A stretch of 46,387 nt of DNA from Sphingomonas segetis. GTDB lineage: Bacteria > Pseudomonadota > Alphaproteobacteria > Sphingomonadales > Sphingomonadaceae. Position 1 is the first letter of the stretch, and every line of letters starts with the position of its first letter. Below, piece by piece: positions 1 to 46,387 of the stretch. The DNA is taken from NCBI RefSeq assembly GCF_009720245.1, contig NZ_WJSQ01000004.1, forward strand, positions 1 through 46,387. Direction: 5' to 3'. The position numbers and the translations under genes were made by a program. The notes under the pieces are model-generated. The model was given only the letters and a program-made list of their open reading frames with translations, was not told where the DNA came from and made no database searches.

Positions 1-2
1 CG

Positions 3-2132
3 GTCCCGGCCGTGGTGCGGCACCAGCGCGTTCCCGTGCAGCAGGCGGTCGGCGGGTTCTGGACGCGCGCGCTCGGCGTGCGGATCGATCGCGCCACGCT
101 TCAGCTGAGCGTGACCGACCTGCAGGGCCGGACGATCCTCGCCGATGGTCCGCACCCGGTCGCGTTCGACGGGTCGCGCTTCACGCTGACCAAGGCGCTG
201 CCGCTCGGCGAGCGCATTTACGGGCTCGGCGACAAGACCGGGAATTTCGACCGGCGAGAACAGAGCTTCGTCGACTGGAACACCGACGCCTACGGCTTCA
301 ACCGCGCGACCGACCCGATCTACAAGTCGATTCCCTTCTACATCGCGACAGGTGCGGAGGGTGGCGCCTACGGGCTGTTCCTCGACAACAGCTGGCGCAG
401 CTGGTTCGATTTCGGGCACCGCGACCCCTCGGCCATCGAGATCGGCGCGGATGGCGGGCCGATCGATTATTACATCGTCGCCGGGCCGAGCGTGCGCGAC
501 GTGGTGCGGCGCTACGCCGACCTCACCGGCAAGGCGCCGCTGCCGCCGCTGTGGGCACTGGGCTTCCAGCAGTCGCGCTACAGCTACATGAGCGCCGATG
601 AGGTGCGGTCGATCGCGGCGCGGCTGCGCAAGGAACGGGTGCCGGCCGACGTGATATGGCTCGACATCGACTATCAGGACCGCAACCGACCGTTCACCAC
701 CAACGATAAGACCTTTCCGGACCTCAAGAAGCTCGCAGCCGACGTCGGCGAGCAGGGGTTCAGGCTGGTCGCGATCACCGACCTGCACGTCGCTTACGCC
801 CCGAACCAGGGGTATGCCCCCTTCGACAGCGGCGCGGCCGGCGAGCATTTCGTGAAGAACGCCGATGGCAGCCTCTACGTCGCGCCCGTGTGGCCGGGCC
901 CATCGGTTTTTCCTGACTTCACGCGGGCGGCGACCCGCGCATGGTGGGGGTCGCTCTACAAGGACTTCGCGGCCGACGGCATCGCCGGCTTCTGGAACGA
1001 CATGAACGAGCCGGCGATCTTCGAAACGCCGACAAAGACCATGCCGCCGACGGTCAGGCATCGGATCGACAGCGACGATTTCGCGCGACGCACCGCGACC
1101 CACGCCGAAATCCACAACATTTACGGGATGGAGAACAGCCGCGCGACTCACGACGGATTGCTGAAGCTGCGCCCGAACCTGCGGCCGTTCGTAATGACTC
1201 GAGCGAGCTACGCCGGGGGGCAGCGTTACGCCGTCACCTGGACGGGGGACAACAGCTCGACCTGGGACCATCTCAAGCTCGCGGTGCAGCAGATGTTGAG
1301 CCTCGGCCTCTCTGGCTTCAGCTGGTCGGGGGCGGACATCCCCGGCTTTACCGGCGGCGCGTCGCCCGAGTTGGCCACGCGCTGGTACGAGATCGGTGCG
1401 TTCACGCCGGTGTTTCGCGCCCATTCCGCCAAGGATACGCCGCGCGCCGAACCGTGGGCGGACGGAGCGAAGCATCTCGCCATCCGCCGCAGGTTCATCG
1501 AGGAGCGCTACCGGCTGATGCCGTACCTCTACGCCGTCGCCGAGCAGAGCGCGCGCACCGGCGATCCGGTGATGCGGCCGACCTTCTACGACTATCCGGC
1601 GATGGAGAAGGCGCCGTGCGACCAGTCGATGGCGTTCACGCTCGGCGCCGACCTGCTCATCGCCGCTTCGCCAAAGCCGGAGTCGCCTTACCCCTATGAT
1701 GTCTGCCTGCCGGACGAGGGCTGGTACGATTACTGGAGCGGGGCGCGGCTGAGCGGCGAGAAGGTAAGCGAAATGCCGCGGCTCGACCGCTTGCCGGTGT
1801 TCGTTCGGCCGGGGGCGATCATTCCCAGCCAACCCCTGGTCCAGAGCACGGCCGAGACTCCGAACGGGCCGCTCCGGCTCGACGTGTATCCAGGCGACGA
1901 TTGCCGGGGCGAAATCTACCTCGACGACGGTGTCAGTATCCAAGGGTCGAGCCTCCGCCAGTCGGTGACCTGCACGGCGACCGCCAAGGGATTGTCGCTG
2001 CATTTCGGGCAGCGCGTCGGCAGCTATGCGCCGTGGTGGAAATCGATTTCGGTGACGGTGCACGGCGCTCGTGCGTTGACCATGACGATCCCCGACCAGC
2101 CCAACGCAGCGACCGTGGAAATCAGCGGCTGA
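3..2132 (+). CDS. Glycoside hydrolase family 31 (alpha-glucosidase/xylosidase-like), 5' end outside window
   Basis: The protein is a retaining GH31 glycosidase that should cleave terminal alpha-glycosidic bonds; the exact sugar cannot be told from sequence. Numbering from the GTG at 12, the nucleophile motif WNDMNE is at about 328-333 (Asp330) and the acid/base motif WTGDNSSTW has Asp413. The substrate-pocket segments YGLGDKTG and IWLDIDYQD and a C-terminal beta domain ending near 706 are also visible. The frame is open to the window edge and the N-terminal galactose-mutarotase-like domain is short, so the start lies upstream; GTG at 12 is only the first in-window start codon. No signal peptide can be judged. 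The 3' end overlaps the convergent fau gene by 11 nt. The family is clear, the specificity is not. Confidence 0.93.
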   Translation, partial: VPAVVRHQRVPVQQAVGGFWTRALGVRIDRATLQLSVTDLQGRTILADGPHPVAFDGSRFTLTKALPLGERIYGLGDKTGNFDRREQSFVDWNTDAYGFNRATDPIYKSIPFYIATGAEGGAYGLFLDNSWRSWFDFGHRDPSAIEIGADGGPIDYYIVAGPSVRDVVRRYADLTGKAPLPPLWALGFQQSRYSYMSADEVRSIAARLRKERVPADVIWLDIDYQDRNRPFTTNDKTFPDLKKLAADVGEQGFRLVAITDLHVAYAPNQGYAPFDSGAAGEHFVKNADGSLYVAPVWPGPSVFPDFTRAATRAWWGSLYKDFAADGIAGFWNDMNEPAIFETPTKTMPPTVRHRIDSDDFARRTATHAEIHNIYGMENSRATHDGLLKLRPNLRPFVMTRASYAGGQRYAVTWTGDNSSTWDHLKLAVQQMLSLGLSGFSWSGADIPGFTGGASPELATRWYEIGAFTPVFRAHSAKDTPRAEPWADGAKHLAIRRRFIEERYRLMPYLYAVAEQSARTGDPVMRPTFYDYPAMEKAPCDQSMAFTLGADLLIAASPKPESPYPYDVCLPDEGWYDYWSGARLSGEKVSEMPRLDRLPVFVRPGAIIPSQPLVQSTAETPNGPLRLDVYPGDDCRGEIYLDDGVSIQGSSLRQSVTCTATAKGLSLHFGQRVGSYAPWWKSISVTVHGARALTMTIPDQPNAATVEISG

Positions 2133-2694
2133 ACAGCTCCAGCCCGTCGGGAGACGCGAAACCGTCGAGCGGCACGTCCCACGCGTCCGCTGGTATCGCT
2201 TCCGTCAGGCGCTGCATTGCCCAACCGACTCCGATCAGGCGTGCGCCGCTCTTCTTGAGGCGGGTCAGGGCTCGGTCGTAATGGCCCTTGCCGCGGCCGA
2301 GGCGGGTCCCGGCGCCGTCGACCGCGATCAGCGGCACCAGGACGAGGTCCGGCTCGACGACCGGGTGGCGCCTTGCGGGCTGCATGATCCCGAACGGACC
2401 CGGCTCGAGCGGATCGCCGGCGATGAAGCGGAACGGCTTTGCGGGGTTGGAGAAGGAGGGGAAGGCCGCAATCGCGCCGACCGCGCGCGCTTCCTCCATC
2501 GCCAGCAGGGGGCTGATCTCCGAGCCGAGCGGGTGATAGCCGGCGACGACCGAAACTCCAGCGAACAGAGAGGTGAGGGTCTGCGCCAGTTTCTGCTCGA
2601 GCCGCGCCTTTGCGCCGTCGGATAGAGTGCGCACGAATGCCTTGCGCGCATCGAGCGCGGCGCGCCGGAGCGACTCCTTCGACAGCGGCTCCAT
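2122..2694 (-). CDS. 5-formyltetrahydrofolate cyclo-ligase
   Basis: This enzyme converts 5-formyl-THF to 5,10-methenyl-THF using ATP, recycling folate in the cytosol (Fau/YgfA/MTHFS family). Family signatures are GYHPLGSEISP in the first half, then PDLVLVPLIAVD and the ATP/substrate motif GTRLGRGKGHYDR, followed by IGVGWAMQ. The reading frame extends upstream to 2742. I chose the internal ATG at 2694 (MEPLSKESLRR) because it gives the usual length of about 190 aa and leaves the 6S RNA 3' end (about 2719) outside the gene. The order zapA-6S RNA-fau is the arrangement known from many proteobacteria, so the gene is probably co-transcribed with or downstream of the 6S RNA. It is convergent with the GH31 gene. 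Confidence 0.93.
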   Translation of the reverse strand: MEPLSKESLRRAALDARKAFVRTLSDGAKARLEQKLAQTLTSLFAGVSVVAGYHPLGSEISPLLAMEEARAVGAIAAFPSFSNPAKPFRFIAGDPLEPGPFGIMQPARRHPVVEPDLVLVPLIAVDGAGTRLGRGKGHYDRALTRLKKSGARLIGVGWAMQRLTEAIPADAWDVPLDGFASPDGLELFSR

Positions 2695-2718
2695 TTCAGG
2701 CCGCGGTTCCGGAGGGCC

Positions 2719-2888
2719 GAAGGGGGGTGACGGGACCACCATGGCCGTTTGCCCTAAAATCCTCTGACGCCAAAACGTCAGGTGGGCGCCGATTGCTCCA
2801 AACCAGGGTCTGGAGCAGGGTCAGCTCCCAAGTGGATTTAATCGCCTCAGGGATTTTCCGAAGGCTCGCACCCGGCAGTACCCGTCGC
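2719..2888 (-). ncRNA. ssrS: 6S RNA (SsrS)
   Basis: 6S RNA mimics an open promoter and binds sigma70-RNA polymerase in stationary phase. Support is structural plus synteny (between zapA and fau). On the minus strand the outer stem is GACGGG (2881-2886) with CCCGTC (2729-2734), followed by ACTGCC with GGTGGT and GCCTT with AGGGC. A large asymmetric bubble follows. Its 5' side contains CCCTGAGGCGAT, close to the CCCTGAGCCGAT of E. coli 6S RNA; its 3' side holds the small hairpin CTGACG/CGTCAG (2764-2781). The terminal arm pairs TGGGAGCTGA (2821-2830) with TCGGCGCCCA (2783-2792) and ends in GCTCCA/TGGAGC. Length is about 170 nt. The ends are estimated from the closing stem and the promoter; the exact 3' end is uncertain. 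Confidence 0.9.
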
Positions 2889-2893
2889 CTTCC

Positions 2894-2922
2894 AATCTAG
2901 GGATTTGCAAGCTCACTCTCAA
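2894..2922 (-). promoter_or_regulatory. Promoter of 6S RNA inside the zapA 3' end
   Basis: Minus-strand -35 TTGAGA (2917-2922, 5 of 6 to consensus), a 17-nt spacer and -10 TAGATT (2894-2899, 4 of 6). The start point would fall near 2887, exactly where the 6S closing stem begins. The -10 box overlaps the zapA stop codon (2897-2899). Confidence 0.6.
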
Positions 2923-3229
2923 GCTGCGCCGCGAGCATTTCGATTCGATTGGCGAGCGCTTCGGCGCGCTCGACCAGTGCCGGGTCGGGCGGGGCAGGAG
3001 TGGCCGCCGCCGCTGCGGCATCCGGGCTCTTGTCGATCAGCTGGTCTGCGAGCAGCAGCGAGGCGAACAGGAACTGGCGCGCCTCCGACAAGGTGCCAAG
3101 CCCGGCGAGCGCCTCGCGGCTCTTGCCGTCGACCAGCCGCGCGGCCGCGCGCAGATTATCCTCTTCTCCCTCGCGGCACGCGACCTGGTAGCTGCGCCCG
3201 GCGATGGTGAGGTCGATCAGGCTGGCCAT
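2897..3229 (-). CDS. zapA: Cell division protein ZapA
   Basis: ZapA promotes FtsZ protofilament bundling at the division ring in the cytoplasm. The 110-aa product has the typical N-terminal beta-strand start (LIDLTIAGRSYQVACREGEE), where the YxvaC..GEE pattern is the family signature. A C-terminal helix with an Ala/Pro linker (about 70-82) leads into a terminal coiled coil. The start ATG at 3229 overlaps the stop of the preceding small coiled-coil gene (TGATG), so the two are translationally coupled. The 6S RNA follows directly, and the zapA 3' end doubles as its promoter. Confidence 0.9.
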   Translation of the reverse strand: MASLIDLTIAGRSYQVACREGEEDNLRAAARLVDGKSREALAGLGTLSEARQFLFASLLLADQLIDKSPDAAAAAATPAPPDPALVERAEALANRIEMLAAQLESELANP

Positions 3230-3405
3230 CAGGCGGCCGCCTGGCGGATGAGCTCGTCGAGCTCCTCGACCACCTCGCGGACCTTGGCGCGAAGCTCTTC
3301 GTCGCGGCCGCCCGGTTCGGGCTTGCGCGCGGCGAGTGCGTCCTGAATGCGCTCGATGGCCCGTTCGGCTCTGTCGAGCGCGGCTGAGAGACCCCCGTCA
3401 TCCAT
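3229..3405 (-). CDS. Small coiled-coil protein upstream of zapA
   Basis: A 58-aa, highly charged, predicted all-helical protein (heptad-like AALDRAERAIERIQDAL, then EELRAKVREVVEELDELI). I do not recognise a named family; small coiled-coil ORFs immediately before zapA are common in alphaproteobacteria, so a division-related role is a guess from context. ATG at 3405 was preferred over the open frame up to 3456 because it starts the helical part and gives a compact product. It is divergent from tkt, with about 117 nt between the two starts. Confidence 0.7.
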   Translation of the reverse strand: MDDGGLSAALDRAERAIERIQDALAARKPEPGGRDEELRAKVREVVEELDELIRQAAA

Positions 3406-3444
3406 TTGAATTCCGCTACGCACTTTAGTGATTCCGGGCAAGCG

Positions 3445-3472
3445 TTGACGCGGCACGGCTCACCGGACAAAG
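3445..3472 (+). promoter_or_regulatory. Possible tkt promoter (weak)
   Basis: The divergent region 3406-3522 holds a good -35 hexamer TTGACG (3445-3450), but only a poor -10 candidate around 3466-3472 (ACAAAG-like). I see no operator or riboswitch in this stretch. Confidence 0.25.
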
Positions 3473-3522
3473 GCGGACACGGGCCGCCCATCCGGCGCGG
3501 CGCCGCAGCCTCGACGGAGCCT

Positions 3523-5511
3523 ATGCAGCCGACCGACCGCCGCCTCGCAAACGCCATTCGCGCCCTCGCGATGGATGCGGTTGAAGCCGCCAACAGCGGC
3601 CATCCCGGGATGCCGATGGGAATGGCCGACGCGGCCACGGCGCTGTTCACGCGGCATCTGAAGTTCGATGCCGCCGATCCCCGATGGCCCGATCGCGACC
3701 GCTTCATCCTGTCAGCCGGTCACGGCTCGATGCTGATCTACGCCTTGCTCTACCTGACCGGCTACGACCGACCGACGCTCGACGACATCAGGCGCTTCCG
3801 CCAGCTCGGGTCGCCGACGGCGGGCCATCCGGAGAATTTCGAACTCGCGGGGGTGGAGGTCACGACCGGGCCGCTCGGCCAGGGGGTCGCGATGGCCGTC
3901 GGCATGGCGATCGCCGAGCGGCACCTCAACGCCATCTACGGCGACGAACTCGTCGATCACCGCACGTTCGTGATCGCCGGAGACGGCGATTTGATGGAGG
4001 GCGTGAACCACGAAGCAGTGGGGCTCGCGGGTCATTTGAAGCTCGGACGGCTCATCGTGCTGTGGGACGACAATGAGATCACCATCGACGGGTCGACCGC
4101 ATTGTCGCGCAACGAGGACGTAGTCGCCCGGCATGGGGCCGCGCAATGGCATACGACCGAATGCGACGGGTTGGACGCCGACGATGTCGATCGCGCGATC
4201 AAGGAAGCCTTGGCGGACCCGCGGCCGAGCCTCGTCCGGTGCAAGACGATCATCGGCTTCGGGGCGCCGAACAAGCAGGGGACGGCGGCAACGCACGGCG
4301 CGGCGCTGGGCAGGGACGAGGTAGAGGCGGCGCGCGCGGAACTCGGGCTCGAGCCCGAGGAGTTTACAGTTCCCGGGGACGTGCTCACCGCCTGGCGCAC
4401 GGCCGGCAAACGCGGGTCCATCGACCATGCGCAGTGGAAGGACCGGCTCGAACGAAGCCCCCGCAAGGACGAGTTCCTGGCGCGGCTGAACGGCAAGGTC
4501 AGCGATGCCTGGCTGCGGCCCTATCTCGACAAGCTACTCGCCGACCTCAAGCCGGTCGCGACTCGCAAGGCGTCCGAGATGGCGCTCGAGGCGATCAACG
4601 CCGCGATCCCGGCGACAATCGGCGGCTCGGCCGACCTCACCGGCTCGAACAACACGAAGACGACGGCGCTCGAACCGCTGACCGCCGAAAATTATGCCGG
4701 CCGCTACGTCTATTACGGTATCCGCGAGTTCGGGATGGCCGCGGCGATGAACGGGATGGCGCTGCACGGGGGCGTGATCCCCTACGGCGGCACCTTCCTC
4801 GTCTTCACCGATTACGCGCGTCCGGCGATCCGCCTCTCAGCCCTTCAGAATGCGCGCGTCATCTATGTGATGACCCACGACAGTATCGGGCTGGGCGAGG
4901 ACGGGCCGACGCACCAGCCGATCGAGCACCTGCAAAGCCTCCGCGCGATCCCGCAGCTCGAGGTCTATCGCCCCGCCGACGCGGCCGAGACGGCGGAATG
5001 CTGGGCACTGGCGCTGCAAAGCGACGGGCCCTCGGTCCTCGCGCTGACACGCCAGAACGTCCGCCCCCTGCGCACCGAGGTGGTCGGCGAAAATTTGTGC
5101 GCTCGTGGGGCTTACCGCCTAAAACATGCTGAAAACGCACGGAAAGTCATTTTTCTCGCGACCGGCTCCGAGGTCGAGATTGCGCTCGACGCGGCGGCGC
5201 AGCTTGAAGCTCGGGGGATCGGTGCCGATGTGGTCTCCATGCCGTGCACCGAGCGCTTCGACGCGCAACCCCGGGAATATCGCGAAAGCGTGCTTCCCGA
5301 CGTCAGCAACCGCGATTTGCTTCGCGTCTCGATCGAGGCCGGAACGACCTACGGCTGGGAACGCTACACGGGATTGCACGGGCTCCGCATCGGCATCGAC
5401 CGCTTCGGCGTCTCCGCGCCTGCGAAGGACGCCTACGACTTCTTCGGGCTTACGCCTGACAAGGTCGCCACGCGCGTCGCCGACTTCATGAAGAAAAGAG
5501 GAATGGAATGA
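3523..5511 (+). CDS. tkt: Transketolase
   Basis: Thiamine-diphosphate enzyme of the pentose phosphate pathway, moving two-carbon ketol units between sugar phosphates. Starting at ATG 3523 the protein is 662 aa, the usual size; the frame runs back to 3406 but that N-terminus is low-complexity and unlike the family. An ACGGAG sequence precedes the ATG. Visible motifs are GHPGMPMG (26-33), the ThDP/metal motif GDGDLMEG (from Gly153), [10 protein letters not shown] and [13 protein letters not shown] in the pyrimidine-binding domain, and [15 protein letters not shown] near the middle. The stop overlaps the gap start by 4 nt (ATGA). It heads a glycolysis/pentose-phosphate operon, so its dose is likely tied to gap and pgk. 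Confidence 0.97.
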
Positions 5512-6515
5512 CGAGAGTTGCAATCAACGGGTTCGGGCGCATCGGCCGCCTGGTGGCGCGCGCGATCCTCGAGCGGCCCGATTGCGGGCTCGAGCTGGTC
5601 AGCGTCAACGACCTTGCCGACGCCAAGGCCAACGCGTGGCTGTTCAAGCACGACAGCGTCCATGGCAAGTTCCCGGGCGAGGTAAAGGCCGACGGCAACG
5701 ACATCGTCGTCGACGGCAAGCGCATCCATGTCACGGCCGAGAGGGACCCGGCCGGGCTCCCGCATCGCGACCACGGCGTCGAGCTCGTGCTGGAATGCAC
5801 CGGATTCTTCACCGACCGCGAGAGCGCGCAGAAGCATATCGATGCCGGCGCGAAGCGCGTGTTGATCTCCGCGCCGGCCAAGGGCGTCGACCTCACCGTC
5901 GTCTACGGCGTCAACGATGACAAGCTGACGCCGGAAATGACCATCGTCTCCAACGCGTCGTGCACCACCAACTGTCTCGCGCCCGTCGCCAAGGTGCTCA
6001 ACGACACGCTCGGTATCGAGCGCGGGCTGATGACCACCGTTCACGCTTACACCAACGACCAGAAGATTCTCGACCAGATCCACAAGGACCTGCGCCGCGC
6101 GCGGGCCGCGGCGATGTCGATGATCCCGACGACTACCGGCGCAGCGCGCGCCGTTGGCGAGGTGCTTCCCGAACTGAAGGGCAAGCTCGACGGCTCCGCC
6201 ATCCGCGTGCCGGTCCCGGACGGGAGCATAATCGACCTGACCTTCGTGCCCGGGCGCGAGACTAGCCGCGACGAGGTCAACCAGATCCTGAAAAGCGCGA
6301 GCGAGAGCGAGCGGCTGAAGGGCATCCTGGTCTACAGCGACGAGCCGCTGGTCTCCGTAGACATCGTCCACACGACCGCCAGCGCGACCATCGACAGCCT
6401 CGAGACGGCGGTGCTCGAGGGCAAGCTGGTGCGCGTGCTCAGCTGGTACGACAACGAATGGGGCTTCTCGAACCGGATGGTCGATACGGCGCACGCGATG
6501 GGGCAGCTTGGCTAG
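5508..6515 (+). CDS. gap: Glyceraldehyde-3-phosphate dehydrogenase, type I
   Basis: Oxidises glyceraldehyde-3-phosphate to 1,3-bisphosphoglycerate with NAD+. The 335-aa protein starts with the Rossmann motif [13 protein letters not shown] and has the active-site loop [12 protein letters not shown] with catalytic Cys152. The C-terminal motif [12 protein letters not shown] is present. Start ATG 5508 overlaps the tkt stop (ATGA), with AGAGGA upstream as a ribosome site. Only one gap gene is visible here; NAD versus NADP preference was not resolved. Confidence 0.97.
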
Positions 6516-6666
6516 CCTCTGTCCTACACGCAGTATTTGCGACTAAGGGCTTTCGGATGGGCCATGCGGTTCAGCGTCACGGGAGCAAATCGGTCGTTTG
6601 TGTTCTGGTTCAGAGGTGTGTTTCCGAACGCACGTCAGTGCGAACATTCGTGAAGATTCGCTCGTC
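6516..6666 (+). other. Long gap-pgk spacer with a hairpin
   Basis: This 151-nt spacer stands out because neighbouring genes overlap or nearly touch. It contains a perfect hairpin CGCAC-GTCA-GTGCG (6629-6642) that is not followed by a T run, so it is not an obvious intrinsic terminator. No convincing promoter, small ORF or riboswitch was found. Confidence 0.4.
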
Positions 6667-7872
6667 GTGAATGATTTCAGGACGCTCGACGACTTGCCGG
6701 ACGACCTGGCGGGCAAGAAGGTGCTCGTCCGGGTCGACCTCAATGTGCCGATGGACGGAGCGAAGGTCACCGACGACACGCGGCTCCGCGCGATGTTGCC
6801 GACGGTGCTGGAGCTCAGCGACCGCGGCGCGATCGTGCTGCTGCTGGCGCATTTCGGACGCCCGAAGGGCGAGATTCGGGCCGACATGTCGACGGCGCAG
6901 CTGGTGCTTCCGATCCACCGGCTTGCGGGCCGGTCGGTGCGTTTCATCGAGGATTGCGCAGGGCCGGAGGCGGAGCGCGCGGTCACGACCATGCTTCCGG
7001 GAAATATCGGCGTGCTCGAGAATACCCGCTTCCACTTCGGCGAAGAGAAAAACGACCCCGAGCTTGCTCAAGCGATGGCGGCGCTCGGCGATTATTACGT
7101 CGACGACGCTTTCTCCGCCGCGCACCGCGCGCATGCCTCGACCGAGGGCATCACTCACTTCCTGCCGAGCTTCGCCGGCCGCGCGATGGAGGCGGAGCTG
7201 CGGGCACTGGGGCGTGCGCTCGGCGATCCCGAGCGACCGGTAGCGGCGGTGGTCGGCGGGGCGAAGGTCTCGACCAAGCTCGCAGTGCTCGGCCATCTCG
7301 TCGGCAAGGTCGATCACCTGATCATCGGCGGCGGGATGGCAAACACCTTCCTCGCGGCGCGCGGGGTGAGCGTCGGAAAGTCGCTGTGCGAGCATGAGCT
7401 GACGGGCGAGGCGAATGCGATCTTCGACCGGGCGGAGCAGGCCGGGTGCACGATCCACCTGCCGTACGACGTGGTGGTCGCGAAGGAGCTAACGCCCAAT
7501 CCGTCGTCGGTCCGCACCTGCAACGTGCACGAGGTCCAGCCCGACGAGATGATCCTCGACATCGGCCCGGCCGCGGTCGAAGCGCTCGCCGATGTGCTCA
7601 AGACCTGCCGGACCCTGGTCTGGAACGGGCCGCTCGGCGCGTTCGAAGTGCCGCCGTTCGATGCCGCGACGGTCGCTCTGGCGCGGACCGCGGCGGCGCT
7701 GACCAAGGAGGGTTCGCTGGTGTCCGTCGCCGGCGGCGGCGACACGGTGGCGGCGCTCAACCGTGCCGGCGTGACGCAGGATTTCAGCTTCGTCTCGACC
7801 GCGGGCGGAGCGTTTCTCGAGTGGATGGAAGGGCGGACGCTTCCAGGCGTCGCCGCGCTCGAACAGGCATGA
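6667..7872 (+). CDS. pgk: Phosphoglycerate kinase
   Basis: Transfers phosphate from 1,3-bisphosphoglycerate to ADP. The frame is open from 6598, but homologous sequence begins at NDFRTLDDL, so GTG at 6667 is taken as the start, giving 401 aa, the usual length. Motifs are [12 protein letters not shown] near the N-terminus, the Arg/His substrate loop [19 protein letters not shown] (hinge), GGGMANTF and the C-terminal nucleotide motif [13 protein letters not shown]. The stop overlaps the following VOC gene by 4 nt (ATGA). Confidence 0.96.
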
Positions 7873-8288
7873 TCAACATCCAGAACATCGACCATGTCGT
7901 GCTCCGGGTCCGCGACCTCGACACGATGATGCGGTTCTACATCGACGTGCTGGGTGCACGCGTCGAGAAACACCAGCAGATCCTCGGCCTTTACCAGCTC
8001 CGCGTCGGCACTTCGCTGATCGACTTCGTGCCCGTGGACGAGCGTCTCGGGCGAAGCGGCGGCGCGGCTCCGGGCAAGGAGGGCCGCAACGTCGATCACA
8101 TCTGTTTCCGGGTGCTGCCGTGGGACGCCAAGACCGTGCTCGCGCACTTGCGCGAGCACGGCATCGAAGGCGAGATCGTTTCGCGCTACGGCGCGGACGG
8201 TCAAGGCCCGTCGGTTTACGTGACCGACCCCGAAGGGAACAATCTGGAGCTGAAGGGCCCGCCCTGGGCTCCGGTCCCAAAGCGCTGA
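7869..8288 (+). CDS. VOC-superfamily (glyoxalase-like) protein
   Basis: A 139-aa single VOC module with two beta-alpha-beta-beta-beta repeats. Candidate metal ligands are His in [11 protein letters not shown] near the start, His in VDHICFRV in the middle, and Glu in NNLELKGP near the end. Such proteins may be glyoxalase I-like, extradiol dioxygenase-like or epimerases; sequence alone does not decide. Its place inside a glycolytic operon, coupled to pgk by ATGA, would fit removal of methylglyoxal or another triose-phosphate by-product, but that is inference from context. Confidence 0.9.
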
Positions 8289-8302
8289 AGGACGAGAAAG
8301 AG

Positions 8303-9202
8303 ATGAATCGAGCGGACATGGAAGCGAAGATCGAACGCGGCGACGGATTCATCGCCGCGCTCGACCAGTCGGGCGGCTCCACGCCCAAGGCGCTCAAGGG
8401 CTACGGCGTCGAGGAGGGCGCGTGGTCCACCGACGAGGAGATGTTCGAGCTGATCCACGAAATGCGCTCGCGCATCATCACCTCGCCCTGCTTCGGAAGC
8501 GGCAAGGTGATCGGCGCGATCCTGTTCGAACGGACGATGGACGGCAAGGTCGACGGCAAGCCCACGCCGCAGGCGCTGATCGATCGCGGCGTCGTGCCGT
8601 TCATCAAGGTCGACAAGGGACTCGAAGCCGAAGCGGACGGCGTGCAGATGATGAAGCCGATGCCGGAGCTCGACGGGGTGCTCGAACGCGCCAGGCAGCT
8701 CGACGTGTTTGGCACCAAGGAACGGTCGGTGATCAATCTCGCCAATAGCGACGGGATCGCCGCGGTCGTTCGCCAGCAGTTCGACGTGGCCCGGCAGGTG
8801 CTTTCGCACGGCATGGTGCCGATCATCGAGCCCGAGGTGAACATCAAGAGCGCCGAGCGGGATGCCGCCGATCGCATCCTGCTCGGTTCGATTCTGGACA
8901 ACCTCGACGCCATTCCCGAGGGCCAGCGCGTCATGCTCAAGCTCTCGATTCCCGCCGAGGCCGGACTGTTCAAGCCGCTGATCGACCATCCCAAGGTGCT
9001 TCGCGTGGTGGCGCTTTCCGGCGGCTTTTCGCGTGAGGAGGCGTGCCGTGAGCTGGCGCGGAACCCCGGAATGATCGCGAGCTTCAGCCGGGCGCTGCTC
9101 TCGGACCTGCGCCGGGACCAGGACGAAGCGCAGTTCGACGCGACTCTCGGCCGCGCGATCGACGAGATCTACGGCGCATCGGTTGCATCGGTGCCGGCCT
9201 GA
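8303..9202 (+). CDS. Fructose-bisphosphate aldolase, class I
   Basis: Cleaves or forms fructose-1,6-bisphosphate via a Schiff base. ATG at 8303 with a GA-rich ribosome site gives 299 aa and matches the family N-terminus (MEAKIERGDGFIAALDQSGG). The Schiff-base lysine is in VMLKLSIP (Lys213), the GAILFERTMDG and VPFIKVDKG segments line the pocket, and ALSGGFSREEA near the C-terminus binds phosphate. This is the short bacterial class I type (Staphylococcus Fda-like), not the zinc class II enzyme. The gene sits 14 nt after the VOC gene. Confidence 0.95.
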   Translation: MNRADMEAKIERGDGFIAALDQSGGSTPKALKGYGVEEGAWSTDEEMFELIHEMRSRIITSPCFGSGKVIGAILFERTMDGKVDGKPTPQALIDRGVVPFIKVDKGLEAEADGVQMMKPMPELDGVLERARQLDVFGTKERSVINLANSDGIAAVVRQQFDVARQVLSHGMVPIIEPEVNIKSAERDAADRILLGSILDNLDAIPEGQRVMLKLSIPAEAGLFKPLIDHPKVLRVVALSGGFSREEACRELARNPGMIASFSRALLSDLRRDQDEAQFDATLGRAIDEIYGASVASVPA

Positions 9203-9204
9203 GC

Positions 9205-9876
9205 GTGGACGAAGCCGAGTTCGACCCGATTCACTTCCCGGCACCCTCGCGCACGGAGCCCGCGAAGCTGTACCTGATCGGCCCGCAGCACGTCGGCGGC
9301 GGGTTTCCGGATCGGCTCAAGGCCGCGCTCGAGCCAGGCCTCGCAGCGGCTTTTCAGCTGCGCGTGAAGGACGTGGACGAGCATGAGCTCGCGCGGCTCG
9401 CCGAGCCTCTGCAGCGCATCTGCTCGGATGCCGACGTGGCGTTCATCGTCAACGACAGCATCAGCCTCGCCAAGCGCATCGGCGCCGACGGAGTGCATCT
9501 CGGCCAGTCGGATGGCGACGTGCGCGAGGCGCGGGCGCTGCTCGGCACTTCCGCACAGATCGGAAGGACCTGCCACGACAGCCGTCACCTCGCGATGGAG
9601 GCGGGGGAGCAGGGCGCGGACTATGTCGCGTTCGGCGCTTTCTATCCGACCACCACCAAGCCTTCCGAATACCGGCCGGAGCCGTCGATCCTGACCTGGT
9701 GGTCGACCGTGTTTGAAATCCCGTGCGTGGCGATAGGCGGAATCGCGGCGGACAATGCCGGTCCGCTGGTCCGAGCCGGAGCGGACTTCCTCGCCGTGTG
9801 CCAGGCCGTTTGGGGGAATAGCGATCCCGCGGCCGCCGTGCGCGCCTTCGACGACGTCCTCGCATCCTCGTCTTAG
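9205..9876 (+). CDS. thiE: Thiamine-phosphate synthase
   Basis: Joins HMP pyrophosphate and the thiazole phosphate to make thiamine phosphate. Family motifs in the 223-aa product: the substrate strand FQLRVKD, FIVNDSISLAKRIGADG followed by VHLGQSD, GRTCHDSRH, the phosphate loop VAFGAFYPTTTKP, and AIGGI near the C-terminus. GTG at 9205 starts 2 nt after the fba stop, so it is probably coupled. A ThiDP-supply gene behind transketolase makes metabolic sense. The N-terminal 18 residues are an unusual extension before the first strand. Confidence 0.92.
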   Translation: MDEAEFDPIHFPAPSRTEPAKLYLIGPQHVGGGFPDRLKAALEPGLAAAFQLRVKDVDEHELARLAEPLQRICSDADVAFIVNDSISLAKRIGADGVHLGQSDGDVREARALLGTSAQIGRTCHDSRHLAMEAGEQGADYVAFGAFYPTTTKPSEYRPEPSILTWWSTVFEIPCVAIGGIAADNAGPLVRAGADFLAVCQAVWGNSDPAAAVRAFDDVLASSS

Positions 9877-9930
9877 CTTGCGCGCCTAAGCGCCTGCGCT
9901 AGTCTTCTCGCCCGCAGGGGAGAGTTCAGC

Positions 9931-11586
9931 TTGGCGACGAAGAAGCCCGCGCCTGTAGCCGCCGAGCAGCCGTCGACGCTGGTGAAGCTCCACGCCCTCA
10001 CCGACTATCCTCCGGAGGTACGGCCGGCGCGCGCCAAGCGGCAGTGGATGGACGATTTCCCCGACCGCCATGCCTACCGCTGCCTGCCGCTGTCGATCGC
10101 CAACGCTTCGGGGTGGGAAGTGCTGTGTCCGATCCCGATCGAAATCCGCTGGAACGGCGGCATGGCGGTCGAGGACATCCAGGTGATCGGGCTCAGGGAG
10201 CTGCCGGGCGGAGCAGACGTGGCGCATTTCTGCCGCTCCAATTTCTCGCGCGGGATCGTCACCTTCCACCTCGATTATCTGGTCGAAACAGAGCCGGGCT
10301 GGGGCGTCCTCGCGACCGGCCCGTTCAACGACCCCAAGGCGACTGCGGCGCCGCTCGCCGGGATCATCGAAAGCGACTGGCTGCCTTATCCCTTCACCAT
10401 GAACTGGCAGCTGACCCAGCCGGGGATTACCCGGTTCGAGGAGAGGGAGCCGTTCTGCTTCTTCCTGCCGATCCCCAAGCGCACGCTTCCCAGCACCGAG
10501 CTGCAGATCCATCGGCTATCGGACGATCCCGAGCTGGAGGCGCGGCACAACCAGTTCCGCAACGCGCGCGACGAATTCATGCGGCGCTTCCACGCCGGCG
10601 AGCCGGAGGCGATCAAGGAAGCCTGGCAGCGGCATTATTTCGTCGGCCGCCATCCCGACGGCGTGCTGGCGCCCGAGCATCTCAACAAGCTGCGCCTCAA
10701 GGAGCCGGTGGATCTTCGCCCGCCGCGACAGCCCGCACCCGCGCGGCCGGTGCTGTCGATCCCGGACGGGCTGAAAACCGGGCCAAACCCGGCAATCCTG
10801 GCGAGCGCCGTCGAGCCGCCGAAGCCGGATTCGCGCTGGGGTGCGGATAGCCCGCTGAGCAGCATCGCGACCTATTCCGGAACGGTGGCGATCCACAGCC
10901 GCGCCAGCCTGGATGCGGAGGGCCGCTTCACGCCGGGACCGACCACCAAAGTTGTTACCACGCGCGTCGAGGCCGAGGCGCTGGGGCTGGATTTCCTGGT
11001 GGCGGACGGGCTGGTGAGCGAGGCGAAGTGCGAGCTTCTGGTCCGCACCTTCGAGGAGCTGCAGGAGCTGGTCTTCGGCGCATCCCACGACGCATCCCTC
11101 TGGGACAAGCGCGGGTTGTGGTACGCGGACGTCCTGAAGCACCGGCCGGAGGCGGCGAAGACGATGATGGCGGCTCTGGGACGCTGCCTCATCGAGATGA
11201 AGCGCTTCTGGAAGCTCAATGTGCCGATCTACGCAGACGGCCTGCACATGATGAGCTGGAAGGCCGGGCTGTTCATGCCGCCCCACGCCGACAACGCCTA
11301 TCCGGACGGCAAGGCACACGAGCTCGCCTACCGCGACCTGTCCGGCGTGCTTTACCTGAACGAAGGCTTCGAGGGCGGGGAACTGTATCTCCCGGCGCAG
11401 GACGTGCTGGTGAAGCCCGGCACCGGAACTTTCGTGTCGATGACCGGCGGGTTCCACCACGAGCATGGCGTGGTGCGGGTGGAGAGCGGCCTGCGCGTCA
11501 CCATTCCGTTCTTCGCCACATTCTCCAAGGAGCGGGGCGAGCCGGCGCTGGTCGAGCTGAGCGAGCGCGTGGCCGAGGTTAGGTGA
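9931..11586 (+). CDS. Fusion: DUF6065 domain + 2-oxoglutarate/Fe(II) dioxygenase
   Basis: The N-terminal part (about 15-260) matches DUF6065 by its pattern of conserved segments (RQWMDDFPDRHAYRCLPLSI, GWEVLCPIPIE, WNGG), function unknown. A Pro-rich linker (about 255-290) leads to a C-terminal prolyl-4-hydroxylase-like double-stranded beta helix. Iron ligands are His452 and Asp454 (MPPHADNAYP) and His512 (HEHGVVRVESG), with Arg522 for 2-oxoglutarate. The start is TTG at 9931, preceded by AGGGGAGAG at 9916-9924, a strong ribosome site. The likely reaction is hydroxylation of an unknown peptide or small molecule. It is convergent with DUF72, with directly adjacent stop codons and no spacer. Confidence 0.85.
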   Translation: MATKKPAPVAAEQPSTLVKLHALTDYPPEVRPARAKRQWMDDFPDRHAYRCLPLSIANASGWEVLCPIPIEIRWNGGMAVEDIQVIGLRELPGGADVAHFCRSNFSRGIVTFHLDYLVETEPGWGVLATGPFNDPKATAAPLAGIIESDWLPYPFTMNWQLTQPGITRFEEREPFCFFLPIPKRTLPSTELQIHRLSDDPELEARHNQFRNARDEFMRRFHAGEPEAIKEAWQRHYFVGRHPDGVLAPEHLNKLRLKEPVDLRPPRQPAPARPVLSIPDGLKTGPNPAILASAVEPPKPDSRWGADSPLSSIATYSGTVAIHSRASLDAEGRFTPGPTTKVVTTRVEAEALGLDFLVADGLVSEAKCELLVRTFEELQELVFGASHDASLWDKRGLWYADVLKHRPEAAKTMMAALGRCLIEMKRFWKLNVPIYADGLHMMSWKAGLFMPPHADNAYPDGKAHELAYRDLSGVLYLNEGFEGGELYLPAQDVLVKPGTGTFVSMTGGFHHEHGVVRVESGLRVTIPFFATFSKERGEPALVELSERVAEVR

Positions 11587-12324
11587 TCAGCGGCTCATCT
11601 GCCGGACCATCGATTTGAGGGTCCGCGCGTCCTCGATCGCGTGGCCGTGGATGTCGTTGTTGAAATAGCACCAGCAGGTGCGGCCCTCCCGCGCCTGCTC
11701 GATCAGCCAGTCGGTCCAGGAAAGGAGCCCCTCGTCGGAATAACGACCCCAATATTTTCCTTCGCCGCCGTGGAATCGGACATAGACGACCGGACCCAGC
11801 GCGATCCGCTCGCTCCGGGAACCGGGCATGTCGTGCACCACGCAGCCTGCGCCGTAGCGGTCGAGAAGCGCATAGGTCTCCGTCGCGTACCAGCTCTTCT
11901 CCCGGAACTCGAACACGCTGGTCACATCTTTCGGAATTATCTTCAGAAATGCCTCGAGGCGTTCGAGGTTGATCTTCATGCTCGGCGGCAGCTGATAGAG
12001 CATCGGTCCCAAGCGATCGTCGAGCCGCCGCACCGCGGCCATCATCCGCGCCATCGGCTCCTCGCAATCTCTGAGCTTCTTCGCCTGGGTGAGGAAGCGG
12101 TTCGCCTTCACCGCGTAGCAGAAGCCGGCCGGCGCCTGCTTGCGCCACTTGTCGAACGTGCCGCCGCTCGGCAGGCGGTAGAAGCTGTTGTTGATTTCGA
12201 CCGTGTCGAATTCTTCGGCGTAGCGTGCGAACCAGCGCGTCTGCGGCAGGCCTTCGGGATAGAAGAGCCCGCGCCAGTGCTTGTACACCCAACCCGAGCA
12301 ACCGATGCGGATTGGCTCACTCAT
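11587..12324 (-). CDS. DUF72 family protein (YecE-like TIM barrel)
   Basis: A 245-aa product starting at ATG 12324 (PIRIGCSGWVYKHWRG), with the family segments YAEEFDTVEINNSFYRLP, FCYAVKANRFLTQAKKL, LGPMLYQLPPSM, SVFEFREKSWY, VYVRFHGG and WCYFNNDIHGHA. The family is a predicted TIM barrel with no settled biochemical role. The frame continues to 12411, but that N-terminus is unlike the family and would overlap the promoter region of the divergent peptidase gene. Confidence 0.92.
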   Translation of the reverse strand: MSEPIRIGCSGWVYKHWRGLFYPEGLPQTRWFARYAEEFDTVEINNSFYRLPSGGTFDKWRKQAPAGFCYAVKANRFLTQAKKLRDCEEPMARMMAAVRRLDDRLGPMLYQLPPSMKINLERLEAFLKIIPKDVTSVFEFREKSWYATETYALLDRYGAGCVVHDMPGSRSERIALGPVVYVRFHGGEGKYWGRYSDEGLLSWTDWLIEQAREGRTCWCYFNNDIHGHAIEDARTLKSMVRQMSR

Positions 12325-12389
12325 CGCGCTGGGAAACGAACGGCAGTTGCATCGTTGCACCTCAACAACGCTTTTGTCGGAGAGTTGGG

Positions 12390-13022
12390 CTGAAATATCT
12401 CGCCACCGCATTGTTCGCCGCCGTGTTCACCGCGGTCGTCGTCAGCGCCTTCTGGATCTGGTTCTACAGCATCGCTCCCGAGCCGCGGGCGGAAGTCGCG
12501 CGCAGCGGCAGCGTGGTTGCGGTCAAGCCGGACAATGCGCCGCCGGTCGAGATCGCGCAGCAGGTGGTCGTCGGCCCTGCCGGGCTGGCTCTCCCGGTAC
12601 TGGGGGTGAAGGCGACCGACCTCATCGATACTTACGATGCCGCGCGGGGTAGCGGGCGACGTCATGACGCCATCGATATCATGGCCGCGGAAGGGACGCC
12701 GGTGATCGCGGCGGCCGACGGCACGATCGAGAAGCTGTTCTTCAGCCGCGGCGGCGGCGGGATCACCATCTACGAGCGCGCGACCGACCCCAGTTGGATG
12801 TACTATTACGCCCACCTTTCGGCCTACGCGCCGGGCCTTGCCGAAGGGCAGAAGGTCAAGCGCGGGCAGGTGATCGGACGCGTCGGCCACACCGGCGATG
12901 CGAACGCATCGGCTCCCCACCTCCACTTCGCGATCAACCGCATGGCCCCTGGGGAGCGCTGGTGGGACGGAACGGCAATCAATCCATACCCGCTGCTTGC
13001 CGGGAAAAACACCAGCGGGTAG
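12390..13022 (+). CDS. Membrane-anchored M23 family metallopeptidase, probable CTG start
   Basis: A LytM-type zinc endopeptidase or its divisome-activator relative acting on peptidoglycan in the periplasm. One N-terminal helix (about 2-27, [13 protein letters not shown] to FWIWFYS) anchors it. The M23 domain holds the zinc motif RHDAIDIM (HxxxD), [18 protein letters not shown] and the HxH motif SAPHLHFAI. No in-frame ATG/GTG/TTG lies sensibly upstream of the helix. CTG at 12390 has GGAGAG 5-6 nt before it and gives 210 aa; TTG at 12411 would cut into the helix. Both metal motifs are intact, so it could be an active enzyme. Confidence 0.86.
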
Positions 13023-13065
13023 GAGCCGCGCGGCTCTTTCCCAACCTTTTCGGCACGAGACAGAC

Positions 13066-13629
13066 ATGAAAATCAGCGGCGTGGACATCCGTCCCGGCAA
13101 CATCATCGAATATGAAGGCGGCATCTGGCGTGCGGTCAAGATCCAGCACACCCAGCCGGGCAAGGGCGGGGCCTACATGCAGGTCGAGATGAAGAACCTC
13201 ATCGACGGCCGTAAGACCAACGTCCGCTTCCGCTCCGCCGAGACGGTCGAGCGCGTCCGGCTCGACACCAAGGATTTCCAGTTCCTGTTCCACGACGGCG
13301 ACATGCTGACGTTCATGGACAAGGACAATTACGAGCAGATTTCGCTTCCCGAGGATTTGCTCGGCGATGCAGCGGAGTTCCTGCAGGACGGCATGGACGT
13401 CGTGATGGAGCTCTACAACGAAAAGCCGATCAGCGTTCAGCTCCCCGATCAGGTCGAGGCGACGATCGTCGAGGCCGACGCGGTCGTGAAGGGCCAGACC
13501 GCGAGCTCGAGCTACAAGCCGGCGGTGCTCGACAATGGGGTGAAGGTGCTGGTTCCGCCGCACATCACCGCGGGGACGCGGATCGTCGTCGACGTCTACA
13601 ATCGCGAGTACGTCCGCCGCGCGGACTGA
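13066..13629 (+). CDS. efp: Elongation factor P
   Basis: EF-P binds the ribosomal E site and relieves stalling at polyproline stretches. The 187-aa protein has the three-domain EF-P pattern: KOW-like start ([19 protein letters not shown]), the modification loop [12 protein letters not shown] with Lys33 at the tip, the motif [12 protein letters not shown], and a C-terminal OB domain ending [16 protein letters not shown] at 13066 follows ACGAGACAGAC. No modification enzyme is in the window. It is followed by the inositol phosphatase gene after 3 nt. Confidence 0.97.
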
Positions 13630-13632
13630 TCG

Positions 13633-14445
13633 ATGGTCGCTCACTCAGGCCTGATCACCGTGATGACCCGCGCCGCGCGCAAGGCGGCGCCGCGGTTGAG
13701 GCGCGACTTCGGCGAGGTCGAACAGCTCCAGGTGAGCCGCAAGGGCCCCGCCGATTTCGTCTCGATGGCCGACAAGCGCGCCGAGCAGACGATCGTCGAG
13801 GAGCTTCGCACCGCACGGCCCGACTGGGGAATGCTGCTCGAGGAAGGCGGCGAGATCGAGGGCAATCCGGCCAAGCCGCGCTGGATCGTCGATCCGCTCG
13901 ACGGCACCACCAACTTCCTCCACGGAATCCCGCACTTCTCGATCTCGATCGCTGTGGAGGAGAAGAAGCCGGATGGCGGCACAGAAATCACCCAGGGTCT
14001 CGTCTACCAGCCGCTGACGGACGAGGGCTTCTGGGCGGAGAAGGGCCGGGGCGCGTGGCTTCAGGATGCGCGCCTCCGCGTCTCGGCGCGGCGCGAGCTT
14101 GCCGACTGCATTGTCGGCACCGGAATCCCGCACTGCGGACGCGGCGACGCGTCCAACTGGGCAAAAATCTATGCCGCCGTGGGACCGCAGGTCTCGGGTG
14201 TGCGCCGGTTCGGTTCCGCCGCCCTCGACCTGGCCTGGGTGGCCGCTGGCCGGATGGACGGTTTCTGGGAAGACGACCTCGACCTATGGGACACCGCAGC
14301 GGGGGTGCTGCTGGTGAAGGAAGCGGGCGGGTTCGTGACCGATTATCGCGGCGCCGACCGCGCCTTCGAGCGCGGCGAGTATCTCGCCGCTTCGGGCGCG
14401 ATCCACAGCAAGCTGCAGAAGCTCGTTGGCGGAGCGGTTCGATAA
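13633..14445 (+). CDS. Inositol monophosphatase family protein (SuhB-like)
   Basis: Mg-dependent, Li-sensitive phosphatase family. The 270-aa product carries the metal motifs LLEEGGEIEG (Glu70/71), WIVDPLDGTTNFLHG (Asp87, Asp90) and the C-terminal LDLWDTAAGVLLVKEAGG. In enterobacteria SuhB also binds the Nus antitermination complex, and this protein may be of that type, but the sequence does not separate the two roles. The gene sits 3 nt behind efp and is the last gene before nuoA. Confidence 0.92.
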   Translation: MVAHSGLITVMTRAARKAAPRLRRDFGEVEQLQVSRKGPADFVSMADKRAEQTIVEELRTARPDWGMLLEEGGEIEGNPAKPRWIVDPLDGTTNFLHGIPHFSISIAVEEKKPDGGTEITQGLVYQPLTDEGFWAEKGRGAWLQDARLRVSARRELADCIVGTGIPHCGRGDASNWAKIYAAVGPQVSGVRRFGSAALDLAWVAAGRMDGFWEDDLDLWDTAAGVLLVKEAGGFVTDYRGADRAFERGEYLAASGAIHSKLQKLVGGAVR

Positions 14446-14521
14446 GGCTCCAGATGTTGCGGCCCGCAACTCCCTGCCCTAAAGCGCCGCCAAGTTTTTC
14501 GAAGCCCTTGGAGTATCCCCT
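14446..14521 (+). other. Spacer before nuoA with two small inverted repeats
   Basis: A perfect hairpin GTTGCG-GCC-CGCAAC lies at 14456-14470 and a weak CCAAG/CTTGG pair at 14490-14511. Neither is followed by a T tract. A nuo promoter is expected here, but only a poor candidate can be read (TTGCGG at 14457-14462, TAAAGC 17 nt later). GGAG at 14510-14513 is the nuoA ribosome site. Confidence 0.35.
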
Positions 14522-14899
14522 TTGGCCAGCGTTGCCGCAGGCTACCTGCCGATCCTCTTGTTCCTGATCGTTGCCGTCGGCCTCTCGGCTGCGTTCGTGG
14601 TGCTGCCGATGATCGTCGCGCGCTTCACCGGCGTGCACCAGCCCGACGCGGCCAAGCTCAGCGAATATGAATGCGGCTTCCCGGCGTTCGAGGACGCGCG
14701 CGCCGAGTTCGACGTGCGCTTCTACCTCGTCGCGATCCTGTTCATCATCTTCGACCTCGAGGCGGCGTTCCTGTTCCCTTGGGCGGTGAGCCTCGGCTTT
14801 ACCAAATGGACCGGCTGGGTCGCGATGATGATCTTCCTCGTCGAGCTCGGCCTCGGGCTCGCCTACGCGTGGAAGAAGGGAGCGCTCGAATGGGAGTGA
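14522..14899 (+). CDS. nuoA: NADH-quinone oxidoreductase subunit A
   Basis: Small membrane subunit of complex I near the quinone site. The 125-aa protein has three helices (about 7-30, 65-85, 95-116). The conserved cytosolic loop is [14 protein letters not shown], containing the Cys of the active/deactive-type loop, followed by [18 protein letters not shown]. The TTG at 14522 is the likely start, with GGAG 8 nt upstream and no ATG before the first helix. Its 3' end overlaps nuoB by 10 nt. Confidence 0.96.
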
Positions 14900-15471
14900 T
14901 GCTCCGCGGCCCCGAAGACCGCATGCCGACCGAGGAGGAACTCGCGCGCATCTCGGGCCTCGTCCCGGGCGAGGTCGACCGCAAGCAGCTCGAAATCCTG
15001 CGCCAGTCGCTCAACGAAAAGGGGTTCATGGTCACCACGGCCGAGGACCTGTTCACCTGGGCCCGGACCGGCTCCCTGTGGTGGATGACCTTTGGTCTCG
15101 CCTGCTGCGCGGTCGAGATGATCCATGTGAACATGCCGCGCTATGACCTTGAAAGGTTTGGCGTTGCTCCGCGCGCCAGCCCGCGGCAGTCGGACGTGAT
15201 GATCGTCGCCGGGACGCTGTGCAACAAGATGGCGGCGCCGCTCCGCAGGGTCTACGACCAGATGAGCGAGCCGCGTTACGTCATCTCGATGGGCAGCTGC
15301 GCCAACGGCGGCGGCTATTACCATTACAGCTACTCGGTGGTGCGCGGCTGCGACCGCATCGTACCCGTTGACATCTATGTGCCCGGCTGCCCGCCGACCG
15401 CGGAGGCGTTGCTGTACGGGATCATGCAACTGCAGCGGAAGATCCGCCGCACCGGAACGGTCGAGCGCTGA
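14890..15471 (+). CDS. nuoB: NADH-quinone oxidoreductase subunit B
   Basis: Carries the terminal cluster N2 of complex I that passes electrons to quinone. The four cluster ligands are visible: the tandem Cys72-Cys73 (GLACCAVE), Cys137 (GSCANGG) and Cys167 (PGCPPTAE). ATG 14890 gives 193 aa; ATG 14899 is an equally possible start, overlapping the nuoA stop by one base. The stop overlaps the nuoC start (TGATG). Confidence 0.97.
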
Positions 15472-16400
15472 TGGCCGTTCAGCTCGCCTCCCACGTCCCG
15501 AAAATGGCTTCGGACGACGGCGTCGTCGACGCGGCGAAGGCTGTGCTCGGGGATGCCTTGATCGAGGCGCACGACCTCGTCGGCGAAGTCACGCTGACCG
15601 TGAGGCGCGAGAGCATCGTCGAGGTATGCCGCGCGCTGCGCGACACGCCGGGACTCGAATATCAGCAGCTGATGGACATCGCCGGGGTCGATTATCCCGA
15701 GCGGCCGGAGCGGTTCGAAGTCGAATATCATTTGCTGTCGCTGACCAGGAACCGCCGCATCCGTGTGAAGGTGCTGACCGACGAGGTCACGCCGGTGCCG
15801 AGCATCGTTTCGCTGTGGCCGGTGGTCGGCTGGTTCGAGCGCGAGGCGTTCGACATGTACGGCATCATGTTCGAGGGCAATCCCGACCTTCGGCGGATCC
15901 TCACCGATTACGGTTTCGAGGGCTATCCGCAGCGCAAGGACTTCCCGCTGACCGGCCATGTCGAGCTGCGCTATTCGGAAGCCGAGAAGAGGGTGGTGTA
16001 CGAGCCGGTGTCGCTGCCGCAGGATTTCCGCGGCTTCGACTTCCTGATGCCGTGGGAAGGACCGGAATATCGGCTTCCGGGCGACGAGAAGGCGACTGGC
16101 GAGGGGCCGGGCGCGCCGAGCCCCGCGCCGGCACCGGGCGGGACTGCGCCGCAGAATGTGAAGACGCCGGCCGAGACGCCCAAGACCACCGACAAACCGT
16201 CGGATACGGGCGGCGGCGCGCCTGCCGACGCGCAGGCGCAAAAGGAAGCGCGCAAGCCGCGCGCCGCAAAGGCGGCGAGCGAAGTCAGCAAACGCGGCAG
16301 TTCCCCGGCGAAGGCCGGGGTCCAGTCCAAGACGAAGAACGGCGCGAAAGCGCCGCCTGGGCCCCGGCCTTCGCCGGGGAACAGGAAGAATGACGCATGA
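15471..16400 (+). CDS. nuoC: NADH-quinone oxidoreductase subunit C with repeat-encoded tail
   Basis: Peripheral-arm 30-kDa subunit. The core (about 1-205) has the family motif [20 protein letters not shown], then [18 protein letters not shown] and a [16 protein letters not shown] segment. The protein should end soon after this, but it continues for about 100 residues of Pro/Ala/Lys-rich low complexity (206-276). It then ends in about 30 residues (277-309) encoded by a palindromic repeat (16301-16381). The tail is probably disordered. The stop overlaps nuoD by 4 nt (ATGA). Confidence 0.95.
16301..16381. repeat. Palindromic element type R1, in-frame in the nuoC 3' end
   Basis: Two 25-nt arms in inverted orientation (16301-16325 and 16357-16381) match at 24 of 25 positions. 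Each arm is itself a hairpin, CCCCGGC-GAAG-GCCGGGG. The same arms recur at 22204-22267. The element ends 15 nt before the nuoD start and just before its AGGAAG ribosome site. Confidence 0.9.
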
Positions 16401-17653
16401 CCGACACCCGCACCCGCAAGGTCGAGGTCAATGTCGGCGCCGGCGGACAGGGCGCCGATCTCGCCACCGCGCGCGCCCCGGGCGACGACAAGCTCAACAA
16501 TTACACGATCAACTTCGGTCCCCAGCACCCCGCGGCCCACGGCGTTCTGCGTCTGATCCTCGAACTCGACGGCGAGGTGGTCCAGCGCGTCGATCCGCAT
16601 ATTGGGCTTCTCCACCGCGGCACCGAGAAATTGATCGAGTACAAGACCTACGCCCAGGCGCTGCCCTATTTCGACCGGCTCGATTATTGCTCGCCGATGT
16701 GCATGGAGCACGGTTTCGTGCTCGCGATCGAGAAGCTGCTCGGGCTCGAGATCCCGCTTCGCGCCCAGTACATCCGCGTGATGATGGCGGAATTGACCCG
16801 CATCAAGAACCACATGCTCAACCTCGGCAGCCATATCATGGACGTCGGCGCGATGACGCCCAATTTGTGGCTGTTCGAGGTGCGCGAGGATTTGATGCAG
16901 ATCTACGAGCATGTGTCCGGAGCGCGCATGCACGCCAACTATTTCCGGCCCGGCGGCGTGCGCGAGGACATCCCTCCCGCCGTCCTCGACAAGATCGGAG
17001 AGTTCCTCGATAACCGCCTGCAAATCTTCGAAGATGCGATCGCGCTGGTCGCCGACAACCGCATCTTCAAGCAGCGCAACGTCGACATCGGCATCGTCCG
17101 CCGCGACGACGCGATCGCCTGGGGCTTCTCGGGCCCGATGATCCGCGCCTCGGGCGTGCCGTGGGACATCCGCAAGGCGCAGCCCTACGAAGTCTACGAC
17201 CGAATGGACTTCGAGGTGCCGGTCGGCACCAACGGCGACTGCTACGACCGATTCCTCGTCCGGTGCGAAGAGGTCCGCCAGAGCTGGAAGATCGCGCGCC
17301 AGTGCCTCAACGAGCTTCCGCCGGGTCCGATCGGCACCGACAGCAAGGTCTTCCCGCCCAGCCGCGCCTCGATGAAGACCTCGATGGAAGCGCTGATCCA
17401 CCACTTCAAGCTCTACACGGAGGGCTATCACGTGCCGCCGGGCGAGGTTTACGTCGCGACCGAGAGCCCCAAAGGCGAGCTCGGCGTCTATCTCGTCGCC
17501 GACGGCACGAACCGGCCCTACCGCTGCCACATCCGCCCGACGGGCTTCTCGCACCTCCAGGCGATGGACTTCATGATGAAGGGGCACATGCTGGCGGACA
17601 CCACCGCGATCCTGTCGGCGATCGACGTCGTGTTCGGGGAGGTGGATCGGTGA
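16397..17653 (+). CDS. nuoD: NADH-quinone oxidoreductase subunit D
   Basis: 49-kDa quinone-site subunit related to the large subunit of NiFe hydrogenases. The 418-aa protein contains [15 protein letters not shown] (quinone-site His), [45 protein letters not shown], the C-terminal [19 protein letters not shown] and a final DIVFGEVDR-type end. It is separate from nuoC, unlike the fused nuoCD of enterobacteria. AGGAAG lies 8 nt upstream of ATG 16397. Confidence 0.97.
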
Positions 17654-17690
17654 CCTTGCTCTTGCTGTCTCCCGGCGAGTGGAGGAACTG

Positions 17691-18383
17691 ATGTCCGGGC
17701 AGGCAGGCATCCTCGACAGTCCCGAGCAGCGCGCGCGCTGGGAAGGCTTCCGGTGGACCGACGAGAACGCGAAGGCCGCGAAGGAGATCGTCGCGCGCTA
17801 TCCCGAGGGGCGGCAGATGTCGGCCTCGATCCCGCTGCTCGACCTGGCCCAGCGGCAGGTGGGTGCGGAAACGAATACGCAGGGGTGGCTGCCGATCCCG
17901 GTCCTGGAGTTCGTCGCGAAAGAGCTCGACATGCCCTACGTCAGGGTGCTCGAGGTCGCGACCTTCTACACCATGTTCAACCTCGAGCCGGTCGGCCGTT
18001 TCCACGTGCAGGTGTGCGGAACGACGCCGTGCATGCTGCGCGGCTCCGACGACGTGTTCGAGGCCTGCTACAAGCGCGGGCTGAGGAAGGGCCACACGAC
18101 CGAGGACGGGCTGTTCACGCTGAGCGAGGTCGAATGCCTCGGCGCCTGCGCCAACGCGCCGATGGTCCAGATCAACGACGACAATTACGAAGATTTGACC
18201 CAGGAGAGCATGACCGCGATCCTCGACGCGCTCGCGACCGGCAAGACGCCCAAGCCCGGTCCGCAGATCGATCGCCAGACCAGTTGCCCGGTTGGCGGGC
18301 CGACCACGCTCAAGAAAATGGCCGAGCGCAACTACGATTATCGCCCGCTGTGGACGCCGACAGCAGGGGAGGGCGCGCAGTGA
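17691..18383 (+). CDS. nuoE: NADH-quinone oxidoreductase subunit E
   Basis: 24-kDa subunit holding the [2Fe-2S] cluster N1a. Cluster ligands are Cys109 and Cys114 (VQVCGTTPCMLRG) and Cys149 and Cys153 (VECLGACANAPMVQ). ATG 17691 with GGAGG at 17681-17685 was chosen, giving 230 aa; the frame's upstream GTG lies within the ribosome site. The C-terminus has a Lys/Pro-rich extension as in mitochondrial and alphaproteobacterial forms. A 187-nt gap with repeats follows before the next ORF. Confidence 0.96.
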   Translation: MSGQAGILDSPEQRARWEGFRWTDENAKAAKEIVARYPEGRQMSASIPLLDLAQRQVGAETNTQGWLPIPVLEFVAKELDMPYVRVLEVATFYTMFNLEPVGRFHVQVCGTTPCMLRGSDDVFEACYKRGLRKGHTTEDGLFTLSEVECLGACANAPMVQINDDNYEDLTQESMTAILDALATGKTPKPGPQIDRQTSCPVGGPTTLKKMAERNYDYRPLWTPTAGEGAQ

Positions 18384-18399
18384 CGACCACTTCTTTCGC

Positions 18400-18420
18400 C
18401 ATTCCCGCGAAAGCGGGAAC
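18400..18420. repeat. Single hairpin of repeat type R2
   Basis: The 21 nt CATTCCCGCGAAAGCGGGAA plus C fold as CCCGC-GAAA-GCGGG. They are identical to the reverse complement of 23901-23921 in the full R2 element between nuoI and nuoJ. No partner arm is found nearby, so this is a half element. Confidence 0.85.
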
Positions 18421-18431
18421 TCAAGTCGTGT

Positions 18432-18534
18432 TTTTGCACACGAAGGCGCGAAGGGGAAAAGAGAAGGCACGAAGAGCTTGCCGCCAATCGCACCTTCGTG
18501 GCTTCCTTCCTTCTTCGTGCCTTCGTGTGGAAAA
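18432..18534. repeat. Inverted-repeat element type R3 (MITE-like)
   Basis: Left arm 18432-18453 (TTTTGCACACGAAGGC then GCGAAG) and right arm 18513-18534 are inverted copies with 2 mismatches in 22 nt, around a purine-rich/pyrimidine-rich core. With the R2 half element it fills the 187-nt nuoE-to-next-ORF spacer, where I see no gene. Confidence 0.85.
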
Positions 18535-18570
18535 TTTTGGTTGCCGCTTCGCGGCGGCGGGACTCGCGGC

Positions 18571-18717
18571 ATGATCGGCCTCGTCATCGCCGTGATCATC
18601 GCAATTCTCCTCGTGGGGCTGCTGCTGAAACTGCTCAAGATCGCGATCATCGTCGCGCTGGTGGTCGGCGGGCTGATGCTGGCGCAGAAACATTTCGGCC
18701 AGAAGCGGATCAAGTGA
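18571..18717 (+). CDS. Small single-helix membrane protein between nuoE and nuoF
   Basis: A 48-aa [23 protein letters not shown] followed by more hydrophobic residues to about 35 and a basic tail ([10 protein letters not shown]). It may span the membrane once or as a tight pair. No known family was recognised. Its stop overlaps the nuoF ATG (TGATG), so it is probably translated and coupled to nuoF. There is no strong ribosome site upstream. It could be an accessory complex I subunit or assembly factor, or a chance product; conservation would decide. Confidence 0.6.
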
Positions 18718-20042
18718 TGGGCTACACCGGACCGCTCGCGGACAAGGACCGCATCTTCACCAACGTCTACGGCTTCCAGTCGCCGTTCCTGAAGGCAGCG
18801 CAGCAGCGCGGCGATTGGGACGATACGGCGAAGCTGATGCAGGTCGGACAGGACCCGATCATCGACGCGATCAAGGCGTCGGGGCTTCGTGGGCGCGGCG
18901 GCGCCGGCTTCCCGACGGGGATGAAGTGGAGCTTCATGCCCAAGGAGCCCAAGCCGGGGAAGCCCAACTTCCTGGTGATCAACGCCGACGAATCCGAGCC
19001 CGGGTCGTGCAAGGACCGCGAGATCATCCGCCATGACCCGCACAAATTGCTCGAAGGCGCGCTGATCGCGAGCTTCGCGATGCGGGCGCGCGCGGCCTAC
19101 ATCTACATCCGCGGCGAATTCATCCGTGAAACCGAGGTGTTACGCAAAGCCGTTGCGGAATGCTATGAGGTGGGGCTGTTCGGCAAGAACGCGGCCGGAA
19201 GCGGTTACGACTTCGACTGCTTCGTCCACCGCGGCGCCGGAGCCTACATCTGCGGCGAAGAAACGGCGATGCTCGAGAGCCTCGAGGGCGGAAAAGGGTG
19301 GCCGCGGCTCAAGCCGCCGTTCCCGGCCGGTGCGGGCCTCTACGGTTGCCCGACCACCGTCAACAACGTCGAGAGCATCGCGGTCGTGCCGACCATCCTC
19401 CGCCGCGGCGCGAGCTGGTTTTCGAGCATCGGGCGCGAGAAGAACGAGGGCACCAAGCTGTTCCAGCTGTCGGGCCACATCAACACGCCCTGCGTCGTCG
19501 AGGAATCGATGGGGATCAGCTTCCGCGAGCTGATCAGCCGCCACGGGCACGGCGTGCGCGGCGGCAAGAATGCCGACGATTTCAGCAATTTGATGTGCGT
19601 CATTCCCGGCGGCTCTTCGGTACCTCTGGTGCCGGCCGAGCAGATCCTCGATGCGCCGATGGACTTCGACGGGCTGAAGGCGCTCGGCTCGGGCCTTGGC
19701 ACGGCGGCGGTGATCGTGATGGACAAGTCCACCGACGTGGTCCGCGCGATCAGCCGCATTTCCTATTTCTACAAGCACGAGAGCTGCGGCCAGTGTACTC
19801 CGTGCCGTGAAGGCACCGGCTGGATGTGGCGGGTGATGGAGAAGATGCGCACCGGCGATGCCGAGGTCGAGGACATCGACAAGCTGCTCGACGTCACCAA
19901 GCAGGTCGAGGGCCACACCATCTGCGCGCTCGGTGACGCCGCCGCCTGGCCGATCCAGGGCCTGATCCGCCACTACCGACCCGAGCTCGAGCGCCGCATC
20001 GCCGAGCGCAGGGGCCGGACAATGCTGGAGGCGGCGGAATGA
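18717..20042 (+). CDS. nuoF: NADH-quinone oxidoreductase subunit F
   Basis: 51-kDa subunit that binds NADH and FMN and carries the [4Fe-4S] cluster N3. In the 441-aa product the nucleotide motif [11 protein letters not shown] is at 58-68, the FMN motif [19 protein letters not shown] is central, and cluster ligands are Cys357, Cys360, Cys363 ([10 protein letters not shown]) and Cys403 (HTICALGD). The stop overlaps the following 50-aa ORF by ATGA. Confidence 0.97.
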
Positions 20043-20191
20043 GCACCCAGACCATCATCATCATTATCGCGATCGTGATGATCGTCGTGATCGCCTTCGG
20101 CGGGCTGCGCCGTGGCGGCCCGCGCGTCACGCAGATCGACCGCACCGTGAAGCGGAAGAAGGACGAACCGGAGGACCGCGGCGATGCCTAA
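20039..20191 (+). CDS. 50-aa membrane micro-protein between nuoF and nuoG
   Basis: One very hydrophobic N-terminal helix ([20 protein letters not shown], about 2-21), then a basic/charged tail with RRGGPR and [12 protein letters not shown]. It starts in an ATGA overlap with the nuoF stop and ends 8 nt inside nuoG, so it is locked between the two genes, which argues for real translation. I know no family for it. A role in complex I assembly or stability is inference from position only. Confidence 0.65.
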
Positions 20192-22193
20192 GGTCACCGT
20201 CGACGGCGTCGAGCTCGAGGTCCCGCAGGGCGCGACCGTGCTCCAGGCCTGCGAGCTCGCGGGCAAGGAAATCCCGCGCTTCTGCTACCACGAGCGCCTG
20301 TCCATCGCCGGCAATTGCCGAATGTGTCTGGTCGAGGTCGCTCCGGGGCCGCCCAAGCCGCAGGCGAGCTGTGCGCTTCCCGCCGCCGACGGCCAGGCGA
20401 TCCGCACCGACACGCCGATGGTCAAGAAGGCGCGCGAAGGGGTGATGGAGTTCCTGCTCATCAACCACCCGCTCGACTGCCCGATCTGCGACCAGGGAGG
20501 CGAGTGCGACCTGCAGGACCAGGCGATGGCCTACGGCCGCAGCTTCTCGCGCTTCGAGGAGAACAAGCGGGCGATCGACGACAAATATATGGGGCCGGTC
20601 ATCAAGACCTCGATGACGCGCTGCATCCAGTGCACGCGCTGCATTCGCCTCGCCGAGGAGGTCGCAGGGGTGCCGGAAATCGGCATGCTGTACCGCGGCG
20701 AGGATTCGCAGATCACGACCTATCTCGAGCGGACCGTGACCAGCGAGTTGGCCGGCAACCTCGCCGACGTGTGCCCGGTCGGAGCGCTCCTGCAGAAGCC
20801 GCACGCGTTCGAATTCCGCCCGTGGGAGCTGCGGCGGGTGCCCGGGATCGATGTCATGGACGCCGTCGGCTCCAACATCCGGCTCGACGTCCGTCAGCGC
20901 CAGGTGATGCGCATCCTGCCGCGCATCAACGAGGACGTGAACGAGGAGTGGATCCACGACAAGACGCGACATCATGTGGACGCCCTTGTCCGCAACCGGC
21001 TAGACCGGCCGTGGATGCGTGAAAAGGGCAGGCTTCGCGAGGCGAGCTGGACCGAAGCGCTGGAGATATTCGGAAAAAGGCTGAAGAAGGCGGGAAGCAA
21101 GGTCGCGGCGATTGCCGGCGACCTGCTCGATGCCGAGACGATGTATGCGGCGAGGAAGCTGCTCGAAGGGCAGGGGTCAACCCTAATCGAAGGGCGGCAG
21201 ACCGGGCTCACCTACGATTGCACGAGCCTGTCGGCGGTGGCGTTCAACTCGACCATCGCAGGGATCGAGACGGCCGATGTGGTACTGCTGGTCGGATCGA
21301 ACGTCCGCTGGGAAGCGCCGCTGGTTGCCACCCGCGTGCGCAAGGTGGCGCGCAAGGGCGGCAAGGTGTTCGCCGTGGGCCCACAGGTCGACCTGGGACT
21401 GAAGGTCGAATGGCTCGGCGATGATCTCAAGCTGCTCGGCAAGCTGCCCAAGCCGGTGACGGACGCGTTCGCCAAGGCGGAACGGCCGGCTGTGATCCTC
21501 GGGCCCGGTGCGCTTGCGGCGGGCGGGCTTGGCGCGGCGCTTGGGCTCGTTCAGCCGCTTGGGTTGATCAAGGGCGAGTGGAACGGCTTCAACGTCCTCC
21601 ACACGTCCGCTTCGCGCATGGCGTCTCTGGTGCTCGGTTTTGCGCAGCCGAACGGCCTTAACGATATCGAAGCGGCGAAGCCCGAGCTGGCGCTGCTGCT
21701 TGGCGCCGACGAAATGCCAGCCGATCGGCTGGAGGGCGCCTACAAGGTCTATATCGGCCACCACGGCGACAATGGCGCGCGGCAGGCGGACCTCGTGCTT
21801 CCGGGCGCAGCCTATGCCGAGAAGCATGGCACCTACGTCAACACCGAAGGGCGGGTGCAGCGCGGCGAGAAGGCGGCCTTCCCGCCGGGGCAGGCGCGCG
21901 AGGATTGGGCGATCCTTCGTGCGGTGTCCGAGCTTGCCGGAAAGACGCTGCCGTTCGACAGCTTCGGCCAGCTCCGCCAGCAGATGGTCGCGGAGTTCCC
22001 GCAGCTCGGCCGCGACGGGTTGATCGACCTCGCGTGGGCGCCGCCTAAGCTCGACTCCAAGGCCGAAGGCCCGATCAGCTACTCGATCGCCGATTTCTTC
22101 CTGACCAACGCGATCTGCCGCAACAGCCCGACCATGCGCCGCTGCTCCGAGGAGCTGGTGCAGGGCCTCCATTACGAGGAGGCGGCCGAGTGA
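20184..22193 (+). CDS. nuoG: NADH-quinone oxidoreductase subunit G
   Basis: 75-kDa subunit with clusters N1b, N4 and N5. The N-terminal ferredoxin domain has [20 protein letters not shown] and SCALP. The His/Cys cluster motif is [19 protein letters not shown], and the next is [14 protein letters not shown] with [10 protein letters not shown]. The rest (about 215-669) is the molybdopterin-oxidoreductase-like fold without cofactor. At 669 aa it is the short alphaproteobacterial/mitochondrial type and lacks the extra N7 cluster region of E. coli. It starts 8 nt inside the preceding micro-ORF. Confidence 0.97.
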
Positions 22194-22203
22194 AGCTGGA
22201 CTG

Positions 22204-22267
22204 TTCCCCGGCGAAGGCCGGGGCCCAGGATTTATTTGTTCGCTGGACCCCGGCCTTCGCCGGGGTA
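22204..22267. repeat. Palindromic element type R1 between nuoG and nuoH
   Basis: Same arms as the element in nuoC: left 22204-22228, right 22243-22267, separated by 14 nt. The core CCCCGGCGAAGGCCGGGG is identical in all four arms. The right arm ends directly before the nuoH ribosome site GGGAG (22269-22273), 11 nt before the ATG. Confidence 0.9.
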
Positions 22268-22278
22268 CGGGAGCGCGC

Positions 22279-23331
22279 ATGACCGACACCTTCGTTCACT
22301 GGGGCATGCAATACGATTGGGCGTGGTTCCTCGCCACGATCATCGGAATCCTCGTGATCGCGCTTCCGCTGATGCTCGCGGTGGCGATGATCATCTATGC
22401 CGAGCGCAAGATCTGGGCGGCGATGGCGCTTCGGCGCGGGCCGAACGTGGTCGGGCCGTGGGGGTTGCTGCAAAGCTTCGCCGACGGGCTGAAAGTCTTC
22501 CTCAAGGAGACCATCATCCCGACCAGCGCCAACCAGGGCCTGTTCCTGATCGCTCCGGTCATCACCTTCACGGTGGCGCTGATCGTCTGGGCGGTGATCC
22601 CGTTCCAGCCGGGCGTGGTGCTCGCCGACGTCAACGTCGGCCTGCTCTACGTCCTCGCGGCGAGCTCGCTCGGGGTGTACGGCGTGATCGTCGCCGGCTG
22701 GGCGTCCAACTCCAAATATCCGTTCTTCTCGGCTTTGCGCGCCGCCGCGCAGATGGTGAGCTACGAAGTGTCGATCGGCTTCGTGCTGATCACCGTCGTG
22801 CTCTATGCGGGGACGTTCGATCTCTCGGATATTGTCCTCGCCCAGCGCGGACATGGCCTCGGTGTCGTCAACGCCTACGCATTCAACATTCTGCTGTTTC
22901 CGATGTGGGTGGTGTTCCTGATCAGCTCGATGGCCGAAACCTTTCGCACGCCGTTCGACCTGGTCGAGGCGGAAAGCGAGCTCGTCGCCGGCCACCAGAC
23001 CGAATATTCGTCGATGAGCTTCGCGCTGTTCTGGCTCGGCGAATATGCCAACGTCCTGCTGATGTGCGCCTTGAACGCCATCCTGTTCTGGGGCGGGTGG
23101 CTGCCGCCGTTCGACTGGGCGCCGCTTTACCTCGTGCCCGGAATCATCTGGCTGTTCATCAAGATGTCGTTCTTCTTCTTCGTGTTCGGCTGGGTGAAGG
23201 CGACCGTGCCGCGCTATCGCTACGACCAGCTGATGCGGCTCGGCTGGAAGATCTTCCTGCCGCTCAGCCTCGTCTTCGTTTTCCTCGTGTCGGGGTGGCT
23301 GATGCTCACGCGTTTCGGAGGCCACTCATGA
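22279..23331 (+). CDS. nuoH: NADH-quinone oxidoreductase subunit H
   Basis: Membrane subunit linking the quinone site to the proton pumps (ND1). The 350-aa protein has about eight helices and the conserved loop motifs [20 protein letters not shown] and [16 protein letters not shown]. Acidic residues lie in [20 protein letters not shown], with the following [17 protein letters not shown]. Its stop overlaps nuoI (ATGA). Confidence 0.97.
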
Positions 23332-23810
23332 TAGTGCGCAGCATCAAGGCCTTCGCCTTGTGGGACTTCATCCAAGCGCACTGGCTGACGCTCAAATATT
23401 TCTTCAAGCCCAAGGCAACGATCAACTATCCGTACGAGAAGACGCCGCAGAGCCCGCGCTTCCGCGGCGAGCATGCGCTGCGGCGTTACCCCAACGGCGA
23501 GGAGCGCTGCATCGCGTGCAAATTGTGCGAGGCGATCTGCCCGGCGCTGGCGATCACGATCGAGGCCGAGCCGCGCGAGGACGGCAGCCGGCGAACCACG
23601 CGATACGACATCGACATGGTCAAATGCATCTATTGCGGGCTGTGCGCGGAGGCGTGCCCGGTGGATGCGATCGTCGAAGGGCCGAACCTGGAATTCGCGA
23701 CCGAAACGCGTGAGGAATTGCTCTACGACAAGGCGAAATTGCTCGCGAACGGGGACAAGTGGGAGCAGGCGATCGCCGCGAACCTTGCCGCCGATGCCCC
23801 GTATCGCTAG
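23328..23810 (+). CDS. nuoI: NADH-quinone oxidoreductase subunit I
   Basis: Ferredoxin-like subunit with clusters N6a and N6b. Two motifs CxxCxxCxxxCP are present: [16 protein letters not shown] and [16 protein letters not shown]. The 160-aa length and the N-terminal amphipathic segment ([17 protein letters not shown]) are typical of the alphaproteobacterial/mitochondrial form. ATG 23328 overlaps the nuoH stop. Confidence 0.97.
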
Positions 23811-23934
23811 GCGGCGGCATCCTCGTGAAACAGGGCTCCCGAGTGACCTCCTATTCGTCATCCCCGCGCAGGCGGGGTCCCAGTCTTCTGGTTCAACTAG
23901 GTTCCCGCTTTCGCGGGAATGACGAGGCACGGTT
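23811..23934 (+). other. nuoI-nuoJ spacer
   Basis: A 124-nt gap with no ORF of its own. It holds about 44 nt of unremarkable sequence and then the R2 palindromic element, which ends just before the nuoJ start. Confidence 0.6.
23855..23925. repeat. Palindromic element type R2 between nuoI and nuoJ
   Basis: Left arm begins TCGTCATCCCCGCG (23855) and the right arm ends CGCGGGAATGACGA (23925). The reverse complement of the right arm matches the left over about 30 nt with scattered mismatches. Each arm is a CCCGC/GCGGG-type hairpin. The last bases GACGA, followed by GG, form the ACGAGG ribosome site of nuoJ. Confidence 0.9.
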
Positions 23935-24540
23935 TTGATCGGCGCAATCGCTTTTTACCTGTTCGCAACGCTCACCATCGCTTCGTCGATCGCGGTGATC
24001 TTCGCGCGCAATCCGGTCCACAGCGTGCTGTGGCTCATCCTCGCCTTCTTCAACGCGGCGGGGTTGATGCTTCTGGTCGGCGCCGAATTCATCGCGATGC
24101 TTCTGGTGATCGTCTACGTCGGCGCGGTCGCCGTATTGTTCCTGTTCGTCGTGATGATGCTCGACATCGATTTCGCCTCGCTGCGCTCGGGATTCACGCG
24201 CAACCTGCCGTTCGGGATCATCGTCGCGCTGGTGCTGCTTGCGGAAATGATCGTCGCGGTCTTCGCGCACAGGGCTGGGCCGATGCTTGCCGGCAGCGAA
24301 ATCCCCGCGGCGCGGGTGCCCAATATCGTCGGCATCGGACAGATGCTCTACAGCCGTTACCTGTTCGCGTTCGAGCTCGCGGGACTGATCCTGCTCGTGG
24401 CGATGGTCGGCGCGATCGTCCTCACGCACCGCCGCCGCGGAGACACGCGCACGCCCAAGGCATGGCGCCAGCTGCGCCGCCATCCCGGCACGGCGATCGA
24501 CCTGGTCCGGCCGGGCACAGGCGAGGGGATGAAGCTGTGA
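23935..24540 (+). CDS. nuoJ: NADH-quinone oxidoreductase subunit J
   Basis: ND6-type membrane subunit. The 201-aa protein has five predicted helices, with the conserved segment [13 protein letters not shown]-like ([20 protein letters not shown]) and [20 protein letters not shown] (pi-bulge helix). The start is TTG at 23935 with ACGAGG 7 nt upstream, taken in part from the end of the R2 repeat. Confidence 0.95.
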
Positions 24541-24561
24541 TCGGGCGCTGTTTCAAAGGCC

Positions 24562-24577
24562 GCCGATCATGATCGGC
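24562..24577. repeat. 16-bp perfect palindrome centred on the nuoK start codon
   Basis: GCCGATCATGATCGGC is fully self-complementary and contains the nuoK ATG (24569-24571) at its centre. The AAGG ribosome site lies just outside at about 24556-24559. In mRNA it could pair and hide the start, or it may be chance. Confidence 0.55.
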
Positions 24578-24874
24578 CTGGGAGCCTATCTGATCGTCGC
24601 CGCAGTGGTGTTCACCGTCGGCGTGCTCGGCATCTTCCTCAACCGCCGCAACGTCATCCTCATGCTCATGGCAATCGAGCTGATCCTGCTCGCGGTGAAC
24701 ATCAACCTCGTGGCTTTCTCCGCTTTCCTCGGCGACCTGACGGGGCAGGTGTTCGCGATGTTCGTGCTCACGGTGGCCGCCGCGGAGGCGGCGATTGGAC
24801 TCGCCATCCTCGTCATCTTCTTCCGCCGTCGCGGCACGATCGCGGTCGACGCGGCCGACCGGATGAGAGGCTGA
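24569..24874 (+). CDS. nuoK: NADH-quinone oxidoreductase subunit K
   Basis: ND4L-type subunit, 101 aa with three helices. It carries the conserved buried glutamates in [15 protein letters not shown] (helix 2) and [16 protein letters not shown] (helix 3) used in proton transfer. The stop overlaps the nuoL ATG (TGATG). Confidence 0.97.
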
Positions 24875-26916
24875 TGCACCCGATCCTGTTCATCGTTTTC
24901 CTTCCGCTCGCGGCCGCGCTCATCGCCGGCCTCGGCGGGCCGTGGATCGGCAAGACCGCGGCCAAGCTGATCACCACCGGCGCGCTGTTCGCCGGAGCGC
25001 TGCTCAGCTGGCCGATCTTTTTCGAATATATCGCCGGGAACGGCCAGCCCATGGTCGTGCCGGTGCTCGACTGGATCCATTCGGGCACGATGACGGTCGA
25101 CTGGGCGCTTCGGGTGGATAGCCTGACCGCGGTGATGCTGGTCGTCGTCACGACCGTATCGAGCCTCGTCCACCTCTACAGCTGGGGATATATGGAGGAG
25201 GACCCGGGTCAGGCGCGGTTCTTCGCCTATCTGTCGCTGTTCAGCTTCGCGATGCTGATGCTGGTGACCGCCGACAGCCTGATCCAGATGTTCTTCGGCT
25301 GGGAAGGAGTCGGCCTCGCTTCCTATTTGCTGATCGGATTCTGGTACTACAAGCCATCGGCCAATGCCGCCGCGCTCAAGGCATTCGTCGTCAATCGCGT
25401 CGGCGATTTCGGCTTCAGTCTCGGCATTTTCGGTACCTTCCTCGTCTTCGGCACGGTCTCGATCCCGGCGATTCTCGGCGCCGCGCCGGGCATGGCCGGC
25501 TCGACCATCGGCTTCGCCGGCATGCGCGTCGACACCATGACCCTGCTGTGCCTGCTGCTTTTCGTCGGCGCGATGGGGAAGTCGGCGCAGCTGCCGCTCC
25601 ACACCTGGCTTCCCGACGCGATGGAGGGTCCCACTCCGGTCAGCGCGCTGATCCATGCCGCGACGATGGTCACCGCCGGCGTGTTCATGGTCTGCCGCCT
25701 TTCGCCGATGTTCGAGGCCGCGCCGATCGCAATGAACGTCGTCACCTGGGTCGGTGCGATCACCTGCATCTTCGCGGCGACGATCGGCTGCGCGCAGAAC
25801 GACATCAAGCGCGTGATCGCTTATTCGACCTGCTCGCAGCTCGGCTACATGTTCTTCGCCGCCGGCGTCGGCGCTTACGGCGCGGCGATGTTCCATTTGT
25901 TCACGCACGCCTTCTTCAAGGCGTTGCTGTTCCTCGGCGCGGGCAGCGTGATCCACGCGATGCACCACGAGCAGGACATGCGTTACTATGGTGCGCTTCG
26001 GAAGGAGATCCCGATCACCTTCTGGGTGATGGTCATCGGGACGCTCGCAATCACCGGCGTCGGACTACCGGGTCTCGGATTCGCCGGCTTCTGGTCGAAG
26101 GATGCGATCATCGAGAGCGCCTGGGCTAGCGGCTCCGTCGCCGGCACGATGGCTTTCTGGCTCGGCGTCCTCGCCGCGCTCCTGACCAGCTTCTACAGCT
26201 GGCGGCTGATTTTCCTGACATTCTACGGAGATGCGCGCTGGGCGGCATCCGAGCATATCCAGCACGCGCTTCACCGCGAGCACGATGACCCCGGCGAGGA
26301 ACATGGCGATAGCGCCCATGACCCGCGCCCTGTCCCGACGGGCACCGGCGGCTACCATCCGCACGAAAGCCCTCTGACGATCCTCGTGCCGATCGCGCTG
26401 CTTGCGCTCGGGGCGCTCGCCGCCGGGCAGCTGTTCCACAACATCTTCGTCGATGCCGAGCGCGCGCCCGAATTCTGGCGCCAGAGCATCGCTTTCAGCC
26501 AGCACCTCGCCCATGCGGCGCACGAAGCGCCGCTCTGGGTGAAGCTGTCGCCGACGATCGTGATGCTGATCGGCCTGTGGATCGCGTGGAACAATTACAT
26601 CCGCCGGCCGGGCGCCGCCGACGCGTTCGTCGGCTACTTCCCGGGTGTCTACCGGTTCGTGGCGAACAAATGGTATTTCGACGAGCTGTACGACGTCATT
26701 TTCGTGCGCCCCGCTTTGTGGCTCGGCCGGCTGTTCTGGCGCGGCGGTGACGAGGGCACGATCGACCGCTTTGGCCCGCACGGCTTCGCTTATGCGGTCG
26801 GCATCGGCAACCGCATCGCCTACCGGTTCCAGTCCGGCTACCTCTATTCCTACGCGCTGGTGATGCTGCTCGGCCTGATCGGCGCTGCGAGCTGGGCGAT
26901 CTGGTGGGCGCAGTGA
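24874..26916 (+). CDS. nuoL: NADH-quinone oxidoreductase subunit L
   Basis: Largest antiporter-like proton-pumping subunit (ND5), 680 aa, about 16 helices. The key region [19 protein letters not shown] contains the conserved Glu, with [20 protein letters not shown] (Lys) and the [20 protein letters not shown] segment following; [16 protein letters not shown] is helix 8. A His/Asp/Glu-rich hydrophilic loop (about 460-495, with [18 protein letters not shown]) separates the core from the C-terminal lateral-helix region. It is followed by a 133-nt spacer with repeat R4. Confidence 0.97.
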
Positions 26917-26936
26917 GGCGGGATTGGGCAATGCAG

Positions 26937-27046
26937 CTCCTCCCCCTCCGGGGGAGGTGTCATGCGAAGCATGACGGAGGGGGCCTGAGCCCTCTCGCTC
27001 GTTCCCCCTCCGGCGCTTCGCGCCACCTCCCCCTGTGGGGGAGGAG
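26937..27046. repeat. Inverted-repeat element type R4 between nuoL and nuoM
   Basis: Left half starts CTCCTCCCCCTCCGGGGGAG and includes the hairpin GTCATGC-GAA-GCATGAC. The right half, read in reverse complement, starts CTCCTCCCCCACAGGGGGAG and includes the matching hairpin GGCGC-GAA-GCGCC, then GGAGGGGG as in the left half. Stem changes are compensatory. The terminal GAGGAG (27041-27046) is the ribosome site of nuoM, 3 nt before its GTG. Confidence 0.9.
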
Positions 27047-27049
27047 TAG

Positions 27050-28585
27050 GTGAGCTCGCTCCCCCTGCTCACCATCCTCATTGCCGTGCCGCTGATTGCT
27101 GGCGCGCTGTGCCTGTTCGTGCGCGACGAAGGCGCGCGCTGGATCGCGCTGATCGGCACGCTGATAGCTTTCGCGATTTCGATCTATCTGTGGGTCGCGT
27201 TCGATCCCAACGGCGCCCAATGGCAATTCGTGGAGAAGGTGCCGATCGGCGGGGGCGTCAGCTGGGCGATGGGCATCGACGGGATCGCGCTGATGCTGAT
27301 CCAGCTCACCGCGTTCCTGATGCCGATCTGCATCCTCGCGAGCTGGCGGTCGATCCAGAGCCGCGTACCTGAATACATGGCGGTGTTCATGCTGATGGAG
27401 ACGCTGATGCTCGGCGTCTTCACCGCGCAGGACCTGTTCCTGTTCTACGTGTTCTTCGAAGGCGGCCTGATCCCGATGTATCTGATCATCGGCATCTGGG
27501 GTGGCGTCGAGCGGATCAAGGCCAGCTACAAGTTCTTCCTCTACACCTTCCTCGGCTCGGTGCTGATGCTGATCGCGATGATCTACATGGTCGGCACCGC
27601 CGGAACGACCTCGATCCCGGCGCTGATGGCCTATGACTTCCCCGTCGAGGCGCAGAAATGGCTCTGGCTCGCTTTCCTCGCCAGCTTCGCCGTGAAGCTG
27701 CCGATGTGGCCGGTCCACACCTGGTTGCCCGACGCCCACGTTCAGGCACCGACCGCGGGTTCCGTCATTCTCGCAGGCGTGCTTCTGAAGCTCGGCGGCT
27801 ATGGCTTCATCCGCTTCTCGCTGCCGATGTTCCCCGAAGCATCGTACATCTTCATTCCGTTCATCTTCGCGCTGAGCGGGATCGCGGTCGTCTACACCAG
27901 CCTGGTCGCGTTGGTGCAGCGCGACATGAAGAAGCTGATCGCTTATTCGTCGGTCGCGCACATGGCGTTCGTGACCTTCGGCCTGTTCGCGATGAACCGC
28001 CAGGGCATCGAGGGCGCGATGATCGTGATGCTGAGCCATGGCCTCGTGTCGGGCGCGCTGTTCCTCGTCGTCGGCGTGATCTACGATCGAATGCACACGC
28101 GCGAGATCGCGGTTTATGGCGGCCTTTCGAACAACATGCCGGGCTATGCCCTCCTGTTCATGCTGTTCAGCATGGCGAGCGTCGGGCTGCCGGGCACGAG
28201 CGGCTTTGTCGGCGAGTTCCTGGCGCTGATGGGCACCTATCAGGCGTCGACCTGGGGCGCGATCGCCGGGACCACAGGAATTATTCTTAGCGCCTGTTAC
28301 ATGCTGTGGCTCTATTGGCGGATCTGCTTCGGCGAGGCGCGCACGGCGGAAGCCGCCGCGATGCCCGACCTCAGCATGCGCGAATGGTGGGTGCTCGGCC
28401 CGATCGCGCTCGCCGTCCTGTGGATGGGCATCTATCCGGAAAGCTTCATCCGGCCGATGCGCAACGACGTCGGCAGGCTGATGACCCGGCTCGAGCATGT
28501 CGCGCCCGCGGGGGATTCCCAGCTGAAGCTCGCCGGGCCGCAGCTGAAGACGATCGATGCGCAGGATCATGGAGCGCACCACTGA
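27050..28585 (+). CDS. nuoM: NADH-quinone oxidoreductase subunit M
   Basis: ND4-type proton-pumping subunit, 511 aa, about 14 helices. Signatures are [20 protein letters not shown] (conserved Glu), [20 protein letters not shown] (Lys), [20 protein letters not shown] and [15 protein letters not shown]. The start is GTG 27050 because GAGGAG precedes it and the product aligns with the first helix; the short 3-nt spacing suggests modest initiation. The stop overlaps nuoN (TGATG). Confidence 0.97.
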
Positions 28586-30018
28586 TGGCCCGCTTCGCAC
28601 CCATCCTTCCCGAGATCATCCTGGCGATCGGCGGGCTCGTGCTGATGATCGCGTCGGCCTTCGTCACGCGCCGCGGGGCAGGACTGATCAGCTGGCTGGC
28701 GGTCGCGCTGCTGATCGCCGCAACCGTCGCCCTGATCGGCGCGCCGTCGCACGCGGGGCCGCTGTTCGATGGACTGGTCGTCGCCGACCTGTTCGCGAGC
28801 TTCGGCAAGGCGGTGATTTTCCCGGCCGCTGCGGTCGCGGTCATCGCCGCGCATGGCTGGTTCGAACGCGGGACGGAACATGCCGCCGAATATGCCGTGC
28901 TGATCCTGTTCGCGGCCGTCGGAATGAGCGTCATGGTCTCGTCGACAAGCCTGATTTCACTCTACGTCGGACTCGAGCTCAACAGCCTCGCCGGCTACGT
29001 GCTCGCATCGTACCGCCGGCACGACGAACGGTCCGCCGAAGCCGGCCTCAAATATTTCGTGCTTGGCGCGCTCGCGAGCGGGATCCTGCTCTACGGCATC
29101 TCCCTGCTCTACGGCTTCACCGGCACGACCAGCTTCACCGGCGTCGCGGCGGCGTTCGGGCGCGGGGCGCCGACGCTCGGACTGCTGTTCGGACTTGTGT
29201 TCCTGCTCGCGGGAATCGCGTTCAAGATCAGCGCGGTCCCGTTCCACATGTGGACCCCGGACGTGTACGAAGGCGCGCCGACGCCCGTGACCACCTTCTT
29301 CGCGACGGCGCCGAAGGTTGCGTCGGTGCTCCTCGGCGTGCGCGTGTGCATCGAAGCGCTCGGGCCGGCGACCGACGCGTGGCGGCAGATCGTGATCTTC
29401 GCCGCGCTCGCCTCGATCTTCCTCGGCGCGATCGCCGCGTACGGCCAGACCAACATCAAGCGGCTGCTCGCTTATTCCTCGATCAACAACGTGGGTTTCG
29501 CGCTGATCGGCCTTGCGGCGGGGACTGCTCAAGGCGCTTCGTCGGTGCTGTTCTACATGACGGTCTATGTGGTCATGACCGCCGGGGCGTTCCTCTGCGT
29601 GCTGTGGATGCGCGATGGTGACGGAGAGCCGATCGAGACCATCGCCAGCATGTCCGGCCTGTCGCAGAGGCAACCCGGCTTCGCCTTCGCGATGTTCATC
29701 TTCATGTTCAGCCTCGCCGGCGTGCCGCCGATGTTCGGTTTCTGGCCCAAGCTGCTGGTGTTCGACGCCGCCGTCGCCTCGGGCTATGTCGCGCTGGCGG
29801 TCGCCGGCATCCTCGGCGCGGTGATCGGCGCCTATTATTATCTGAAGATCGTCAAGGTGATGTACCTGGACGCGCCGGCCGAGCCTTACTCGCGCGTGCG
29901 TGAGCCGGTGCAGGGCGCGCTGGTGTTGTTCGCGGCGGTCGCGGTGTCGCCACTCGGCTATCTCCTGATCGGCCCCCTGGGCTCGCTCGCGGACCGCGCC
30001 GCGGAGACGCTCTTCTGA
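28585..30018 (+). CDS. nuoN: NADH-quinone oxidoreductase subunit N
   Basis: ND2-type proton-pumping subunit, 477 aa, 14 helices. Conserved pieces are SLYVGLELNSLAGYVLASYR, GLKYFVLGALASGILLYGIS, AFKISAVPFHMWTPDVYEGA (Lys/His) and NIKRLLAYSSINNVGFAL. ATG 28585 overlaps the nuoM stop. Its own stop overlaps the CTG start proposed for birA (CTGA). Confidence 0.97.
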   Translation: MARFAPILPEIILAIGGLVLMIASAFVTRRGAGLISWLAVALLIAATVALIGAPSHAGPLFDGLVVADLFASFGKAVIFPAAAVAVIAAHGWFERGTEHAAEYAVLILFAAVGMSVMVSSTSLISLYVGLELNSLAGYVLASYRRHDERSAEAGLKYFVLGALASGILLYGISLLYGFTGTTSFTGVAAAFGRGAPTLGLLFGLVFLLAGIAFKISAVPFHMWTPDVYEGAPTPVTTFFATAPKVASVLLGVRVCIEALGPATDAWRQIVIFAALASIFLGAIAAYGQTNIKRLLAYSSINNVGFALIGLAAGTAQGASSVLFYMTVYVVMTAGAFLCVLWMRDGDGEPIETIASMSGLSQRQPGFAFAMFIFMFSLAGVPPMFGFWPKLLVFDAAVASGYVALAVAGILGAVIGAYYYLKIVKVMYLDAPAEPYSRVREPVQGALVLFAAVAVSPLGYLLIGPLGSLADRAAETLF

Positions 30019-30704
30019 GCCGAATCCGCGTCGTCGAGCGGATCGGCTCGACCAATGCCGACCTGATTGCAGACCCGAGCGCTCGAGAGGGCGACTGGCT
30101 CGTCGCGCTCGAGCAGGACGCCGGCAAGGGCCGGCAGGGCCGCGCGTGGGTTTCGCCGGCCGGTAATTTCCATGGAAGCACGGTCGTCGAGCTTCGGCCC
30201 CGCGGCGCTCCGCCGCAGACTCTGTCGCTCGCCGCCGGGCTCGCGCTGATCGAGGCCATCGACACCGCCGTCCCGGGAGAGCCGCTGATGCTCAAATGGC
30301 CGAACGACGTGCTTTTGCTGGGGCGCAAGGTCGCCGGAATCCTGCTCGAGCGGAGCGGCGACCGGGTGGTGATCGGCTTCGGCGTCAACCTGGCCTCGGC
30401 GCCCGAGCTGCCGGACCGCAAATGCGCATCGCTGTCCGGCCGCATCGCTCCGGAGGTGTTCGCGCCACTGCTCGCGGACAGCTTCGCGCGGCTGCTCCAG
30501 CTGTGGCGGACGAGCGCGTCGCCGCTCCTCGCGCAGGCGTGGCTCGCGCGGGCGCACCCGATCGGGACAAGGCTGACGGTCCATGCAGGAGCCGACGAAG
30601 CAATCTCAGGCCGCTTCGACGGCCTTGAACCCGACGGCGCGCTCCGTCTGCGCCGTGACGACGGCACGCTCGACGTCGTCCGCGCCGGCGACGTCGAGTT
30701 GTGA
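30015..30704 (+). CDS. birA: Biotin--[acetyl-CoA-carboxylase] ligase, predicted CTG start
   Basis: Activates biotin with ATP and attaches it to the carrier protein. The family N-terminal motifs lie upstream of any ATG/GTG/TTG in the frame: ERIGSTNADL, then QDAGKGRQGRAWVSPAGNF (biotinyl-AMP loop). The first canonical start, ATG 30288, falls inside the core motif MLKWPNDVLL. CTG at 30015 sits in a CTGA overlap with the nuoN stop, with GGAG at 30003-30006, and gives 229 aa. This is the monofunctional type without a DNA-binding domain. The C-terminal SH3-like domain is present (SGRFDGLEPDGALRLRRDDG). Confidence 0.93.
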   Translation: MSRIRVVERIGSTNADLIADPSAREGDWLVALEQDAGKGRQGRAWVSPAGNFHGSTVVELRPRGAPPQTLSLAAGLALIEAIDTAVPGEPLMLKWPNDVLLLGRKVAGILLERSGDRVVIGFGVNLASAPELPDRKCASLSGRIAPEVFAPLLADSFARLLQLWRTSASPLLAQAWLARAHPIGTRLTVHAGADEAISGRFDGLEPDGALRLRRDDGTLDVVRAGDVEL

Positions 30705-30733
30705 ACGGCAGCCCACGAAGCTAGGGCGCGGAC

Positions 30734-31522
30734 ATGCTGCTCGCCATCGACGCCGGTAATACCAATGTCGTGTTCGCGCTCGTCGATGGCGGCGAGATCC
30801 GGGCACGCTGGCGGATCGCGAGCGACCCGCGCCGGACCGCCGACGAATATGCGGTGTGGCTGCACCAGCTAATCGAGCTCGAAGGGCACCCGAAGGACGC
30901 GGTCGATGCGGTCATCATCGGCACGGTCGTGCCGCGCGCGCTCCACAACCTCGAGGTGCTCGCGACGAAATATTTTCGCTCAGAGCCGCTCGTCGCCGGG
31001 CAGGGCAGGGCGGAGTGGCCGATCGCGCTCGAGGTTGACGAGCCGCAGAATGTGGGCGCGGACCGGGCCCTCAACGCGATCGCCGCCCACGCCAAATATC
31101 CCGGCGAGCTGATCGTGATCGATTTCGGCACCGCAACCACCTTCGACCTCGTCGGACCCTCCGGCGCCTACCGGGGCGGGATCATCGCGCCCGGCATCAA
31201 CCTGTCGCTCGAGGCGCTGGTCAGCGCTGCGGCCAAGCTGCCGCGGATCGCGATCGAGGCGCCGAAGGACAATTTGTCGGTGATCGGGCGGACGACCCAG
31301 AGCCAGATGCAGATCGGCATCTACTGGGGCTATGTGGCGATGATCGAGGGGCTCACCGAGCGGATGAAGCGCGAGCTGGAGGGCCCGCCGACGGTCGTTG
31401 CAACGGGAGGCCTCGCCAACCTGTTCGACAAGCACACGAATGTATTCGATGCGATTGAACCCGACCTGACCATCCAGGGTTTGAGTCTCCTGTACGACAT
31501 GGCGATGCGCGGTCCCCGATGA
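30734..31522 (+). CDS. coaX: Type III pantothenate kinase
   Basis: First step of CoA synthesis, pantothenate phosphorylation, ASKHA fold. The 262-aa product has the phosphate-1 motif [15 protein letters not shown], the pantothenate-side [41 protein letters not shown] and the adenosine motif [11 protein letters not shown]. It lies 29 nt after birA and overlaps rnj by ATGA. The birA-coaX-rnj order is a recurring alphaproteobacterial arrangement after nuoN. Confidence 0.96.
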
Positions 31523-33159
31523 TCCCCGGTGAGGAACTCCTGTTCGTCGCGCTCGGCGGCTCGGGCGAGATCGGCATGAACGTCAATCTCTACGGCTGCC
31601 GCGGGCAATGGATCATGGTCGATCTGGGCCTGACCTTCGCTGACCTGAATTACCCCGGAATCGACCTCATCCTGCCTGACCTCGAATTCATCGAGGACCA
31701 GCAGGAGCGGCTCGCCGGGATCATCCTGACCCACGGCCACGAGGATCATATCGGCGCGCTTCCCTACCTCGCCGACGAATTGAAGGCGCCCCTGTTCGCG
31801 ACCCCATTCACCGCCGGGCTGATCGCCGGCAAGCTCGAGGAGGAAGGCCTCACCGGCCGCGTCCAGCTCAATACCGTGGAGCGGGGCGGCACGGTCGAGC
31901 TGGGGCCGTTCCGGATCAGCTTCGTCGCGTTGTCGCACTCCATCCCGGAAGGCAACGGGCTGCTGATCGAGACGCCGTTCGGCAACATCTTCCACACCGG
32001 CGACTGGAAGATCGACGAAACGCCCGTGCTCGGGACCGCGCCGGATACGGACGTTTTGACCGAAATCGGCGACCGCGGCGTGCTCGCGCTCGTCTGCGAC
32101 TCGACGAACGTGTTCCAGGACAAGCCGTCGGGATCGGAGGAGAGCGTCCACGAGGGGCTGCTCGCCCAGGTTATGATGGCGAACGGGCGCGTGCTGGTCA
32201 CGACCTTCGCGTCGAACGCGGCGCGGTTGCAGACGATCGGGCGCGTCGCTCGCGAGGCCGGACGAAAGGTGTGCATCGCCGGCCGCTCGCTCGACCGCAT
32301 CCTCCGGGTTGCGCAGGCGACAGGCTACCTGCGAGATTTCCCGCCGCCGATCGGCTTCGACGAGGCGATGCGCCTGCCGCGGAGCGAAGTGCTGATCATC
32401 GCAACCGGCGGACAAGGCGAGCCGCGCGCCGCCCTTGGGCGGATCGCTTCGGGCTCGCACGAGCTCAAGCTCGGCGAGGATGACACGGTGATCTTCTCGT
32501 CGCGGATCATCCCCGGCAACGAGGTCGCGATCGGGCGCGTCATGAACCAGCTCTCCGACCTCGGCGTGCACATCGTCACCGAAAAGCAGGCGCACGTGCA
32601 CGTGTCCGGTCACCCGGGGCGGCCCGAGCTCGTGCAGATGTACAAGTGGGTGCGGCCGCAGATCGTGGTCCCGGTCCACGGCGAGGCGCGGCACCTGGCC
32701 GAGCACGCTCGTCTCGCGCTCGACCATGGCGTGGCGCACGCGGTGGTCCAGCGCAACGGCGACATCGTCCGCCTCGCGCCCGGCGACCCGAAGAAGGTGG
32801 ACGAAGTCCGCGTCGGGCGTCTCGTGCTCGACGGCGACGTCATCCTTCCCGCGGACGGCGCGACCGTAAACGAGCGGCGCAAGATCGGATACGGCGGGCT
32901 GATCACCGTCGCACTCCCGGTCGGCGAGGACGGCCAGCTCGCCGGCTGGCCGCTGATCCGGCCGTTCGGCGTCCCGGTCGAGGAGGACCGCGACGATTTC
33001 ATCGCCGATGCCTGCGATGCCGCGACCCGCGCCTACGGTGCCGGCGTCGACGAGGAGAAGCTGCGCGAGGCGGTCCGGCTTGCGGTGCGGCGCTGCGCCA
33101 CGCTGTGGACCGGCAAGAAGCCCGTCGTGGAGGTCATGCTCCTGCAAGTCGCCGCATGA
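31519..33159 (+). CDS. rnj: Ribonuclease J
   Basis: Beta-CASP metallo-beta-lactamase ribonuclease with 5'-3' exo- and endonuclease activity in mRNA decay and rRNA maturation. In the 546-aa product the zinc motif is His72-x-His74-x-Asp76-His77 ([14 protein letters not shown]), followed by [29 protein letters not shown], the beta-CASP segments [16 protein letters not shown] and SSRIIPGNE, and [12 protein letters not shown]. It overlaps coaX and DUF1467 by 4 nt each, so it probably shares the nuo transcript. Confidence 0.96.
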
Positions 33160-33422
33160 AGCTCACCTCGATCATCGCCATCTATTTCCTGTTCTTCGCC
33201 GGAAGCGCGTTCATCTTGCTGCCCTTCGGCGTGAGGACGACCGAGGAGGCGGGCGGCCAGCGAGTGCCCGGCCAGGCGGAGAGCGCGCCGCACAGGTTCG
33301 ACGTGAAGCGCCATTTCCTCAAGGCCGCCGTGCTCGCGGCACTGCTGTTCGCACTTTATTATGCGAACTGGGCGTTCGGCTGGATCACGCCCGACGACCT
33401 CGACCTCTACCGGCGCATCTAG
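33156..33422 (+). CDS. DUF1467 family membrane protein
   Basis: An 88-aa protein with two helices: about 5-22 (SIIAIYFLFFAGSAFILLPF) and about 55-72 (AAVLAALLFALYYANWAFGW). The family pattern LPFGVRTTEEAG then GQAESAPHRF is typical of alphaproteobacterial DUF1467, function unknown, usually next to rnj. ATG 33156 overlaps the rnj stop. Its TAG shares the tetranucleotide CTAG with the stop of the convergent gene. Confidence 0.88.
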   Translation: MKLTSIIAIYFLFFAGSAFILLPFGVRTTEEAGGQRVPGQAESAPHRFDVKRHFLKAAVLAALLFALYYANWAFGWITPDDLDLYRRI

Positions 33423-35731
33423 CGCCTCTTGTCGATCGTCTGGGCGAGCGCCGCGTAGAGCTTGCCCATGTCCGAGGACATCAGTGTAACGGCGATGATT
33501 CCGCCGTCTCGCTCGGCGATGACGCGCCGGAGCATGGACTCGAAATCGTGGACGTAGCGATTGACCGAGCGCTGGAACTCGAGGTCGCTGTCGTAATGGG
33601 CGCGGATCGCGCGCGATTCACTGCCGCCGATGAGGCGCACGGCGCGGCTGGTGAACACCCCGCGATTGCCCTTGAGGTAGGCGCCCCACGCCTTGTCGTC
33701 GATTTCGTCCGACAGGATTTTGCCGACGTCGATCGCCGCCGAGTGCATCGAATCGATGAGCAGCGAGACGCGGCGGGCGAACGCCTCGCTGTCCTTCTCG
33801 CGCTGGTCCTTCTGCGTTTCCTCGATGTGCTGCTCGAGCGCGGCTGCGCTCTGGCCGATCGTCACCATCTGCTGGGTCAGGCGTTCCGAGGCCGAACGGG
33901 CGGAGTCGATCGCGCGGGCGGCGACGTTTTCGACGTCGCGCAGGCGGTCCTCGACGCTTTCCTTGATCGCGCGCTCTAGCGCGGCTCGGGTCTCGTCCGA
34001 CAGCTTGCCGGCGCTCGCGGGGATGACGCTTTCGATTGCCTCGCGCGCGCGCTCCGCGGCATGCGCGGCCGCTTCCTTGACCTGGACGAGCGCGGAAACC
34101 AGCGCGGGCGCGGTTTCGGCGCTGAGGTCCGCAGCCTCGCGCTCGACCTGCGCCAGAGTCGAAGCGAGATTGCTGAGCTTCGACTGGGCGTCGCCCACGC
34201 CGTCGTCGACGCTGGCGAGAAGCGCGGCAAAGCGGTCCTGCTGCTCGGCGATGGTCGCCCCGGTCGCCGACAGCCGCTCGCCGGCCTCGACCGTCGCGTC
34301 GCGCAGCCAGCTAAGCTCCGGACGCAGGGCGCCAGCGGTTTCGGTCAGCCGGTCGGCGCCGCCCTGCGCCTCACCAATGGCCGTGCCGAGATTGTCGCGG
34401 ATTTCGTCCGTCAGCTTGTCGATGCTTTCACGCAGCGTCGCGGTGCGCTCCGCGATCGAGCCGATCGCCATGTCCTGCGAGCTAGCCTGCGAAGCCAGCG
34501 TGTCGAGCTCGGTCCGGGCGCGGGAGAGCGATTCGAGGAAGCGGTTGGCGCGCTCGTCGCCGTTCGCGGCGAGTTCGCCGAAACGCTCGTCGATCATCGA
34601 CAGGCCGCGGTCGATCTCGGCGATCATTTTTTGCGATGCACGGTCCTGCTCGGCGACGCGCAGCGACAGGGTTTCCAGCGAGGAGTTCGCCTGGCCGACG
34701 TTCGCGGCGAGCGATTCGGAGGCTTCCGCGCCGGCTTTGCCAATCCCGGCCGAGGCCTGTTGCACCAGCGCCTCGACCGCCGCCGACTGGACGTCGATGC
34801 CGGTACGGATCTCTCCGAGAGTTGCAGAGGTGCGCTCGAGCAGGGCATCCAGAACTGCGGAGAAGCCGACATGCGCTTCGCCGACGCGGCTAGCGGCGCC
34901 CGAACCGGCGGCATCGATCTCGGCGAGGCGCGCAGCAAGGCGGTCGGTCGCTTCGGCGATCATCTGGTCGGCTTCACGCGTGCGCTCGGCGAGGTTGCCG
35001 ACCTGACGCTCGAACTCGTCGGCCTTCTCCGTCGACTGGCTGCCGATGGAGCGGAGCTGCTCGGACAGGCGGCGCGTCGATTCCTCGGCGCGCGGGAGAT
35101 CCTCGAGCAGCACCGCAACGTCGTTGCGCGCCGACTCGGCGGCCCGGTCGAGCGCTTCGCCGTGCAGCTTGAGCTTCTCGCTGCTGCTGTCGAATTGCTG
35201 GGTGATCCCGCCGAGCTTGCCGGTGGCGTCGTCGCCGAGCTGCATCAGGTGCTGCGCCATCATCGTCAGTTCGGCGCGGCTGTCGGTGATCCGCTGCGCG
35301 AGGACTTCGAGCAAGGCCTCCAGCGACTGCGCCTCGCCGCGCATCGCGATCACGGAGCGAGTGAAGGCTTCCGCCTCCTTGCGCCGCGTCCGTCCGAAGA
35401 TCAGCCAGACCAGGCCGAGCAGCGCCAGCGGCCCGGCACTGATCGCGAGCCATTGCGCCAGCTGGGGTGACGATAGCGGCTGTCCGGCGAGCGTGCGTCC
35501 CGCCGACCAGGCCGAATAAGCAAGCCACAGCGCGGCGAGCAGGCCGAGCGCGATGCCGAGCACCTGCCTTCCGCCCGTGCCGGGACGGCTCGCCTCGGCC
35601 TCGGTCGGCTGCAGCCACCGTTCTTCCTCGAACGAGACCTCCGGCACGGCGTCCGCGCTCGTCAGCTCGAGGGGCTCTGCCGCATCGCTGGCCGGTGGCA
35701 GAGGTTCGGCGCGCTTGGGGGTCGGTGTCAT
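33419..35731 (-). CDS. Large membrane-anchored coiled-coil protein (TipN-like layout)
   Basis: About 770 aa. A short acidic/Pro-rich N-terminus is followed by two helices (about 56-80 and 95-115), then about 500 residues of Ala/Glu/Arg-rich coiled coil with repeated SIAERTATLRESIDKLTDEI-like blocks. A conserved globular C-terminus (last 110 aa) includes AYLKGNRGVFTSRAVRLI, VNRYVHDFESMLRRV and LMSSDMGKLYAALAQTIDKR. Two helices plus a long coiled coil resemble the Caulobacter polarity factor TipN; homology is not established here. It could also be a chemoreceptor-like or envelope-bridging structural protein. ATG 35731 is preferred, but GTG 35761 is possible. Confidence 0.8.
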   Translation of the reverse strand: MTPTPKRAEPLPPASDAAEPLELTSADAVPEVSFEEERWLQPTEAEASRPGTGGRQVLGIALGLLAALWLAYSAWSAGRTLAGQPLSSPQLAQWLAISAGPLALLGLVWLIFGRTRRKEAEAFTRSVIAMRGEAQSLEALLEVLAQRITDSRAELTMMAQHLMQLGDDATGKLGGITQQFDSSSEKLKLHGEALDRAAESARNDVAVLLEDLPRAEESTRRLSEQLRSIGSQSTEKADEFERQVGNLAERTREADQMIAEATDRLAARLAEIDAAGSGAASRVGEAHVGFSAVLDALLERTSATLGEIRTGIDVQSAAVEALVQQASAGIGKAGAEASESLAANVGQANSSLETLSLRVAEQDRASQKMIAEIDRGLSMIDERFGELAANGDERANRFLESLSRARTELDTLASQASSQDMAIGSIAERTATLRESIDKLTDEIRDNLGTAIGEAQGGADRLTETAGALRPELSWLRDATVEAGERLSATGATIAEQQDRFAALLASVDDGVGDAQSKLSNLASTLAQVEREAADLSAETAPALVSALVQVKEAAAHAAERAREAIESVIPASAGKLSDETRAALERAIKESVEDRLRDVENVAARAIDSARSASERLTQQMVTIGQSAAALEQHIEETQKDQREKDSEAFARRVSLLIDSMHSAAIDVGKILSDEIDDKAWGAYLKGNRGVFTSRAVRLIGGSESRAIRAHYDSDLEFQRSVNRYVHDFESMLRRVIAERDGGIIAVTLMSSDMGKLYAALAQTIDKRR

Positions 35732-35812
35732 CGCAACGGGGACTTTACCATCTTTGAACACCTGCGAAAGCGATTAGAGAGGTGCGGCGAAACGGGGAGG
35801 GATCACGGACGA

Positions 35813-36994
35813 ATGGCGATCGGCGCGCTGATCGGTGCCTATCAGGAGGACGACAGCGGAGGCCTGCGCGCGTTGCTCCCGCTCTCGGGCCGGACTCTCA
35901 TCGAATATCAGGTGCGCTGCGCCGCCGCTGCGGGCGCGGCTCCCATCGTCGTTGTGGTCGAGCGCGTGCCGCAGGCGCTGCAAGACGCGTTCGAGCGGCT
36001 GCGCCTCGACGGGATCGGAGTCTTCGCGGCGAGCGACGTCGGCGAAGCGCTCAGCCGGTTCGAGGCGGGCTCGATGATTCTCCTCGTCGGCGACGGGATC
36101 GCGCCGCCGACGGACCTTGTTGCCACCATCGCCGACGAACCGGAGCCCGCGGTTGCGACGGTGCCGGACGATGAGAGCCACGAGCGGTTCGAGCGGATCG
36201 ACGCCGAGTCGCGTTGGGCCGGCGTGGCGCTGGTCGATGCGCGCCTGCTCGGATCGACCGCGGCGATGCTCGGCGACTGGGACCTGCAATCGACCCTCCT
36301 GCGGCGGGCATTGCAGGAGGGAGCGCTCAGGATACCCGTCAGCGGGGCAGGCGGCGAGCCGCTTCTGGTCCAGCGCGCCGAGGATCTCGACGATTTCGAG
36401 CGAAGGCTCTTCGTCGCTTCGCGCGGGCTCCGGCCCGACTGGGTGAGCCGATATCTGCTGCCGCCGATCGAAGAGTTCGCGACGGCGCATTTGATGGAAA
36501 CCAGTGTCCGGCCGGCGTGGCTGATGTGGGGCGCGCTCGCGCTCACGCTCGGCGGCGCCGTCTGCTTCGGCCGCGGCTGGCTCGGCGCAGGGCTGATCCT
36601 CCTGCTTCTGTCGATGCCGCTCGATCTGATCGCGAGCCGGCTCGCGACCTTGCGGCTGCGGCCGTTGCCGGTACGGATGCTCAGCCGGCTATCGCTCTGG
36701 CCGGCGGCGGGGATCGCACTGCTGGCGCTTGGCTGGTGGGAAATGCGGCACAACAGCGGCTGGGGCGCGCTCGTCACCGCGCTCGCAGCCGGCGGATTCG
36801 CAGAGGCCGCGAGGATGGAGCGCGCCGCGATCTCCGACAACGAATTGTGGCTGATCTCGCGCCGCAGCGCGATTGTGCTGGCGATACCGTTCGCGGTTGC
36901 CGGCGCCTGGACGAGTTATTTGATCGGCCTGCTCGCTTATGCCGCGATTTCCTTTTTCATCATCCAGCACGTGCGGCACGAGCAGTCGAGTTGA
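35813..36994 (+). CDS. Nucleotidyltransferase-like / CDP-alcohol phosphotransferase-like fusion, probably inactive
   Basis: 393 aa. Residues 1-205 look like a nucleotidyltransferase Rossmann fold (AIGALIGAYQEDD, LLPLSGRTLIEYQVRCAAAA), but without a convincing GGxGxRxxP loop. From 208 the segment DWVSRYLLPPIEEFATAHLM resembles the linker that precedes CDP-alcohol phosphotransferase domains in bifunctional IPCT/DIPPS proteins. About five helices follow. Where the signature D-G-x2-A-R-x8-G-x3-D-x3-D should be, the protein has Asp271-L-I-A-S-Arg276 and then lacks the Gly and both later Asp. Catalysis is therefore unlikely; a binding or scaffold role is inference. Confidence 0.65.
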   Translation: MAIGALIGAYQEDDSGGLRALLPLSGRTLIEYQVRCAAAAGAAPIVVVVERVPQALQDAFERLRLDGIGVFAASDVGEALSRFEAGSMILLVGDGIAPPTDLVATIADEPEPAVATVPDDESHERFERIDAESRWAGVALVDARLLGSTAAMLGDWDLQSTLLRRALQEGALRIPVSGAGGEPLLVQRAEDLDDFERRLFVASRGLRPDWVSRYLLPPIEEFATAHLMETSVRPAWLMWGALALTLGGAVCFGRGWLGAGLILLLLSMPLDLIASRLATLRLRPLPVRMLSRLSLWPAAGIALLALGWWEMRHNSGWGALVTALAAGGFAEAARMERAAISDNELWLISRRSAIVLAIPFAVAGAWTSYLIGLLAYAAISFFIIQHVRHEQSS

Positions 36995-37032
36995 CCCGAA
37001 GTTAACCCAAACCGGATAACGCCTAGCGGGTA

Positions 37033-38073
37033 ATGATGCCTGAAGAATGGCCGATTGCCGCTTCGGCGGACCGGAACGCGCCTGCACGCGCGGCGGGGCG
37101 GTCGCGCCTGTCGACCGTGCGCGCCGATTTCTTCCTCGATCCGGCCGAGCGCCTGACCGAGCAGGAGCGCGCGCTGATGACGGCGATGCTGCACTGCCTC
37201 GTCGGCGATATCGCCGGGGAGATTGGCGCGGCTTTGCCGGCGGGCCGGGCCGGGGCGAACGACGACGATGCGGCCATGGTCGGGGCGCTCACGCAGGCTG
37301 GCCTGCTCGACGATTCGGAGTTGATGGCGCTGCTGCTGCGCCGGGCCGACGAGGAGCGGATCGGCACCGCGGCGCGGGCGCGCAGCGGGCGCCGCGAGGC
37401 ACGGGCGATTCAGGGCCTCGTCAGCCACCACAACGGCGCCGTGTCTGCTGCGGCGATGGGGCTGATCCTGGCGCGTGGGCGGCGCCGCGACCGCTTTGGC
37501 CAGTGCCTGCTCGGCTTCGACGACCTTTCGCACGAGGCAGCGGCGCGGCTGGTGCTGGCGGTTGCCGCCGCGCTCCGGAGAGACGTCGCCGCCACTGCGG
37601 GGACGGCCGCCGCGGACAATGAGCTTTCCGCGGCGGCGGATCGGCTGCTTGAGCGCCATGAACCCGCGCGCAGCATCGAAGCGCTGACCGGCGCCCTCGT
37701 CGCTCTGCTCGACGACTCTGGGGGGCTGACCGACGAGCTTCTGCTTGCCTGTGCGCAGGAAGGCGAGGTCGGCTTCCTCGCGGAAGTCCTCGGCCGTCGG
37801 GCTGGCATTTCCGGGACCGTCGCGCTCGACGAGCTGCTTTCGGGCAAGGCGCAGCAGATGATGGCGCTGCTGCGCGTCGCCGGCTTTTCGCGCGAGCTCA
37901 GTGCGGGGCTGCTCGCCAGCGTCGGCGACCTGCTCGGAATCGACGACCCCGGCGCCGCAATCGGGCTTTTCGATGGCATGAGCGGCGACGAAGTGAAGGC
38001 GGCGGCAAGCTGGATCGCGGCACCTCCGGCCTATCGCGCGGCGCTCGAGGCGCTTGGAAACGGCAATGGCTAG
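37033..38073 (+). CDS. DUF2336 family protein
   Basis: 346 aa, almost all helical, Ala/Leu-rich, fitting the predicted alpha-solenoid of DUF2336. Typical pieces are RADFFLDPAERLTEQERALM near the N-terminus, IQGLVSHHNGAVSAAAM and ELLLACAQEGEVGFLAEVL. The family has no settled function. It overlaps the downstream kinase-like gene by 8 nt, so the two are co-produced; a partner or scaffold role for that protein is plausible but unproven. ATG 37033 and ATG 37036 are equivalent start options. Confidence 0.75.
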   Translation: MMPEEWPIAASADRNAPARAAGRSRLSTVRADFFLDPAERLTEQERALMTAMLHCLVGDIAGEIGAALPAGRAGANDDDAAMVGALTQAGLLDDSELMALLLRRADEERIGTAARARSGRREARAIQGLVSHHNGAVSAAAMGLILARGRRRDRFGQCLLGFDDLSHEAAARLVLAVAAALRRDVAATAGTAAADNELSAAADRLLERHEPARSIEALTGALVALLDDSGGLTDELLLACAQEGEVGFLAEVLGRRAGISGTVALDELLSGKAQQMMALLRVAGFSRELSAGLLASVGDLLGIDDPGAAIGLFDGMSGDEVKAAASWIAAPPAYRAALEALGNGNG

Positions 38074-39397
38074 CGCCCCTTCCGAGCCGCGGCCGGTGCT
38101 CGGCCGCCTCGACCGCTCGGGCCGGCTGATCGCCGCCGACCCCGAGCTCGAGAATCTGCAGCGGGAGGCCGGATCGGATCTCGGTCAGACACTCGCGCTT
38201 CCGCAGGTCGCCGCGGTCGCGCAACTTGCGCGCAAGCTCGGGACGTCCGTCGGGCGCCCGGCAATCGCCGCGTCTGCCGAGAACGACATCGAATTGTGGG
38301 TGAATGCCAAGCCCGAAGGCGATGAGATCGCGCTTTCGCTCGAGGGCTGGACGGTCCGGCCGGCTGCCGGGCCGCGCCTCGCGACGATCCTTGCCGGCGG
38401 CGGCGAGGCAGCGGGCGCAGCGGCGCAGAACGAATGGACGACCGACGAGGAGCTTCGCATCATCTCCCTGTCGTCGGAATTCGCGAACCTGCTCGGAGTC
38501 GAGGTCGCCGAGGCCGCGGGCGCACCTCTCACCCGCATCCTGCGCCTCGAAGAAGACGCGGATGGCGAGATGCCGCTAATCAGCGCGCTCGCCGCGCGGC
38601 GCGGTTTTTCCGGCCAGCGCGCCCGCAGCCGTTCCGACGAGAACTGCATGGTCGTGCTCAACGGCGACGTCGTGACCGCCGCCGACGGAAACTTCGCCGG
38701 CTTTCGCGGTACGGCTGAAAGCGAGAAGCCCTCGGCCGGGCCGGGGGCAGCGCGCCCGATCGGCTTCGATCATGGCCTCGACGAACTGCTGCGGTCGCCG
38801 ATCGACCGGATCATCGAAAGCGCCGAGCAGATCGTCGCCCGTTCCGACGGACCGCTGCGCGGCGATTATGCGAGCTATGGCAACGACATCGCTTCGGCGG
38901 CGCGGCACCTGCTCTCGGTGCTTCGAGCAATGAGCGAGGACCCGACGCACGTCCACGGACTGGTCGATCTTGCCTCGCTCGCCGCCGAAGCGGTGATCAT
39001 GCTCGAATCCTCGGCCGAGGAGCGTGCGGTGCACATCGAGCTCGACCGTCCCGAGCCGCTCAGGGCGAGAGGACAGGAGCGCGCGGTGATCCAGATCCTC
39101 GTCAATCTGATCGTCAACGCGATCCGCTATTCGCCCGAAAGCGGCACCGTTCGGCTGAGCTTTTCCAGGACCGCAGGTACTGCGTCAGTCACCGTGTCCG
39201 ATGAAGGGCCGGGCATTGGCGCAGGCGACGAGCAGCGCATCTTCGAGCGGTTCGAGCGTGCCCATTCGAAAGAGGGCGGCACCGGGCTAGGGCTCGCCAT
39301 CTCGCGCCGGCTCGCGCGCTCGATGGGCGGCGACGTGACGCTCGACAGCGCGCCGGGCGAAGGCGCGCGGTTCACGCTGACCCTGCCGGCGGCGTAA
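38066..39397 (+). CDS. Soluble PAS-containing histidine-kinase-like protein lacking the H-box His
   Basis: 443 aa, no membrane helices. Two PAS-like regions (about 10-105 and 120-215) precede a dimerisation helix pair and an HATPase domain: N box ILVNLIVNAIRYSPESG (Asn351), G1 VSDEGPGIGAGD, F IFERFERAHS, G2 GGTGLGLAISRR. In the H box, where HELRTPL is usual, the protein reads DELLRSPIDRII, with Glu240 in the His position; the nearest His is His236, one helical turn earlier. ATP binding looks intact; autophosphorylation on His does not. No response regulator is adjacent. ATG 38066 was chosen over TTG 38054. Confidence 0.85.
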   Translation: MASAPSEPRPVLGRLDRSGRLIAADPELENLQREAGSDLGQTLALPQVAAVAQLARKLGTSVGRPAIAASAENDIELWVNAKPEGDEIALSLEGWTVRPAAGPRLATILAGGGEAAGAAAQNEWTTDEELRIISLSSEFANLLGVEVAEAAGAPLTRILRLEEDADGEMPLISALAARRGFSGQRARSRSDENCMVVLNGDVVTAADGNFAGFRGTAESEKPSAGPGAARPIGFDHGLDELLRSPIDRIIESAEQIVARSDGPLRGDYASYGNDIASAARHLLSVLRAMSEDPTHVHGLVDLASLAAEAVIMLESSAEERAVHIELDRPEPLRARGQERAVIQILVNLIVNAIRYSPESGTVRLSFSRTAGTASVTVSDEGPGIGAGDEQRIFERFERAHSKEGGTGLGLAISRRLARSMGGDVTLDSAPGEGARFTLTLPAA

Positions 39398-39413
39398 CGC
39401 TGAAGTTCAAAGA

Positions 39414-40700
39414 CTAACGCTGGTCGACGGGCACATAGTCGCGCTGCGTGTGGCCGGTGTAGAGCTGGCGCGGTCGGCCGATCTTCTGCTCGGGATCGGC
39501 GATCATCTCGTTCCACTGCGCGACCCAGCCGACCGTCCTCGCAAGCGCGAACAGTGCGGTGAACATGTCTGTCGGGAAGCCGATCGCGTTGAGGATCACG
39601 CCTGAATAGAAATCGACGTTGGGGTAAAGCTTCTTCTCGATGAAATAGTCGTCATTGAGCGCGATCTGCTCGAGCTCCTTCGCGACGTCGAGCACCGGGT
39701 CCGAGATGTTGAGCTCCTTGAGCACCTCGTCGGCGGTCGCCTTCATCACCTTCGCGCGGGGGTCGAAATTCTTGTAGACGCGGTGGCCGAAGCCCATCAG
39801 CCGGAACGGGTCGTCCTTATCCTTGGCGCGGGCGATATATTCGGGGATTCGCTTCACGTCGCCGATCTCGCGCAGCATGTTGAGCGCGGCTTCGTTCGCG
39901 CCGCCGTGTGCCGGCCCCCACAGGCAGGCGATGCCGGCCGCGATGCAGGCGAACGGGTTGGCCCCAGACGAGCCGGCGAGCCGCACGGTCGAGGTCGAGG
40001 CGTTCTGCTCGTGGTCGGCGTGAAGGATGAAGATCCGCCGCATCGCATTCTCGACGATCGGGTTCACTTCATAAGGTTCGGCCGGGACGCCGAACGTCAT
40101 GCGCAGGAAGTTGCCGGTGTAGCTAAGGCTGTTCAGCGGGTACATGAACGGCTGGCCGAGCGAATATTTGAACGCCATCGCAACCAGCGTCGGCATCTTC
40201 GCGATCAGCCGGTGCGAGGCGATCATCCGCTGCTCGGGGTCGGTGATGTCGGTGCTGTCGTGGTAGAAGGCCGAAAGCGCTCCGACGACGCCGCACATGA
40301 TCGCCATCGGGTGCGCGTCGCGCCGGAAGCCGCGGAAAAAGGTCGCGAGCTGCTCGTGGACCATCGTGTGACGGCTGATCGTATAAGTGAAATGGTCGAG
40401 CTCTGCGGCGGTCGGGAGCTCGCCCTGGAGTAGCAGGTAGGCGACTTCCATGAAGCTCGACTGCTCGGCCAATTGATCGATCGGGTAGCCGCGGTGGAGG
40501 AGGATGCCCTTTTCGCCGTCGATATAGGTAATCGCGCTCTCGCAGCTGGCGGTCGAGGTGAAGCCCGGGTCGTAGGTGAACATGCCCGTCTGCGGGTACA
40601 GCTTGCGAATGTCGACGACCTCGGGACCGACTGTCCCTTCGAGGACCGGGTAATCGTGGTCGCCACCCGGCATTTTCATCGAGACGGTTTGATCGGTCAT
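39414..40700 (-). CDS. gltA: Citrate synthase
   Basis: Condenses acetyl-CoA and oxaloacetate at the TCA entry. The 428-aa product is the large hexameric Gram-negative (NADH-sensitive) type. Motifs are [15 protein letters not shown], the active-site His in [16 protein letters not shown], His/Arg in [13 protein letters not shown], and the Asp in [14 protein letters not shown]. The start ATG overlaps the gltX stop by 4 nt. Convergent with the kinase-like gene, 16 nt apart. Confidence 0.97.
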
Positions 40701-42094
40701 TCATTCGGCTCCATCTGGTCGGCGATGCGGGCCAGGCTCTCTTCGCGCCCGAGCAACGCCAGAACATCAAAAATCCCCGGAGACGTCGTGCGCCCCGTCA
40801 GTGCTGCGCGGAGGGGCTGCGCAAGCTTGCCGAGCTTGACGCCGCCAGCCTCGGCGACTTCGCGCACCGCTGCCTCTAACGAGGCTGCGTCCCATTCCGC
40901 AAGTGTGGCAAGCTTCCCATGCGCCGCAGCAAGCAGGGCGCGGGAATCGGTTGTAAGGAGCGACGCGGCACCCTCGTCGACGTCGAGCGGCCGCGTCGTG
41001 AACAGGAAGACTGCGCCGTCCGCCAGCTGGACGAGCGTGTTCGCGCGCGGCTTGAGCTCCGGCATCGCCTCAACAAGCAGCGGCTTCTGGTCGTCGGTGA
41101 GCCCGAGCCGAGTGGCGACGAGGTCGGCCAGGCGGCCGTCGTCCGCCTCGCGGATGTAATGGCCGTTCAGATTCTCGAGCTTCTTGAAGTCGAACCGCGA
41201 CGGCGACTTGCCGACATGATCGAGGTCGAACCATTGGACCGCCTGCTCGCGCGAGATGATCTCGTCGTCGCCATGCCCCCAGCCGAGCCTCAGCAGGTAA
41301 TTGCCAACTGCTTCGGGAAGCAGGCCGAGCTCGTCGCGGTAGGAGTCGACCCCGAGCGCGCCGTGGCGCTTGCTGAGCTTGGCGCCGTCGGGGCCGTGGA
41401 TCAGCGGCACATGGGCGTAGACCGGTTCGGGCCAGCCCATCGCCCGGATGATCGCCAGCTGGCGAAAGGCGTTGTTGAGATGGTCGTCGCCGCGGATCAC
41501 GTGGGTGACTCCCATGTCGTGATCGTCGACGACGACCGCAAGCATGTAGGTCGGGCTCCCGTCGGAACGGAGCAGGATGAAATCGTCGATCTCGGCGTTC
41601 TGGACGGTGACGCGGCCCTGCACGCGGTCGTCGATCACCGTCTCGCCCTCGCGCGGCGCCTTGATGCGGATCACGAACGGCTTGCCGGCCTGCTCTTCGG
41701 CAATGTCGCGCCATGGGCTGTCGATGCGGAACGGCCGCCGCTCGCGCTGCGCGGCTTCGCGCTGCCCGGTGAGCTCTTCCGGCGTCATGTAGCAGCGATA
41801 GGCGGCACCGCTCTCGAGCATCCGGTGCGCGATGTCTGCGTGACGCGCCCAGAATTGCGACTGGTAATATTCGTGGCCGTCCCAATCCAGCCCGAGCCAG
41901 CGCATGCCGTCGAGGATGGCGTCGATCGCTTCGCCGGTCGAGCGGGCCTTGTCGGTATCCTCGATGCGCAGCAGGAACTTGCCGCCGTGATGACGCGCGA
42001 AAAGCCAGTTGAAGAGGGCCGTGCGCGCTCCGCCGATGTGCAGGAATCCGGTGGGTGATGGCGCGAACCGGGTGACGACTGGACGTGAACTCAT
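40697..42094 (-). CDS. gltX: Glutamate--tRNA ligase
   Basis: Class I aminoacyl-tRNA synthetase. From ATG 42094 the protein is 465 aa and begins [20 protein letters not shown], containing the HIGH motif (HIGG). The KMSKS-equivalent is [10 protein letters not shown], and [11 protein letters not shown] and [10 protein letters not shown] line the active site. Whether it is discriminating or charges both tRNAGlu and tRNAGln is not decided here. The frame extends to TTG 42136, but that adds a non-homologous leader. It is coupled to gltA by an ATGA overlap. Confidence 0.97.
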
Positions 42095-42135
42095 GCTTGC
42101 GCTGAGGCGCGCTTTCCTCTCTGGTTCATGCTGCA

Positions 42136-44271
42136 ATGCAATGGACGAGCGCCCCTAACATAGGGGAAGCGCCTCTTCCACAGCGTGCTCGGGGCTATTG
42201 GAAGGCGCGATATTTCGCTGCCGGGGAGGGGCTGGAAAAGCTCCTCGAGGCGGAGCGCACGCAGCTCCCGCCATGGGTGGTCGTCGGTTTCGGGAGCGGG
42301 ATCGCGGCCTGGTTCGCGCTCGGCGACCCGCGGCAGTGGCAGGCAATGCTGTGCCTCGGCGCGGCGCTGGGGCTGGCAGGCTTCGTGCTCGGCAGCGGAC
42401 GCTCGGGACGCTCGCTGGGCTGGTTCGCGCTTGCGGCGACACTCGGCTGCGCGTTGGTCTGGGCGCGATCGATCCTTGTCGAACAACCTCGGCTGACGCG
42501 CCCGACCGTCACCCAGTTCGCCGGCACGGTAAAGTCCGTCGACCATCTCGTGGCGCGAGAGGCGACACGTGTGCTGATCAGCTCGAACACGCCCGGGCTT
42601 CCGCCATGGCTGCGGCTGTCGATCGACGACGACAAAGTGCCGCCGGGAATTGCGCCGGGCGCAGTGATCCAGGTTCGCGCACGGCTGGCGCCACCGCCGC
42701 CTATGGCGCTGCCTGGCACTTACGATTTCGCGCGCGATGCGTGGTTCCGAGGGCTCGGCGGGGTCGGCAAGCCGCTCGGCCCGGTGACCGTCGTGCGGGC
42801 CGGGGAGGGGCGCGGCCTCGATCGGGTGCGCGCGGGACTGCGGCAGCATATAGAGCAGCGGCTCGACGCCGGTCCGGCGGGGATCGCGGTGGCACTGGCG
42901 ACGGGCGACCAGAATGGGGTTGGCGAAGAGGACGCCGACGCGATGCGCCGCTCGGGGCTTACCCACCTGTTGTCGGTGAGCGGGCTCCACATCGCGGCCG
43001 TGGTCGCCTTCGCGATGCTCGTCAGCCTGAAGCTCCTCGCGCTCAGCGAACGGCTCGCATTGAGATTGAACCTGGTTCTCGTCTCGGCAGGCGTCGCCGC
43101 GGCGGCGGGCGTGGGCTACACCATGCTGACCGGCGCGCAGGTGCCGACGGTTAGAAGCTGCGTCGCCGCTTTGCTGATCCTCGGCGGCATCGCTCTTGGC
43201 CGGGATGCACTGAGCATGCGGCTGATCGCCACCGGCGCGATGGTTGTCCTGCTCTTCCGCCCGGAGGCGCTGGCCGGCGCCAGCTTCCAGATGAGCTTTG
43301 CAGCGGTGACAGCGATCGTCGCACTTCATTCGACCCGTTTGGCCCGGCGCCTGCTTCAGCGGCGCGATGAGGATATGGTCGCGCGGACAGGGCGGGCGTT
43401 GCTCGGAATTGTGGCGACCGGTCTCGCGGTCGAGATCGCGCTCGCCCCGCTCGCGCTCTACCATTTCCACCGCGCCGGACTTTATGGAGTGTTCGCCAAT
43501 ATCGTCGCTATCCCGTTGACGACGTTCGTGATCATGCCGAGCGAAGCGGCGGCGCTCGCACTCGATGCGGTCGGATGGGGGCAGCCATTCTGGTGGATAT
43601 GCAGCCTCGCTCTCCAGGGGCTGCTGCTCCTGGCCCACGCAGTTGCATCGACATCAGGAGCGGTGGCGCTGTTGCCGTCGATGCCGGGCTGGGCTTTCGC
43701 GTTGTTGGTCGCGGGCGGCATTTGGCTGTGCCTGTGGAACACACGGCTGCGCCTCGCGGGGCTGGTGCCGATTGCCGCAGGCGGCCTCGCCGCGGCGCTG
43801 GCGCCGTCACCCGACCTGCTGGTGACCGGCGACGGTGTTCACCTCGCGGTGGTCGACCGGGGCACGCCACTGCTGCTGCGCGAGCGGACCGGCGATTACG
43901 TGCGCAGCCTGATGGCGGAGGCCGCGGGCTTCGACGGCGATCCGGAGGACCTTGGCTCGCGTCCCTACAGTGCCTGCTCGAGGGATGCCTGCGTCGCGCT
44001 CGTTCGGAGCGCCGGAACCGAATGGCGGCTGCTCGCGACGCGTTCGCGAACCTTCATCGAATGGCGGACGTTCACCCGGGCCTGCGCCGAATCGGACATC
44101 GTCGTTGCCGACCGCCGTCTCCCGCGCGCCTGCACGCCCCGATGGCTCAAGCTCGACGCGTCCGCGCTCCGGCGCACCGGCGGACTTGCTATCTACCTCG
44201 GAAGCAAGCCGCGGGTCGACAGTGTCGCCGGCCGCGTCGGTGTGCACCCGTGGGCGCAATTCGAACGCTAG
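42136..44271 (+). CDS. comEC: ComEC/Rec2 family DNA-uptake channel
   Basis: Inner-membrane channel for single-stranded DNA import in competence. 711 aa: an N-terminal soluble OB-like region (about 105-220, DUF4131), then about ten helices with the competence-domain motifs [20 protein letters not shown] and [19 protein letters not shown]. The C-terminal part (about 560-711) occupies the place of the metallo-beta-lactamase-like domain but lacks the HxHxDH zinc motif; it reads [15 protein letters not shown] and [19 protein letters not shown] instead. ATG 42136 lies 41 nt from the divergent gltX start, so their promoters must be compressed or overlap. Confidence 0.9.
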
Positions 44272-44277
44272 CGTTCG
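44262..44277. terminator. Palindrome over two convergent stop codons
   Basis: CGAACGCTAGCGTTCG is a perfect 16-bp palindrome. Its central CTAG provides TAG for comEC on the plus strand and TAG for the VOC gene on the minus strand. There is no T tract, so intrinsic termination is only possible, not shown. Confidence 0.4.
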
Positions 44278-44612
44278 CTCCAGACTGCGAGCTCGCTTCC
44301 CGACGGATCGATGAAGTGAAAGCGTCGACCGCCGGGGAAGCTGAAAATCGGCTTGGCGATCACGCCTCCGGCTTTCGACACGGCGTCGAAAGCGGCTTCG
44401 AGGTCGTCGACCCGCACCACCGGCAGCGGGGCGGAAAGCGCGTCGGTTGGGTCGCCCTGCAAGCCGACGTCGGTCGTCCCGTTTGTCGTCGCCGAATAGC
44501 TCGGTCCGTAATCGGTGAACTTCCAGCCGAACGCCTTGGCGTAAAAAGCGCGGGTCAGTTCATGAGCGGTCGCGCTCGGCAGCTCGACATAGTCGATTCG
44601 GGCACCGTCCAT
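44268..44612 (-). CDS. VOC-family protein downstream of lexA
   Basis: 114-aa small VOC-fold protein (IDYVELPSATAHELTRAFYA, KAFGWKFTDYGPSY, GGRRFHFIDPSGSELAVWSE). Of the usual metal ligands, the C-terminal Glu (ELAVWSE) is visible, but the N-terminal position reads Tyr/Glu (DYVELP) rather than His, so metal binding is uncertain. It starts 1 nt after the lexA stop and so is probably in the LexA-controlled transcript. Exact function unknown. Confidence 0.85.
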   Translation of the reverse strand: MDGARIDYVELPSATAHELTRAFYAKAFGWKFTDYGPSYSATTNGTTDVGLQGDPTDALSAPLPVVRVDDLEAAFDAVSKAGGVIAKPIFSFPGGRRFHFIDPSGSELAVWSER

Positions 44613-44613
44613 G

Positions 44614-45261
44614 TCAGTAGCGCCGGATCAGGCCGGCGAGGCGGCCCTGGATCTGGACCCGTCCCTCTTCGTAGCGCTGCGGCTCGTAGCGGGAATTCGC
44701 CGGGTCGAGACGGATCATCCGACCCTCTCGGCGGAACGTCTTGAGCGTCGCTTCCGCATTGTCGATCAGCGCCACGACGATCTCTCCTTCGCGCGCGACG
44801 TCGACCTTCCGAATCAGCGCGAAATCGCCGTCGAGAATGCCTTCCTCGACCATCGAATCGCCTGAAACCTCGAGCGCATAATGTTCGCCCGGCCCGAGCA
44901 GGGCCGAGGGGACTGCGAACGTTTCGGTCCCCTGCAGGGCCTCGATCGGGGTACCGGCCGCGATCCTGCCGTGGAGCGGGATTTCGAGCGTGTCGTTCGC
45001 CGGCGCAGGCACCACGGGCCGGATCGGAGTCACCGTCGCGCTGAGCGTCTCCGGCAGCTTGAGCACCTCGAGCGCACGCGCGCGATTGGGCAGCCGGCGG
45101 ATGAACCCGCGTTCCTCGAGCGCCGAAATCAGCCGGTGGACGCCCGACTTGGACTTGAGTTCGAGCGCCTCGCGCATCTCGTCGAAGCTGGGGCTGACAC
45201 CATCCTGCTTCAGGCGCTCGTCGATGAACATCAGAAGTTCGCGTTGCTTGGCGGTGAGCAT
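44614..45261 (-). CDS. lexA: LexA repressor
   Basis: SOS-response repressor and self-cleaving serine protease. 215 aa: an N-terminal winged helix ([20 protein letters not shown], then [20 protein letters not shown]), cleavage site Ala102-Gly103 ([11 protein letters not shown]), catalytic Ser136 ([11 protein letters not shown]) and Lys174 (ATLKTFRR). The alphaproteobacterial-type operator lies 26 nt upstream, so autoregulation is expected. A VOC gene follows in the same unit. Confidence 0.97.
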
Positions 45262-45286
45262 CGGCTGTCCCCGTCATCCTGGAATA

Positions 45287-45301
45287 GAACGAACAGGGAA
45301 C
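45287..45301 (-). promoter_or_regulatory. LexA operator (SOS box)
   Basis: On the minus strand GTTCCCTGTTCGTTC, a perfect match to the alphaproteobacterial LexA box GTTC-N7-GTTC. It lies immediately downstream of the predicted -10 element, where binding would block initiation of lexA. Confidence 0.85.
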
Positions 45302-45329
45302 GTGTAGGCAACGCGGCGACGCGCGTCAA
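45301..45329 (-). promoter_or_regulatory. lexA promoter
   Basis: Minus-strand -35 TTGACG (45324-45329, 5 of 6), spacer of 17 nt, -10 TACACG (45301-45306, 3 of 6). The last G of the -10 is the first base of the SOS box. Confidence 0.5.
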
Positions 45330-45337
45330 GCGGTCCG

Positions 45338-46387
45338 TCAGCCGCCGTTGCGAGTCATGCGATTCTTCAGGGCCTGGATCGCGCTGTCGTTACGCTCGAC
45401 GCCGACTTCCTTGCGCATCGCCGCGAGGAATTCCTGCGCATATTCCTGCGACACGGCTTCCTGCAGCTCGTTCTGCATGCGCCCGATGAGCGCGGGCTGA
45501 AGGAGCGCGTTGCCCGGCGTGATCTTGTCGACCTTGACGATGAAGAAGCCGCGGCCCTCGGGGTCCGGGACCATCCGGCTCTTACCTTCGGCGAGCGTGA
45601 AGAGCATCTTGATCGGGGCGGGTACCGGACCCTGCGCCGTTGCGACCTGAATCCTGCGGGCGGCGAGGGGCTGCACCGGCGGAAGCGGGGCGCCGCTCTG
45701 CTTCATCGCCTCGGCAAGCGGGGTTCCGCGCTGGACCCTGGCTTCGATCTGCGCGGCGACGGAACGGGCGCGCTCGAGCGCCTTGCTGTCGATCCAGTCG
45801 CTTGCGACGCGATCGCGGACCTGCGCCAGCGGCGCTGGCGCGGCGGTGACGACCTGCGCCGGCGAGATCATGGCATAGCCCCGGTCATCGCCAAGGCTCA
45901 CGATTTCGGGCGGGTCGTTGGTCTCGATCTCGAAAGCGGCTTTGAGCGCCGGCGCAAGCTCGGGCGGCAGCTTGAACGTGGGGTCCGAACGCGCCGCGCC
46001 GGTCGCGGTGAGGAGCGGCGTATTCGTGACCGTCAGCTTCGACTTGGCTGCGACTTCGCTGAAGCTGCTGCCGTTGTCGACCGCGTCCTGGACGCCGCCG
46101 ACGAGCTCCTCGATCGCGCCGCTGCGCTTGTCGGCGGTCAGCTTGGCCTGGATTTCCGAACGCGCCTGATCGAGCGTCTTGCCGCCGGTCGTCTTGACCG
46201 AGTCGACCTTCGCGACCGCCCAGCCGAAGTCGGTCTGGACGGGGCCGACGACGCCGCCGGAAGGGGCCGCGAAAACTGCAGCGGCGGCCGTGTCGCCAGC
46301 GATGGATGCATAGGCCTCGCGTGTCTGGTCGGTCAGCGTCGTGACGGCCGCGTTGGCACCGGCCGGCGCGGCGGCGGCGGCGATCGT
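45338..46387 (-). CDS. PpiD/SurA-type periplasmic peptidyl-prolyl isomerase, C-terminal part
   Basis: The frame is open to the window edge (350 codons), so the N-terminus with any signal or anchor helix is missing. The first part includes FAAPSGGVVGPVQTDFGWAV and AKVDSV, the second half of a parvulin domain. A helical region (SEIQAKLTADKRSGAIEELV) and a second globular stretch ending KNRMTRNGG follow. PpiD-type foldases help outer-membrane and periplasmic proteins fold. GTG 45901 is only an internal codon; homologous sequence continues through it. The gene is upstream of lexA on the same strand order but has its own stop at 45338. Confidence 0.85.
   Translation of the reverse strand, partial: TIAAAAAPAGANAAVTTLTDQTREAYASIAGDTAAAAVFAAPSGGVVGPVQTDFGWAVAKVDSVKTTGGKTLDQARSEIQAKLTADKRSGAIEELVGGVQDAVDNGSSFSEVAAKSKLTVTNTPLLTATGAARSDPTFKLPPELAPALKAAFEIETNDPPEIVSLGDDRGYAMISPAQVVTAAPAPLAQVRDRVASDWIDSKALERARSVAAQIEARVQRGTPLAEAMKQSGAPLPPVQPLAARRIQVATAQGPVPAPIKMLFTLAEGKSRMVPDPEGRGFFIVKVDKITPGNALLQPALIGRMQNELQEAVSQEYAQEFLAAMRKEVGVERNDSAIQALKNRMTRNGG

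Follow-up and report, generated by a model that had tools for sequence, protein, structure and literature searches.

Two predicted membrane micro-protein genes at stop-start junctions of the nuo operon in Sphingomonas segetis, one with relatives in the ribonucleotide reductase operon

Gene layout at the nuo locus

The window analysed here, which is the whole stretch of 46,387 bp from contig NZ_WJSQ01000004.1 of Sphingomonas segetis, carries a nuo operon in which two micro-protein genes, ORF1 and ORF2, lie on either side of nuoF:

17679..18383, + strand: nuoE, the upstream neighbour (longest ORF; likely start 17691)
18384..18560, + strand: dispersed repeats, partly palindromic, that separate ORF1 from nuoE
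18571..18717, + strand: ORF1, gene of a 48-aa hydrophobic micro-protein; subfamily a of the nuoE/nuoF junction family
18717..20042, + strand: nuoF
20027..20031, + strand: GGAGG, likely Shine-Dalgarno sequence of ORF2, located within the nuoF 3' end
20039..20191, + strand: ORF2, gene of a 50-aa micro-protein with an N-terminal hydrophobic helix and a charged tail with a conserved R[VI]T motif
20184..22193, + strand: nuoG

The stop codon of ORF1 (TGA, 18715-18717) shares its A with the ATG of nuoF at 18717 (TGATG), while the start of ORF2 overlaps the stop codon of nuoF at 20040-20042 (ATGA) and its end lies 8 nt inside nuoG (ATG at 20184). An earlier note, made from the letters of this DNA, had given the lengths of both ORFs, the start at 18571, the end at 20191, and the TGATG and ATGA overlaps, all of which agree exactly with the sequence and the ORF list. 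The GGAGG of ORF2 is 7 nt 5' of its ATG, and the same motif is found 12 bases or less before the start in 13 of the 22 nuo-located rows of the ORF2 family; no clear Shine-Dalgarno sequence was seen for ORF1 in a by-eye reading of the window. Repeat DNA makes up most of the 187 nt that separate nuoE from ORF1. A search of the same genome with this repeat listed 50 matches, including the query and with many palindromic places counted on both strands, and a short piece of the repeat DNA at 18384-18560 also matches 23901-23925 of the window. As ORF1 in relatives such as L036 and L037 begins at the end of nuoE, behind GGGAGGG, the insertion of the repeat probably removed the coupling of ORF1 to nuoE here. 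By eye, the nuoG-nuoH interval (22194-22278) is another GC-rich, inverted-repeat-like stretch.

How much the stop-start overlaps are worth can be read from the nuoF/nuoG junction itself. In the eight genus loci that have no insert, nuoF and nuoG always share one base (TAATG), and the first gene inserted after nuoF often starts in ATGA with it, whether that gene is a micro-ORF or encodes about 200 aa (longer inserts of this kind in other species include those of L038, L039, and L045). Stop-start joining is therefore normal at this place, and overlaps alone prove little; it is conservation that carries the proof. The argument of the earlier note, that overlaps on both sides make a chance origin of ORF2 unlikely, thus arrives at a conclusion which conservation upholds by reasoning which does not suffice. 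Many species have, between nuoF and nuoG, an inserted gene for a protein of about 190-240 aa whose N-terminus resembles a signal peptide by eye; the four tested had no Pfam match. Examples are:

L031, 4442-5155
L038, 4308-4889
L039, 4308-5006 (reverse-complement orientation)
L045, 4308-5018
L051, 4415-5050

ORF1 relatives at the nuoE/nuoF junction

The search with ORF1 gave strong matches in four of 60 related genomes (62-71% identity, E 3e-10 or better), and none of these four closest matches contains an internal stop, which the earlier note had named, along with frameshifts, as a sign against the genes. The stretch from nuoE to nuoG was compared in 54 genomes, of which 32 belong to the window's genus and 22 to the order's other families. 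The nuoE-nuoF interval measures 133-488 nt in 30 of the 32 genus loci; of the 22 other-family loci, 18 have a gap of 2-11 nt and one (L076) has a gap of 192 nt, and three (L060, L077, L078) give negative values, probably through alignment overrun. Neither the nuoE-nuoF (E-F) profiles nor the ORF2 profile matched in L060-L081. Within the genus, profiles resolve three subfamilies, namely a (the window and four loci), b (23 genes at 22 loci), and c (8 loci), which together, sometimes in tandem, lie between nuoE and nuoF in 29 of the 32 loci. The remaining L038, L050, and L058 carry no E-F family, although L058 has another membrane ORF of 55 aa. Four loci (L048, L052, L053, L054) match the mixed E-F profile weakly, at E 0.01-0.6; they were counted via subfamily c. 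The members of the ORF1 family are 43-52 aa long and almost wholly hydrophobic, and the stop codon of most a, b, and c genes either overlaps the start of the following gene or lies at most a few bases away from it. Identity between subfamily a and the b members in set A1 is 14-27%, and the putative link between the two rests on position, length, pattern, and profile.

In the wider family of genomes, the a+b profile matches 45 of 249 genomes and 25 of 96 genera, leaving aside a second weak match in G225 (E 0.009). The place of NuoF is listed for 32 of these 45 (the window included), and all 32 matches lie 0-226 nt from nuoF; among the loci read directly, nine of nine have the order nuoE-ORF-nuoF, two of them (G114, G246) being outside the 32. 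The family is thus placed in 34 of the 45 genomes, adjoining nuoF in every one, with 11 lacking a placement, and a profile match coincides with a position immediately upstream of nuoF. No E-F family profile matched at E 1e-4 in 30 nrd loci, of which eight do not reach nrdA. By the 34 placed genomes and these nrd loci, the ORF1 family is restricted to nuo operons. The ORF1-family profile built without c members (A1) matches at least 39 of 71 genus genomes, which is an undercount, and at class level the only hits of the ORF1 profile in 289 genomes were the window and a short match within a frame of 702 residues.

The junction itself is more generally occupied than these subfamilies indicate. Both nuoE and nuoF were found in 79 of 80 named nuo loci, with an interval above 90 nt in 52 and of 60 nt or less in 27. 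A hydrophobic ORF of 30 aa or more is present on the coding strand in 49 of the 52 longer intervals, against two of the same 52 on the opposite strand and 5.8% of mononucleotide shuffles, and in 46 of them the ORF ends near the start of nuoF. Many of these ORFs belong, by profile, to other tiny membrane families: matches in nuo loci at E 1e-4 number 5 (a), 39 (b), 13 (c), 17 (EII), 8 (EIII), and 9 (EIV), which together cover 72 of 112 loci. EII partly overlaps a and c, with one frame each matched by both profiles, and the E-F families are to be taken as distinct profiles whose unrelatedness is unproven. In essence, the nuoE/nuoF site is used by several families, that of ORF1 among them. In some erythrobacter-like genomes (L142, L145, L165, L172, L179), this one site holds a tandem array of two to four different tiny membrane ORFs.

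The ORF2 family in nuo and nrd operons

At strong scores, the ORF2 family turned up only in the window's genus, where it is found in 28 of 71 genomes, and its flanks divide it between two operons: 21 genomes have it at nuoF/nuoG and seven between nrdA and nrdB, the genes of ribonucleotide reductase. The nuo placement includes G016 with only nuoG in view and G031 with a copy split over two contigs, whose two matches are contig pieces, one beside nuoF and the other beside nuoG. The weakest nrd copy (G036, E 7e-4) is a full ORF (L210). Weak matches of the ORF2 profile outside the genus (12 of 15 genomes, E 1.6e-4 to 0.009) were left uncounted, 11 of the 12 lying inside frames of at least 380 residues. 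The ORF ends in CCTAA inside the start of nuoG, as in the window, in 12 of the 21 nuo genomes, and the R[VI]T tail motif is kept in 27 of 29 rows of the family; the automatic choice of start was wrong in rows L093, L195, L198, L202, L204, and L205. No genome among the 71 holds both a nuo and an nrd copy at E 0.001, but about two would be expected by chance (from 21 and 7 of 71), and mutual exclusion of the two sites is therefore not established. The protein tree of the family (55 alignment columns, weak support) does not separate nuo from nrd copies or indicate a direction of relocation.

Of the 30 nrd loci of the genus (L207-L236; L234 is that of the window's genome), 22 have nrdA in view, and there the nrdA-nrdB interval measures 393-1,443 nt and holds several small membrane ORFs, many of them stop-start coupled. 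None of the four tested reached a Pfam cut-off. Three families of tiny membrane proteins, matched in 18, 8, and 16 of these 30 loci, gave no match in any of the 112 nuo loci at E 1e-4. With its family at nrdA/nrdB in seven genomes, ORF2 cannot be called a part of complex I, and we rejected the reading in which both ORFs are specific to that complex. Tiny membrane genes with stop-start coupling seem to be located preferentially at these nuo and nrd sites.

Selection on the encoded proteins

The test of synonymous against nonsynonymous rates that the earlier note proposed indicates purifying selection on the families of both ORFs. Codon models, applied to 5 (a), 23 (b), 8 (c), and 11 (ORF2 family) genes, gave omega values of 0.035, 0.081, 0.031, and 0.074, respectively, and omega = 1 was rejected in each case (2dlnL of 109, 342, 172, and 173). 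Pairwise counts are milder than the codon models, and synonymous sites are near saturation for many pairs. Pooled pN/pS is 0.42 (a), 0.72 (b), 0.66 (c), and 0.75 (ORF2 family) versus 0.22 for nuoF. Replacement changes are rarer than synonymous ones for the families, with exceptions among the pairs; pN is below pS in 10 of 10 (a), 227 of 253 (b), 26 of 28 (c), and 48 of 55 (ORF2 family) pairs, and is not in the other 26, 2, and 7 pairs of the last three. Between the window and its closest relative (L028), dN/dS is 0.277/0.73 = 0.38 for ORF1 and 0.235/0.90 = 0.26 for ORF2, as compared with 0.055/0.53 = 0.10 for nuoF. Fisher tests on rounded counts gave p 0.024 for ORF1 and 0.001 for ORF2, and the c pair L053/L054 differs by 12 synonymous and no replacement changes (Fisher p 3e-8). 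Judged by these substitution patterns, the ORF1 and ORF2 genes evolve fast, but as proteins; conservation across relatives and the codon models bear out the view that both are real genes.

Predicted structure and known families

The model of ORF1 (21 aligned sequences) is one helix of residues 2-42 with a mean pLDDT of 86.6. A predicted helix of 41 residues is long for one membrane crossing and may represent a long helix or a tight hairpin; lysines 20 and 23 are in its middle. The model of ORF2 (single sequence) has a helix at 3-21 followed by a low-confidence tail with a possible helix at 31-41. The hydrophobic helix plus basic tail ascribed to both ORFs in the earlier note fits ORF2 and ORF1's own subfamily a, but the commoner subfamily b has no basic tail. 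No curated cut-off of Pfam or NCBIfam was reached by these ORFs, the closest Pfam family for an E-F relative (the L145 ORF) being Ycf66_N at 18.0 of the 22.3 bits needed. Against PDB sequences, the ORF1 profile had nine matches up to E 1, all of them PsaM (best E 0.0066), and the ORF2 profile had nothing better than E 0.18. A search of the open-access literature found no title or abstract on these genes.

Possible functions and alternative explanations

Long frames abound in GC-rich DNA (144 ORFs of at least 40 aa overlap 13-32 kb of the window), and the lack of any such family in Pfam or NCBIfam would also suit open reading frames that arose by chance. Position, frame, and sequence are, however, conserved across genera, and we rejected this explanation, which we hold to be extremely improbable, on the codon models, the strand contrast of 49 against two intervals in 52, and the conservation next to nuoF. 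Conceivably, it is the act of translation that matters, in that a hydrophobic nascent peptide would bring the ribosome and mRNA to the membrane, or set the NuoF:NuoG dosage, the peptide itself being disposable. Such a cis-acting leader would account for the frequent stop-start coupling to nuoF and for a hydrophobic character that is kept while different families replace each other; yet selection acts on the amino-acid sequence, the ORF2 family conserves a tail motif and is used at nrdA/nrdB too, and many relatives have no micro-ORF, all of which render it quite unlikely.

A possible, if somewhat doubtful, alternative is that strongly expressed coupled junctions (nuoE/F, nuoF/G, nrdA/B) are landing sites for small membrane proteins unrelated to the host enzyme, with the operon supplying nothing but expression. 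The presence of the ORF2 family in both operons agrees with this, as do the several distinct tiny-membrane profiles at 72 of 112 nuo loci and the three others at nrd loci, the proteins of about 190-240 aa that many species encode between nuoF and nuoG, and the frequently empty nuoE-nuoF junction. Free hitchhikers should mix more than was observed, though, as no tested profile other than that of the ORF2 family occurs at both operons (E 1e-4; nrdA is out of view in eight of the 30 nrd loci).

The best explanation as a whole, to which we give an even chance, is that these are selected micro-protein genes of the nuo operon, with ORF1 as an associate of complex I and ORF2 as an adaptor acting in trans. 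Conservation, position, coupling, and selection on the protein were observed for these genes; for the scheme that follows we infer expression, membrane insertion, topology, and contact with complex I. Ribosomes would pass from gene to gene through both ORFs by stop-start coupling. The ORF1 protein would be made just before NuoF as a small membrane helix and would most likely join complex I, either while the complex is being assembled or afterwards, as an assembly helper or a supernumerary subunit. The ORF2 protein would consist of a single membrane helix at the N-terminus and a short, charged, probably cytoplasmic tail; because its family sits at nuoF/nuoG or at nrdA/nrdB, it is more likely a membrane-anchored adaptor supplied in trans from strong core operons than a part of complex I. 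The suggestion of the earlier note that both are unrecognised accessory or assembly proteins of complex I is therefore retained for ORF1 alone, which by position is a plausible and fair candidate since every placed relative is next to nuoF, and given up for ORF2 with its 7 of 28 genomes at nrdA/nrdB. Against the preferred explanation, 27 of the 79 named loci have an empty nuoE-nuoF junction of 60 nt or less; together with the other tiny membrane families found there, this means that no one protein is required at the site.

If ORF1 does bind complex I, this bacterial family would have small membrane subunits of its own that annotation of core subunits has missed. The occurrence of one micro-protein family in nuo and nrd junctions offers a tractable case of how tiny genes enter and persist in essential operons. 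More speculatively, and in our view improbably, sphingomonads may have a lineage-specific layer of tiny stop-start-coupled membrane proteins in the junctions of core operons, in which the R[VI]T family moved between the nuo and nrd operons and may act on both enzymes as a tether or regulator, for instance by relating respiratory state to deoxynucleotide supply.

Comparison with known systems

The matches of the ORF1 profile to photosystem I subunit XII (PsaM) cover 17-21 residues of one hydrophobic helix, and we read the likeness as similar composition, not ancestry. Unidentified reading frames are present between genes of the nuo/nqo operons of Rhodobacter capsulatus and Paracoccus denitrificans, and the extra ORFs between nuo genes described here resemble them in this respect; in the order's other families, by contrast, 18 of 22 loci have 2-11 nt between nuoE and nuoF. 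Our literature search found no description of those reading frames. Tiny single-helix subunits of respiratory complexes include CydX. Another is SdhF, of 3 kDa (PMC7447783). Both are like ORF1 and ORF2 in size and hydrophobic helix, and in a link to a respiratory complex that is putative for the micro-proteins, with no sequence relation shown. The supernumerary subunits of complex I from Paracoccus denitrificans named in the consulted parts of two papers are NDUFS4, NDUFS6, NDUFA12, and a methyltransferase subunit, and, going by these partial descriptions, none is a counterpart of the ORF1 or ORF2 micro-proteins (PMC11522691, PMC8115037). Mass spectrometry in the Paracoccus study failed to detect two core subunits that are small and hydrophobic (PMC8115037). 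That complex offers a parallel for a candidate such as ORF1, with extra proteins added to the 14 core subunits in an alphaproteobacterium.
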